DNA of 42,607 bases from Elusimicrobiota bacterium (GCA_016218495.1 JACRDU010000094.1:1-42607), one strand, 5' to 3'; positions 1-42,607 are shown, counted from the stretch's first letter. Translations and numbers: made by a program. The notes: a model not told the origin generated them from the sequence alone.

Positions 1-146
1 ACACGCTCTGCGTCCGTGGAGCGTCATTGTTCTGGAATCTCAACGGACAACGGCAACAGAAACGGAGGCAAGACCCAGCAAACTACGGCAACGGACCCTC
101 AACGCTCTTCAGGCTCATTCCCGGATTGGAAAATGCTGACCTTCCA

Positions 147-1244
147 TCATTGGCCCTCCCCGAACCCGGCCCGGCGCCGCGGCATCCACGGCCGGCGCGC
201 GTGCCGCATGCTGGCCTGCACGCCGGCCGCCTCGGCCTCGAGCCAGCGGGCGAATTCCAGGACCTTCTCCCGCACCAATGCCCTCGCCGCGTCGAGCTCT
301 CCGTGCCGCCGAGCCATATTTTCGTCGACGATGCCCTGCAGGTGCTCCAGCGTGTACAGATAGATGTGGTCGAGCGCGCCAACGGACTCCTCGACATCGC
401 GCGGCATGGCTATGTCGATCATGAACAGAGAGCGTTCTTTCCGCGATTTTACGGCGGCTGCAGCCATCTCCCGCGTCACCACCGCCTGAGGCGCGCCGGT
501 CGAGCACAAGACGACATCCACCTCCCCGAGCAGGCCAGGAAACTTCTCCCAGCTGACCGCATCGACTTTCAGGCTCTCGGCCAGCTCGCGGCCCCGTTCA
601 TAGGTGCGGTTGGCGATGCGCAGGCTCGCCGCCTTGGCGCTGATGAAGTGCCGGGCTGCCGACTCGGCCATCGGCCCCGCCCCCAGGATGAGGACCGAGC
701 TTTCCCGGAGGTGTCCGAAAATGCGTTCTGCCAGCGTCACGGCCACCGAAGCCACGGAGAGCTGGCCGGACGAGACCCCGGTCTCGCAGCGCACCTTCTT
801 CCCGACATACAGGGCGCGCTGGAAGAGCACATTGGTGATCTTCCCCGTCGCCCCGGCAGCCAGGGACCTCTCGTAGGCGCTCTTGACCTGGCCGAGGATT
901 TCGTTCTCCCCGAGCACCAGAGAATCCAGCCCGGAGGCGACGGTCAAGAGGTGGCTGACCGCCTCGGAGCCCGCACGGCAGTAGACGTGGCGGCCCGGGG
1001 GTACCGCCGCCAGCGACTCGAGAAACCGGCCCAGCCCTTGCGGGCCAGCCGTATCCGCCCGGCCGCCGCCCTCGACCACCACATAGATCTCGAACCTGTT
1101 GCAGGTGGCCACCACAACGGCTTCGCCCCACCCTCCTTCCCGCAGCCGCCTGAGGGCCTCGTCGGGCCCGAGGGCGGCGAGTCGGTCGCGCGCCTCCAGG
1201 GGCCCGCCGCTTTTATGGTTGATGCCGGCGAGGAGAAGTTCCAT
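147..1244 (-). CDS. hemA: Glutamyl-tRNA reductase, short form
   Basis: Reduces glutamyl-tRNA to glutamate-1-semialdehyde, the first step of C5 tetrapyrrole synthesis. The N-terminal catalytic domain carries the nucleophile in VVATCNRFE (Cys48) and the conserved GLDSLVLGENEILGQVK stretch. A Rossmann NADPH domain follows (VLILGAGPMAESAARHF, about residue 190). The protein is 365 residues against roughly 410-430 for most homologues. It stops soon after the spinal helix, so most of the C-terminal dimerisation domain is absent; no other frame in the remaining 146 bp looks like that domain. ATG at 1244 lies 3 bp after the ccsA stop, so it is the last visible gene of a resB-ccsA-hemA operon. Identity is confident; the reason for the short C-terminus is unknown. 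Confidence 0.93.
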   Translation of the reverse strand: MELLLAGINHKSGGPLEARDRLAALGPDEALRRLREGGWGEAVVVATCNRFEIYVVVEGGGRADTAGPQGLGRFLESLAAVPPGRHVYCRAGSEAVSHLLTVASGLDSLVLGENEILGQVKSAYERSLAAGATGKITNVLFQRALYVGKKVRCETGVSSGQLSVASVAVTLAERIFGHLRESSVLILGAGPMAESAARHFISAKAASLRIANRTYERGRELAESLKVDAVSWEKFPGLLGEVDVVLCSTGAPQAVVTREMAAAAVKSRKERSLFMIDIAMPRDVEESVGALDHIYLYTLEHLQGIVDENMARRHGELDAARALVREKVLEFARWLEAEAAGVQASMRHARRPWMPRRRAGFGEGQ

Positions 1245-1247
1245 GCC

Positions 1248-2108
1248 TCACCTGCCGGAAAGGTAGCCGTGCAACCCGCTGAGGAAGTTCACCCCAATGA
1301 AGGTGAAGACGACGCAGGCGAAACCGAACATGGAGGTGTAAACGGCTTTGCGCCCGCGCCAGTTCGCCACCAGCCTCATGTGGAGGAAGGCCGCGTAGGA
1401 GAGCGCGGTGATGAGTGACCAGGTTTCCTTAGCGTCCCAGCCCCAAAAGCGCCCCCAGGCCGAATGCGCCCACACCCCGCCCATGATGATGCCCACCGTC
1501 AGGACCGGGAATCCGACGGCGATGAGCCGGTAGTTGAGGTTGTCGAGCTCCTCGATGGAGGGCAGGCGGTAGCACATCTCGGAGGGACGGTGGGACCGGA
1601 CCTGGCGCTCCTGCACCAGCAGCGCCAATCCCACCCCGAAAGCGTTGGCAAGAACGGCATAGGCGGCCATCAGAACCGCCGGATGCACGTTCATCCAATA
1701 GCTCTGCAGTGCAGGGGGCAAGCCGTGGATTTCGGTCCCCCCCACTCCTTGCGCCCTCCCCACGGCCCCGACCGCCGCGACGCAGGCCCAGGGCAGGACG
1801 AAGGCTCCCAGGATGCCCAACTGGTGGCGCCCCTCGACCAGCACGAAGACCGAGGTCAACGCCAGCGCCATGAAGGAGAGGGCTCCGAAGAAGGAGTTGA
1901 CGGGGATGTAGAACCGGTTCTCCGGATAACTCCAGAAGGCCTGGATGCGCAATCCGAACGCTACGAGATGCAGGAGCGCCCCGATTGCGAGGAAGTTGAA
2001 CATCCAACGGCGGCCGGATTCTCCTCGACGGCAAAGATAGACGAAGCCCAGCCCGGTTCCGACCAGATAACACGCGGTCGCAGCCTGGAACAGCCTTAAC
2101 TCGATCAT
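1248..2108 (-). CDS. ccsA: Cytochrome c assembly protein CcsA/ResC
   Basis: Polytopic membrane protein of the System II (Ccs/Res) cytochrome c pathway, which moves haem across the membrane and helps attach it to apocytochromes. The signature WWD-type motif is visible at residues about 213-230 (WAHSAWGRFWGWDAKETW), and His142 in VHPAV fits a haem-ligand position. At 286 residues with about eight hydrophobic segments it has normal family size. HemX-type proteins share the fold, but the adjacent resB argues for CcsA. It overlaps the resB stop by 4 bp (ATGA) and precedes hemA, linking haem supply with cytochrome c maturation. Confidence 0.9.
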   Translation of the reverse strand: MIELRLFQAATACYLVGTGLGFVYLCRRGESGRRWMFNFLAIGALLHLVAFGLRIQAFWSYPENRFYIPVNSFFGALSFMALALTSVFVLVEGRHQLGILGAFVLPWACVAAVGAVGRAQGVGGTEIHGLPPALQSYWMNVHPAVLMAAYAVLANAFGVGLALLVQERQVRSHRPSEMCYRLPSIEELDNLNYRLIAVGFPVLTVGIIMGGVWAHSAWGRFWGWDAKETWSLITALSYAAFLHMRLVANWRGRKAVYTSMFGFACVVFTFIGVNFLSGLHGYLSGR

Positions 2109-3493
2109 CTGCCGACCTCCTGGCCAGCGAGCGACATCAGATTATCAAACTCCCTTTTATAGGCCGCCGCCCCTCTTGAACTCCATGCGCCGATGCGCAC
2201 AGTCGTCCCGCCAGGCGCCGGAATCGCCGATATCCACAGCCGCCGGCGGTGGAGGTAGAACAAGAGCAGCATCCCGACCGTCCACGCCAAGGCGCCGCCC
2301 AGGACCAAGGGATAGCCGGGGTCATAGCCCGCTTCCAGTCCCGAGAACATCACCGCATCAACGGCCAGGAGGCTCATTGGAAGCGGGGACGCAGGCGAGA
2401 TGCGTCCGGCAGAGTCCTCTTCGAAAGCGATATCCGGGAAGCGCTGCAGCAACCAAATAACCCGGCCCCTTCGGCCGCGAGCGGCCAATTTCAACCGCAC
2501 AGCTGGATTACCCATTTCAATTGAGCGGAACAAGACGCGGTCATCCCTGGAAAGAGCGAAATCCGGCGCGAATCCTAACAAAGAAATACTGAGCGCCCCC
2601 CCCGGGAATGTTTGGGCCTTCCCCGGGACGAGCAGGATATCCTTGCCCTCGAAGCGCAGCGTAATACCACGGGATTCCCCGCCAGCGCCCCATCCGGATT
2701 GATAGAAACGCACGCCGTCAACAGCCAGCGGAGAATTCACCGCGCTGCGCCCGCCCGCCAACTCCCGTCCTCCTTCCATCAGGCGCAGGTCGGAGGCGAA
2801 CAGGCTCGGGGCTCCGGTGTCCGCATAGTATTTAACAGTGAAGCGGTCCAGGCAAAGCGACCAGCCGGGCCGGTTCCGGACCGCCCGGCACTCCCCCTCC
2901 GAAACCGGCACGAACTCGCTGAAGCCGAAGAGCGACTTCACGACGGCGCCGGCAAGGATGACCACAAGCGAGAGATGCGCCACCACGGTGCCCCACCATT
3001 GCAGCGCGTGCCGGGTGACGAGGAGAGTTGTGCCGTCGGGAGGGCGTCCCGGTACCGGCCGTGAGCGGAACCCGCGCAGGCTCAGGAAGCGACGCAATCG
3101 GGAAAGCGCCTCCTGCGGCTGGACGGGGACGGAGATCTCGGCCGACAACGGGTGACCCTGACTGCCTTCGGATGAAACCTTCTGGAACGACCCCGGTTCG
3201 TCTTCCTTGGCCCTGGCCCTCATCCGAACGGCCGTGCAAAGGACCGTATCCAACGCCATCAAGAGCAGAAGCGCGGCATACCACCGGCAGTAATAGACGT
3301 CCAACAACCCCGCCGCCTCGAGCAGGGGACCCAGCGTGGGATGGGCACGCAGGAACACCTCCACCCTCTCCGGGGCCTCATGCGCTTGCGGCACGAAAGT
3401 CCCGACAGCCGAGGCGAGCATGATGGCGCCGAAAAGCCCGATATTGAATTTGACGGACCGTAGGAGCTGCACCGGAGTGGCGTAGGACAACAT
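2105..3493 (-). CDS. resB: Cytochrome c biogenesis protein ResB/Ccs1
   Basis: Partner of CcsA in System II cytochrome c assembly; holds the apocytochrome and takes part in haem handover on the outer face of the membrane. It opens with the family pattern LLRSVKFNIGLFGAIMLAS followed by GTFVPQ, has further membrane segments near LLLLMALDTVLC and WWGTVVAHLSLVVILAGA, a long outer domain, and a last membrane segment near LVLGGALAWTVGMLLLFY. I chose ATG at 3493 because it places the first transmembrane segment at the usual distance. The frame stays open to a TTG at 3559, which would add 22 residues and leave only 2 bp to the divergent gene at 3562. Confidence 0.88.
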   Translation of the reverse strand: MLSYATPVQLLRSVKFNIGLFGAIMLASAVGTFVPQAHEAPERVEVFLRAHPTLGPLLEAAGLLDVYYCRWYAALLLLMALDTVLCTAVRMRARAKEDEPGSFQKVSSEGSQGHPLSAEISVPVQPQEALSRLRRFLSLRGFRSRPVPGRPPDGTTLLVTRHALQWWGTVVAHLSLVVILAGAVVKSLFGFSEFVPVSEGECRAVRNRPGWSLCLDRFTVKYYADTGAPSLFASDLRLMEGGRELAGGRSAVNSPLAVDGVRFYQSGWGAGGESRGITLRFEGKDILLVPGKAQTFPGGALSISLLGFAPDFALSRDDRVLFRSIEMGNPAVRLKLAARGRRGRVIWLLQRFPDIAFEEDSAGRISPASPLPMSLLAVDAVMFSGLEAGYDPGYPLVLGGALAWTVGMLLLFYLHRRRLWISAIPAPGGTTVRIGAWSSRGAAAYKREFDNLMSLAGQEVGR

Positions 3494-3561
3494 TATTGCC
3501 AGGACAATTGCGCTCGAAGCGAATCTACCCACACACAGCCAAGGAACCTCCCATAGCAACC

Positions 3562-4119
3562 ATGACGCATGGCCTTGAGCCGACGGCGGCTTGCATTATC
3601 AGCGAACTCGACCTATGCTCAGGGTGGATGGCCCTGCATCTGCGCGCCCTCATCGCCCAGCGCCCGGTCCTCGAAGCCGCTGCCCGCGGCCTCAAGGGCG
3701 CCCGCCTGAGCGCCCTGACCGACGAACTCAGCATGTTCGCTTTGACCGGCCCCGTAGAGGACCAGTTCTCCCATGAAGGTCCCCTCCCCTTCGACGGCCT
3801 CAAAGCCCCTCCAGGATTGGCCGAGGCCGCGAACAAGGCATCGATGCTGGGCCCCGTCGCCTATATCGAGGCCGACTACAAGAAAGGGCTGGACTTCCAA
3901 GCCGCCGCCGTCTGGTCCGGAGGGGCCGTCGTCGGCGGGCCCTGGGTCGACGGGACGGCCTGGGACCCCCGCGAACCAGGGACGTCCGAACGGCCGGTCA
4001 ACTCGGCCCTGCGTCTGCTGGGCGTCGGGGCCGGCGAGTACGCCGACGAATGGGATGCCGTCGCCTTGGCCCGCCACCTGACCACCGAGGATTGGGCAGC
4101 CCAAGGCGAGCCCTTCTAG
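3562..4119 (+). CDS. Hypothetical protein, 185 aa
   Basis: I do not recognise this family. The product is soluble and mildly acidic, has no signal peptide or membrane segment, and contains a conserved-looking middle part (GPVAYIEADYKKGLDFQAAAVW) followed by a Gly/Pro/Trp-rich stretch. The frame is open upstream to 3496, but ATG at 3562 clears the divergent resB gene. There is no good Shine-Dalgarno sequence. Codon use matches the neighbouring genes, which supports a real gene. It lies alone between the resB operon and the peptide transporter, and context gives no functional clue. Confidence 0.6.
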   Translation: MTHGLEPTAACIISELDLCSGWMALHLRALIAQRPVLEAAARGLKGARLSALTDELSMFALTGPVEDQFSHEGPLPFDGLKAPPGLAEAANKASMLGPVAYIEADYKKGLDFQAAAVWSGGAVVGGPWVDGTAWDPREPGTSERPVNSALRLLGVGAGEYADEWDAVALARHLTTEDWAAQGEPF

Positions 4120-4269
4120 ACCGTCTGAACCTTTGGACCCATTCGGACCTGCCCGACACGCCCTCGAAGTCCCTCGGCCCGAAGCAGCGGCCAGTGCAAG
4201 ACCAAGCGCAAGGGCCTCCTCGGGTTCTTCGACACGGTTTCGGGCTTCTTTTCCTCCCTCCTATCCTGA

Positions 4270-4275
4270 TAGACT
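4270..4275 (+). promoter_or_regulatory. -10 hexamer TAGACT of the POT transporter gene
   Basis: TAGACT lies 7 nt before the ATG at 4283, with no Shine-Dalgarno sequence between. Transcription from this box would start at or next to the ATG. It is one of a series of similar sites in the window. No convincing -35 is visible. Confidence 0.5.
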
Positions 4276-4282
4276 GTCTGCC

Positions 4283-5713
4283 ATGAGCGCAGAAGCCATC
4301 GCCGCCGCCCCCGCCGCCGCCGCATCGAGAGAAGCAGGATTCCCCCCCCAGATCAAGTTCATCATCGGCAACGAAGCCGCCGAGCGCTTCAGCTACTACG
4401 GGATGCGCGCCATCCTGGTCGTCTTCATGGTCCAGCACCTGCTGATGCAGCGCCAGGACGCCACGGCCATCTACCACCTCTTCGTCAGCGCCTGCTACCT
4501 CTTCCCCATCCTCGGCGCCTGGATATCGGACCGCTTCTGGGGCAAGTACCGCACCATCATGACCCTGTCCGTCGTCTACTGCCTCGGCCACGCCGTGCTG
4601 GCCATGTGGGAGAACAAGCCCGGCCTCTACACGGGCCTCTTCCTCATCGCGCTGGGCTCGGGCGGCATCAAGCCCTGCGTGTCGGCCCATGTCGGAGACC
4701 AATTCACCGCGAAGAACAAGCACCTCCTCAAGAAAGTCTTCGACGTCTTTTACTTCTCCATCAACTTCGGATCGTTCTTCTCGACCCTGCTCATCCCGTG
4801 GGTGCTGCCGAAATACGGCCCCGGCTGGGCCTTCGGCATCCCCGGCATCCTGATGGCCGTCGCCACCTGGGTTTTCTGGCTGGGACGCAAGCATTACGTG
4901 CATGTCCCCCCCACCGGGAACACCGGCGAGGCGGGGTTCCTCCCCATCCTGCTCCACGCGCTCTCCAACCGCGGCGCCCTGAAGCCCGGGCAGCGCATGC
5001 TCGACGCCGCCCGCGGACGCTACAAGGACTCGGAGGTGGACGGGGCCCAGGCCGCCCTGGACGTCTTCAAGGTCTTCTCCACCGTCGCCGTCTTCTGGGC
5101 GCTCTTCGACCAGCACGGCTCGAGCTGGGTGCTGCAGGCCAAGGAGATGGACCTCAACGTCTTCGGCATCGAGTTCCTGCCCTCCCAGATCGCGGCGCTG
5201 AACCCCATCATGGTCATGGTCATGATCCCGCTGTTCACCTACGGGCTCTATCCGGCCGTCGAGAAGCTGGGCTTCAAGATGACGCCGCTGCGGCGGATGT
5301 CCGTGGGCATGGCCGTAGCCGCCACCTCGTTCGTCGCGGTGGGTCTGTTCCAGATCCCCCTCGACCAGGGCACCAAGATCTCGGTGGGCTGGCAGTTCAT
5401 CCCCTATCTGCTCATCACGGCCGCCGAGATCATGGTCTCCATCACGGGCCTGGAGTTCGCCTACACCCAGGCGCCTCGCGCGATGAAGTCCACCATCATG
5501 AGCTTCTGGCTGCTGACGGTCTTCGCCGGGAACTTCTTGACCGCCATCGTCGCAGAGGTGAACATCTTCAAGGGCTCGATGTTCTTCTTCTTCTTCGCGG
5601 CCATCATGGCCGTCGTCTCCGGCATCTTCATGTGGAACGCCTACAATTACAAGGTCCGGGAATACATCGAGGACGGCACCTACGGCGTGGACCCCGGCCT
5701 GGTGGAGGATTGA
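4283..5713 (+). CDS. POT/PTR2 family proton-coupled peptide transporter
   Basis: Imports di- and tripeptides with protons across the inner membrane (major facilitator superfamily, proton-dependent oligopeptide transporter family). The hallmark helix-1 motif is seen as NEAAERFSYYGMRAILVVFM, followed by GAWISDRFWGKYRTI in the loop after helix 2 and LGSGGIKPCVSAHVGDQF, the family signature. The protein has 476 residues and about 12-14 membrane segments. ATG at 4283 is preferred over an upstream extension to 4133 that is Arg/Pro/Ser-rich and not family-like. The next gene starts 2 bp after its stop. The substrate class is certain at family level only. Confidence 0.93.
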   Translation: MSAEAIAAAPAAAASREAGFPPQIKFIIGNEAAERFSYYGMRAILVVFMVQHLLMQRQDATAIYHLFVSACYLFPILGAWISDRFWGKYRTIMTLSVVYCLGHAVLAMWENKPGLYTGLFLIALGSGGIKPCVSAHVGDQFTAKNKHLLKKVFDVFYFSINFGSFFSTLLIPWVLPKYGPGWAFGIPGILMAVATWVFWLGRKHYVHVPPTGNTGEAGFLPILLHALSNRGALKPGQRMLDAARGRYKDSEVDGAQAALDVFKVFSTVAVFWALFDQHGSSWVLQAKEMDLNVFGIEFLPSQIAALNPIMVMVMIPLFTYGLYPAVEKLGFKMTPLRRMSVGMAVAATSFVAVGLFQIPLDQGTKISVGWQFIPYLLITAAEIMVSITGLEFAYTQAPRAMKSTIMSFWLLTVFAGNFLTAIVAEVNIFKGSMFFFFFAAIMAVVSGIFMWNAYNYKVREYIEDGTYGVDPGLVED

Positions 5714-5715
5714 CC

Positions 5716-6216
5716 ATGCGCCCCCTGATGCTCACGCTGTGCTTGGCGTCCCTGCTCCCCGGCCTGGCCGCGGCGCAGACGCCGCCCGAAGGCGGCAGCG
5801 GCGGCGGCTCGCCGCCCCCTGACTTCACGGACCGCGTCCTGCGCATCCAGGTGGAGGCCGACTACGCCGGGATGCACCGGACCGCCGACTTCCTCGTGGA
5901 GAACGCCAACCAGTCCAACTTCGTCCAGGGCGGCCAGAAGTCGTTCCCGGTGGAGACCAAGACCGGCAAGGACGTGGAATTCAAGAAATGGGGCTTCATC
6001 GCCAACGTCCTGCCCGTCGAAGACCCCAACGCCACCGGCAAGGTCAACCTGCAGATACAGGTGGAGCTCTCCGGCCCGGTCGCCGGCAAGGACAGCGTGG
6101 ACGTGGAGACCTGGCAGCTCCAGACGACGGTCACGGTGGTCAAGGGCAAGCCGAAGACCGTGTCCCGCGGCGCGGGCAAGCTCGTGGTCACCGTCCTCGA
6201 CGACTCGGATAAATAG
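5716..6216 (+). CDS. Small exported protein of unknown function, 166 aa
   Basis: An N-terminal signal peptide (MRPLMLTLCLASLLPGLAAAQ) is followed by a Gly/Pro-rich linker and then a compact domain rich in beta-strand-like segments (VLRIQVEADYAG, KVNLQIQVELSG, WQLQTTVTVVKGK, KLVVTVLDD). I do not recognise the family; a beta-sandwich is a reasonable guess. GGAGG lies just upstream within the end of the transporter gene, and only 2 bp separate the two, so they are probably co-transcribed. A strong hairpin follows directly after the stop. Confidence 0.75.
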   Translation: MRPLMLTLCLASLLPGLAAAQTPPEGGSGGGSPPPDFTDRVLRIQVEADYAGMHRTADFLVENANQSNFVQGGQKSFPVETKTGKDVEFKKWGFIANVLPVEDPNATGKVNLQIQVELSGPVAGKDSVDVETWQLQTTVTVVKGKPKTVSRGAGKLVVTVLDDSDK

Positions 6217-6218
6217 CA

Positions 6219-6249
6219 AAGACGCCTCGCGGAGCCCGCGAGGCGTCTT
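6219..6249. terminator. Bidirectional hairpin between convergent genes
   Basis: A 14-bp perfect stem (arms 6219-6232 and 6236-6249, core GACGCCTCGCGG) closes on an AGC loop. It sits 2 bp after the stop at 6216 and 28 bp before the convergent stop at 6278. There is no long T run, but its position and strength suit termination in both directions. Confidence 0.8.
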
Positions 6250-6277
6250 GAAGGCCCGGCCCTTGCTGGGACGGAGC

Positions 6278-7324
6278 TTACTCCTCCAGCAGGATGACCT
6301 TCCAGGCGTACTCGAGGACCTCGCGTGAGCAGACCGAGCCGACGACGTGTTGGCCGAGGTCCGAGCGGTGATGCTCGGCCACCCGCACCCGCGCCGCCAT
6401 GCAGTCCGCGTAGCTCTTGAAGGACTCCGCCGCCATGACCGTCTTGATGCTGGGCGCGCCCATATACATCCAGGCGACCTCCCAGCCGCCGATCATCTGT
6501 TGGCCGCAGTAGAGGGCCAGAGGGGCGGGCGTCCGGGCGGCGAGCACGGGCTGCATCTCGGCCAGCGCCGCCTGGCACTGGGCCTTGCTGTCGAGCTTGG
6601 CCGGCTCGGACAGCTCGAAGGCTAGGCGCTGGGCCGCGTAGTAGGCGATGGACAGCTCGGCGTAGCCCGACACCGGCCGCCAGGCGACGAAGCGTGCGTC
6701 CACGCCCTGCGCCTGGAGCCTGTCCTTGATGCCTCCCAGGAATTCCGAGCGGCCCACGCCGTCGGGCCTGGTGAACACCGGCAGGGTCTTCGTCATCGGG
6801 GCGAGCCGCGCGGCGCCGAAGGAGTCTATCCGCATCGACCAGGAGCCTTTGTCGGACAGGTCGTCGCGGAGACAATAGGAGACGACCGGGGCGAGGCCCG
6901 TCGCCGCCTCGAAGGCGGCCGCCTCGGCGGCCAGCGCCGCCTCGCACTCCTGACGCGTGTCGAAGGCGCCGAAACCCTCGCCTCGGCCCGCGCGGTTCAC
7001 GGTGGTGACCGGCCTCAGGGCTTCGGCCGCTTCGTAGACGACCTTGATCTCATAGCCGTTGGCGTCTTCCGCGGAGCAGTAGGCGCGCACGACCTTCACC
7101 CCCGCCGCGCGGGCGACGGCCTCCCCGATCCGCACAGCCGAGGCGACGCAGGGTTCGGTTCCTTTGGGATAGCCTTTGAGGGTGTATTCGCGGACGCCCA
7201 GGTCGGCGGGCACGATGGCCGGGACGGGCGCCCGGAGGGCTCGGACCGCCTCGACGAACTGGGCCGAGGCCAGGCCGGGGACCAAGAGCAGGATGGACGA
7301 CAACCGACGGACCGATGCGGACAT
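6278..7324 (-). CDS. Exported protein with four Cys-pair repeats, 348 aa
   Basis: Unknown secreted protein. A signal peptide (about residues 1-21, ending LASAQ) precedes eight cysteines at 59/83, 127/151, 250/273 and 308/332, i.e. four pairs separated by 24, 24, 23 and 24 residues. Each pair brackets an Ala-rich helical stretch, and each second Cys is followed by an aromatic strand-like segment (GYEIKVVYEA, GSWSMRIDSF, GGWEVAWMYM, YAWKVILLEE). This suggests four copies of one disulfide-stapled alpha/beta unit. ATG at 7324 has GGAGG 5 nt upstream; a GTG two codons earlier overlaps that site and is less likely. It is monocistronic, downstream of the radical SAM operon but with about 100 bp between. 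Confidence 0.75.
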   Translation of the reverse strand: MSASVRRLSSILLLVPGLASAQFVEAVRALRAPVPAIVPADLGVREYTLKGYPKGTEPCVASAVRIGEAVARAAGVKVVRAYCSAEDANGYEIKVVYEAAEALRPVTTVNRAGRGEGFGAFDTRQECEAALAAEAAAFEAATGLAPVVSYCLRDDLSDKGSWSMRIDSFGAARLAPMTKTLPVFTRPDGVGRSEFLGGIKDRLQAQGVDARFVAWRPVSGYAELSIAYYAAQRLAFELSEPAKLDSKAQCQAALAEMQPVLAARTPAPLALYCGQQMIGGWEVAWMYMGAPSIKTVMAAESFKSYADCMAARVRVAEHHRSDLGQHVVGSVCSREVLEYAWKVILLEE

Positions 7325-7420
7325 GACCACCTCCGGGAACTGACGACGCTTCGCGCCGGTCTTGTACCACTTAGGCCCCTGAAATTACGCCCCGGCCATG
7401 GGTCCCGGGCGGACCTGGGC

Positions 7421-7879
7421 CTAAGGGCCCTGGGTTTTTATTGACCCCATCAGAGTCCTCGAGCGTCCCGTCATCGGCAGGACCGCCTCGGCGACCTCGA
7501 ACCCGAGACCCCGGGCCTCCTCGGCCAGATGCCGCATCCAGGGCTTGTAGGGCATCCCATTATCAGAGCAGCAGGGGACGACGGCGAACGGAAGGCGGTG
7601 GCGGGCCGCGTACTCGATGATGATGCGGGTCGCACCGTCCGGATGCATCCCTGCCACCAGGTCGCATAGGCAGGGCTCGTCCAAGGACAGCCGCCTTTCG
7701 GCGAAATCCACTGCCAGGTGTTTCCTGCGGGTATCAAACGTGGTAGCCGAGACCCCCAGGCGGGTCAGTTCGTGGTTGAGCCTCCCCATCCCGCCCGCCA
7801 CGTCGTAGACGCGGCCCGCCCGGGGGAAGGTTTCCCGGAGGAACCGGGCAAAGACCTCGAACCGCCGCTTATCCGCCAT
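7421..7879 (-). CDS. Small class I methyltransferase-like protein, 152 aa
   Basis: Last gene of the peptide-modification operon. The N-terminal half carries an AdoMet-binding motif I look-alike, VYDVAGGMGRLNHELTRLG (about residues 24-42), then a strand ending in Asp (TTFDTRRKH). A later segment, FAVVPCCSDNG, resembles the post-motif strand of some RNA and small-molecule methyltransferases. It is much shorter than a typical methyltransferase, so it may be a minimal or non-catalytic version. ATG at 7879 follows the stop of radical SAM gene C by 23 bp; the Shine-Dalgarno sequence is weak. In this operon it could methylate the peptide or a prenylated product; that role is inference. Confidence 0.7.
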   Translation of the reverse strand: MADKRRFEVFARFLRETFPRAGRVYDVAGGMGRLNHELTRLGVSATTFDTRRKHLAVDFAERRLSLDEPCLCDLVAGMHPDGATRIIIEYAARHRLPFAVVPCCSDNGMPYKPWMRHLAEEARGLGFEVAEAVLPMTGRSRTLMGSIKTQGP

Positions 7880-7902
7880 ATCGCAACAGAGGGGCCCGGC
7901 CC

Positions 7903-8892
7903 TTAACGCAGCAGCTTGCGGCGGGCGGTCCACTCGCCGGGGGCCCAGGTGTCGTTGGCGTAGAGCAGCAGCGTGGCGTCGGTCTGGGCCCGGTCGATGA
8001 AATCGCGGACCTCGTCGGAGGCCCAGGCCTGCTTGTAGAGCTCCCAGCATTCGAGGAAGGAGTGCTTGCGCAGGTCGCCGGGCGCGAAGGGCAGGGCGTT
8101 GAGCAGCTTGGCGCGCCCGTTGGGCACGACCAGCATCATCGCCTGCGGGCTCTCCAGGCGGGTCTTCATCTCGGCCAGGATGTCCCACGGGTAGATGGAA
8201 AGCTTGACCGGCTCCTTGAGTCGCTCCGCCTCACGGCGCAGGTCGCGCTCGAAGTGCGCCTGCTCGGCGTCGGACAAGGAGAGGCGGTTCCAGGCCTGCG
8301 CCGCCCGGCCGAGGCGCATCATCGGGCCGGTGACGAAGGTCCGGCAGCCCAGGTCCATGGCCAGACGGTAGGCGTCGAGGGCCTCGCGGGCGTTGAGCTT
8401 GTTGGGGACGAAGACGAACTCGGGCTTGAGGCCGCGGCGCACGAGGCGGCTGATGGAGGCGATGGCGCCGTGGAAGTCCCCGCCGGGGCGCACCGCCTCA
8501 TGGGTATTCGCCGTGGCCCCGTCGACGGAGATCTGGATGCACTGGGCCTTCCACTCCGCCAGCAGGTCGGCTTCCTTCTCGCCGATGGGAAGGCCGTTGG
8601 TCTCGAGCTTGAGCTCGACGCCGCCCTCGACCAAGACCTTCAAAACCTCCCAGATGTAGGGGACGGCCAGCGGCTCCCCGCCGCCGAAGGCCGCATAGGG
8701 CACCCCGGCCGCCACGGCGTCGCGGGCGAGCTTGAGGGCCTCGTCTTTGGTGAGTTCGTCCTTCCAGGCCTTATCGGGGCCCGATTCCTCGCAGCAGTGG
8801 AGGCAGCGGGCCTGACAGCGGTTGGTGACCTGCCACGCAAGGAAGAGGGGGGCCGAGTAGTCTCCTACTGCGGCCCCCCTCTCTTTACTCAC
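7903..8892 (-). CDS. Radical SAM peptide-modifying enzyme C
   Basis: Radical SAM enzyme of the PqqE/SPASM-related type, 329 residues. The cluster motif is CQARCLHC (Cys26, 30, 33), followed by a GGGEP motif, KLETNG and SVDGA. After the cluster it shares an ESGPDKAWKDELTKDEAL segment with the two other radical SAM genes of this operon. The C-terminal region looks like a SPASM remnant (VPNGRAKLLNALPFAPGDLRK) but lacks the Cys set for auxiliary clusters. The GTG start at 8892 overlaps the stop of the precursor peptide gene (GTGA), so the two are translationally coupled. This makes it the strongest candidate for the first enzyme acting on that peptide. Confidence 0.88.
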   Translation of the reverse strand: MSKERGAAVGDYSAPLFLAWQVTNRCQARCLHCCEESGPDKAWKDELTKDEALKLARDAVAAGVPYAAFGGGEPLAVPYIWEVLKVLVEGGVELKLETNGLPIGEKEADLLAEWKAQCIQISVDGATANTHEAVRPGGDFHGAIASISRLVRRGLKPEFVFVPNKLNAREALDAYRLAMDLGCRTFVTGPMMRLGRAAQAWNRLSLSDAEQAHFERDLRREAERLKEPVKLSIYPWDILAEMKTRLESPQAMMLVVPNGRAKLLNALPFAPGDLRKHSFLECWELYKQAWASDEVRDFIDRAQTDATLLLYANDTWAPGEWTARRKLLR

Positions 8893-8999
8893 GTGAACCG
8901 AATGTACGGCTGAGCCATCACGCGCTGGGAGACTTCCTCGAGACAGGGCTTCTCCCAGACGGGCTTCTCAGCGACATTCGATGCGGTTTTGTTGTCCAT
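8889..8999 (-). CDS. Putative RiPP precursor peptide, 36 aa
   Basis: A short gene between two radical SAM genes. It has an excellent ribosome site (AGGAG, 6 nt before the ATG at 8999), and its TGA overlaps the GTG of radical SAM C. The peptide begins MDNKTASNVAEKPVWEKP and ends VMAQPYIRFT, with Trp15, Cys19, Glu21, Glu22, Tyr32, Arg34 and Phe35. The charged N-terminal half with Trp-x-Lys-Pro looks like a leader, and the C-terminal AQPYIRFT like the core. PqqA has a similar size and a comparable W-x-K-P start, but the core differs. No family name is known to me. The PqqD domain encoded upstream would be expected to bind the leader. Confidence 0.82.
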   Translation of the reverse strand: MDNKTASNVAEKPVWEKPCLEEVSQRVMAQPYIRFT

Positions 9000-9045
9000 T
9001 GCTTCTCCTGGTGGTACAGCCGCATTCCGACCCGGTTGACCCGGC

Positions 9046-10005
9046 TCAGATCGTTATGGCCTCCGCTTCCAACGGACGCCAATGGTTCGCCTCGGCGAGC
9101 CGGGACGGCTCCGCGAGGAGCCGGGCGGCGGCCGAGCGCACGGCATCCGAGCGCCACGCGCTGCGATAGTCGTCCCAGGCCTGGGCGAGCGTGCGCAGGC
9201 GGAGGTCCGAGCAGACGAAGGGGAGCGGGGCCGCCACCTTCACCCGGCCGTCCGGCAGCACCAACAGGGTGGCCGGTGGCTGGGCGAGGCCCTCGCGGAG
9301 CCCCTCCTCGATCGTGAATGGAGTATAGCAGTAGTCCATTTTCTTGTTAAGGGCGGCGGACAAGGAGGCCAGGACGCCCCGGAAGGCGGCGTACTGGTCG
9401 GGAGTCGGCTCGAGGCGGTCCCAGAGCCTGGCGGCGGTGCCGAGGCGCATCAGGGCCCCGGTATTGAAACGGAAGGCGCCCAAGGATTCGGCGCGGCGGG
9501 CGACCGCCGCCGCCTCGTGGATATTGACCCGGGTCGGCGCGAAGGTGACCTCGAGGGGCAGGCCCGCCTCGACGACGGCGCGGCAGGCCGCGTGGGCCCT
9601 GGCGAGGACGCCGCCCGGGCGCTGCCCGGCGTAAACGGCCTCGCTGTCGCCGTCGAGGCTGATCTGTACGGAGCGGATGGGGAGTCGCGCCAGCAGCGCG
9701 GCCTCGGCCGGGCCGAAGGCCTGCCCGTTCGTCTCCACCTTGAGCTGGACCCCGCCGCCGCCCAGCGCCTCGGCCGCCTCCCAGAACCAGGGGACGAGGG
9801 TGGGCTCCCCGCCGCACAGCATCACATACGGGACCGAGGCGTCGACGACCTGGCGCGCGAAGGAGAGCGCCTCGTCACGGGAGAGCTCGTCCTTGAGCGC
9901 CCTTCCCGGCGCGGAGTCCGTGCAGCAGTGCAGGCAGGCCAGATTGCAGCCCCTGGTCAGCTGCCAGGAGACGAAGACCGGGCCGCCCAGCACATCGAGG
10001 TTCAA
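9046..10005 (-). CDS. Radical SAM peptide-modifying enzyme B
   Basis: Second radical SAM paralogue, 319 residues. Cluster motif CNLACLHC (Cys20, 24, 27), then TDSAPGRALKDELSRDEAL, CGGEPT, KVETNG and SLDGD. The C-terminal part again resembles a degenerate SPASM region (LPDGRVKVAAPLPFVCSDLR) with only one cysteine. I place the start at TTG 10005, which overlaps the stop of the prenyltransferase gene (TTGA) and has GGAAGG 5 nt upstream; GTG at 9993 is the alternative. A 46-bp gap carrying the precursor's ribosome site follows. Substrate and reaction are unknown; peptide C-C, C-O or C-S bond formation is the family norm. Confidence 0.87.
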   Translation of the reverse strand: MNLDVLGGPVFVSWQLTRGCNLACLHCCTDSAPGRALKDELSRDEALSFARQVVDASVPYVMLCGGEPTLVPWFWEAAEALGGGGVQLKVETNGQAFGPAEAALLARLPIRSVQISLDGDSEAVYAGQRPGGVLARAHAACRAVVEAGLPLEVTFAPTRVNIHEAAAVARRAESLGAFRFNTGALMRLGTAARLWDRLEPTPDQYAAFRGVLASLSAALNKKMDYCYTPFTIEEGLREGLAQPPATLLVLPDGRVKVAAPLPFVCSDLRLRTLAQAWDDYRSAWRSDAVRSAAARLLAEPSRLAEANHWRPLEAEAITI

Positions 10006-10937
10006 AGCAGCCTTCCCGCGACGAGGCCGGCGGTGAAGAGCGTCGTCCCCGCTATGTAGCAGACCACGATGAAACGGACCGCCCCGATGAAGTCGCGCGG
10101 GGTGTCGTAGGTCCGGAAGGCCTCGCGCCCGGAGAGGACCAAGAGCGGCGCCGCCAGCAAGGTGACGAGGCAGGCCGGCGGGAAGAGGCCGGCCAGCACG
10201 CCCGCGACGGGCGTCAGCAGGCCCAGGCCGGCCAGCGCCAGGTAGACCCTCACCCCGTTGAGGCGCCCCACGCGCACGACGATGTTGCGCTTGCCGACGA
10301 GGCGGTCCTGGTGGAAATCCGGGATGGCGTTCACCACGGCCAAGGCCATGATCAGGAGGCCCGGCACCAATGAGGCCAGCAGCGCGCCCCAGGAGAAGCT
10401 CCCGGTCTGCAGATGCAGGCTGCCCAAGGTCATCCAAGGGCCGTAGGATAGGCCGATCATCGTCTCGCCCAGGCCCCGGTAGACCCAGCGGATGGGAGGC
10501 CCCACGTAGAAGACCGCCGCCATGCCGCCGAGCAGGGTGTAGAGCACGATGGGCCAGCCGCCGGCGACGGCGAGGCGGAAGCCCACCGACGCCGCGGCGG
10601 CGAAGGCCGCTATGCCCAGATACAGCACCCAGTCGGGGATGGGGTCCTCGTCCTCAGGATTGAAGACCCGGTCGGTCCCCATGCGCGAATCGAAGTACTC
10701 GTTGAAGGCCTCCACGCCCACCACCGACAGGAAGATGCCGAAAAAACCCGTCCAGAAGACGCCCGGCCGGAAGGAATGCTCGACGCCCCAGGCCCAGGCC
10801 GCCCCCAGGAGGTAGGGGAGCAGCCCCGCGTACAGGAAGAAGCGGTAGCGCACCACGCTGAAGAGCTTCATGACGGCGCGGGGCGCCTTGGCCTTCGGGT
10901 CGAAGTGCGGCGGGTCGGCGACGACGGCTTTGAGCAT
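10002..10937 (-). CDS. UbiA/MenA-family aromatic prenyltransferase
   Basis: Integral membrane prenyltransferase, 311 residues with about eight to nine membrane segments. The first Asp-rich motif reads NEYFDSRMGTD (residues 79-89) and the second NAIPDFHQDRLVGKRN (Asp207, Asp211). These are the Mg-diphosphate sites of UbiA enzymes, and MenA-like relatives carry similar ones. Such enzymes attach an isoprenoid chain to an aromatic or quinone precursor. The start is ATG 10937, overlapping the radical SAM A stop (TGATG). Its place between radical SAM genes and in one unit with a polyprenyl diphosphate synthase suggests that it prenylates a product of the peptide pathway. Menaquinone synthesis is the conservative alternative, but no other men genes are present. 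Confidence 0.9.
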   Translation of the reverse strand: MLKAVVADPPHFDPKAKAPRAVMKLFSVVRYRFFLYAGLLPYLLGAAWAWGVEHSFRPGVFWTGFFGIFLSVVGVEAFNEYFDSRMGTDRVFNPEDEDPIPDWVLYLGIAAFAAAASVGFRLAVAGGWPIVLYTLLGGMAAVFYVGPPIRWVYRGLGETMIGLSYGPWMTLGSLHLQTGSFSWGALLASLVPGLLIMALAVVNAIPDFHQDRLVGKRNIVVRVGRLNGVRVYLALAGLGLLTPVAGVLAGLFPPACLVTLLAAPLLVLSGREAFRTYDTPRDFIGAVRFIVVCYIAGTTLFTAGLVAGRLL

Positions 10938-11962
10938 CAGACGAACACCCACTTATGGAGGGCCGAGGTCAGCTTAGGGTCGGCGGCCATGTCGTCGACG
11001 AACTTCGCCACCTTCGGGTCCTTCCAGGCGGTCTGGAAGTTGGCCCAGACCTTGGTGACGGCATCCTTGCGCAGGTCGCCGCAGACGAAGGGCAGCGCGT
11101 TGATGAGCTTCACCAGCCCGTTGGGGAGGATGATGAACAGGGCCGCGGGGTTCTCCAGACGATAACGGAGTTCGTCCAGCAGGCCCATCTCGTGGAAATA
11201 GACCCGCATGCGGCCGTCGTATTGGCTCGTCTTCGCGTGCAGGGTCTTGAAGTACTCGACATACTGCTCGTCGGACGGGACGAGCAGGTGCCAGGTCCTC
11301 ACCGCGTTGCCCGTGTACATCGTGCGCCCGGTGTAGAAGCTGTAGGCGCCCAGCGAGAAGGCCAGGTCGACGGCCTGGGCGATCTCGTGGGTGTTGAACT
11401 TGGTCGGCGAATAGTTGATCTCGATGGGGACGCCCGCCGCCTTGAGGTTGCGCAGGCCGGCCAGCATGGTGTCCCAGTTGCCGTGCACCCGCATCTTGTT
11501 GAAGGTCTCCTTCGAGCCTCCGTCCATCGAGACCTGCACGGCCTTGACGCCGAGCTTCTTCAGGCGGGCGCAGGCCTCGGGAGTCAGGAAGTGCCCGTTG
11601 GTCTCCACCTTGAGCTGCACGCCGTTCGAGCACAGGTACTCGACCATCTCCCAGAAGTGGGGATGGACCATGGGCTCCCCGCCCGAGAAGGACATGTAGG
11701 GGACCTGGTGCTCGACCATCTGCTTGAGCACGGCGAAGACCCGCTCCTTGGACAGCTCGTCCTTGAAGGCCTTGCCGGGGCCCGACTCCTCGATGCAGTG
11801 CAGGCAGGCCAGGTTGCACTCGTTGGTGATCTGCCAGGCCACATACAGCGGAGCGCCCAGGTCTCCGGTGCCGGTATCGCCGGGGCGCGCGGCCGGGTTG
11901 GCGCCCGTGAAGCCCAGGCTCGAGCTCGTCTGGAGCTTCTCGGTCAGGCTCTGGGGCGTCAC
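10937..11962 (-). CDS. Radical SAM peptide-modifying enzyme A
   Basis: Radical SAM enzyme, 341 residues. Cluster motif CNLACLHC (Cys49, 53, 56), then ESGPGKAFKDELSKERVF, FSGGEPM, KVETNG and SMDGG. The terminal region, LPNGLVKLINALPFVCGDLRKD, matches the SPASM position but retains only one Cys, so an auxiliary Fe-S cluster is unlikely. A Ser/Gly/Ala-rich N-terminal extension of about 35 residues precedes the domain. GTG at 11962 overlaps the stop of the PqqD-domain gene (GTGA). It is a clear paralogue of enzymes B and C in the same operon. Confidence 0.88.
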   Translation of the reverse strand: MTPQSLTEKLQTSSSLGFTGANPAARPGDTGTGDLGAPLYVAWQITNECNLACLHCIEESGPGKAFKDELSKERVFAVLKQMVEHQVPYMSFSGGEPMVHPHFWEMVEYLCSNGVQLKVETNGHFLTPEACARLKKLGVKAVQVSMDGGSKETFNKMRVHGNWDTMLAGLRNLKAAGVPIEINYSPTKFNTHEIAQAVDLAFSLGAYSFYTGRTMYTGNAVRTWHLLVPSDEQYVEYFKTLHAKTSQYDGRMRVYFHEMGLLDELRYRLENPAALFIILPNGLVKLINALPFVCGDLRKDAVTKVWANFQTAWKDPKVAKFVDDMAADPKLTSALHKWVFV

Positions 11963-12405
11963 TCGGTGACCAGGCCCTTGGACTTGAGGTCGGAGATGTA
12001 GGCCTTCGCGTCGGCCTCGAGGCTCCCGGCCTTGTCCTGGAAACGGTCTTTGAGCCGCCCGAGGACTTCGGACTCGGCGCCGCCGGCGACTATCTCGCGC
12101 ACGATGGCCGCGCCGGTCTGCGACAGGGTGAACACCTTCTCGGACTTCGTCTCGAAGAGCACTCCGCCGAACTTCTCTTCGCGGAACTTCACATATTGCG
12201 CCAGTTTCATCCGTCCCTCCTGTGCGGCCGTCCGGGGCGCGGCGGGGTCGAGCGCCTCGCGGGCGACGATCCACTCCATCTTCGAGCGCAGGAAGTCGCG
12301 CAGGGCGCGCCCGCTCAGGTCCCGGCCTTCCCCGGGCTGCTGCCCGCCCGCCCTGTACTCGCCCGACCTCCAGGCTTCCCGTGCCAGCTCCTGGTAATGG
12401 CTCAT
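11959..12405 (-). CDS. PqqD-like RiPP recognition element with N-terminal extension
   Basis: The C-terminal 83 residues (from Met66) form a PqqD/RRE-type domain: FREEKFGGVLFETKSEKVFT, then LSQTGAAIVREIV, then a terminal helical part with LKSKGLVTE. Such domains bind leader peptides and present them to radical SAM enzymes. The frame is open through a 65-residue hydrophilic N-terminal region starting at ATG 12405, which overlaps the stop of the polyprenyl synthase gene (TGATG). An internal ATG at 12210 has a strong AGGAGG 7 nt upstream, so a stand-alone 83-residue PqqD may be made as well, or instead. I report the long form because of the coupled start; the extension matches nothing I know. Confidence 0.8.
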   Translation of the reverse strand: MSHYQELAREAWRSGEYRAGGQQPGEGRDLSGRALRDFLRSKMEWIVAREALDPAAPRTAAQEGRMKLAQYVKFREEKFGGVLFETKSEKVFTLSQTGAAIVREIVAGGAESEVLGRLKDRFQDKAGSLEADAKAYISDLKSKGLVTE

Positions 12406-13352
12406 CAGAATTCCCGCCTGAACATCAGGGTCATGAATTCGCGCAATTCGCCCGCCGGAGCCCTGACAGGCAGGGCGTCCACCCAAGGCAGCATGGCTTC
12501 CATGATGCGCCGGGCTTCCGCGCGCGCCGCGTCCAGGTGGCCCCGTTCGCCGAGGAGCGCGAGGGCGTCGTCGAGGGCGGCTGGCTGCCGGGATCCCCAC
12601 AGCGCGGTCCAGCGCGCGCGCGAGGCATCGTCGTCCATGGCCAGGATGCCGGGCAAGGTCAGGCGCCCGTTGTGCAGGTCCTGGCCTGGCGCCTTCCCCG
12701 CCACGGCCTCGGAGAGCGTGAAATCGTGGATGTCGTCGACGATCTGCAGCAGGATGCCGGCCGCCACCCCGAGGCGGGGAGGGCCGTCCGGGTCATGCTC
12801 GAGCGGGCTCTCCTCGGAGAGCACCCGCCCGGCCCACTTGAACAGGGCGCTGGTCTTGCGCGCGGCGACGCCGTAGTAGCCCTCGGCGGACACGTTGAGC
12901 GAGCCCTTCAGGAACTCCTCCTGCAGCTCGCCCACCGTCATCTCCTGGACCGCCTCGACCAACGAGCGCACAGCCTCGGCCGAGATCAGGGCCGCCTCGG
13001 CCATGCCCTGGGTGAACGCCAGGTCGCCGAGCAGGATGCCGGTGCGGTCGCCGAAGAGGGCGTTCGGGGTCGGCACCCCGCGCCGCAGCAGCCCTTCGTC
13101 GATGCAGTCGTCGTGCAGCAAGGAGGCGTTGTGCACCAACTCTACCGCGCGGGCCGCGGATTCCGCCGTGGGGGGCTCTACACCAAGCGCTCTCCCTAAT
13201 AAGAGGGTATAGCGCGCCCGGAGGAGCTTGCCGGGCTGGCCGACATAGGACGCCAGATGGTCTCCGACCCGGCCGCCGAGGGCGGCCACCCGACGCTCTA
13301 GACCCGAACGGACACGATCGAGGGAACCGTCCAGAGTCTCGGTGGTCGTCAT
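12405..13352 (-). CDS. Polyprenyl diphosphate synthase (trans-isoprenyl)
   Basis: Condenses isopentenyl diphosphate onto an allylic primer to make linear polyprenyl diphosphate. Both aspartate-rich motifs are intact: DDCID (residues 81-85, within HNASLLHDDCIDEG) and DDIHD (206-210, within LLQIVDDIHDFT). The length of 315 residues is normal. It is the first gene of the operon and presumably supplies the chain used by the UbiA-type enzyme two genes downstream. The start is ATG 13352; a TTG at 13370 is also in frame, but it lies just upstream of the -10 box and would precede the predicted transcript. Chain length cannot be read reliably from sequence. Confidence 0.92.
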   Translation of the reverse strand: MTTTETLDGSLDRVRSGLERRVAALGGRVGDHLASYVGQPGKLLRARYTLLLGRALGVEPPTAESAARAVELVHNASLLHDDCIDEGLLRRGVPTPNALFGDRTGILLGDLAFTQGMAEAALISAEAVRSLVEAVQEMTVGELQEEFLKGSLNVSAEGYYGVAARKTSALFKWAGRVLSEESPLEHDPDGPPRLGVAAGILLQIVDDIHDFTLSEAVAGKAPGQDLHNGRLTLPGILAMDDDASRARWTALWGSRQPAALDDALALLGERGHLDAARAEARRIMEAMLPWVDALPVRAPAGELREFMTLMFRREF

Positions 13353-13360
13353 CCACCGGC

Positions 13361-13390
13361 ATTCTACCAAGTCAGGAACGCTTCAGCCAA
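13361..13390 (-). promoter_or_regulatory. Promoter of the radical SAM/prenyltransferase operon
   Basis: On the minus strand TTGGCT (13385-13390) and TAGAAT (13361-13366) are 18 bp apart. The -10 ends 8 nt before the ATG at 13352, so the mRNA would have almost no leader. Confidence 0.65.
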
Positions 13391-13413
13391 TGTCCCGGCG
13401 CGCTCCGGCTCCC

Positions 13414-13442
13414 TTGACGACCCCTCGGGGCGGGCCTAAACT
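13414..13442 (+). promoter_or_regulatory. Promoter of the 13453 gene
   Basis: TTGACG (13414-13419), a 17-bp spacer and TAAACT (13437-13442) precede the ATG at 13453 by 10 nt, predicting a leader of only about 4 nt. It lies back to back with the promoter of the radical SAM operon. Confidence 0.65.
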
Positions 13443-13452
13443 TCATCAGGCC

Positions 13453-14427
13453 ATGGCCAATCCCCCTCGTGCTCCGCGCAAGTTCAATTGGGGCCTGGAC
13501 ATCGCCCCCGCCGCGGCGCTCGGGCTCCTGGCGCTCTGGATGCTCTGCCCGAAGCCGCCCGCGTCCGAGAAAGCCCCGAAATTCGCCGACGCCCCCGTCC
13601 CCGGCCCCCGTTCCGGAGCCGGGGCCGCGGAGCCCTACCAGTCCCTCATCGAGCAGGACCTGGCGCAGCGCGACGGTCCGCTGCCGGCCGGCTTCGTCCC
13701 GGAGGCGCCCGCTCCCCCCGCCCCCCGGAAGCGCGAAGAACCGGCGCCCGTCCTCGATGCCAGGGGCCCCGACTTCAACCGGATGATAGGGGCCGAACTC
13801 AAGAGGCTGACCCTCATCACCCGGCGCTACCACAAGGAAAACCCCAAGGTGCGGGAAGTGGACAAGGCCTTCGGGTCGCTGCCGAGATACATGGCGGTGA
13901 GGAAACGCTATCTCGAACAGCACGACGCCTACGCCTTCGCCCACGACACGCTGGCGCTCCCCGAGGTGCGCCAGACGGTGAAGAAGTACGCCTCGGACCC
14001 GAACGTCTGGCGCCTGGCCCTCAGCATGATGCGGGAGGCCCTGAAGGAGAAGCCCCCCAAGCCGCTCTACGACGAGATGAAGCGCTTCTTCACCCAGGAC
14101 AAGCAGACGGTGGAATTCGCCGCGGAGCTTTCGGCGGAAGTCATGCCTCGCATGGGGAAGCTGCTGCCCCAGGTCATCGCTTCGGGGGAGGACCTGAAGC
14201 CGCTCCAGGACCTGGCCAAGGACCTCCATGTGGGCAAAGACGGATTCTCCATCCGCCCGGGCCTGGGGCCCGTGAAAGGGCGGGCCCCTCCCGCCGAAGC
14301 GGCCAAGCCCGTCGGAGACGGCGTCCCGGCCCTACCCCCTTCCGAGCTCAAGATCGGCGAGAACGACAAGCAGCGGGAGCAGCAGCTCAAGGACCTCGGG
14401 AAGGGCTCCCGTCCGAAACGGCGCTGA
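13453..14427 (+). CDS. Membrane-anchored hypothetical protein, 324 aa
   Basis: Family not recognised. One N-terminal membrane segment (about residues 18-32, IAPAAALGLLALWML) is followed by a Pro/Ala-rich linker and a largely helical, charged domain (for example MIGAELKRLTLITRRYHKENP and KPLYDEMKRFF). The C-terminal tail is again Pro-rich and basic. A type II anchor with the bulk outside the cytoplasm is likely. ATG at 13453 is preferred to an in-frame extension to 13342 that would run through the divergent promoter region. It is convergent with the next gene, with only 2 bp between stops. Confidence 0.7.
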   Translation: MANPPRAPRKFNWGLDIAPAAALGLLALWMLCPKPPASEKAPKFADAPVPGPRSGAGAAEPYQSLIEQDLAQRDGPLPAGFVPEAPAPPAPRKREEPAPVLDARGPDFNRMIGAELKRLTLITRRYHKENPKVREVDKAFGSLPRYMAVRKRYLEQHDAYAFAHDTLALPEVRQTVKKYASDPNVWRLALSMMREALKEKPPKPLYDEMKRFFTQDKQTVEFAAELSAEVMPRMGKLLPQVIASGEDLKPLQDLAKDLHVGKDGFSIRPGLGPVKGRAPPAEAAKPVGDGVPALPPSELKIGENDKQREQQLKDLGKGSRPKRR

Positions 14428-14429
14428 GC

Positions 14430-15623
14430 TCAGGGACGGTTCAGCCAGAGCCGCGGGGGGACCCGCGCGGCCGCCTTCAGCGCCCCCACCCAGTCCCCCG
14501 TCCGCGCCGACGCCCTCGCACGCAGGAGCGCGGTCAGGTCCCTGTGATGGGGCCACAGCTCGGCCTTTTCCAGGTCGGCCAGCGCCCCGCGCGGGTCTCC
14601 GGCCTCGAGGCGCGCCTGGGCCCGGAGCTGGAAATGCCACTCCGGCTCGGGACGCAGGGCGGCACAGCGGTCGAGGTCCTGCAAGGCCTCGCTCACCCTG
14701 GCCGCGGCCAGCCGACAGCAGGCCCGCCATGCCAGGGCTTGGACCCAATCCGGGGAACGCTTCACCAACCCGTCGAAGAACGCCTCGGCGGCGGCGGCAT
14801 CCCCCTTCGCCATGAGGCGACATCCCTCCTCCAACTCGCCGGCCAGGGCAGCTCCTACGACCGGCTCCCGCCCCCGGGCGCGCAGGGGAGGCACGAAGAG
14901 GGTCACGAACTCGTTGGGCCCCGCCAGGGCCGCCTTGAGGTCTCTGAGCGGCACCGTGACGAGCTTCCCGGCCGGCTCGGAGACCCAGGGGCTGACCACC
15001 AGAGTGACGGGGTGTTCAAGAGGATAGGAGGCGCCGAGCCGGGACAGGAAGGAGTCCAGGCTGGCCATCTGATGGGGCTTGAGCAGATATCCCACCTTCA
15101 CGATGATGGTCGGCACTTCGGGATTGAGCGGGACGACGGTCATAAGGCCGGCGAAATCGTCGGCGTCGTAGATGTGCAGGCCGCTCCAGAGCATCGTCAT
15201 GCCCAGGGAGGCCAGGACGCCGTCCAGGGAGGAGACGGAATTGAGGACTTCGTAGGGGATGCCGCGTTCCCGGCAGGCCTCGATGAGGTCGTAGGCCAGG
15301 CTGGAGAGGAAGGTGGCATGCCCGTAGTTGAGCACGACGACCTCGCGCCCCTCGGCGAGGCGGTCCAGGACGGCGGCGACCTTCCTCGCGGACGCCGCGG
15401 CCGGCGGCCCATCCTTGCCTCCCCCGTCGAGGATGCGGATGTCGGAGCAGTAAGCCCGCAACGGGCCCAGGGAGGCCTCGTCGAGCGCATCGGTGCAGAG
15501 CACGCCGCAGGACTTGATGGCCTCGACGGTCTCCAAGGTCATCTGCCTGAGGTCCATCCCGAATCCGGCCAGGACCAGCCGCCCCTTCCCCTGCCTCGGG
15601 TCTCCCATACCAGGCGGAATCAT
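14430..15623 (-). CDS. Tetrapyrrole-methylase-fold protein (borosin MTase-like) with TPR tail
   Basis: The N-terminal 250 or so residues have the tetrapyrrole methylase fold. In order they show GRLVLAGFGMDLRQMTLET, VVVLNYGHATFLSS, EVLNSVSSLDGVLASLG, GLHIYDADDF, YPLEHPVTLVVSPWV and FVTLFVPPL. This order and wording closely follow the peptide-backbone N-methyltransferase OphMA of the borosin RiPPs more than CobA or CbiF. The Arg/Tyr pair I recall as catalytic in OphMA (Arg72, Tyr76) is not evident in the corresponding Gly/Ala-rich loop. The C-terminal 140 residues are helical TPR-like repeats (DWVQALAWRACCRLAAARVSE, WHFQLRAQARLEAGDPRGAL). The start is ATG 15623; Met6 (15608) is an alternative. 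Confidence 0.75.
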   Translation of the reverse strand: MIPPGMGDPRQGKGRLVLAGFGMDLRQMTLETVEAIKSCGVLCTDALDEASLGPLRAYCSDIRILDGGGKDGPPAAASARKVAAVLDRLAEGREVVVLNYGHATFLSSLAYDLIEACRERGIPYEVLNSVSSLDGVLASLGMTMLWSGLHIYDADDFAGLMTVVPLNPEVPTIIVKVGYLLKPHQMASLDSFLSRLGASYPLEHPVTLVVSPWVSEPAGKLVTVPLRDLKAALAGPNEFVTLFVPPLRARGREPVVGAALAGELEEGCRLMAKGDAAAAEAFFDGLVKRSPDWVQALAWRACCRLAAARVSEALQDLDRCAALRPEPEWHFQLRAQARLEAGDPRGALADLEKAELWPHHRDLTALLRARASARTGDWVGALKAAARVPPRLWLNRP

Positions 15624-15717
15624 AGCTAGGGACGGGACCGGCCGCTATGACGCATCTGGGCCCTATGCCCTCCAAGAATCGGGCCGGTCGGCCCTCCATG
15701 GCCTCCCTCCGCCCTGC

Positions 15718-15723
15718 TACAGT
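15718..15723 (+). promoter_or_regulatory. -10 hexamer TACAGT, leaderless geometry
   Basis: TACAGT ends 6 nt before the ATG at 15730, and no Shine-Dalgarno sequence lies between. No clear -35 is visible. Confidence 0.45.
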
Positions 15724-15729
15724 CAGGCA

Positions 15730-16824
15730 ATGGCGCACCGCGCGACGCTGATTTCGGCGTTTCTGCTCCTGTCCCCCCTCCCCGGCACCGCCGGGCCGGT
15801 CAGCCTCGCCCCCGTCCTTCCCGGAGTCTTGGCCCCGCTCGCCGTTCCGGCCGTCGCCCCGGCTCCGGCCCCGGCTTTCGCGCCGCGCCTGCCGGCGGCG
15901 TTCTTCCCCGGGGCTCCGGCCCTCGCTCCCGTCCTTCCCGCCGTCGCGATTCCCGCCTTGGCCGCGCAAGGCGTCCCGGCGCCCAAGGCCGCGCCCGCCG
16001 CGTTCGAAGTCCTTGCCCAAGCGTCGCAACAGCTCGCCGCGCCGAAGGGCTCGGCCCCGCAAGCCGTCCTCTCCGAGCTCTTCGAGGGGTCCAGCGCCCT
16101 CGCAGCCTCCGTCGACGCCCCCCAGGCCTCCTTCCTCGCTCCGGCCGGCCGGGCGGACGCCCCGCGGCTAGCGGCCGTCGTCGCTGAGGCGCGGCGTTCC
16201 AAGACCGGGCGCCGGGTCCTGAAAAAGGCCGAGCGCCTGCTCGCCAAGAAGCCCCTGCGCGTCGAGGTCCACGACCTCAAGGGCGACTACGGCGCCTATG
16301 ACTATTGGGAGGACGTCCTCATCCTGGACCGTTCCCATCTCGCCGACACCGGCATGTCGGCCGCCACCTTGGTTCACGAGCTCCTGCATGTATTGCAGCA
16401 CCAGATGGACGTGCCTGCCGAGGCCCTGGAGATGGAGCTTGAAGCCCACCTCGTCACCTTCGACGTCATGCGCGAGCTCGGCGTCCCTGTCCCCAAGGGC
16501 GGGTTCTCGGAAGCCGCCCTGGCCGCCCTGCATAAGGGCCCCAAGGCCTACGCCGACTGGATGGCGGGACAACTCCCCGGCAAGACCCGCCTGGCCCACT
16601 CCTCGCTGGCCGAAGTGAGGAGCCTCCTCGAATACGAGGTCGAAGAACTCGCGGACGAAGCCGACTCCGCTCCGGAGTCCCGCCGCAAGAAAGCCCTGCT
16701 CCGCCTGGCCTGGGCCCAACGCGACCTGGCTCTGGTCCGTTCGAAGAAGGGGGCCGCATCCTACAGGGCCTTCACGAAGCGCGTCCTCGCCCTCATCGCC
16801 CGCCGGAGCCGCGGGACGGAATAA
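15730..16824 (+). CDS. Secreted zincin-like protein with Ala/Pro-rich region
   Basis: A signal peptide (about residues 1-22) is followed by a roughly 120-residue Ala/Pro/Val-rich low-complexity region and then a globular domain. That domain contains a zinc-protease motif, HELLH (His216-His220, in ATLVHELLHVLQHQ), and a downstream acidic helix (ALEMELEAHLVTFDVM) that could give the third ligand. The family was not recognised, so a peptidase role is inference from the motif. ATG 15730 is chosen because it begins the signal peptide and matches the nearby -10 box. Confidence 0.78.
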   Translation: MAHRATLISAFLLLSPLPGTAGPVSLAPVLPGVLAPLAVPAVAPAPAPAFAPRLPAAFFPGAPALAPVLPAVAIPALAAQGVPAPKAAPAAFEVLAQASQQLAAPKGSAPQAVLSELFEGSSALAASVDAPQASFLAPAGRADAPRLAAVVAEARRSKTGRRVLKKAERLLAKKPLRVEVHDLKGDYGAYDYWEDVLILDRSHLADTGMSAATLVHELLHVLQHQMDVPAEALEMELEAHLVTFDVMRELGVPVPKGGFSEAALAALHKGPKAYADWMAGQLPGKTRLAHSSLAEVRSLLEYEVEELADEADSAPESRRKKALLRLAWAQRDLALVRSKKGAASYRAFTKRVLALIARRSRGTE

Positions 16825-16838
16825 TAACAGGCACCACG

Positions 16839-16860
16839 GCATAGGTCTTTGGGCCTATGC
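16839..16860 (+). terminator. Hairpin after the zincin gene
   Basis: Inverted repeat GCATAGG / CCTATGC with an 8-nt loop, 14 bp after the stop at 16824. It has no T run, so it is a weak terminator candidate. It also contains the recurring GGCATAGG motif. Confidence 0.4.
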
Positions 16861-16918
16861 GGGGATGGGCCTGCGAGGGGTGGAAGAAGCGGGCCATTCG
16901 GGCTATCCTCCGGATAAG

Positions 16919-17638
16919 ATGAAGCGGGCCCTGACCTTCCTCTGCTTGAACCTGGCCCTGGCGCCTTTGGCGTCCGGGGGCGCGCCCCGCTCCGCGGCGC
17001 CGCGCACGGAGACCGCCGAGCTGGAGAAGTTCTACAACGACAACCCGGAGATCAAGAAGAGGGAGGAGGCCCGCAAGAAGCGCATGAAGGAGCAGCAGCA
17101 GAGCGGCGAGGCCGACCAGCCCCTGCGCCCCGACAGCCCGAACTTCGACGAGGATGCCCGGGCCGACATCGCCGCCCGGGCCGCCGCCCACCCGGATTCC
17201 TACATGCAGGACCTCATCGCCGAATACCTCGAGGAGAAGGGCCAGCTCGTCGAGGAGAACATCTGGTCGGCGGCCGAGGAGCTGGCCACTCCGGAGACCA
17301 AGGCCCTGTACCGCGAGTACCTGCGCCTGGTCTACCAGCGCAAGGCCGGAGGCGGCGACCGGGGCTACCACACCGACTGGATTAACTCCCGCCTCGAGCA
17401 GCCCAACGGCTGGCGCGGCTCGTTCCCTTCGCTCAAGATAGGCCCCCTGCCCAAGGGGGTGGCCGGCCTGTGGTCGGGGGGCGACATCACCCTCATAGGC
17501 CTGGACCTCTGCGTGCTGTCCCACGAGTGGTACCACCATACCGACAACGCCAACGGGATGGACGGCAACTCCCACCGCCACGAGCAGCCCGAGCCCTGGG
17601 AAAACCTCGCCTACGGCGAGATGTGCAAGGAAGTCTGA
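16919..17638 (+). CDS. Secreted protein with HExxH motif, 239 aa
   Basis: A signal peptide (about residues 1-20) precedes a charged helical region (KREEARKKRMKEQQQ) and a C-terminal domain ending in LSHEWYHHTDNANG (His202, Glu203, His206) and PWENLAYGEM. HEWYH fits a zincin metal site, and the later Glu in WENLAYGE could be a third ligand. It follows another predicted secreted zincin in the same orientation, but the two proteins do not look alike outside the motif. ATG 16919 starts the signal peptide; the frame is open upstream to 16865. A TATCCT hexamer lies 9 nt before the ATG. Confidence 0.75.
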   Translation: MKRALTFLCLNLALAPLASGGAPRSAAPRTETAELEKFYNDNPEIKKREEARKKRMKEQQQSGEADQPLRPDSPNFDEDARADIAARAAAHPDSYMQDLIAEYLEEKGQLVEENIWSAAEELATPETKALYREYLRLVYQRKAGGGDRGYHTDWINSRLEQPNGWRGSFPSLKIGPLPKGVAGLWSGGDITLIGLDLCVLSHEWYHHTDNANGMDGNSHRHEQPEPWENLAYGEMCKEV

Positions 17639-17687
17639 CCCCGCCTAATTTTGCTAGCTTTGTCTTCCTGAGCGTACAGGAGGACAC

Positions 17688-18187
<500 letters not shown>

Positions 18188-18188
<1 letters not shown>

Positions 18189-19192
18189 TGGACGACGACC
18201 CGCGGCAGGCCGGGCGCGTAAGGGCCATCCTCGTCTCGCTGACGGCCGGCACCGTCATCCTGGCCTTGAAGATGCTGGCCTGGAAGATGACGGACTCCAT
18301 GGCCCTGGCCTCCGACGCCCTGGAGAGCGTCGTCAACGTGGTGGCCGCCGTCTTCGGCCTGGGCGCCATCATCTTCGCCGGCCAGCCGGCCGACCGGAAC
18401 CATCCCTACGGCCACGGCAAGATGGAGTACTTCGCCGCGGCCTTCGAGGGCGGGCTCATCTCGCTGGCCGCCGTCCTCATCGTCTGGGAGGCGCTGCAGG
18501 CGCTCTTCGCCGGCGCGCGGCCCCACGACCTGGGCTTCGGCCTCGCGGTGAACCTGGGGGCCGGCGCCCTCAACGGCCTGCTCGGCTGGTACCTGCTCCG
18601 GCGCGGCCGCGCGCTGGGCTCCAAGGCCCTGGAAGCCGACGGACACCATGTCCTCTCGGACTTCGTGACCACGGCGGGCATCATGGCCGGCCTGCTCGTC
18701 GTGATGGCCACCCGGGTCGCATGGCTCGACCCCGCCATCGCCGTCGCCGTCGGACTCTGGCTGGGGCGCACCGGGTTCCGCCTGGTGCGCGAGTCGGCGG
18801 CGGCGCTGCTCGACGAAGAGGATACCGAGATGACCGGGCGCCTGACCTCCGCCATCGACGCCCTCGTCAAGAAGGGCGTGGCCGCCCACGGGGTCATCAC
18901 GGTCCACGGCTTGCGCGCCATCCGCGCCGGGAGGACCACCCATGTGGACGTCCACATGGTCGTTCCGGAGTACGCGCCCGTCGCCCAGGCCCACGACGCG
19001 GCCGAGCGCTTTGAGGCGGCCCTCTTCGGGACGGCGGGCCTCGAAGGCGAGGTCCACGCCCACCTGGACCCTTGCCGGAAGGCCTACTGCGCTCGCTGCT
19101 CCGACGAGGGATGCCCTATCCGGACCTCGCCGTTCAAGGGCTACTCGACGCTGACGATCGAGGACGCCATCGCCATCGAGCCGACGCTCTAG
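18188..19192 (+). CDS. Cation diffusion facilitator metal exporter
   Basis: CDF family secondary transporter that exports divalent metal ions. Membrane segments begin at about residue 12. The metal-site motifs are SDALESVVN in helix 2 and DGHHVLSDF in helix 5, with NHPYGHGKMEYFAA between helices 2 and 3. The cytoplasmic C-terminal domain carries VDVHMVV and VHAHLDPC, then a Cys-rich tail (CRKAYCARCSDEGCPIR) that may bind metal. I recall similar Cys tails in a CDF subgroup. GTG at 18188 overlaps the tpx stop by 1 bp; no better start exists. The length is 334 residues. The metal cannot be assigned. Confidence 0.92.
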
Positions 19193-19195
19193 GCC

Positions 19196-19696
19196 CTAGA
19201 CGGGCTGGGGGTAGCGCTCGAAGACGGCGTTCCAGGCCGCGCCCACGTCGCCGCGCTTGGGAAGCGCGTCGTTGAAGACCGACATGAAGGCGTCCAGGGC
19301 GGCCCGCCCGTCGGTGCCCCCGGCGGACTGCAGGCGGCGCTCCCCGTCCTTGAACAGCATGTCCAGGCCCGTGCCGTCGATGGAGAGCTCCTCGGCGAAG
19401 CCCTGCTCGGTGCCGGTGCTCTCGAAGACGAGCACGATGGACTGGGTCTTGTCGAGGCGCCGCATGTACTCCCAGACGACGGAGTCGCCCAGGTCTACGA
19501 CGCGGTGGACGAAGTAGGGCTGGTCGGGCACGTCATAGAGCCTCAGCCACCAGCCGACCAGGACGCCCTGCGGCAGGGAGAACAGCTGGAACCTGATGCG
19601 GTAGCGCACCCCCTTGAAGCGAGCGGGGTGCGGCACCAAGATTCGCCATGCGGGCTTCTCGTCGTAGTAGAACAGCTCGATGGTGGGTCCGCCCAC
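19196..19696 (-). CDS. Hypothetical protein, 166 aa
   Basis: Soluble protein of unknown family with many beta-like stretches (YRIRFQLFSLPQGVLVGWWLRL, SIVLVFES) and a helical C-terminus (ALDAFMSVFNDALP). There is no signal peptide. The GTG start at 19696 lies 6 nt after a TATACT box, matching other unit starts in this window. It could also be read through from the exported-protein gene 21 bp upstream. It is convergent with the CDF gene, with 3 bp between stops. Confidence 0.7.
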   Translation of the reverse strand: MGGPTIELFYYDEKPAWRILVPHPARFKGVRYRIRFQLFSLPQGVLVGWWLRLYDVPDQPYFVHRVVDLGDSVVWEYMRRLDKTQSIVLVFESTGTEQGFAEELSIDGTGLDMLFKDGERRLQSAGGTDGRAALDAFMSVFNDALPKRGDVGAAWNAVFERYPQPV

Positions 19697-19702
19697 CCCC
19701 GG

Positions 19703-19708
19703 AGTATA
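19703..19708 (-). promoter_or_regulatory. -10 hexamer TATACT, leaderless geometry
   Basis: TATACT on the minus strand ends 6 nt before the GTG at 19696. It lies in the 21-bp gap behind the previous gene. No -35 consensus is seen. Confidence 0.45.
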
Positions 19709-19717
19709 CCAGCCGGG

Positions 19718-20530
19718 TCAGCGCGCCGCCAGCGGGCCGAGCTTCTTGTCCATCAGGGCCTTCGCCAGCTTCGCGTTCTTGAGGTAGTCCGCCTGCACCC
19801 AGGCGTACTGCTCGCCGACGCTGCCGTGCACCTTGACGGCCTTGCCCCAGGCGATGGAGTCGTCATAGGCCTCTTTGAGCCAGCCCATGTACTCCTTGGA
19901 TTCCTTGCGGTCCGCGGGGACGGCGGCCTCCAGCTTGGCGAAGTCTCCCTCGGCCAGGCCGAACTCCTCGACGGCCTTGCGGTCGTCGGCGTGCAGGCGC
20001 GCCACCGAGGCGTTGACCGCGTCGCGCTTCTTCTCGACGGCCTTGGCCGCCGCCGCGACCTCCTTCTCCAGCCTCTCGGAGCGCGCCGGGACGGGTCCGA
20101 GATAGTAGTAGAGCGCCTGCAGCACGGCGGTGACGCGGGCGTCGTCCTTGGGCAGGTCCTTGGCCGGGTCGACGATGGTCGCCCACACCGAAGCGTAGTA
20201 GTCGCGCTCCTTCTTGAGCTCGGCGATGGGGGCACGGTCCCCCTCGGCCAGGCTCTTGCGGTAGCCCGCATACTTGCCGTCGAGCTCCTTGTCGATGCGG
20301 ATGACCTCGGCGGCGAAGGCCTTGGCCTGCTCGTAGAGGCCGCCCTTGACCGCGCGGGGCGCGAAGCCGTCCTTCCCGGGCAGGGCCAGGGCCCCGGTCT
20401 TGCCCATGGCGGGCACGTCGGCGCCGAACACCTTCGGCCCGAGCAGGGTGCCGACTCCCTGGGCCCAGGCTTGGGCCGAGGCGGGAGCGGCGGTGAGGGC
20501 GCAGAGGAACAGGGCGAGCAGGGTCTTCAT
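19718..20530 (-). CDS. Exported helical protein of unknown function, 270 aa
   Basis: A signal peptide (MKTLLALFLCALTAAPASAQ) precedes a highly helical, Lys/Glu/Ala-rich mature protein with coiled-coil-like stretches (SERLEKEVAAAAKAVEKKRDA) and no cysteines in the mature part. The family was not recognised. ATG 20530 is preceded by AGGAGG, which overlaps the stop of the serine protease gene, so the two are probably one operon. A role alongside that protease (substrate, chaperone or inhibitor) is possible but unsupported. Confidence 0.75.
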   Translation of the reverse strand: MKTLLALFLCALTAAPASAQAWAQGVGTLLGPKVFGADVPAMGKTGALALPGKDGFAPRAVKGGLYEQAKAFAAEVIRIDKELDGKYAGYRKSLAEGDRAPIAELKKERDYYASVWATIVDPAKDLPKDDARVTAVLQALYYYLGPVPARSERLEKEVAAAAKAVEKKRDAVNASVARLHADDRKAVEEFGLAEGDFAKLEAAVPADRKESKEYMGWLKEAYDDSIAWGKAVKVHGSVGEQYAWVQADYLKNAKLAKALMDKKLGPLAAR

Positions 20531-20538
20531 GGGGCCTC

Positions 20539-21549
20539 CTAGAATCCGCCGAGGCCGGAAGAGGCCTGGGCCAACGCGCGCATTGCGGGCTTGGGGCTGT
20601 CCGAGGCGATCATCGCCTTGGGCTTGTTCGGGTCGGGGATGCTGGCGATGACGTTGGAGACGAGGGTGACGTCCTCGCCGCGGCCGGTGTCGTCCATCTT
20701 GCGCACCGTCTTCGCGCACTTCTTCTCGGCGTCGTACTCGAAGTCGGGTCCGCCGCGCACCAGGATGCCTTCGACCTCGCCGGTCACGGTGTTGATGACG
20801 GCGCTGCCGGAGTTGCCGCCGTAGGTGTCGAGGTTCCCGGCGAAGTAGCCGCCCTGGTCGTCCTTGCGGATGGAGGCGCCGCCGGCCACCTTGGTCGGCA
20901 GGCCCACCGGGTGGCCGATGACGGTCAAGGGCGTCCCCGCGGGCGGGGCTCCCGAGCGGCGTATGCGCAGGGGCTTGTGGTTCTTGACGGCCCGGTCGAG
21001 CTTGACGACGGCGTAGTCGGCCCCGTTGCCCTCGAGCTTCTGGGTAACCAGCTTGGCGCAGGAGTAGACCTCGTCGGAGGGCACCTCGCCGGCGGGCTGG
21101 CCGTCCTTGCCGGCCGCGAATCCGAACACGAAGCGCACGCCCTCGCAGGACTCCTGGGTCTGGATGCAGTGCCCCGCCGTCATCACCATATCCTCCGCCA
21201 CGAGGGAGCCCGAGCAGAAGGCGCCGGTCTGCTGTCCTTTATAAGGCTCTCCCTGGCAGAGGTCCACCATCTCTCCGAACGGGTTCTCCGGGGTGCGCAT
21301 GGGCATCTGGTTGAAGGGCTCGAGCTTCAGGGCCGAGGTCTTCTTCTCCGCGTCCGCGGTGACCTGGCCGGCCTTGAAGAGCGCGACGGTGGAGTCGGCC
21401 CAGGACTTCACCTTGCCGCTCTGCACCTGGGAGAGCTCGCGGCGGTCGTCTTGTCCGTACACCCCGGCCGGGGTGAAGTCGCCGGCGGCGGCCGGCAGGC
21501 AGGAGAGCAGCGCGAACGACACGGCTAACGCGGTTTGAGGGGGGGTCAT
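20539..21549 (-). CDS. Secreted trypsin-like (S1/V8-type) serine protease
   Basis: An exported endopeptidase, 336 residues. A signal peptide (residues 1-22) and a short pro-region precede the catalytic triad: His127 in MTAGHC, Asp178 in ADYAVVKLD, and Ser247 in GGNSGSAV. The opening GAFCSGSLVAEDMVMTAGHC is typical of trypsin-fold enzymes, and the simple GNSGS motif points to the V8/glutamyl-endopeptidase side. ATG 21549 starts the signal peptide; the frame is open upstream to 21636 but gives a non-signal N-terminus. A CAGAAT -10-like box lies 6 nt upstream. It is probably followed by the helical exported protein in one unit. Confidence 0.88.
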   Translation of the reverse strand: MTPPQTALAVSFALLSCLPAAAGDFTPAGVYGQDDRRELSQVQSGKVKSWADSTVALFKAGQVTADAEKKTSALKLEPFNQMPMRTPENPFGEMVDLCQGEPYKGQQTGAFCSGSLVAEDMVMTAGHCIQTQESCEGVRFVFGFAAGKDGQPAGEVPSDEVYSCAKLVTQKLEGNGADYAVVKLDRAVKNHKPLRIRRSGAPPAGTPLTVIGHPVGLPTKVAGGASIRKDDQGGYFAGNLDTYGGNSGSAVINTVTGEVEGILVRGGPDFEYDAEKKCAKTVRKMDDTGRGEDVTLVSNVIASIPDPNKPKAMIASDSPKPAMRALAQASSGLGGF

Positions 21550-21555
21550 GCCTAC

Positions 21556-21561
21556 ATTCTG
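21556..21561 (-). promoter_or_regulatory. -10 hexamer CAGAAT, leaderless geometry
   Basis: CAGAAT on the minus strand ends 6 nt before the ATG at 21549. The 191-bp divergent spacer (21550-21740) is otherwise rich in GGCCTAGG/GGGCCC palindromes, and I see no gene in it. Confidence 0.4.
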
Positions 21562-21729
21562 CCGCGATTCCCGCCCGGGCGTCAGGGCCTGATGGTTGCC
21601 CCCTCCTCGGGCCCTAGGGCCCAGGATGTTGCGCAATCCCCGACGGAGGACCCCCTCCCGGCGGCGATTGAGGCGCTCGAGGGCGTAGGCCCCGGCCTAG
21701 GACCGGGCCCAGACGGCATAGGACCGAAG

Positions 21730-21735
21730 TATAAT
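21730..21735 (+). promoter_or_regulatory. -10 hexamer TATAAT of the GNAT-luxE-luxC unit
   Basis: A perfect TATAAT ends 5 nt before the ATG at 21741. The motif GGCATAGGACC lies just upstream, near the -20 region. No TTGACA-like -35 is seen. Confidence 0.6.
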
Positions 21736-21740
21736 CAGGC

Positions 21741-22895
21741 ATGGACCTCCCGGACGGCCGCACGGTCACCATCGCCCCGGCCAGGCGCCACGACGCGCTG
21801 CGCCTGCGCTGGCTCTATCACCGCGTCTACGGCGGGAGCTACCCATTCTCGCTGGTCTACAACCCCCAGGAGTGCACGGCCGCCATCGAGAGCGACAAGT
21901 ACCTGTGGTACCTGGCGCGCTGCGGCGACGACGCCGTGGCCAGCCTCGTGTTCAACGTCGACCGGGACATCCGCCTCGGCAAGGCCTTCGGGGCCGTCGT
22001 CGCCCCGGAGTTCCGGGGGCACGACCTGGCCGAGAAGATGCTGGAGATGGGGCTGGCGGAGCTGGTCGGTCCCGACAAGGCCGTGCGCAGCGTCTATGCC
22101 ACCACGCGGACGGTGAGCCTGGCCCCGCAGCGCCTGGCCGAGAAGGCGGGGTTCAAGAAGCTGGGCATCTTCCCCAACGCGCACAAGGTCCAGCGTTCCG
22201 AGACCCACACCCTGGCGGTCTATTATGGAGAGGGCTCCCTGGAGGGGCGCAGCACCCGGCCGCGCCTGCCCGCCATGCTCGAGCCCTTCTTCGCGCTGGT
22301 CCGCCGGGAGACGGGCATCCCGGAGGCGGAGTTCGTCGACCTGCCGGTGGACTGGAAGGGGCCGGAGGAACCCCTGCCCTTCGAGGTGCTGCAGGCCCCG
22401 CAGTTCCTGCAGCGCCGGCTGCGCGACATGCGCGCCTCAAGGCGCCTGGCGCTCGACTTCTTCCCGTTCCACGACCCGAACATGCTCCTGATGAGCCCCG
22501 ACGGCCGCTCGGAGATCTTCGTCTACCGTTCCGCCAAGGACGGACACTGCGTCATCGTCGGGGCGGCCTCCGACGACCTGGACCTGCGCACCCTGCTCGA
22601 GCAGGGCGCGAGCTTCCTCGAGGGGATGGGCGTGCGCTACATCGAGGCCCTCGTCGAGGCCTCCGAGCCCGAGCGCGTGCAGCACGCCCTGATGGCGCGC
22701 TTCCTGCCCTCGGCCTACTACCCGGCCATGCGCTGGGGCCAGGGCGGCGGCCGGGACTACATCGTGCTGTCGCGCTCGCTGGCGGTGCTGGACTTCCGCG
22801 GCATAACGCTCCAGCCGGCCTACTCCCGCTACCTGCGCGAGTACTTCCGCCTGTGGCGCGACCAGAACGTCGGGCGCGTCCTCCCCGAACAGTGA
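21741..22895 (+). CDS. GNAT-family acyltransferase with C-terminal extension, 384 aa
   Basis: The N-terminal 150 or so residues match the GNAT fold: GKAFGAVVAPEFRGHDLAEKM carries the acetyl-CoA-binding region, and RLAEKAGFKKLGI is the usual end of the domain. The C-terminal 200 residues are not recognised, but a segment (DLDLRTLLEQGASFLEGMGVRYIEALVEA) looks like a second, degenerate GNAT-like half. It is the first gene of a three-gene unit; its stop overlaps the GTG of the LuxE gene. In lux systems an acyltransferase (LuxD, unrelated fold) supplies the acyl group, so this enzyme may play an analogous role. That is inference. Confidence 0.8.
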   Translation: MDLPDGRTVTIAPARRHDALRLRWLYHRVYGGSYPFSLVYNPQECTAAIESDKYLWYLARCGDDAVASLVFNVDRDIRLGKAFGAVVAPEFRGHDLAEKMLEMGLAELVGPDKAVRSVYATTRTVSLAPQRLAEKAGFKKLGIFPNAHKVQRSETHTLAVYYGEGSLEGRSTRPRLPAMLEPFFALVRRETGIPEAEFVDLPVDWKGPEEPLPFEVLQAPQFLQRRLRDMRASRRLALDFFPFHDPNMLLMSPDGRSEIFVYRSAKDGHCVIVGAASDDLDLRTLLEQGASFLEGMGVRYIEALVEASEPERVQHALMARFLPSAYYPAMRWGQGGGRDYIVLSRSLAVLDFRGITLQPAYSRYLREYFRLWRDQNVGRVLPEQ

Positions 22896-24010
22896 GCGAC
22901 GACGCGGTCGAGGCGCTCTTCGAGTCCGACCCCTTCCCGCGGCGGCGCGGCGGGCGCTTCGTCGCCGCCCTGCGCGCCTGCGCGAGCCGCCAGGCCCGGC
23001 GCTTCCCGGCCATACGCGCGCTCTACGGACGGGAGGGATTCCGGCCCGACGCCCTGCGCTCCGAGAGCTCCGTCCTGGACATCCCCTTCCTCTATGTCTC
23101 GGTCTTCAAGGAGCGCGACCTCCCGCCCGCCCGGCCGTTCCGCCCGGCCCTGACCCTGACCTCGAGCGGGACGGGCGGGCAGAAGAGCCGCATCGTGCTC
23201 GACGCCGGGTCGCTCAGGCGCGTGAAGGCCTCCGCCGAGAGGGTTTACGCGGCGCTGGGCATGGTCGACAAGGGGACGGCCGCGAACTACCTTTGCATGA
23301 CCTACGACCCGCGCCAGGCCAGGGACCTCGGCACGGCCTTCACCGACGAGCTCCTCACCTCCTTCACGGCCCGGGCCAGAGTCCACTATGCCATACGCCG
23401 CCCCCCCGGAGGCGGCCCCTTCCGCTTCGACCTGGAGGCGACCCTGCGGGCCCTGCGCGAGATGGCCGCCACCGGCCTGCCGCTGCGCGTGCTGGGATTC
23501 CCCGCCCATGTCCTCTTCACCCTGCGCGCCTGGCGGGAGCGCGGCTGGCCCGACCTGCGCCTGGGGCGCGGGAGCTGGGTCATGACGGGAGGCGGCTGGA
23601 AGAGCCACGCCGGCGACGCCATCCCCAAGCCCGAGTTCCGCCGGCTGGTCTCCTCCTGGCTGGGGATTCCCGCCGGCAACATCCGTGACCTCTACGGGCT
23701 CGTCGAGCACGGCATACCCTATGTGGAATGCCGCCGGGGACGGATGCATGTCCCCGACTACGCGCGCGTCGTCGTGCGCGACCCGGTCACGCTGAGGCCG
23801 CTGCCCTATGGGCGCAAGGGGCTGCTCCACCTCATCACCCCGTACCTGTCGAGCTTCCCGTCCTTCTCCGTGCTGGCCTCGGACTGGGGCCTCAAGCGCC
23901 CGCGCTGCGCCTGCGGCCTCCCCGGCGAGACGCTCGAACTGCTCGGCAGGGCCGGGACCTCGCCCGCCAAAGGGTGCGCCATCACGGCCGCGGAGCTGCT
24001 CAAGCGATGA
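22892..24010 (+). CDS. LuxE-like acyl-protein synthetase
   Basis: ATP-dependent enzyme that activates a fatty acid as acyl-AMP and holds it as a thioester for reduction by LuxC. It has 372 residues, typical for LuxE. The adenylation motif is seen as LTSSGTGGQKSRIVLD. A mid-section WVMTGGGWKSHAG and DLYGLVEHG follow the family pattern. Near the C-terminus there is a Cys (Cys362, in AKGCAITAAELLKR) at the distance expected for the LuxE acyl-carrying cysteine. GTG 22892 overlaps the GNAT stop (GTGA), and the stop overlaps the next ATG (ATGA). No luciferase genes are in the window. Confidence 0.86.
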   Translation: MSDDAVEALFESDPFPRRRGGRFVAALRACASRQARRFPAIRALYGREGFRPDALRSESSVLDIPFLYVSVFKERDLPPARPFRPALTLTSSGTGGQKSRIVLDAGSLRRVKASAERVYAALGMVDKGTAANYLCMTYDPRQARDLGTAFTDELLTSFTARARVHYAIRRPPGGGPFRFDLEATLRALREMAATGLPLRVLGFPAHVLFTLRAWRERGWPDLRLGRGSWVMTGGGWKSHAGDAIPKPEFRRLVSSWLGIPAGNIRDLYGLVEHGIPYVECRRGRMHVPDYARVVVRDPVTLRPLPYGRKGLLHLITPYLSSFPSFSVLASDWGLKRPRCACGLPGETLELLGRAGTSPAKGCAITAAELLKR

Positions 24011-26535
24011 CCCGCGCATTCCTCTGGGGGAAGACGGCCCGCTGGGACGGGCTCAGCGCTTCGGGCGCCGAGCGCCTGTGCTCCGAAGCCCTCCGGCGCC
24101 GGGAGCGGGCCGCCGCAAGGGACTGCTGGACGACGATCTCCGTGCTCCACGAGACCGGCCGGCTCTGGGCGTCCCCCTCCTCCGCCTGGCGGCGCAGGGC
24201 CCAGGCCCTGATGCCGCGCGTCACGGGCTTCTCCCCGGCCATGGTGCGCTCCACGCTGGAGCTCATCCCGCGCATCCTCGAGCGCGGAGCGCTGACCGCC
24301 CGCCTGCGCGCCGAGCTCGGCCGCGAGGACGCGCTCGATTCCTGGCGCCTGGACCCCGACGGAGGAGCGGCTCTCAAGGCGCTGCCGCTGGGCGCCGTGC
24401 TCCATGTGGCGGCGGGGAACATCTTCCTCGGCTGCATCGATTCGGCGGTGATGAGCCTGCTGACCAACAACGCCACCGTCCTGCGCACCTCGTCGGCCGA
24501 CCCCGAGTTCCCCCTGCTCTTCGCCGAGAGCCTGCGCCGCGCCGACCGGCGCGGGGCGTTGGCCGGTACCCTCGCCGCGGTGTCGTGGCCCAGCGGCGAC
24601 GCGGCCGTGGAGTCCGTCTTCAAGCGCCGCCTGCAGGGCGTGGTGGTCTGGGGCGGGGAGAAGGCCGTGTCCGCCTACCGGGAGGACCTCGGCGCAGGCT
24701 GCCGCCTCGTCGCCTTCGGCCCCAAGCTCTCCTTCGCCGTGGTCAGCCGCGCCGGGCTGGAGCGCTGGGGCGTCGCCGAGGCCGCGCGGCGGGCCGCGCG
24801 CGACGTCGCCTGGTGGGACCAGGCCGCCTGCGCGTCCCCGCAGACCCTCTTCGTCGAGCACCCGCGCCCCGACGCCTTCCTCGACGCCCTGGCCCGCGAG
24901 CTGGCGCGCGCGGGGCGGACCCAGCCTCCGGGACGGCTGAGCCCGGACGCCGCCGCATCCGTCGTCGAAGAACGGCACCGGGCCCTGGCCGCCGAGCTGT
25001 GCGGCAAGGGACGCCTGCGCGCCGGGGACGGCTGGACCGTCGCGTGGCGCTCCGAGCCCGCGCTGCGCGCCTCCCCGCTCAACCGCTTCCTCCAGGTCTC
25101 GCCTTACCGGGACCTCCGCCATCTGCGCACCCTGGTCGAGCCGTCGCGCCCCTATCTCCAGACCGCGGGGCTGCTCGTCGCGCCGGAGGAGGCGGCGGCG
25201 TACGCCGACGCGCTGTCGGCGGCCGGGGCCGCGCGCACCCCGGAGCTGGGCGCCATGCTCGAGGCCGGCGGCAAGGAGCCCCACGACGGACGCTACCCTC
25301 TCGGGGAGCTGGTGCGCTGGGTGGCCGGCCCGGCCGCAGCCGCGGCCGACGGTCGCAAGGCCCTGGCCTCGCTGACCGCCCAGGCCCGCGCCGAATCCCC
25401 CTTCTACCGCCGCCGGCTGGCCCGGCCGACGGCGACCACGGACAAGGGCGACCTGCTGCGCCACTCCCCCCCCGCCTCGTCGGCCCTTCTGACCCGGGCG
25501 GGGGAGGGCGAAGGACGCCTGGTCCTGGCCAGCGGAGGCTCCACCGGAGCCCCGAAGTTCTCGCTGTACACGCAGCGCGAGTTCGAGGAGACCTGCCGCT
25601 GGCTGGCCTTCAGCCTGCGCCAGGCCGGCCTCGGACCGGGCGACACCGTGGCCAACCTCTTCGTCGCCGGGAACCTGTGGTCGTCTTTCCTGGCGGTCTC
25701 GGAGGCGGCCAAGGCCCTGGGCGTCACCCATCTGCCCATCGCCGGGACCTCGGACCCGGCCTTCGCCCTGGACGCGCTGCGCCGCTTCAAGGCGGACGCC
25801 GTCATAGGCCTGCCGTCCAGCCTGGCCGCGCTGGCCGAGCGGCCCGAGGCGCGGGGCCTCACGGTGCGCAAGGTCTTCTACGGCGGAGAGCATGCCACGG
25901 AGGGGGTCTGCCGCCTGCTGCGCCTGCGCCTGGGCGCGCGCCTCATCCGCTCGGCCGGCTACGCCAGCGTCGACGCCGGCCTCATCGGCTTCCAATGCCC
26001 GCGCTGTCCGGGCAGCGTCCATCACGCCGCCGAGGGCCTGCAGAAGGTGGAAATCGTCGGCGGGGAGGTCGTGGCGACCAACCTCGTCAGGCGCCTGATG
26101 CCCGTCATCCGCTACCGGACCGGGGACCGGGGCCGCTGGGTAGGCGCTCCCTGCCCCTGCGGCCATCCCTCGCCCCTCTTCGAGCTCCTGGGCCGCGTGG
26201 ACGACCGCGTGAACGTCGGCGGCGCCCACCTCGACGCCGGCGACGCCGCGCGGGCGGTGGCCTCGGTGGCGGGGCTGAGCCCCTTCTTCCAGCTGCGCAT
26301 CGACGCGGCCGGAGGGAAGGACACCCTGCTGCTGCGCGCCGAAAGGCGCTCGGGGGCCCGGGCCGGGCTGGAGGAGCGCCTGGCGGCCGCATTGCTCGGA
26401 CACTCCGAGGAGCTCCGCGACGCCGTAGCGCGCGGCTGGCTGAGGGCCCCCGCCGTCGAAATCCTCCCCCCAGGCGGCCTCCCCCGCCTGCCGCGCACCG
26501 GCAAGGTCCGCCGCGTCGTGGATTTGCGCGCCTAG
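24007..26535 (+). CDS. Fusion: LuxC-like acyl reductase plus PaaK/LuxE-like adenylating domain
   Basis: An 842-residue two-domain protein. The N-terminal half (about 1-440) is LuxC-like: GAVLHVAAGNIFLGCIDSAVMSLL (nucleotide-binding region) and WWDQAACASPQTLFVE with the likely catalytic Cys275; LuxC reduces LuxE-bound acyl groups to aldehydes with NADPH. The C-terminal half (about 470-842) is an acyl-adenylating domain of the phenylacetate-CoA ligase type, with LASGGSTGAPKFSLY, IRYRTGDRGRWVGAPCPCG, ELLGRVDDRVNVGG and a C-terminal TGKVRRVVDLRA. A fusion of these two is unusual. ATG 24007 overlaps the LuxE stop. A degenerate copy of this gene's last codons is found at 28293-28337. Confidence 0.88.
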   Translation: MTRAFLWGKTARWDGLSASGAERLCSEALRRRERAAARDCWTTISVLHETGRLWASPSSAWRRRAQALMPRVTGFSPAMVRSTLELIPRILERGALTARLRAELGREDALDSWRLDPDGGAALKALPLGAVLHVAAGNIFLGCIDSAVMSLLTNNATVLRTSSADPEFPLLFAESLRRADRRGALAGTLAAVSWPSGDAAVESVFKRRLQGVVVWGGEKAVSAYREDLGAGCRLVAFGPKLSFAVVSRAGLERWGVAEAARRAARDVAWWDQAACASPQTLFVEHPRPDAFLDALARELARAGRTQPPGRLSPDAAASVVEERHRALAAELCGKGRLRAGDGWTVAWRSEPALRASPLNRFLQVSPYRDLRHLRTLVEPSRPYLQTAGLLVAPEEAAAYADALSAAGAARTPELGAMLEAGGKEPHDGRYPLGELVRWVAGPAAAAADGRKALASLTAQARAESPFYRRRLARPTATTDKGDLLRHSPPASSALLTRAGEGEGRLVLASGGSTGAPKFSLYTQREFEETCRWLAFSLRQAGLGPGDTVANLFVAGNLWSSFLAVSEAAKALGVTHLPIAGTSDPAFALDALRRFKADAVIGLPSSLAALAERPEARGLTVRKVFYGGEHATEGVCRLLRLRLGARLIRSAGYASVDAGLIGFQCPRCPGSVHHAAEGLQKVEIVGGEVVATNLVRRLMPVIRYRTGDRGRWVGAPCPCGHPSPLFELLGRVDDRVNVGGAHLDAGDAARAVASVAGLSPFFQLRIDAAGGKDTLLLRAERRSGARAGLEERLAAALLGHSEELRDAVARGWLRAPAVEILPPGGLPRLPRTGKVRRVVDLRA

Positions 26536-26546
26536 CGCCAGCCTCG
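26502..26546 (+). repeat. Direct repeat, copy 1 (3' end of LuxC-PaaK gene)
   Basis: This segment spans the last codons and the stop of the fusion gene. It recurs at 28304-28348 with an offset of 1802 bp and most positions identical, including the stop and about 10 bp beyond it. Confidence 0.8.
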
Positions 26547-26729
26547 GTCCCGATTCAATTCGATACCAGCGCCCGTTGTCGGCAAGGGACGTGCGGGTGA
26601 CCCCATTGTAGTTGACTTTCGGAGAGTAAGGGTCTACCTTAGTCTGGAAGCGAGGGCCATTGAGAATCGGATTGAAAGGCAAGCCAGTCAAAGTCCGCCA
26701 CGGCCCCAGTCTTCGGCCGGCCTAATCGT

Positions 26730-26735
26730 TATAAT
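26730..26735 (+). promoter_or_regulatory. -10 hexamer TATAAT upstream of the small ORF and hydrolase
   Basis: A perfect TATAAT in the 26536-26761 gap, 26 bp before the small ORF at 26762. A second TATAAT (26838-26843) overlaps the small ORF's stop, 9 nt before the hydrolase ATG; either or both may be used. Confidence 0.45.
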
Positions 26736-26761
26736 CCGATGCGAACGCGGGGAATGGGGGT

Positions 26762-26842
26762 ATGGCGGATATCGACCCCGAGATTTCCGAGAAGCTCGAC
26801 GCCATCGTCGAGGCGGCAAAGAGGGCCAACCCTGCCGTATAA
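26762..26842 (+). CDS. Small ORF, 26 aa
   Basis: Reads MADIDPEISEKLDAIVEAAK and six more residues, ending in Val then TAA. A purine-rich GGGGAATGGGGG precedes the ATG. The composition (acidic, helical) looks like coding sequence. It ends 10 bp before the (p)ppGpp hydrolase gene and could be a leader peptide, a small protein or a truncated remnant. No family was recognised. Confidence 0.4.
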   Translation: MADIDPEISEKLDAIVEAAKRANPAV

Positions 26843-26852
26843 TGGAGAAGCG

Positions 26853-27575
26853 ATGAAGAACCCCCCCCTGCCCCCGCGCCTCACCAAAGAGTTCAGCGAC
26901 GCGTTCGAATACGCTTGGGCCGCCCACGGCAGAGACGCGCGCAAGGGGACCAGTATTCCCTACCTGAGCCATCCGATGGCCGTCGCCTCCCTCGTGTTGG
27001 AGTATGGCGGCAGCGAGATCCAGGCCATCGCCGCCCTGCTCCACGATACCGTCGAGGATTGCGAGGTCCCCCTTGAGGCGCTCGAACGAAGGTTCGGGAA
27101 AGCCGTGGCGCGCATCGTCGCCGACTGCACCGACTCGCAGACGACACCGAAGCCGCCATGGAAGGACCGCAAGCTGAAATACATCGCCCATGCGCGCAAG
27201 AAATCCCGGCCGGAGTCCCTGCTGGTCTCCGCCGCCGACAAGCTGCACAACGCCCGCGCCATCGTGCGCGATATCGGGCGCCATGGACCATCCGTCTGGA
27301 AACGCTTCAACGCGCTCCCGGACCAGATTGTGTGGTACTACCAGGAGCTGACGCAGGTTTTTCGTGAGCGGTCCAAGGAAGCGCGCCCCCCGCTCAAGCT
27401 CCTCGTCCCCGATCTGGACTCCGTGGTCCGTGAACTTGCGGCTCTCGCGACTCCGGAGGTGTGCCGCGCAGCTCTCCGAAGAAAATGCAAGGCCAGCGGC
27501 GACGAGTTCGCGCGCGTCCTCACCAAACGAGGCTTTCAAGTCCCGGGCCCCGACGAGCCCGAAGTGTCGAGATAA
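26853..27575 (+). CDS. Stand-alone HD-domain (p)ppGpp hydrolase-like protein
   Basis: 240 residues matching the hydrolase half of RelA/SpoT: GTSIPYLSHPMAVASLVLEYGG, AIAALLHDTVEDCEVPLEAL (HD motif plus ED), and LLVSAADKLHNARAIV. No synthetase, TGS or ACT domain follows, so it is a small alarmone hydrolase type (Mesh1-like) that would degrade (p)ppGpp or a related nucleotide. ATG 26853 has GGAG 7 nt upstream. The C-terminal 60 residues are not recognised. It lies in a locally less GC-rich stretch bounded by copies of the PaaK tail, so it may be an acquired gene. Confidence 0.85.
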   Translation: MKNPPLPPRLTKEFSDAFEYAWAAHGRDARKGTSIPYLSHPMAVASLVLEYGGSEIQAIAALLHDTVEDCEVPLEALERRFGKAVARIVADCTDSQTTPKPPWKDRKLKYIAHARKKSRPESLLVSAADKLHNARAIVRDIGRHGPSVWKRFNALPDQIVWYYQELTQVFRERSKEARPPLKLLVPDLDSVVRELAALATPEVCRAALRRKCKASGDEFARVLTKRGFQVPGPDEPEVSR

Positions 27576-27583
27576 AATGAGTC

Positions 27584-27622
27584 GTTGAAATGGCGGAAAA
27601 GGGACTGCGAGCTCATTTCAAC
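27584..27622 (+). terminator. Hairpin after the hydrolase gene
   Basis: GTTGAAATG and CATTTCAAC form a 9-bp stem with a 21-nt loop, 8 bp after the stop at 27575. A second GC hairpin (GCGGGG / CCCCGC, about 27626-27642) follows. There is no T run; confidence is moderate. Confidence 0.45.
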
Positions 27623-27692
27623 TCCCGCGGGGGGTGACCCCGCCTAAACAGCTCCGCGGCTCGGATGATACCGCGGCGTGCATTCCGCCGAC

Positions 27693-28028
27693 TCATCCGC
27701 TATATGCCGAAAATTCCGTGGGGATCCCACTTTCCCGGAGAAGCTTCTCTAGATCGCCCGAACGCGGACCGGACCAGTTTTTCCCCAAGAGGTCGAGCAG
27801 GTCGTCTCCCGCCGCTCCGCCGAGGAGGAGCATCAGCCGATGTAAATCCTTCTTGCGAATAGTCTGGTGCCACTCATATTCGCCGTCGGGGCTGACCGGC
27901 GCCGTGCCGGGACCGAGATCCTGGCCATCGATATGGAGGTCGCCTTCATCGTCAAGGTACGCCCACAAGTGGCGCGAGTCCGAGCCGTCCCGCTCTTCGC
28001 GCAATACGACTTTTCTTAGTTGAGCCAC
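27693..28028 (-). CDS. Conserved hypothetical protein, 111 aa
   Basis: A small acidic protein with a pattern I recall from unnamed proteins in several phyla: KVVLREERDG near the start, then DGDLHIDGQDLGPG, GEYEWHQTIRKKDLHRL, and a C-terminal LRESGIPTEFSAYSG. No domain name is known to me. GTG 28028 has AGAGGAGG 7 nt upstream, which decides the start although the frame is open far upstream. It faces the hydrolase gene and is backed by the riboswitch region. Its occurrence in diverse phyla would fit horizontal spread, but that is from memory. Confidence 0.75.
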   Translation of the reverse strand: MAQLRKVVLREERDGSDSRHLWAYLDDEGDLHIDGQDLGPGTAPVSPDGEYEWHQTIRKKDLHRLMLLLGGAAGDDLLDLLGKNWSGPRSGDLEKLLRESGIPTEFSAYSG

Positions 28029-28116
28029 TATCGTCCTCCTCTGAGATGAACCTTGGATTCGCGCTTTCCCATTTAAGCCAGTATTCCCCGAAGGCTTCTT
28101 CCCGTCAAGCCGTCGG

Positions 28117-28285
28117 CGCTCCCGGTTAAAGCTGGGGTGTCGCGATAACGGCAAAGTCGGGGCAACCCGCCGGCGCAAAGCTTCGGGCCCCTCTGGGGCG
28201 GCTGGGCTGCCGAAGACGACGTCGGGGCGGGCGACCGCCCATCGGCAGCCCATGCTATACACCTCCTGGCACCGAATCGCCGCCG
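28117..28285 (+). repeat. Direct repeat, copy 1 (riboswitch and gene start)
   Basis: Matches 29737-29905 at a constant offset of 1620 bp. In the 120 bp from 28141 I count six differences. The block covers the GEMM aptamer, the expression platform and about 30 bp of the FlgO/CsgG-like coding start. Confidence 0.9.
28138..28252 (+). ncRNA. c-di-GMP-I (GEMM) riboswitch, copy 1, upstream of a pseudogene
   Basis: GEMM-I hallmarks in order: GGCAAA (28151), a hairpin with GNRA loop (CGGG-GCAA-CCCG), CGCAAAGC (28175-28182), a CTTCGG / CCGAAG closing helix (28182-28187 with 28211-28216) and GGCTGGGCTGCCGAAG at the 3' side. An expression platform follows: a GGGCGG-GCGA-CCGCCC hairpin (28226-28241) and TCGGCAGCCC (28243-28252). 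The last is an exact complement of aptamer bases 28205-28214 and touches the ATG at 28253. Its gene is truncated, so this copy probably no longer controls anything. Confidence 0.82.
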
Positions 28286-28337
28286 CCAAGCCGCAAGGAA
28301 GGCGAGGTTCGCCGCGTCTTGGACATGCGCGCCTAGC
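28253..28337 (+). pseudogene. Chimeric remnant: FlgO-like gene start joined to PaaK gene end
   Basis: 28253-28287 matches the first codons of the gene at 29873 (ATGCTAT, then CGAATCGCCGCCGCC). From 28293, in another frame, the sequence reads RKEGEVRRVLDMRA and stop, matching the end of the LuxC-PaaK protein (TGKVRRVVDLRA). The junction thus fuses the beginning of one gene to the end of another. A tandem duplication endpoint explains it. Confidence 0.75.
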
Positions 28338-28348
28338 GCCCGCCTCAC
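28304..28348 (+). repeat. Direct repeat, copy 2 (PaaK gene tail)
   Basis: Second copy of 26502-26546. It includes the stop codon at 28335-28337 and the first bases after it, so it is derived from the DNA, not only the protein, of the fusion gene or a paralogue. Confidence 0.8.
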
Positions 28349-28396
28349 GGCGTTTAGGCGCGATTTGACTAACTAACGGCTTGCCATATAAAAGTC

Positions 28397-28425
28397 TTGA
28401 CTTTTAGATGGGATGCCATTAGAAT
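28397..28425 (+). promoter_or_regulatory. Promoter of the DUF4143 ATPase gene
   Basis: TTGACT (28397-28402), a 17-bp spacer and TAGAAT (28420-28425). The ATG is 6 nt further on, so transcription starting 7 nt after the -10 would begin on the A of the ATG. This is the clearest leaderless promoter in the window. Confidence 0.8.
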
Positions 28426-28431
28426 ATCAAT

Positions 28432-29664
28432 ATGCGGCGGAGCCTCGAAGGCCTGCTCGAAACTGAGCATTTCGGCACCGCCCCGCCGAAGATGGCCTTC
28501 CTGGTCGGGCCGCGGCAGGCCGGCAAGACCACCCTTGCCAAGGCGCTCCAAGAAAGGCGGGGGAGCGCCGGTCTGTATCGGAACTGGGACGACCTGGCCT
28601 TCCGCCGGGAACTCGCCGGCGCGCCCTACGCCTTCCTCGACGCGTTCCGGCCGTCCGGCGCACGCCGGCCGTTGGCCGTCCTCGACGAAGTCCATAAATT
28701 CCCGCGTTGGAAGACCTACCTCAAGGGCCTCTGGGACACGCGCCAGGACGCCGTCGACGTCCTGGTCACGGGCAGCGGGCGCCTGGACATCTACCAGCGG
28801 GGCGGGGACAGTCTGCTGGGGCGCTACCACCAGTATCGCCTCCATCCGCTCTCGGTCTCGGAGGCAGTGGGGGTCGCGTTCCATCCGGACCGGGACGACC
28901 CCGAAAAAGTCCTCGCCCGGCTCCTGCGGCCTCCGCCCCCTGCTGCCGGAGCGGCGGAGGCCTTCGCGACGCTCCTGCGGTTCGGCGGGTTCCCGGAGTC
29001 GTTCCTCGCTCAGAGCGAACGGCGCCACCGCCTATGGCTGCGCGAGCGCCGGGAGCGCCTGACGCGCGAGGACCTCCGGGACCTATCGCGCATCCAGATG
29101 CTCTCGTCGGTCGAGCAGATGGTCGAACTGATGCTGCCCCGGGTCGGCTCGCTCTTCTCGCTCAACAACCTCCGCCAGGAGCTGGGGGTCTCGCTGGACT
29201 CGGTCCGGACCTGGGTAGCCCAGCTCGAGCGCCTCTACTTCTGCTGGCGCCTGCGGCCCTTCGCCGGGCGCCTGGCGCGGGCGCTCTCGCGCGAGCCCAA
29301 GGTCTATCTCTACGACTGGTCAGAGCTCCCGGAGCAGGGCGCCCGCTTCGAGAACATGGTCGCTTCGGCCCTCTTGCGCTGGTGCCATTTCGCCGAGGAT
29401 TGGGGCCAGGAGCCGGTCTCGGTCCACTTCGTGCGCGACAAGGAGAAGCGCGAGGTGGATTTCCTGGTGGCGGTCAAGGGTCGGCCGCGGCTCCTCGTCG
29501 AAGCGAAGGTCTCCGACACGGCGCCGGGAGCGGCGTTGCGGCGTTTCTCTGAGAAGCTCGGCGGGGTCCCCAGCATCGTCGTGGTCGCCCGGCTCGAGCG
29601 GCCGGGGACGGCCGCCGGGGTCCCGGTGGTGCCGGCGGCGTGGTTCTTGGCGCAGATGCCATAA
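28432..29664 (+). CDS. AAA+ ATPase with DUF4143 C-terminal domain
   Basis: 410-residue member of a common, poorly understood ATPase family. Walker A is GPRQAGKTTLAK (about residue 25), Walker B LAVLDEVHKF, then DVLVTGSGRLDIY as sensor. The C-terminal part has the DUF4143 pattern, including VHFVRDKEKREVDFLV and PRLLVEAK, which resembles a PD-(D/E)XK nuclease core. Start ATG 28432 agrees with the promoter. It lies alone between two copies of the riboswitch block and is probably a later insertion; such genes are often horizontally transferred. The function is unknown; links to toxin or defence loci have been suggested for relatives. Confidence 0.9.
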   Translation: MRRSLEGLLETEHFGTAPPKMAFLVGPRQAGKTTLAKALQERRGSAGLYRNWDDLAFRRELAGAPYAFLDAFRPSGARRPLAVLDEVHKFPRWKTYLKGLWDTRQDAVDVLVTGSGRLDIYQRGGDSLLGRYHQYRLHPLSVSEAVGVAFHPDRDDPEKVLARLLRPPPPAAGAAEAFATLLRFGGFPESFLAQSERRHRLWLRERRERLTREDLRDLSRIQMLSSVEQMVELMLPRVGSLFSLNNLRQELGVSLDSVRTWVAQLERLYFCWRLRPFAGRLARALSREPKVYLYDWSELPEQGARFENMVASALLRWCHFAEDWGQEPVSVHFVRDKEKREVDFLVAVKGRPRLLVEAKVSDTAPGAALRRFSEKLGGVPSIVVVARLERPGTAAGVPVVPAAWFLAQMP

Positions 29665-29710
29665 GGACGCCTTCGCCCCCACCCTGGGTAACAACCGCGT
29701 TACGCGCCGT

Positions 29711-29724
29711 TTCACGCGCGTGAA
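29711..29724. repeat. Perfect 14-bp palindrome upstream of riboswitch copy 2
   Basis: TTCACGCGCGTGAA is fully self-complementary and lies about 35 bp before the riboswitch. It could be a regulator operator. The rest of 29665-29730 holds a small GTAAC / GTTAC hairpin and no gene. Confidence 0.45.
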
Positions 29725-29736
29725 TTGCGTCCGCGG

Positions 29737-29905
29737 CGCTTCCCGGTCAAAGCTGTGGTGTCGCGAAAACGGCAAAGTCGGGGCAACCCGGCGGCGCAAA
29801 GCTTCGGGCCCCTCTGGGGCGGCTGGGCTGCCGAAGACGACGCAGGGGCGGGAGACCGCCCATCGGCAGCCCATGCTATTCATCTCGAGGAACCGAATCG
29901 CCGCC
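29737..29905 (+). repeat. Direct repeat, copy 2 (riboswitch and gene start)
   Basis: Partner of 28117-28285. This copy is attached to an intact gene. Confidence 0.9.
29758..29872 (+). ncRNA. c-di-GMP-I (GEMM) riboswitch controlling the FlgO/CsgG-like gene
   Basis: Same architecture as the copy 1620 bp upstream. Aptamer signatures are GGCAAA (29771), CGCAAAGC (29795) and CTGGGCTGCCGAAG (to 29836). The platform hairpin has loop GAGA where copy 1 has GCGA, so the GNRA class is kept. TCGGCAGCCC (29863-29872) abuts the ATG and complements aptamer bases 29825-29834. Ligand binding would hold that strand in the aptamer and free the start region, which suggests a translational ON switch. The base I align with Vc2 G20 is G, favouring c-di-GMP over cGAMP. 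Confidence 0.85.
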
Positions 29906-30754
29906 GCCGCCGGGGCCCTGGCCCTGGCGACGCCCGTCTGGGCCGGCGACCCCTACCTGGGCCTGGCCCGCGAAGTGGACGCCGCCGCCCAGGACGGCGG
30001 GGTCCGCCGCATCGCCGTCCTCCCCTTCTCCTCGGCCGGGGGCCAGGACCAGGAAGGCGGGCTAGTCCTGGCCGAACGCCTCATCGCCCGGCTGGCGCGC
30101 ACGGGCGGGGTCGAGGTGATGGAGCGCACCCTCCTCGACAAGGTCCTCGAGGAGCAGAAGCTGGGCCTGACGGGCGCCTTCGACCAGCGCGCCGTCGGCC
30201 AGGTGGGCCGGATGCTCGGGGTCGACGCCATCGTCACCGGCACCTTCGTCACCCTGAGCGACCGCCGCGTCGAGGTCCACGCCCGCCTCATCCAGACCGC
30301 CTCCGCCCGCATCCTCGGGGCCGCCAGCGCGCGCGTCGACAAGGAATGGGAAGCCGAGACGATGCCGGTGGGGGCGCTCTGGGATGTGAAGGCGCCGGAC
30401 CCGGCGCGCTTCCCGGCCCCCCTGGTGCGCCTCGTCCCCGACCCGTTCCGCGACGCCCCCAACGGCGGCGCCTGCTCGGGCTGGGAGGAGGAGGTGGAGC
30501 GCCTGCAGTCCGAGACCGTGGAGATCAAGGCGCGCTTCTGGGCGGCCCGCATGTCCGACCCGGGCTTCGACATCCACACCGTCAAGCGCAACCCCGGCTC
30601 CGACATCCGCTCGATGGCGCTGCGCCAGCGCTTCTACGCCATGGTCCGGAGCTACTACGGGGAAGGCCGCCCCTCCCCGCTCGACCGCGCCGAGCGCGAC
30701 TCCATGGAGGCGGCCGACAAGCGCATCGACGAGCTGGTCGAGCGCTGCTACTGA
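29873..30754 (+). CDS. Exported FlgO/CsgG/LpoB-like protein
   Basis: 293 residues. A signal peptide (MLFISRNRIAAAAGALALAT, cleavage near VWAGD) is followed by a FlgO/CsgG-type alpha-beta domain: RIAVLPFSSAGGQDQEGGLV, LARTGGVEVMERTLLDKVLEEQK, QVGRMLGVDAIVTGTFVTL and RVEVHARLIQT. FlgO and CsgG relatives act at the outer membrane in motility, curli export or cell wall synthesis. The C-terminal 120 residues are unassigned. The ATG is fixed by the riboswitch platform and the signal peptide. Control by c-di-GMP fits a surface or biofilm-related role; the precise function is open. Confidence 0.82.
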   Translation: MLFISRNRIAAAAGALALATPVWAGDPYLGLAREVDAAAQDGGVRRIAVLPFSSAGGQDQEGGLVLAERLIARLARTGGVEVMERTLLDKVLEEQKLGLTGAFDQRAVGQVGRMLGVDAIVTGTFVTLSDRRVEVHARLIQTASARILGAASARVDKEWEAETMPVGALWDVKAPDPARFPAPLVRLVPDPFRDAPNGGACSGWEEEVERLQSETVEIKARFWAARMSDPGFDIHTVKRNPGSDIRSMALRQRFYAMVRSYYGEGRPSPLDRAERDSMEAADKRIDELVERCY

Positions 30755-30761
30755 GGCCGGC

Positions 30762-31832
30762 TCAATCGTCCTTCCGGTCGTGGGAACACTCGCCGGCGAA
30801 CTTGGAGGACCCGGAGGCCCCCAGGTCGATCGTCCCCGGGCCCAGATATCGGAACCGGCCCTTGAGGGCGTCGACGAAGGCCGTCCGCCCGAACGAGCTC
30901 AAAACCCATATCGGCTTGCCCGACACCCGGCGCAGCTTGGCGGCATCCCATTCGCCGCGGGCGGAACATATGAGCGGGGAATCCTGCCGAAGCCTGCCCT
31001 GACACATTCGCTGCAGCAATCCCGGCGGGAGCTGCGCGAGGTAGGCGGTGAACGGCACGTCCATCACAAGTCCGTTCTTCACGGCTATGCCGATCGCCGT
31101 CGGGAGGTCGATGTCTACCGGGCCCAGGCAGGCATCGAGCCCCGCGACTTCGGGCGTGTCGGTGAAGTCCGGACCGTCCATCCGGTCGACCTTGTAGCAG
31201 AAGGTCAGCTCGAGCTTGTCGCCATAGGAGACCCGGAAGGCGTTCAAAGGGTCCGAATCCGTGTGGAAGTAGTAGGTGTACGCTTCGAGCTCGATGCTTC
31301 CCACGTTGGGCGGCCGGCCGGAGGCGCGCGCGCGTTCCCATTCGGCGAATTCGATGAAGGAGGTCTTCACGTACCTGTACAAAAGTCCGGAGAAACAGGC
31401 ATCGGGCTTCCATGAGGTGCCGGCCACTTCAAGGGCCTTCCCGAAGGGCCCCATCCGTGAGCCGCCGGCCTTGACCGGCACAACGGGCGGGACGGCCGGC
31501 GGCGGAGGCTTCTGGACGATGCCCGCGGCCGCGCTCAGGCGCTCCCGCCCGGCGGCGCCTTGGGCACAATACGCCTGCGTGTTCCCCACCGGAATCTTGC
31601 CCTCCCGCTCGAACGGGGAGAACTTGGCCATGCACCAGGCCATCGAATCGCGCTGGGCCTGGCGGAGCGCGCCCGGCCCGTCGAAGCCCTTGGCGCAGTA
31701 GGTCTTCCAGTTCTCCTGGGTGGCCATCCACTGCTCCGCATACTCCGCCTTGTAGGCCGCCATACAGCCGGACTCCGACGCTCCGGCCGCCTGCTGGGAG
31801 AGGATGAGCCCGAGGAGGAGCAACGCCCTCAC
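30762..31832 (-). CDS. Exported Cys-rich protein of unknown function, 356 aa
   Basis: A signal peptide (MRALLLLGLILSQQAAGA) precedes two Cys-pair units of about 22-24 residues (CMAAYKAEYAEQ to TYCAKG, and CMAKFSPFEREG to AYCAQG), then a Pro/Val linker. A larger domain with further cysteines follows (DACFSGLLYRYVKTSF, LELTFCYKVDRMDG, GLDACLGPVDIDLP). The family was not recognised. The GTG start at 31832 overlaps the stop of the upstream zincin gene (GTGA), so the two secreted proteins are co-translated. Confidence 0.75.
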   Translation of the reverse strand: MRALLLLGLILSQQAAGASESGCMAAYKAEYAEQWMATQENWKTYCAKGFDGPGALRQAQRDSMAWCMAKFSPFEREGKIPVGNTQAYCAQGAAGRERLSAAAGIVQKPPPPAVPPVVPVKAGGSRMGPFGKALEVAGTSWKPDACFSGLLYRYVKTSFIEFAEWERARASGRPPNVGSIELEAYTYYFHTDSDPLNAFRVSYGDKLELTFCYKVDRMDGPDFTDTPEVAGLDACLGPVDIDLPTAIGIAVKNGLVMDVPFTAYLAQLPPGLLQRMCQGRLRQDSPLICSARGEWDAAKLRRVSGKPIWVLSSFGRTAFVDALKGRFRYLGPGTIDLGASGSSKFAGECSHDRKDD

Positions 31833-32776
31833 GGCTTCCTCGGCCGGCGGGCCTCGAGGAGGGCGCGGCGCTCCGCCAGGGACTCGCGGTAAAAGGCCCG
31901 CAGCTTCTCGAGCGAGACCGGGTCGGCCACGGCCTCGCGCGTCGATACCTGGACGGCGAGCGCGCGTTCGGCGTAACGCAGCGAGGCGGCCAGGTCCTTG
32001 AAGCGGCGGCGGGCGATGCCGGTCATCTCGGCCCCGTCCTTATCGGCGACGCGCTGAAGCGCGCGCATATCGGCCACGGAGGAGCGCAGGCTCCGGATGC
32101 GCTCATCCACCCGCGCCAGGAGCATCTCCGGCTTTTCTTTGAGCAACTGGGGACGCTCTTCATAGGTCTGGGCCACTGCGCGTTCAAGGACACCCGGGCC
32201 TTCCAGCCAGGCCTCCAGGTATCCGGCGGCGACCCTCTCCATGTCCAGGATGCGGCCGCGCTCCCAGAGCTCCGGCCTCTCTTCGAACAGCTCGAAGAGG
32301 GCCAGACAGCCTTCGTAGAACGCCAGCCGCTCGTCTTCGACGGAAGGGAAGGCGATGGGGCGCCCCACGAGCCGGCGGACCTGATCGTGGGTCTTGGCAT
32401 GCGTGAGCTCGTGGACGACGGTGAACATGGACTTCCATGCCAGCACCTTGGCCGTGGTCCCGGCCGAGGCGCCCTCATCCAGAAGCTGCTCCGCCCCCTC
32501 GAGGAGGCGGACCTCGTCGAGGAACATGCGCTCCTCGACCATATCGTAGGCGCCGACGACGCTGTCGTCGACATGGGCGGGGTTGTCGGTGACCACGAGG
32601 TCGATCTTCCTGCGCGAGACGAAGGCCCAGTGCTCCCGGGTCGAGCGCAGGCGCTTGAGCAGGCCCACGACCGTCTCAAGGTACGGACGGTCGAACTCGC
32701 CCCATTCCTGGCCGTGCACCGCGGTCGCGGGCAGGAGCGCCAGTGCGAGCAGGGGTGCGATGACGGAGGGCCCCAC
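31829..32776 (-). CDS. Secreted HExxH protein (putative metallopeptidase), 315 aa
   Basis: The signal peptide (MGPSVIAPLLALALLPATAV) is followed by a helical protein with HELTH at residues 122-126 (FTVVHELTHAKTHDQ) and a downstream EDERLAFYEG helix that could supply the third zinc ligand. The second half is a long helical, coiled-coil-like region rich in Arg and Glu. GTG 32776 is favoured: it starts the signal peptide and lies 6 nt after a TATTCT box. An ATG at 32824 would put 16 non-signal residues in front and precede the promoter. Substrate unknown. Confidence 0.75.
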   Translation of the reverse strand: MGPSVIAPLLALALLPATAVHGQEWGEFDRPYLETVVGLLKRLRSTREHWAFVSRRKIDLVVTDNPAHVDDSVVGAYDMVEERMFLDEVRLLEGAEQLLDEGASAGTTAKVLAWKSMFTVVHELTHAKTHDQVRRLVGRPIAFPSVEDERLAFYEGCLALFELFEERPELWERGRILDMERVAAGYLEAWLEGPGVLERAVAQTYEERPQLLKEKPEMLLARVDERIRSLRSSVADMRALQRVADKDGAEMTGIARRRFKDLAASLRYAERALAVQVSTREAVADPVSLEKLRAFYRESLAERRALLEARRPRKP

Positions 32777-32782
32777 TCCGGG

Positions 32783-32788
32783 AGAATA
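32783..32788 (-). promoter_or_regulatory. -10 hexamer TATTCT, leaderless geometry
   Basis: TATTCT on the minus strand ends 6 nt before the GTG at 32776. Together with the plus-strand TAGACT at 32829 it makes a compact divergent promoter region of 64 bp. Confidence 0.5.
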
Positions 32789-32828
32789 GCCCGCTCCCTC
32801 CTGCGGCGCAATGAGCCCTCGCATGTCT

Positions 32829-32834
32829 TAGACT
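32829..32834 (+). promoter_or_regulatory. -10 hexamer TAGACT, leaderless geometry
   Basis: TAGACT ends exactly 6 nt before the ATG at 32841. No Shine-Dalgarno sequence and no clear -35 are seen. Confidence 0.5.
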
Positions 32835-32840
32835 ATCGCC

Positions 32841-34793
32841 ATGACCCGCGCCCGGACGCTGGGGCTCTGCGCCGCCGCCATAGCCGCCGCCGTCGGCTGC
32901 GCCTTCCTGCCCTCCCTCTCCAACGGCTTCGTCGACTGGGACGATTCCAGCTTCCTGCTCCAGAACTTTAATTGGCGCGGGCTTTCCCCGGCCGAGCTGC
33001 GCTGGGCCTTCACCACCTTCACCTCCGCCCACTACCAGCCGCTGACCTGGCTCAGCCTTGGCCTGGACTTCGCGCTCTGGGGCCTGGACCCGCGCGGGTA
33101 CCACCTGACGAGCCTCCTCCTGCACGCGCTGACCACGGCCGTCGCGTTCCTGGTCTTCCGGCGCCTGCTGCGCGCGGCCCGGCCCGAGGGAGGCGACGGA
33201 CCCGCTGCCCTGGCCGGCGCATTGTTCGCGGCGCTGGCCTTCGGCCTGCATCCGCTCAGGGTCGAATCCGTGGCGTGGGTGAGCGAGCGGCGCGACGCGC
33301 TCTCGGGCCTGTTCTATCTCGGGGCCGTCCTGCTCTACCTGCGCGCCCAGCGCGCCGGCGAAGCTGACGGACCCCGCCGCGGCCTGGGAGGCTCGCTGGC
33401 GCTCTATGCCGCCTCGCTGCTCTCCAAGGTCGTCGGCCTCACCCTGCCGGGGACTTTGCTCATCCTCGACCTCTACCCCCTGCGGCGCAAGCCCACGCGC
33501 GCGCTCCTCCTCGAAAAGGCCCCCTACCTCCTCTTGGCCCTGGCCATGGCCGCGGTCAACCTCGCCGCCCAGTCCGCCTCGCAGGGCGTGGCGTCGCTGG
33601 CCTCGCATGCGCCGGCCCGCCGCCTGGCCTCGGTGGCCTGGAGCTTGGCCTTCTACCTGGGCAAGACCCTGCTCCCGACGGGGCTTTCGCCGCTCTACGA
33701 GGCCCCCCGCCCCTTCGTCCCCTGGGCGCCGCAGTTCCTGGCCGCCGCGGCCCTCGTGCTGGCGCTGACGGCCGCGGCCTGGCTCCTGCGTCGCCGGTTC
33801 CCGGCGCTGGCGGCCGCCTGGGCGGCCTACGCGCTGGCCCTGCTGCCCATGTCGGGCCTCCTGCTGACGGGCCCCCAGCTCGCGGCCGACCGCTACTCCT
33901 ACATCCCCTGCCTGGCCTGGGCCGCCTTGGCCGGCGGGCTGCTCCGCACCGCTCTCGAAGCGCCCTCCGCCGCCGCCCGCCGAGGTGCGGGCGCCGCGGC
34001 CGTCTGCGCCGTCCTGACGCTGGGGGCGCTGAGCGGGCGGCAGACCCGGGTCTGGCATGACACGCGCTCGCTATGGGTCCATGCGTTGCGCATCCAGCCC
34101 CGGCATGCGATGGGCTTGCTCTTCTCGGGCATCGCCGCCCAGGAGGACGGGCGTCTCGACGATGCGCAGCGCCTCATGCGCGCCTCCCTGGACGAGAACC
34201 CGGCCTATCACGAAGCCTGGATACGGCTGGGCGAGGTGCTGGAGGCGCAGGGGCGTCCGGAGGATGCCAGGGCGGCGTATCAAGACGCCCTAGAGCGCCG
34301 CCCGGATTCGGCCGAGGCGCAGTTCAAGCTGGGTCGACTATTGAGCGCCGCAGGCGAGGAGGAGAAGGGCGGGGCCATGATGAAGGCCGCCATGGGCCGC
34401 TCCCCGCGCTTCGCCCTGCCCGGAAACGGCGACAAGCCCGACACCCCGGAACGCATGGCCGCCCTGCGTGAGATGGAGGTCTCCGTGCGCATCTCCCCGC
34501 GCGACCCCGTGCTGCGCAACCGCTACGGCAACCTGCTGACCGACGCGGGCCGTCCGCGCCAGGCCATAGCCCAGTTCGAGGCGGCCGCCCTCCTGCTTCC
34601 GCGCAGCGCCCCGCTGGCCTTCAACACGGGCAACGCCCTGATGCTGCTGGGCGAGATGGCGCGGGCCAAGGAACGCTACGAGACGGCCCTGCGCCTGGAC
34701 CCCGGTTTCGTAGGGGCGCGGCAGAACCTCTCCGTCGTGGCCGCGGCGCTGGAAGACCCTGGCGAAAAGGGCGTCCGGCGTTTATCCCAATAG
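32841..34793 (+). CDS. TMTC-like GT-C membrane protein with TPR repeats
   Basis: 650 residues. The N-terminal 400 are polytopic and show the pattern of bacterial relatives of TMTC/O-mannosyltransferases: NGFVDWDDSSFLLQN in the first outer loop (an acidic motif typical of GT-C enzymes) and FGLHPLRVESVAWVSERRD. The C-terminal 240 residues are TPR units (AYHEAWIRLGEVLEAQGRPEDA, AEAQFKLGRLLSAAGEE, APLAFNTGNALMLLGEMARA). Such proteins probably transfer a sugar from a lipid carrier to exported proteins. The next gene starts 4 bp downstream. Acceptor and sugar are unknown. Confidence 0.85.
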   Translation: MTRARTLGLCAAAIAAAVGCAFLPSLSNGFVDWDDSSFLLQNFNWRGLSPAELRWAFTTFTSAHYQPLTWLSLGLDFALWGLDPRGYHLTSLLLHALTTAVAFLVFRRLLRAARPEGGDGPAALAGALFAALAFGLHPLRVESVAWVSERRDALSGLFYLGAVLLYLRAQRAGEADGPRRGLGGSLALYAASLLSKVVGLTLPGTLLILDLYPLRRKPTRALLLEKAPYLLLALAMAAVNLAAQSASQGVASLASHAPARRLASVAWSLAFYLGKTLLPTGLSPLYEAPRPFVPWAPQFLAAAALVLALTAAAWLLRRRFPALAAAWAAYALALLPMSGLLLTGPQLAADRYSYIPCLAWAALAGGLLRTALEAPSAAARRGAGAAAVCAVLTLGALSGRQTRVWHDTRSLWVHALRIQPRHAMGLLFSGIAAQEDGRLDDAQRLMRASLDENPAYHEAWIRLGEVLEAQGRPEDARAAYQDALERRPDSAEAQFKLGRLLSAAGEEEKGGAMMKAAMGRSPRFALPGNGDKPDTPERMAALREMEVSVRISPRDPVLRNRYGNLLTDAGRPRQAIAQFEAAALLLPRSAPLAFNTGNALMLLGEMARAKERYETALRLDPGFVGARQNLSVVAAALEDPGEKGVRRLSQ

Positions 34794-34797
34794 AGCT

Positions 34798-37145
<2,348 letters not shown>

Positions 37146-37149
<4 letters not shown>

Positions 37150-38972
37150 GGCCGGGGTCCGGCGACGGGATAGACGACGATGCCGCGCCCGTCGACGAAG
37201 GCCGGGGCGCCCAGGACGTCGTCGAGCAGGCGCCGGTAGTCGGTCACGACCTCGTCCGAGAACAACGGGGCTTCGCCGTGCAGCAGCACGAAGGCGATGC
37301 CGCCGCGCGCCAGCGCCGCGCGGCCGCCGGCGCGCAGCTCGTCGAGCCGTCCGCGCAGGTCCGGCCTGGCGTAGAGCGCGCGCAGCACGGCGGGATGGAC
37401 GGCCTCATAGACGAAGTCTGTGTTGAGGCAGAAGCGCAGCGAGTCCCAGGAGTGCCTGGGCGGCCGGCCCAGCACCAGCGGCCGCCCGTGCAGCGGCTGG
37501 GCCAGCATGTAGGGCTGCACGTCGATGGAGACGTCCCCCGCCGGCCCGATGGCGGCCGGCAGCTCGAGGACGGCCCCCGGCCTGGGGTCGGAGCGCAGGA
37601 ATTCGTAGGCCCCGGAGCGGGGGACTTCCGTCCACCAGCTCCCGGCCTCCCCGAGGCCCAGCTCCCAAGAGAAGCAGGCGGCCAGGGCCGCCAGCAGCGC
37701 GGCGCGCGCGCGGGGGCGCGGCACCAGGGCGTCCCAGAGCCCGCGGACGGCGAAGGCGGCGAATACCGCAGCCGCCAGCCAGGCCAGCATGATGAGGCGC
37801 GCGGGGGCGCGCAGGCTCGAAGCGAACGGAATGGCCTTGAAGACCATGTAGGGCAGGGGGACGGCCCCGGGCGCGTAGGCCGCCTGCAGGCGCGGGCCCA
37901 GCGCCAGCAGGACGGCGCCGGCGCCGAGAACGCCCCATGCCCCTTGGCCGCGCGCCCGGCGCGTCCACGCACCCCAGGCCAGCAGCCCGAGCAAGGCGAC
38001 CGGGAAGTAGCCCATCAGATGCTCGGGGGTGGCCAGCAGGGCCAACCCGGGACGGCTCAGGACATGCTCCGCCGCCTGGGCCCGCGGGTCGGGGAAGCCC
38101 GAGGTGGCGCGGCGCAGGGCCTGCACCCAGGCGGACGGGTGCCAGCTCGGAGGGTCGAGGAAGGAGAGCAGGCTCAGCGAATAGGATTCGCTGCCGCCGA
38201 TGGCCCCCGGCAACGGAGCCAGCACCGGCCAATAGAGCAGGGCGCCCGCCGCCGCGGCCAGCCCCCAGGCCAAGGCCGCCTCGCGCAGGAAGCCGCGCGG
38301 GTCGCGGACCTCGCCGCGGAGCCGGAGCGCCGCGGCGTAGAGGGGCCCGCCCACGACCAGGGCGGCGAAGGCCGTATACGGCGTGGCCAAGCCCGAACCC
38401 AACGCCCCGAGGATGAGCACGGCGCGCGCCGGGCGCCCGTCGGCCAGGCGGCGCAGGCCGAGGAAGAGCAGCGGCACGAAGCCGGTGAAGGCCTGGCCGA
38501 ACTGCCCCAGCCGGTGCTGGGTCAGCGCCTCCTGGCTGAACATGAAGACCAATCCCGCCCCCAGCGCCGCCGGGACATGGCCGGTGAGCTCGAGGGCCAG
38601 CAGGAACATCCCCAGCCCCGCCCCCAGGTAGGCGGCCAGGGCGAAGGCGTTGAGACCGGCGTACGGCCCCGCCGCCTTGGCCGCCGGCCAATAGAGGAGG
38701 GCGGCCAGCGGGGAATGCGGCCCGACGCGCACGCCCTCCGGGTGCATCAGAGCCGTCGTGTGCCACGGCGTGCGGCTGGAGTCCTTCCAGGCCCCGCCGA
38801 ACCACCAGGCCTCCCAGACCATGAGGCCCGCCACCTGGGCCCCGCCCAGGACCCGCTGCCCAGGAGAGCGCAGGACGGGGGCGTGCAGCGCGCCCAGCGC
38901 GGCCGCGTAGAGCGCGGCGGCCAGCAGGAGGGCCCTACTGCTTTTCAGCGACGAGGGTCCAGGACATTGCAT
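37146..38972 (-). CDS. Polytopic membrane protein, GT-C glycosyltransferase-like, 608 aa
   Basis: About 11-12 hydrophobic segments fill the first 430 residues, followed by an extracytoplasmic domain (PGAVLELPAAIGPAGDVSID, RYYxLL-like end DYRRLLDDV). The layout is that of YfhO/GT-C type membrane proteins that use polyprenyl-phosphate sugars, but I see no certain catalytic motif. ATG 38972 overlaps the upstream methyltransferase gene by 38 bp; no later good start exists before the first membrane segment. It ends 4 bp into the convergent kinase gene. It is last in the run that starts at 42349. Confidence 0.75.
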
Positions 38973-39702
38973 GGGTATGGGTGAGGTGGCGGACCCGGAC
39001 CGGCAGGCCTTCGACGAGGGAGAGCACCTCGGGGCGCGACCAATAGTGGGAGATGTGGGGCAGCAGCTGGTCGAAGACCATCGCCTCCATGTGGCGGAAG
39101 GAGCGCTTGGCCAGCAGGCCGAGGTAGCGGTCCCGTGAAGGCAGGCGCAGGCGCAGCCAGAGCAGGGCCGTCAGCGCGCGCGCCAGGGCCAAGGTCAGGG
39201 CTGGATGGATGCGCGAGGTCACATAGTGCCGGAGCGGGTCCGCCCAGCGCAGATAGCCTTCATTGCCCTCCCGGGCGTAGACCCAGAGGATGAGGGTGCC
39301 GCCCGGCTCGAGCGCGTCGACGAGCCGGCGCACCGCGTCCTTGGGCCGCTGCAGGTGCTGGAGCACGCCGATGCAGAACGCTATGTCGAAGCCGCCGCCC
39401 GCTTCGAGGTCGTAGATGGAGCACAGGTCCACCGCGCAGGAGGGATGCCCGGCGAGGTTGCGCCGGGCCACGGCGACGGTGCGCGGGTCGAAGTCGAAGG
39501 CCCGCCCCGACGCGGCCCCGGCCTCCAGCGCCCACAGGCTGTTGCGCCCGATGCCGCAGCCGGCGTCCAGGAAGCGCTTGCCGGCGAAGAAGGACAGCGG
39601 CAACGGGGTGATCCAGCCTTCGAACTGCTCCTTATGGAGCGGGATGATCTCGTGGTAGAAGTCCCAGGCGAAGCCGAAGGCCTCCTCGGTCCCCCCGCTC
39701 AT
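38935..39702 (-). CDS. Class I SAM-dependent methyltransferase, 255 aa
   Basis: The AdoMet site is clear: FLDAGCGIGRNSLWALEAGA (motif I), AFDFDPRTVAVAR (acidic end of strand 2), FDIAFCIGVLQHLQRP (motif for strand 4) and LEPGGTLILWVY. The C-terminal helical extension (RHYVTSRIHPALTL to SHYWSRPEVL) resembles small-molecule or sugar methyltransferases. ATG 39702 overlaps the stop of the next methyltransferase gene (ATGA). Substrate unknown; the neighbouring membrane protein may point to a surface glycan. Confidence 0.88.
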   Translation of the reverse strand: MSGGTEEAFGFAWDFYHEIIPLHKEQFEGWITPLPLSFFAGKRFLDAGCGIGRNSLWALEAGAASGRAFDFDPRTVAVARRNLAGHPSCAVDLCSIYDLEAGGGFDIAFCIGVLQHLQRPKDAVRRLVDALEPGGTLILWVYAREGNEGYLRWADPLRHYVTSRIHPALTLALARALTALLWLRLRLPSRDRYLGLLAKRSFRHMEAMVFDQLLPHISHYWSRPEVLSLVEGLPVRVRHLTHTHAMSWTLVAEKQ

Positions 39703-40439
39703 GGCTTGCGGGCGACGGCGAAGAGCTGGGCGCCGCGGCTGCGGGAGTTGAGGCGGAAGGCCAGGCGCAGAGCCAGGCAGACGGCTTGCTCGAAGTGGCC
39801 ATAGGCCTCGCCGCCGAAGCGCGACATCGCCGCGGCCGGGCGCAGGTTCGCCAGGCGCTTGGACAGGTCGTGGAACGGGAAGCCCTCGTTCCAGACGCGC
39901 AGGGGCTCCCAGCCCGAGCGGCCCATGAGGGCCGTCATCTCGGCGGCCGTGAAGTGGCGCAGGTGGCCCACCGCCCGCTCGGTCTCCCCGACGGGCCCGG
40001 TCTGGGTGGACAGCAGCAGCCGGCCCCCGGAGCGGGCCAGGAGCAGGGCGTTGGCCAGGAGCGACCCGGGGCTCTCCACATGCTCGACGACCTCGCTGGC
40101 CAAGACGGCGTCGAAGGAGCCGGCAAGGGCGGGAGGGAAGCCGACCGGGCGGTCGAGGTCGGCCGTCAGCCAGTCCAGTCCTGGCTCGCGCCGCCGGTTT
40201 TCCGCCATCTGGGCCTCGGAGGCGTCCACCCCGCACAGGCGCAAGGCGGGGAACCGGGCCCTCACCTCGGCCAGCAGCTCCCCGCCGCCGCAGCCGAGGT
40301 CGACGGCGGAACCCGCCGGCTCCCGCCCCAGCTCGGCCAAGAGCCGGCGCGCGCGCAGGCGCGGCGCGGCCATCTTGCGCCAATAATCGGTGCGCCCCGG
40401 GGACGGACGGCGGTAGTAGGCGTCGTTTGAGCTCTCCAT
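39699..40439 (-). CDS. Class I SAM-dependent methyltransferase, 246 aa
   Basis: A second Rossmann methyltransferase. AVDLGCGGGELLAEV is motif I, LCGVDASEAQM the strand-2 acid, and FDAVLASEVVEHVESPGSLL with ARSGGRLLLSTQT the later motifs. It resembles the UbiG/Methyltransf_11 group. ATG 40439 lies 12 bp after the pduT stop. It is only distantly similar to the downstream methyltransferase, so this is not a recent duplication. Substrate unknown. Confidence 0.88.
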   Translation of the reverse strand: MESSNDAYYRRPSPGRTDYWRKMAAPRLRARRLLAELGREPAGSAVDLGCGGGELLAEVRARFPALRLCGVDASEAQMAENRRREPGLDWLTADLDRPVGFPPALAGSFDAVLASEVVEHVESPGSLLANALLLARSGGRLLLSTQTGPVGETERAVGHLRHFTAAEMTALMGRSGWEPLRVWNEGFPFHDLSKRLANLRPAAAMSRFGGEAYGHFEQAVCLALRLAFRLNSRSRGAQLFAVARKP

Positions 40440-40451
40440 CGCCGGGGGCCG

Positions 40452-41000
40452 TTAGACCAGCTCGGTCAGCAGCTCGGGGCGCGGCTGGGCGATGACGACG
40501 CGCTGGACGAGTAGCCCGCGCAGGCCGGCGCGCTCGGCGGCCACCGAGGCGGCGGTCTCGCAGTCGGCGATGGAGCCGGTGAAGCTGACGAAGGCCTTGC
40601 CGCCCAGCGCCATCGCCAGGCGGATCTCGACGAGGCGGATGTTGGCGGACTTGGCCGCCGCGTCGGCGGCCTCGATGAGCGAGGCGACCGAGAAGGTCTC
40701 GACGATGCCCAGGGCCTCGAGCTTGCCGGTGACGGCCACGCCGGAGATGGCCGGAAAGATGGAGGGGTGCAGGTGCGGGATGACGAAATGGTCGATGTGG
40801 GCCTCGGCGGCCTTGGCCACCCCGGCCTCCACGGCGGCCTGCACGTCGGCCACCTCGCCGGCGACGACCACGGCGTACTTCCCCGGGCACATCGTGCGCG
40901 CCACGAGGATCTCCACCGCCGCGGCCTTGAGCATGGCGTCGGTCGTCTCGAAGCCCTTGGCCATGCTGCTGAGCTCGACTCCCCCGATGGCGTCCTTCAT
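40452..41000 (-). CDS. pduT: BMC-T microcompartment shell protein PduT
   Basis: 182 residues with two tandem BMC domains (AIGGVELSSMAKGFETTDAM and ALGIVETFSVASLIEAADAA). Trimers form pseudohexameric shell tiles. Cys38 in RTMCPGKYAVVV sits exactly where PduT carries the ligand for its central [4Fe-4S] cluster, so it should conduct electrons through a shell. It starts 4 bp inside pduS (overlap ATGA). No other shell, vertex or enzyme genes of a microcompartment occur in the window. Confidence 0.95.
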   Translation of the reverse strand: MKDAIGGVELSSMAKGFETTDAMLKAAAVEILVARTMCPGKYAVVVAGEVADVQAAVEAGVAKAAEAHIDHFVIPHLHPSIFPAISGVAVTGKLEALGIVETFSVASLIEAADAAAKSANIRLVEIRLAMALGGKAFVSFTGSIADCETAASVAAERAGLRGLLVQRVVIAQPRPELLTELV

Positions 41001-42349
41001 GCGGCCTCCGCTGAGATCTCCACGCAGTCGTCCACGGCCGTCACCGCGCCCGTGATGCTGGCGTGGACGGGCACGCCCAGGGCGTCTTCCGGCACGTCTC
41101 CGACGACCTGGCCGCGTTCCACGCGGGCGCCGGCCTTCACCGTCGCCACCGCGGGGACGCCCACATGCTGCTTGAGCGGTATGCGCACGCGCGCGGGGCG
41201 CACCTCGGCGTCGACCAGGTGCGCCTCGGCGTCGTAGTCGGCCAGCCCCAGGCGCTCGATGAGCTGGGCGATGGGGGCCAGGCGGTATTCGCGCACCGGA
41301 TGGGCCTTCGGGGCGGCGCCGGCGTTGAGGACGGATTCCTTCCAGCCCAGCTTCACCTCGGCGAGGTCGCGCTTGGCGCTGACGCAGACCTTGCCCGGGG
41401 CCAGGTTCTCGGGGCAGGAATAGAGGGTGCAGAGCTGGCACTCGCAGCACATGAGGGCGTACTGGTTCCAGGTCTTGCGGTCGGGCTTGGAGAAGAGCAG
41501 CCCCCGCATCACCTTGTGGGGCTCCACCTTGTAGCCGAGCAGGTAGCGCGGGCAGAGCTCGGTGCACAGGCTGCACTGGTCGCAGACGGACTTCCCCACC
41601 CTCTCGTCCTGCGTGCGCGGGGCGCCCTTGCGCCCGATGAGGGGATGGGTGAGCGGAAGCACGATGAGGCCGCCCGAAGTCTTGACGGCGGGCTTGGCGA
41701 AGTCGGTCAGGACCTTGCCCATCATCGCCCCGCCGTCGAGGGCGGCGTACTCCCTGACGGTGGGGCCGCCGGCCAGCTTCAAGGCCTCGGAATAGGGCGT
41801 GCCGATGGGGACCTTCACGGTCACGGGCTTCTTCACGGCCCCCGTCACGGTGAAATAGGTGTCGACGACGGGGCCCTGGGCGGCCCGGCTCATGTTGAAG
41901 AGCGTCTCCACGTTGTTGACCACGACCCCCACCTGGATGGGGATGCCGCCCGGCGGGATGAGGCGTCCCGTGGCCTCGTAGACCAGGCAGTACTCGTCGC
42001 CGGCGGGATAGACGTCCTTGAGCTTGAGAACGCTGACCCCGGCGCGACGCTTGACCGCGGCCTCGAGCTTCTCCACCAGCGCCTTGTGCTTGGCCTTGAC
42101 GCCTACGATGCCCGTCGCGGCGCCCGTGGCGCGCATCAGGGCCTCGAGGCCGTCCAGGACCTCCTCGGTATGGCGCAGGAACAGCTCCAGGTCCTTATGA
42201 AGGAGGGGTTCGCATTCGGCGGCGTTTACGATGACGGTGTCGGCCTTCGAGGCGGCCTTCACATACGAGGGGAAGCCGGCGCCGCCGGCGCCGACCACGC
42301 CGGCGCGGCGGATGGTCCGCGCGAAATCGTTCAAGGCCGGGCCTGACAC
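40997..42349 (-). CDS. pduS: PduS-like RnfC-family Fe-S flavoprotein
   Basis: 450 residues, like PduS. The N-terminal RnfC-like FMN/NADH region has GVVGAGGAGFPSYVK and NAAECEPLL, followed by an SLBB segment (AVKKPVTVKVPIGTPYSEAL) and two [4Fe-4S] motifs, CDQCSLCTELCP (256-266) and CCECQLCTLYSCP (301-312). In Pdu compartments it reduces cobalamin or passes electrons to PduT. The GTG start at 42349 is 6 nt from a TACAAT box, so the pair heads its own transcript. An aldehyde, B12 or other redox compartment elsewhere in the genome is implied. Confidence 0.93.
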   Translation of the reverse strand: MSGPALNDFARTIRRAGVVGAGGAGFPSYVKAASKADTVIVNAAECEPLLHKDLELFLRHTEEVLDGLEALMRATGAATGIVGVKAKHKALVEKLEAAVKRRAGVSVLKLKDVYPAGDEYCLVYEATGRLIPPGGIPIQVGVVVNNVETLFNMSRAAQGPVVDTYFTVTGAVKKPVTVKVPIGTPYSEALKLAGGPTVREYAALDGGAMMGKVLTDFAKPAVKTSGGLIVLPLTHPLIGRKGAPRTQDERVGKSVCDQCSLCTELCPRYLLGYKVEPHKVMRGLLFSKPDRKTWNQYALMCCECQLCTLYSCPENLAPGKVCVSAKRDLAEVKLGWKESVLNAGAAPKAHPVREYRLAPIAQLIERLGLADYDAEAHLVDAEVRPARVRIPLKQHVGVPAVATVKAGARVERGQVVGDVPEDALGVPVHASITGAVTAVDDCVEISAEAA

Positions 42350-42355
42350 CCGGTG

Positions 42356-42361
42356 ATTGTA
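42356..42361 (-). promoter_or_regulatory. -10 hexamer TACAAT of pduS, leaderless geometry
   Basis: TACAAT on the minus strand ends 6 nt before the GTG at 42349. It lies between the stop of the 77-residue gene and pduS. No -35 consensus is seen. Confidence 0.5.
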
Positions 42362-42365
42362 GCTC

Positions 42366-42599
42366 TTAGGAGCCCGCGTTCTTGAGCGTGACCACCACGC
42401 CCAGGCCCGCCACGACGGCCAGCCAAGCGGCCAGCAGGCCCACCGACGCCCAGCCCCAGCGGCGCATCCGCGGCCCGGCCTCCCAGCGCCCGGCCGTGCG
42501 TCCGGCCTGGTAGGCCACGCTGAGCAGCCAGGCCAGGACGACCAGGCCCAGCGCGAAGGTGACGAAGAAGAGCGCCGTGCTGGCTAGGTCGAGGTTCAC
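42366..42599 (-). CDS. Small membrane protein, 77 aa (5' end may lie outside window)
   Basis: Two hydrophobic segments (ALFFVTFALGLVVLAWLL and WASVGLLAAWLAVVAGLGVVV) are linked by a basic loop (GRTAGRWEAGPRMRRWG). The family was not recognised. GTG at 42599 is 8 bp from the window edge and the frame stays open there, so the true start may be upstream. It precedes pduS in the same direction but appears to be a separate unit. Confidence 0.6.
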   Translation of the reverse strand: MNLDLASTALFFVTFALGLVVLAWLLSVAYQAGRTAGRWEAGPRMRRWGWASVGLLAAWLAVVAGLGVVVTLKNAGS

Positions 42600-42607
42600 G
42601 CGGTGGC

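Follow-up and report, generated by a model that had tools for sequence, protein, structure and literature searches.

A conserved operon identified in an Elusimicrobiota genome joins a RiPP redox cofactor gene set to a quinone prenyltransferase. Judging from its sequences, the operon probably makes a membrane-soluble isoprenoid quinone-type redox carrier from a ribosomal peptide, perhaps menaquinone itself. The narrower reading, that it constitutes a third route to menaquinone or to a naphthoquinone directly related to it, and the first known to derive the head group of an isoprenoid quinone from a ribosomal peptide by means of radical SAM enzymes, has in our estimate somewhat less than an even chance.

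Gene content of the operon

The window, that is, the whole stretch of 42,607 nucleotides that was analysed, comes from contig C59 of an Elusimicrobiota MAG (G000, completeness 95.4%). Gene calls, Pfam, and NCBIfam confirmed that the eight predicted genes are all present with their domains on the minus strand, reading from 13352 to 7421. The features are as follows:

12405-13352, minus strand: polyprenyl diphosphate synthase (PF00348, 133.9 bits, and both DDxxD motifs)
11959-12405, minus strand: PqqD-type peptide-binding protein (RRE; PF05402, 34.7 bits, over cut-off)
10937-11962, minus strand: radical SAM enzyme A (GTG start at 11962; SkfB/PqqE-like fold)
10002-10937, minus strand: UbiA-family prenyltransferase (UbiA, 71 bits; closest to MenA and UBIAD1)
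9046-10005, minus strand: radical SAM enzyme B (TTG start)
8889-8999, minus strand: precursor peptide of 36 aa, MDNKTASNVAEKPVWEKPCLEEVSQRVMAQPYIRFT (ORF and conservation across loci)
8928-8957, minus strand: leader motif W-x2-P-x-[LMI]-E-[ED]-V-S (conservation; putative PqqD-binding role, by analogy with lasso-peptide leaders)
8892-8921, minus strand: invariant core VMAQPYIRFT (57 loci, 39 nucleotide versions)
7903-8892, minus strand: radical SAM enzyme C (GTG start)
7421-7879, minus strand: methyltransferase-like ORF, co-directional, outside the conserved system (homologues in 0 of 61 loci)

The tight packing that had been described was observed, and it extends to all seven junctions rather than six, each being an overlap or a gap below 50 bp. 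The polyprenyl synthase and PqqD genes, PqqD and A, A and UbiA, UbiA and B, and the peptide and C overlap; the gap between B and the peptide is 46 bp long with a plausible ribosome site, and that between C and the methyltransferase-like ORF is 23 bp. The membership of this last ORF, however, did not hold. ORF 7421-7879 has at most a trivial domain match in Pfam and NCBIfam, and relatives of it were found in none of the 61 related loci described below, two loci of the same genus included, so that it does not belong to the conserved unit and a terminal methyltransferase-like gene was ruled out as part of the system. A plasmid- or virus-borne system was also ruled out, since neither a plasmid match nor a viral relative was found.

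The Pfam Radical_SAM scores of enzymes A, B, and C were 92.6, 63.4, and 70.6 bits, respectively, and their CX3CX2C cysteines are invariant, as expected of RiPP radical SAM enzymes. Enzyme A keeps C-x3-C-x-H-C plus one other invariant Cys, and no SPASM cysteine set was found in it; the structures closest to its model (pLDDT 83) are the RiPP maturases SkfB and PqqE. MftC was the best NCBIfam match for all three enzymes (95-126 bits), and none of the known RiPP families in NCBIfam was matched over its cut-off.

Distribution of the operon and conservation of the peptide

When radical SAM A was searched against 97 relatives, a spaced trio A-(1 kb)-B-(0.2 kb)-C was found in most members of the window's order. 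Scanning of genome contigs with the operon UbiA protein yielded 61 loci, whose genes were mapped by Blast. The order PqqD-A-UbiA-B-peptide-C (class I) occurs in Elusimicrobiota and in Alpha-, Beta-, and Gammaproteobacteria, with carriers such as Rhodopila globiformis, Acidocella, Acidiphilium, Rhodovibrio sodomensis, and the betaproteobacterium GR16-43. Since A-UbiA-B-peptide-C recurs across phyla, the arrangement in the window is not due to chance. Among the 61 loci, the polyprenyl synthase gene upstream of the operon was seen only in Elusimicrobiota; its description as an operon gene thus stands for this phylum, and elsewhere it was not found in the operon.

The presence of three radical SAM enzymes is likewise true of class I but not universal. 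A second arrangement (class II), peptide-PqqD-A-UbiA with one radical SAM enzyme, is found in six loci whose labels are Elusimicrobia, Planctomycetota, Bacillota, and Deltaproteobacteria; their UbiA identity is about 42%, and in one of them the peptide position lies beyond the contig end. No second radical SAM enzyme of the same clade was found in class II genomes. In the radical SAM tree, A is the enzyme with which those of class II cluster; B and C represent additional paralogues (support 96/91). The genes flanking the operon in Elusimicrobiota are mostly lineage-specific housekeeping genes, and no peptidase or oxidase gene was found to recur beside it. In Rhodopila, a COQ10/RatA-like START-domain gene lies directly downstream of the operon, which is not a general feature.

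The peptide gene is real. The 36-aa ORF (8999-8889) has no family match, and the sequence VMAQPYIRFT-stop is identical at the C-terminus in 57 loci, in 39 nucleotide versions with zero amino-acid change, indicating that the core is maintained by selection and not by recent copying. The expected co-occurrence of a PYIRFT-like core with UbiA-PqqD-radical SAM loci was observed, and extends to a variant, VTAQPYIRFT, in L048. In L049, L066, and L081 the contig stops before the expected peptide site, and all complete operons contain the peptide; homologous operons consistently lacking it, which the original prediction had named as evidence against itself, were not encountered.

Tyr and Phe are the only aromatic residues of the core. 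The leader motif is also conserved across loci. RRE proteins bind a YxxPxL motif in lasso leaders, and by its likeness to these, the leader motif may be the PqqD-binding site. As in RiPP systems, an encoded precursor with a conserved leader and core adjoins its enzymes, and we propose that the peptide is modified by the operon enzymes.

A pattern search detected the peptide motif in 47 of 341 Elusimicrobiota genomes, 44 of which belong to the window's order, and the reversed control pattern gave 0 matches in these genomes. The motif is missing in 12 of the 56 genomes of the order. Operon fragments are still present in three of these (G011, G036, and G052), and the nine others compare with 6.2 expected from MAG incompleteness. 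Genomes G027 (97% complete) and G028 (99%) look truly operon-negative.

Quinone pathways and respiratory context

Both Asp motifs of the UbiA protein, N-x3-D-x3-G-x-D and P-D-x2-Q-D, are conserved. Three operon UbiA proteins covering both classes had MenA models as their best NCBIfam matches, all under cut-off (TIGR00751: 53.4 bits for the window protein and 68.2 for that of Rhodopila, against 102.15). The nearest solved structure, by sequence profile (8e-12) and by fold, is that of the menaquinone-4 synthase UBIAD1. HMM scores and PDB matches were used here instead of a UbiA superfamily tree with the R. globiformis paralogues, in which the branches were saturated. A regular grouping of the UbiA gene with men or ubi genes, the other observation that was to count against the prediction, was not seen.

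The 46 Elusimicrobiota genomes tested for quinone-pathway markers include 42 from the window's order. All 46, and with them 42/42 of the order, have complex I (NuoH family), and 42 of the 46 have COX1. The absences that follow are those of marker families, mostly in MAGs: MqnA/D (PF02621) was found in 0 of the 42 genomes of the order and in 0 of 23 other operon-bearing genomes, MenD over cut-off in 0 of all 46 and in 1 of those 23 others, and MenG/UbiE over cut-off in 0 of 19 tested in the order. Given the last result, the product in Elusimicrobiota need not be methylated like menaquinone. Two sister-family genomes (G058 and G059) possess MqnA/D and MenG/UbiE and lack the peptide motif, and in one genome (G342) Men genes accompany the operon. 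In G027 and G028, complex I and COX1 are present but the operon and the Men/Mqn markers are not, which points to another quinone source or to salvage in the order.

The genome of the window has two UbiA genes, that of the operon and one located 2.5 kb from COX1, where CtaB usually lies, and G007 and G041 have no UbiA other than that of the operon. Together with the absence of pathway markers, this makes the operon UbiA the obvious candidate for the quinone prenyltransferase of the Elusimicrobiota order.

The operon is also carried by R. globiformis DSM 161 (L050, G343), where the best MenD match reached 73.8 bits against a cut-off of 244 and MqnA/D was not found; three other Rhodopila genomes showed the same pattern, with the operon and without MenD or MqnA/D. 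Among the five UbiA proteins of R. globiformis (haem O synthase, 4-hydroxybenzoate prenyltransferase, BchG, a HAD-UbiA fusion, and the operon protein), only the operon protein is MenA-like. Previous work has reported ubiquinone, menaquinone, and rhodoquinone in the membranes of this species, with menaquinone modelled at QA in a 2.24 Å cryo-EM structure (PMC9640540), and MK-9 has been cited for it (PMC12542754). MK-10 was reported in Rhodovibrio (Rhodovibrionaceae) (PMC7179689) and in R. salinarum (PMC11316597), and R. sodomensis carries the operon (L076). In R. globiformis, the association between operon and menaquinone is correlative.

Operon-bearing proteobacterial hosts possess UbiE, and R. 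globiformis has a 4-hydroxybenzoate UbiA, so that a second quinone would here supplement ubiquinone. The operon adjoins quinol:fumarate reductase genes in L061 (PRK08626 over cut-off) and L073, [NiFe] hydrogenase subunit or maturation genes in L058, L070, and L077, NapC with MtrA/MtrB or multihaem cytochromes in L041, L052, L063, and L067, and a reaction-centre gene in L048. Fumarate reductase, hydrogenase, NapC/Mtr, and the reaction centre are typical partners of low-potential quinones. These families were found in 10 of 19 operon windows versus 1 of 60 control windows of 20 kb each, taken from seven operon-bearing proteobacterial genomes and searched with the same queries (p = 6e-7), and in 5 of 19 when only matches to the queries of other loci were counted (p = 0.003); the families were picked post hoc, after inspection of the loci, and the p-values are thus indicative only.

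Proposed product and alternative readings

The original prediction had left two options for the product, a peptide natural product bound to the membrane and an isoprenoid quinone derived from a peptide. The quinone is now favoured, because of the missing Men and futalosine markers, the neighbours of the operon, and the Rhodopila link. Formation of a membrane quinone from the peptide would explain the invariant core, the respiring order devoid of markers, the respiratory neighbours, and the menaquinone of Rhodopila. From the gene set, its conservation, co-occurrence, context, and family assignments, we infer the following chemical steps and product. After translation of the 36-aa precursor, its leader (W-x2-P-x-[LM]) would be bound by PqqD, which would present the peptide to radical SAM A. 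This enzyme, joined by B and C in class I, would convert the core VMAQPYIRFT into a hydroquinone-like aromatic head group. The MenA/UBIAD1-like UbiA would then add a long polyprenyl chain, for which Elusimicrobiota would use the operon synthase and Proteobacteria one of the host, and peptidases would free the product as a respiratory quinone, which could be menaquinone or a near relative. It may serve as the main quinone in the Elusimicrobiota order and as a low-potential second quinone beside ubiquinone in Proteobacteria. Class II operons make do with one radical SAM enzyme, which counts against this reading and makes the part given to B and C tentative.

Alternatively, though we consider this unlikely, the product would be a prenylated, membrane-anchored peptide redox cofactor, comparable to PQQ or mycofactocin but with a lipid tail, that serves particular dehydrogenases or reductases outside the diffusible quinone pool. 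PqqD, a radical SAM enzyme, and an invariant peptide are core parts of both systems, redox enzymes do adjoin the operon, and the invariance of all ten core residues exceeds the need of a one-residue head group. However, the neighbours are quinone-linked modules that vary by locus, which a shared pool fits better than a single partner; an order with complex I and none of the known quinone-pathway markers is missing a bulk carrier; and the menaquinone of R. globiformis would be left unexplained.

The likeness to PQQ (PqqA, PqqD, PqqE) lies in a small precursor with a core Tyr, a PqqD protein, a similar radical SAM fold, and a redox-cofactor logic. PqqA nevertheless has Glu-x3-Tyr, whereas the operon core has Met four residues before Tyr; the operon radical SAM enzymes are devoid of the SPASM cysteine set, a prenyltransferase is added, and the PQQ equivalog cut-offs were not reached (A versus PqqE, 81.9 against 381; PqqD, 20.9 against 46). 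With mycofactocin (MftA, MftB, MftC), the operon shares an RRE protein, a radical SAM enzyme, and a precursor with an invariant C-terminus, but MftA ends in Val-Tyr and the operon peptide in Phe-Thr, scores fell under the cut-offs (MftC, 125.9 against 265; MftB, 16.8 against 33), and the operon has a prenyltransferase and no glycosylation genes.

It is very unlikely that the operon matures a cytochrome cofactor, with UbiA acting like haem O synthase, the radical SAM enzymes like AhbD/NirJ, and the peptide as a carrier or regulator. Radical SAM A does score against AhbD and NirJ2 as well as MftC models, and one class II locus (L081) is near haem and cytochrome c assembly genes, but the AhbD/NirJ scores are far under cut-off, the operon UbiA is MenA/UBIAD1-like and not CtaB-like, R. 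globiformis has a separate CtaB, and the four genomes without COX1 (G007, G019, G022, and G041) retain the operon. A prenylated molecule unrelated to respiration, with quinones supplied by another unknown pathway, is similarly improbable: respiration seems to occur in G027 and G028 despite the missing operon, and the pathway absences depend on marker families, but the MenA-like UbiA, the neighbours, and the Rhodopila menaquinone would all have to be coincidence.

A prenylated RiPP antibiotic or signal peptide would account for a ribosomal precursor with a leader, an RRE, and radical SAM enzymes, and cyanobactins and ComX are known examples of prenylated peptides; the chance is nonetheless slight, as bioactive RiPP cores usually diversify, whereas this one is invariant between phyla, the operon occurs in nearly all members of one order, and no exporter, immunity, or regulator gene was found to recur beside it. 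An antimicrobial RiPP was dropped as the main reading on account of the invariant core and the lack of recurring export or immunity genes. Cyanobactins and ComX combine, like the operon, a ribosomal peptide with prenyl transfer, but they rely on soluble non-UbiA prenyltransferases and short prenyl groups, with secreted products and variable cores.

The favoured product, a peptide-derived isoprenoid quinone, is best compared with known respiratory quinones. Both known menaquinone routes begin at chorismate. The operon resembles the Men and futalosine routes by its MenA/UBIAD1-like UbiA, its respiratory context, and the menaquinone of R. globiformis, and differs from them in that MenD and MqnA/D are absent from the tested genomes of the order and from Rhodopila, and in that its head group would derive from a peptide. 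Methyl-plastoquinone of Nitrospirota is another respiratory quinone, discovered recently in lineages that lack the common routes, but its steps use homologues of UQ/PQ/MK enzymes and involve no peptide or PqqD (PMC13386864). No published description of the motif or of a radical SAM/UbiA/PqqD/quinone operon was found in open-licence PMC papers.

The operon is possibly a third, undescribed respiratory-quinone route, used by bacteria with neither of the known menaquinone pathways. It offers a testable candidate for gaps such as the four species with measured menaquinone but no pathway, and R. globiformis, whose menaquinone was modelled in a cryo-EM structure, is a carrier that can be cultured. 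Such a route, if real, would join the fields of RiPPs and respiratory quinones, and would show that cells can obtain a bulk electron carrier of the membrane from a gene-encoded peptide.

Genes outside the operon in the window

Immediately upstream of the operon in the window lies a gene encoding a TPR-tailed protein of the tetrapyrrole-methylase type (14430-15623, minus strand). The same fold is also employed by borosin RiPP enzymes. As far as could be seen, no conservation of this gene next to the operon was found.

On the plus strand, an AMP-binding region is fused with a LuxC-type acyl-CoA reductase, the latter assigned by Pfam (22829-26600), and a LuxE-like reading frame, judged by eye, was observed upstream of the reductase in this same region. 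At 40452-42349 (minus strand), a BMC shell protein with two BMC domains adjoins an RnfC/PduS-like flavin and Fe-S protein; this region is a microcompartment locus that extends toward the end of the window.

Exceptional genomes

In two nearly complete genomes of the window's order, G027 and G028, neither the operon, nor MenD over the cut-off, nor MqnA/D was found, and both genomes carry complex I and COX1. The only operon with a changed peptide core (VTAQPYIRFT) was L048, near which a reaction-centre gene is located. Its genome, G342, is also the only operon-bearing genome that has both MenD and MenA.

Variation in the gene set

In three Rhodopila genomes, a START-domain gene was found directly 3' of radical SAM C:

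L065, 7313-7765, plus strand, COQ10/RatA-like START-domain protein
L075, 12986-13462, plus strand, COQ10/RatA-like START-domain protein
L085, 13013-13504, plus strand, COQ10/RatA-like START-domain protein

It is possible that this protein is a quinone-binding partner.

Six loci (L080-L084 and L086), hosted by MAGs assigned by label to several phyla, are class II operons, in which the same invariant peptide is accompanied only by UbiA, PqqD and a single enzyme of the radical SAM type. This gene set possibly represents a minimal or ancestral form of the pathway.
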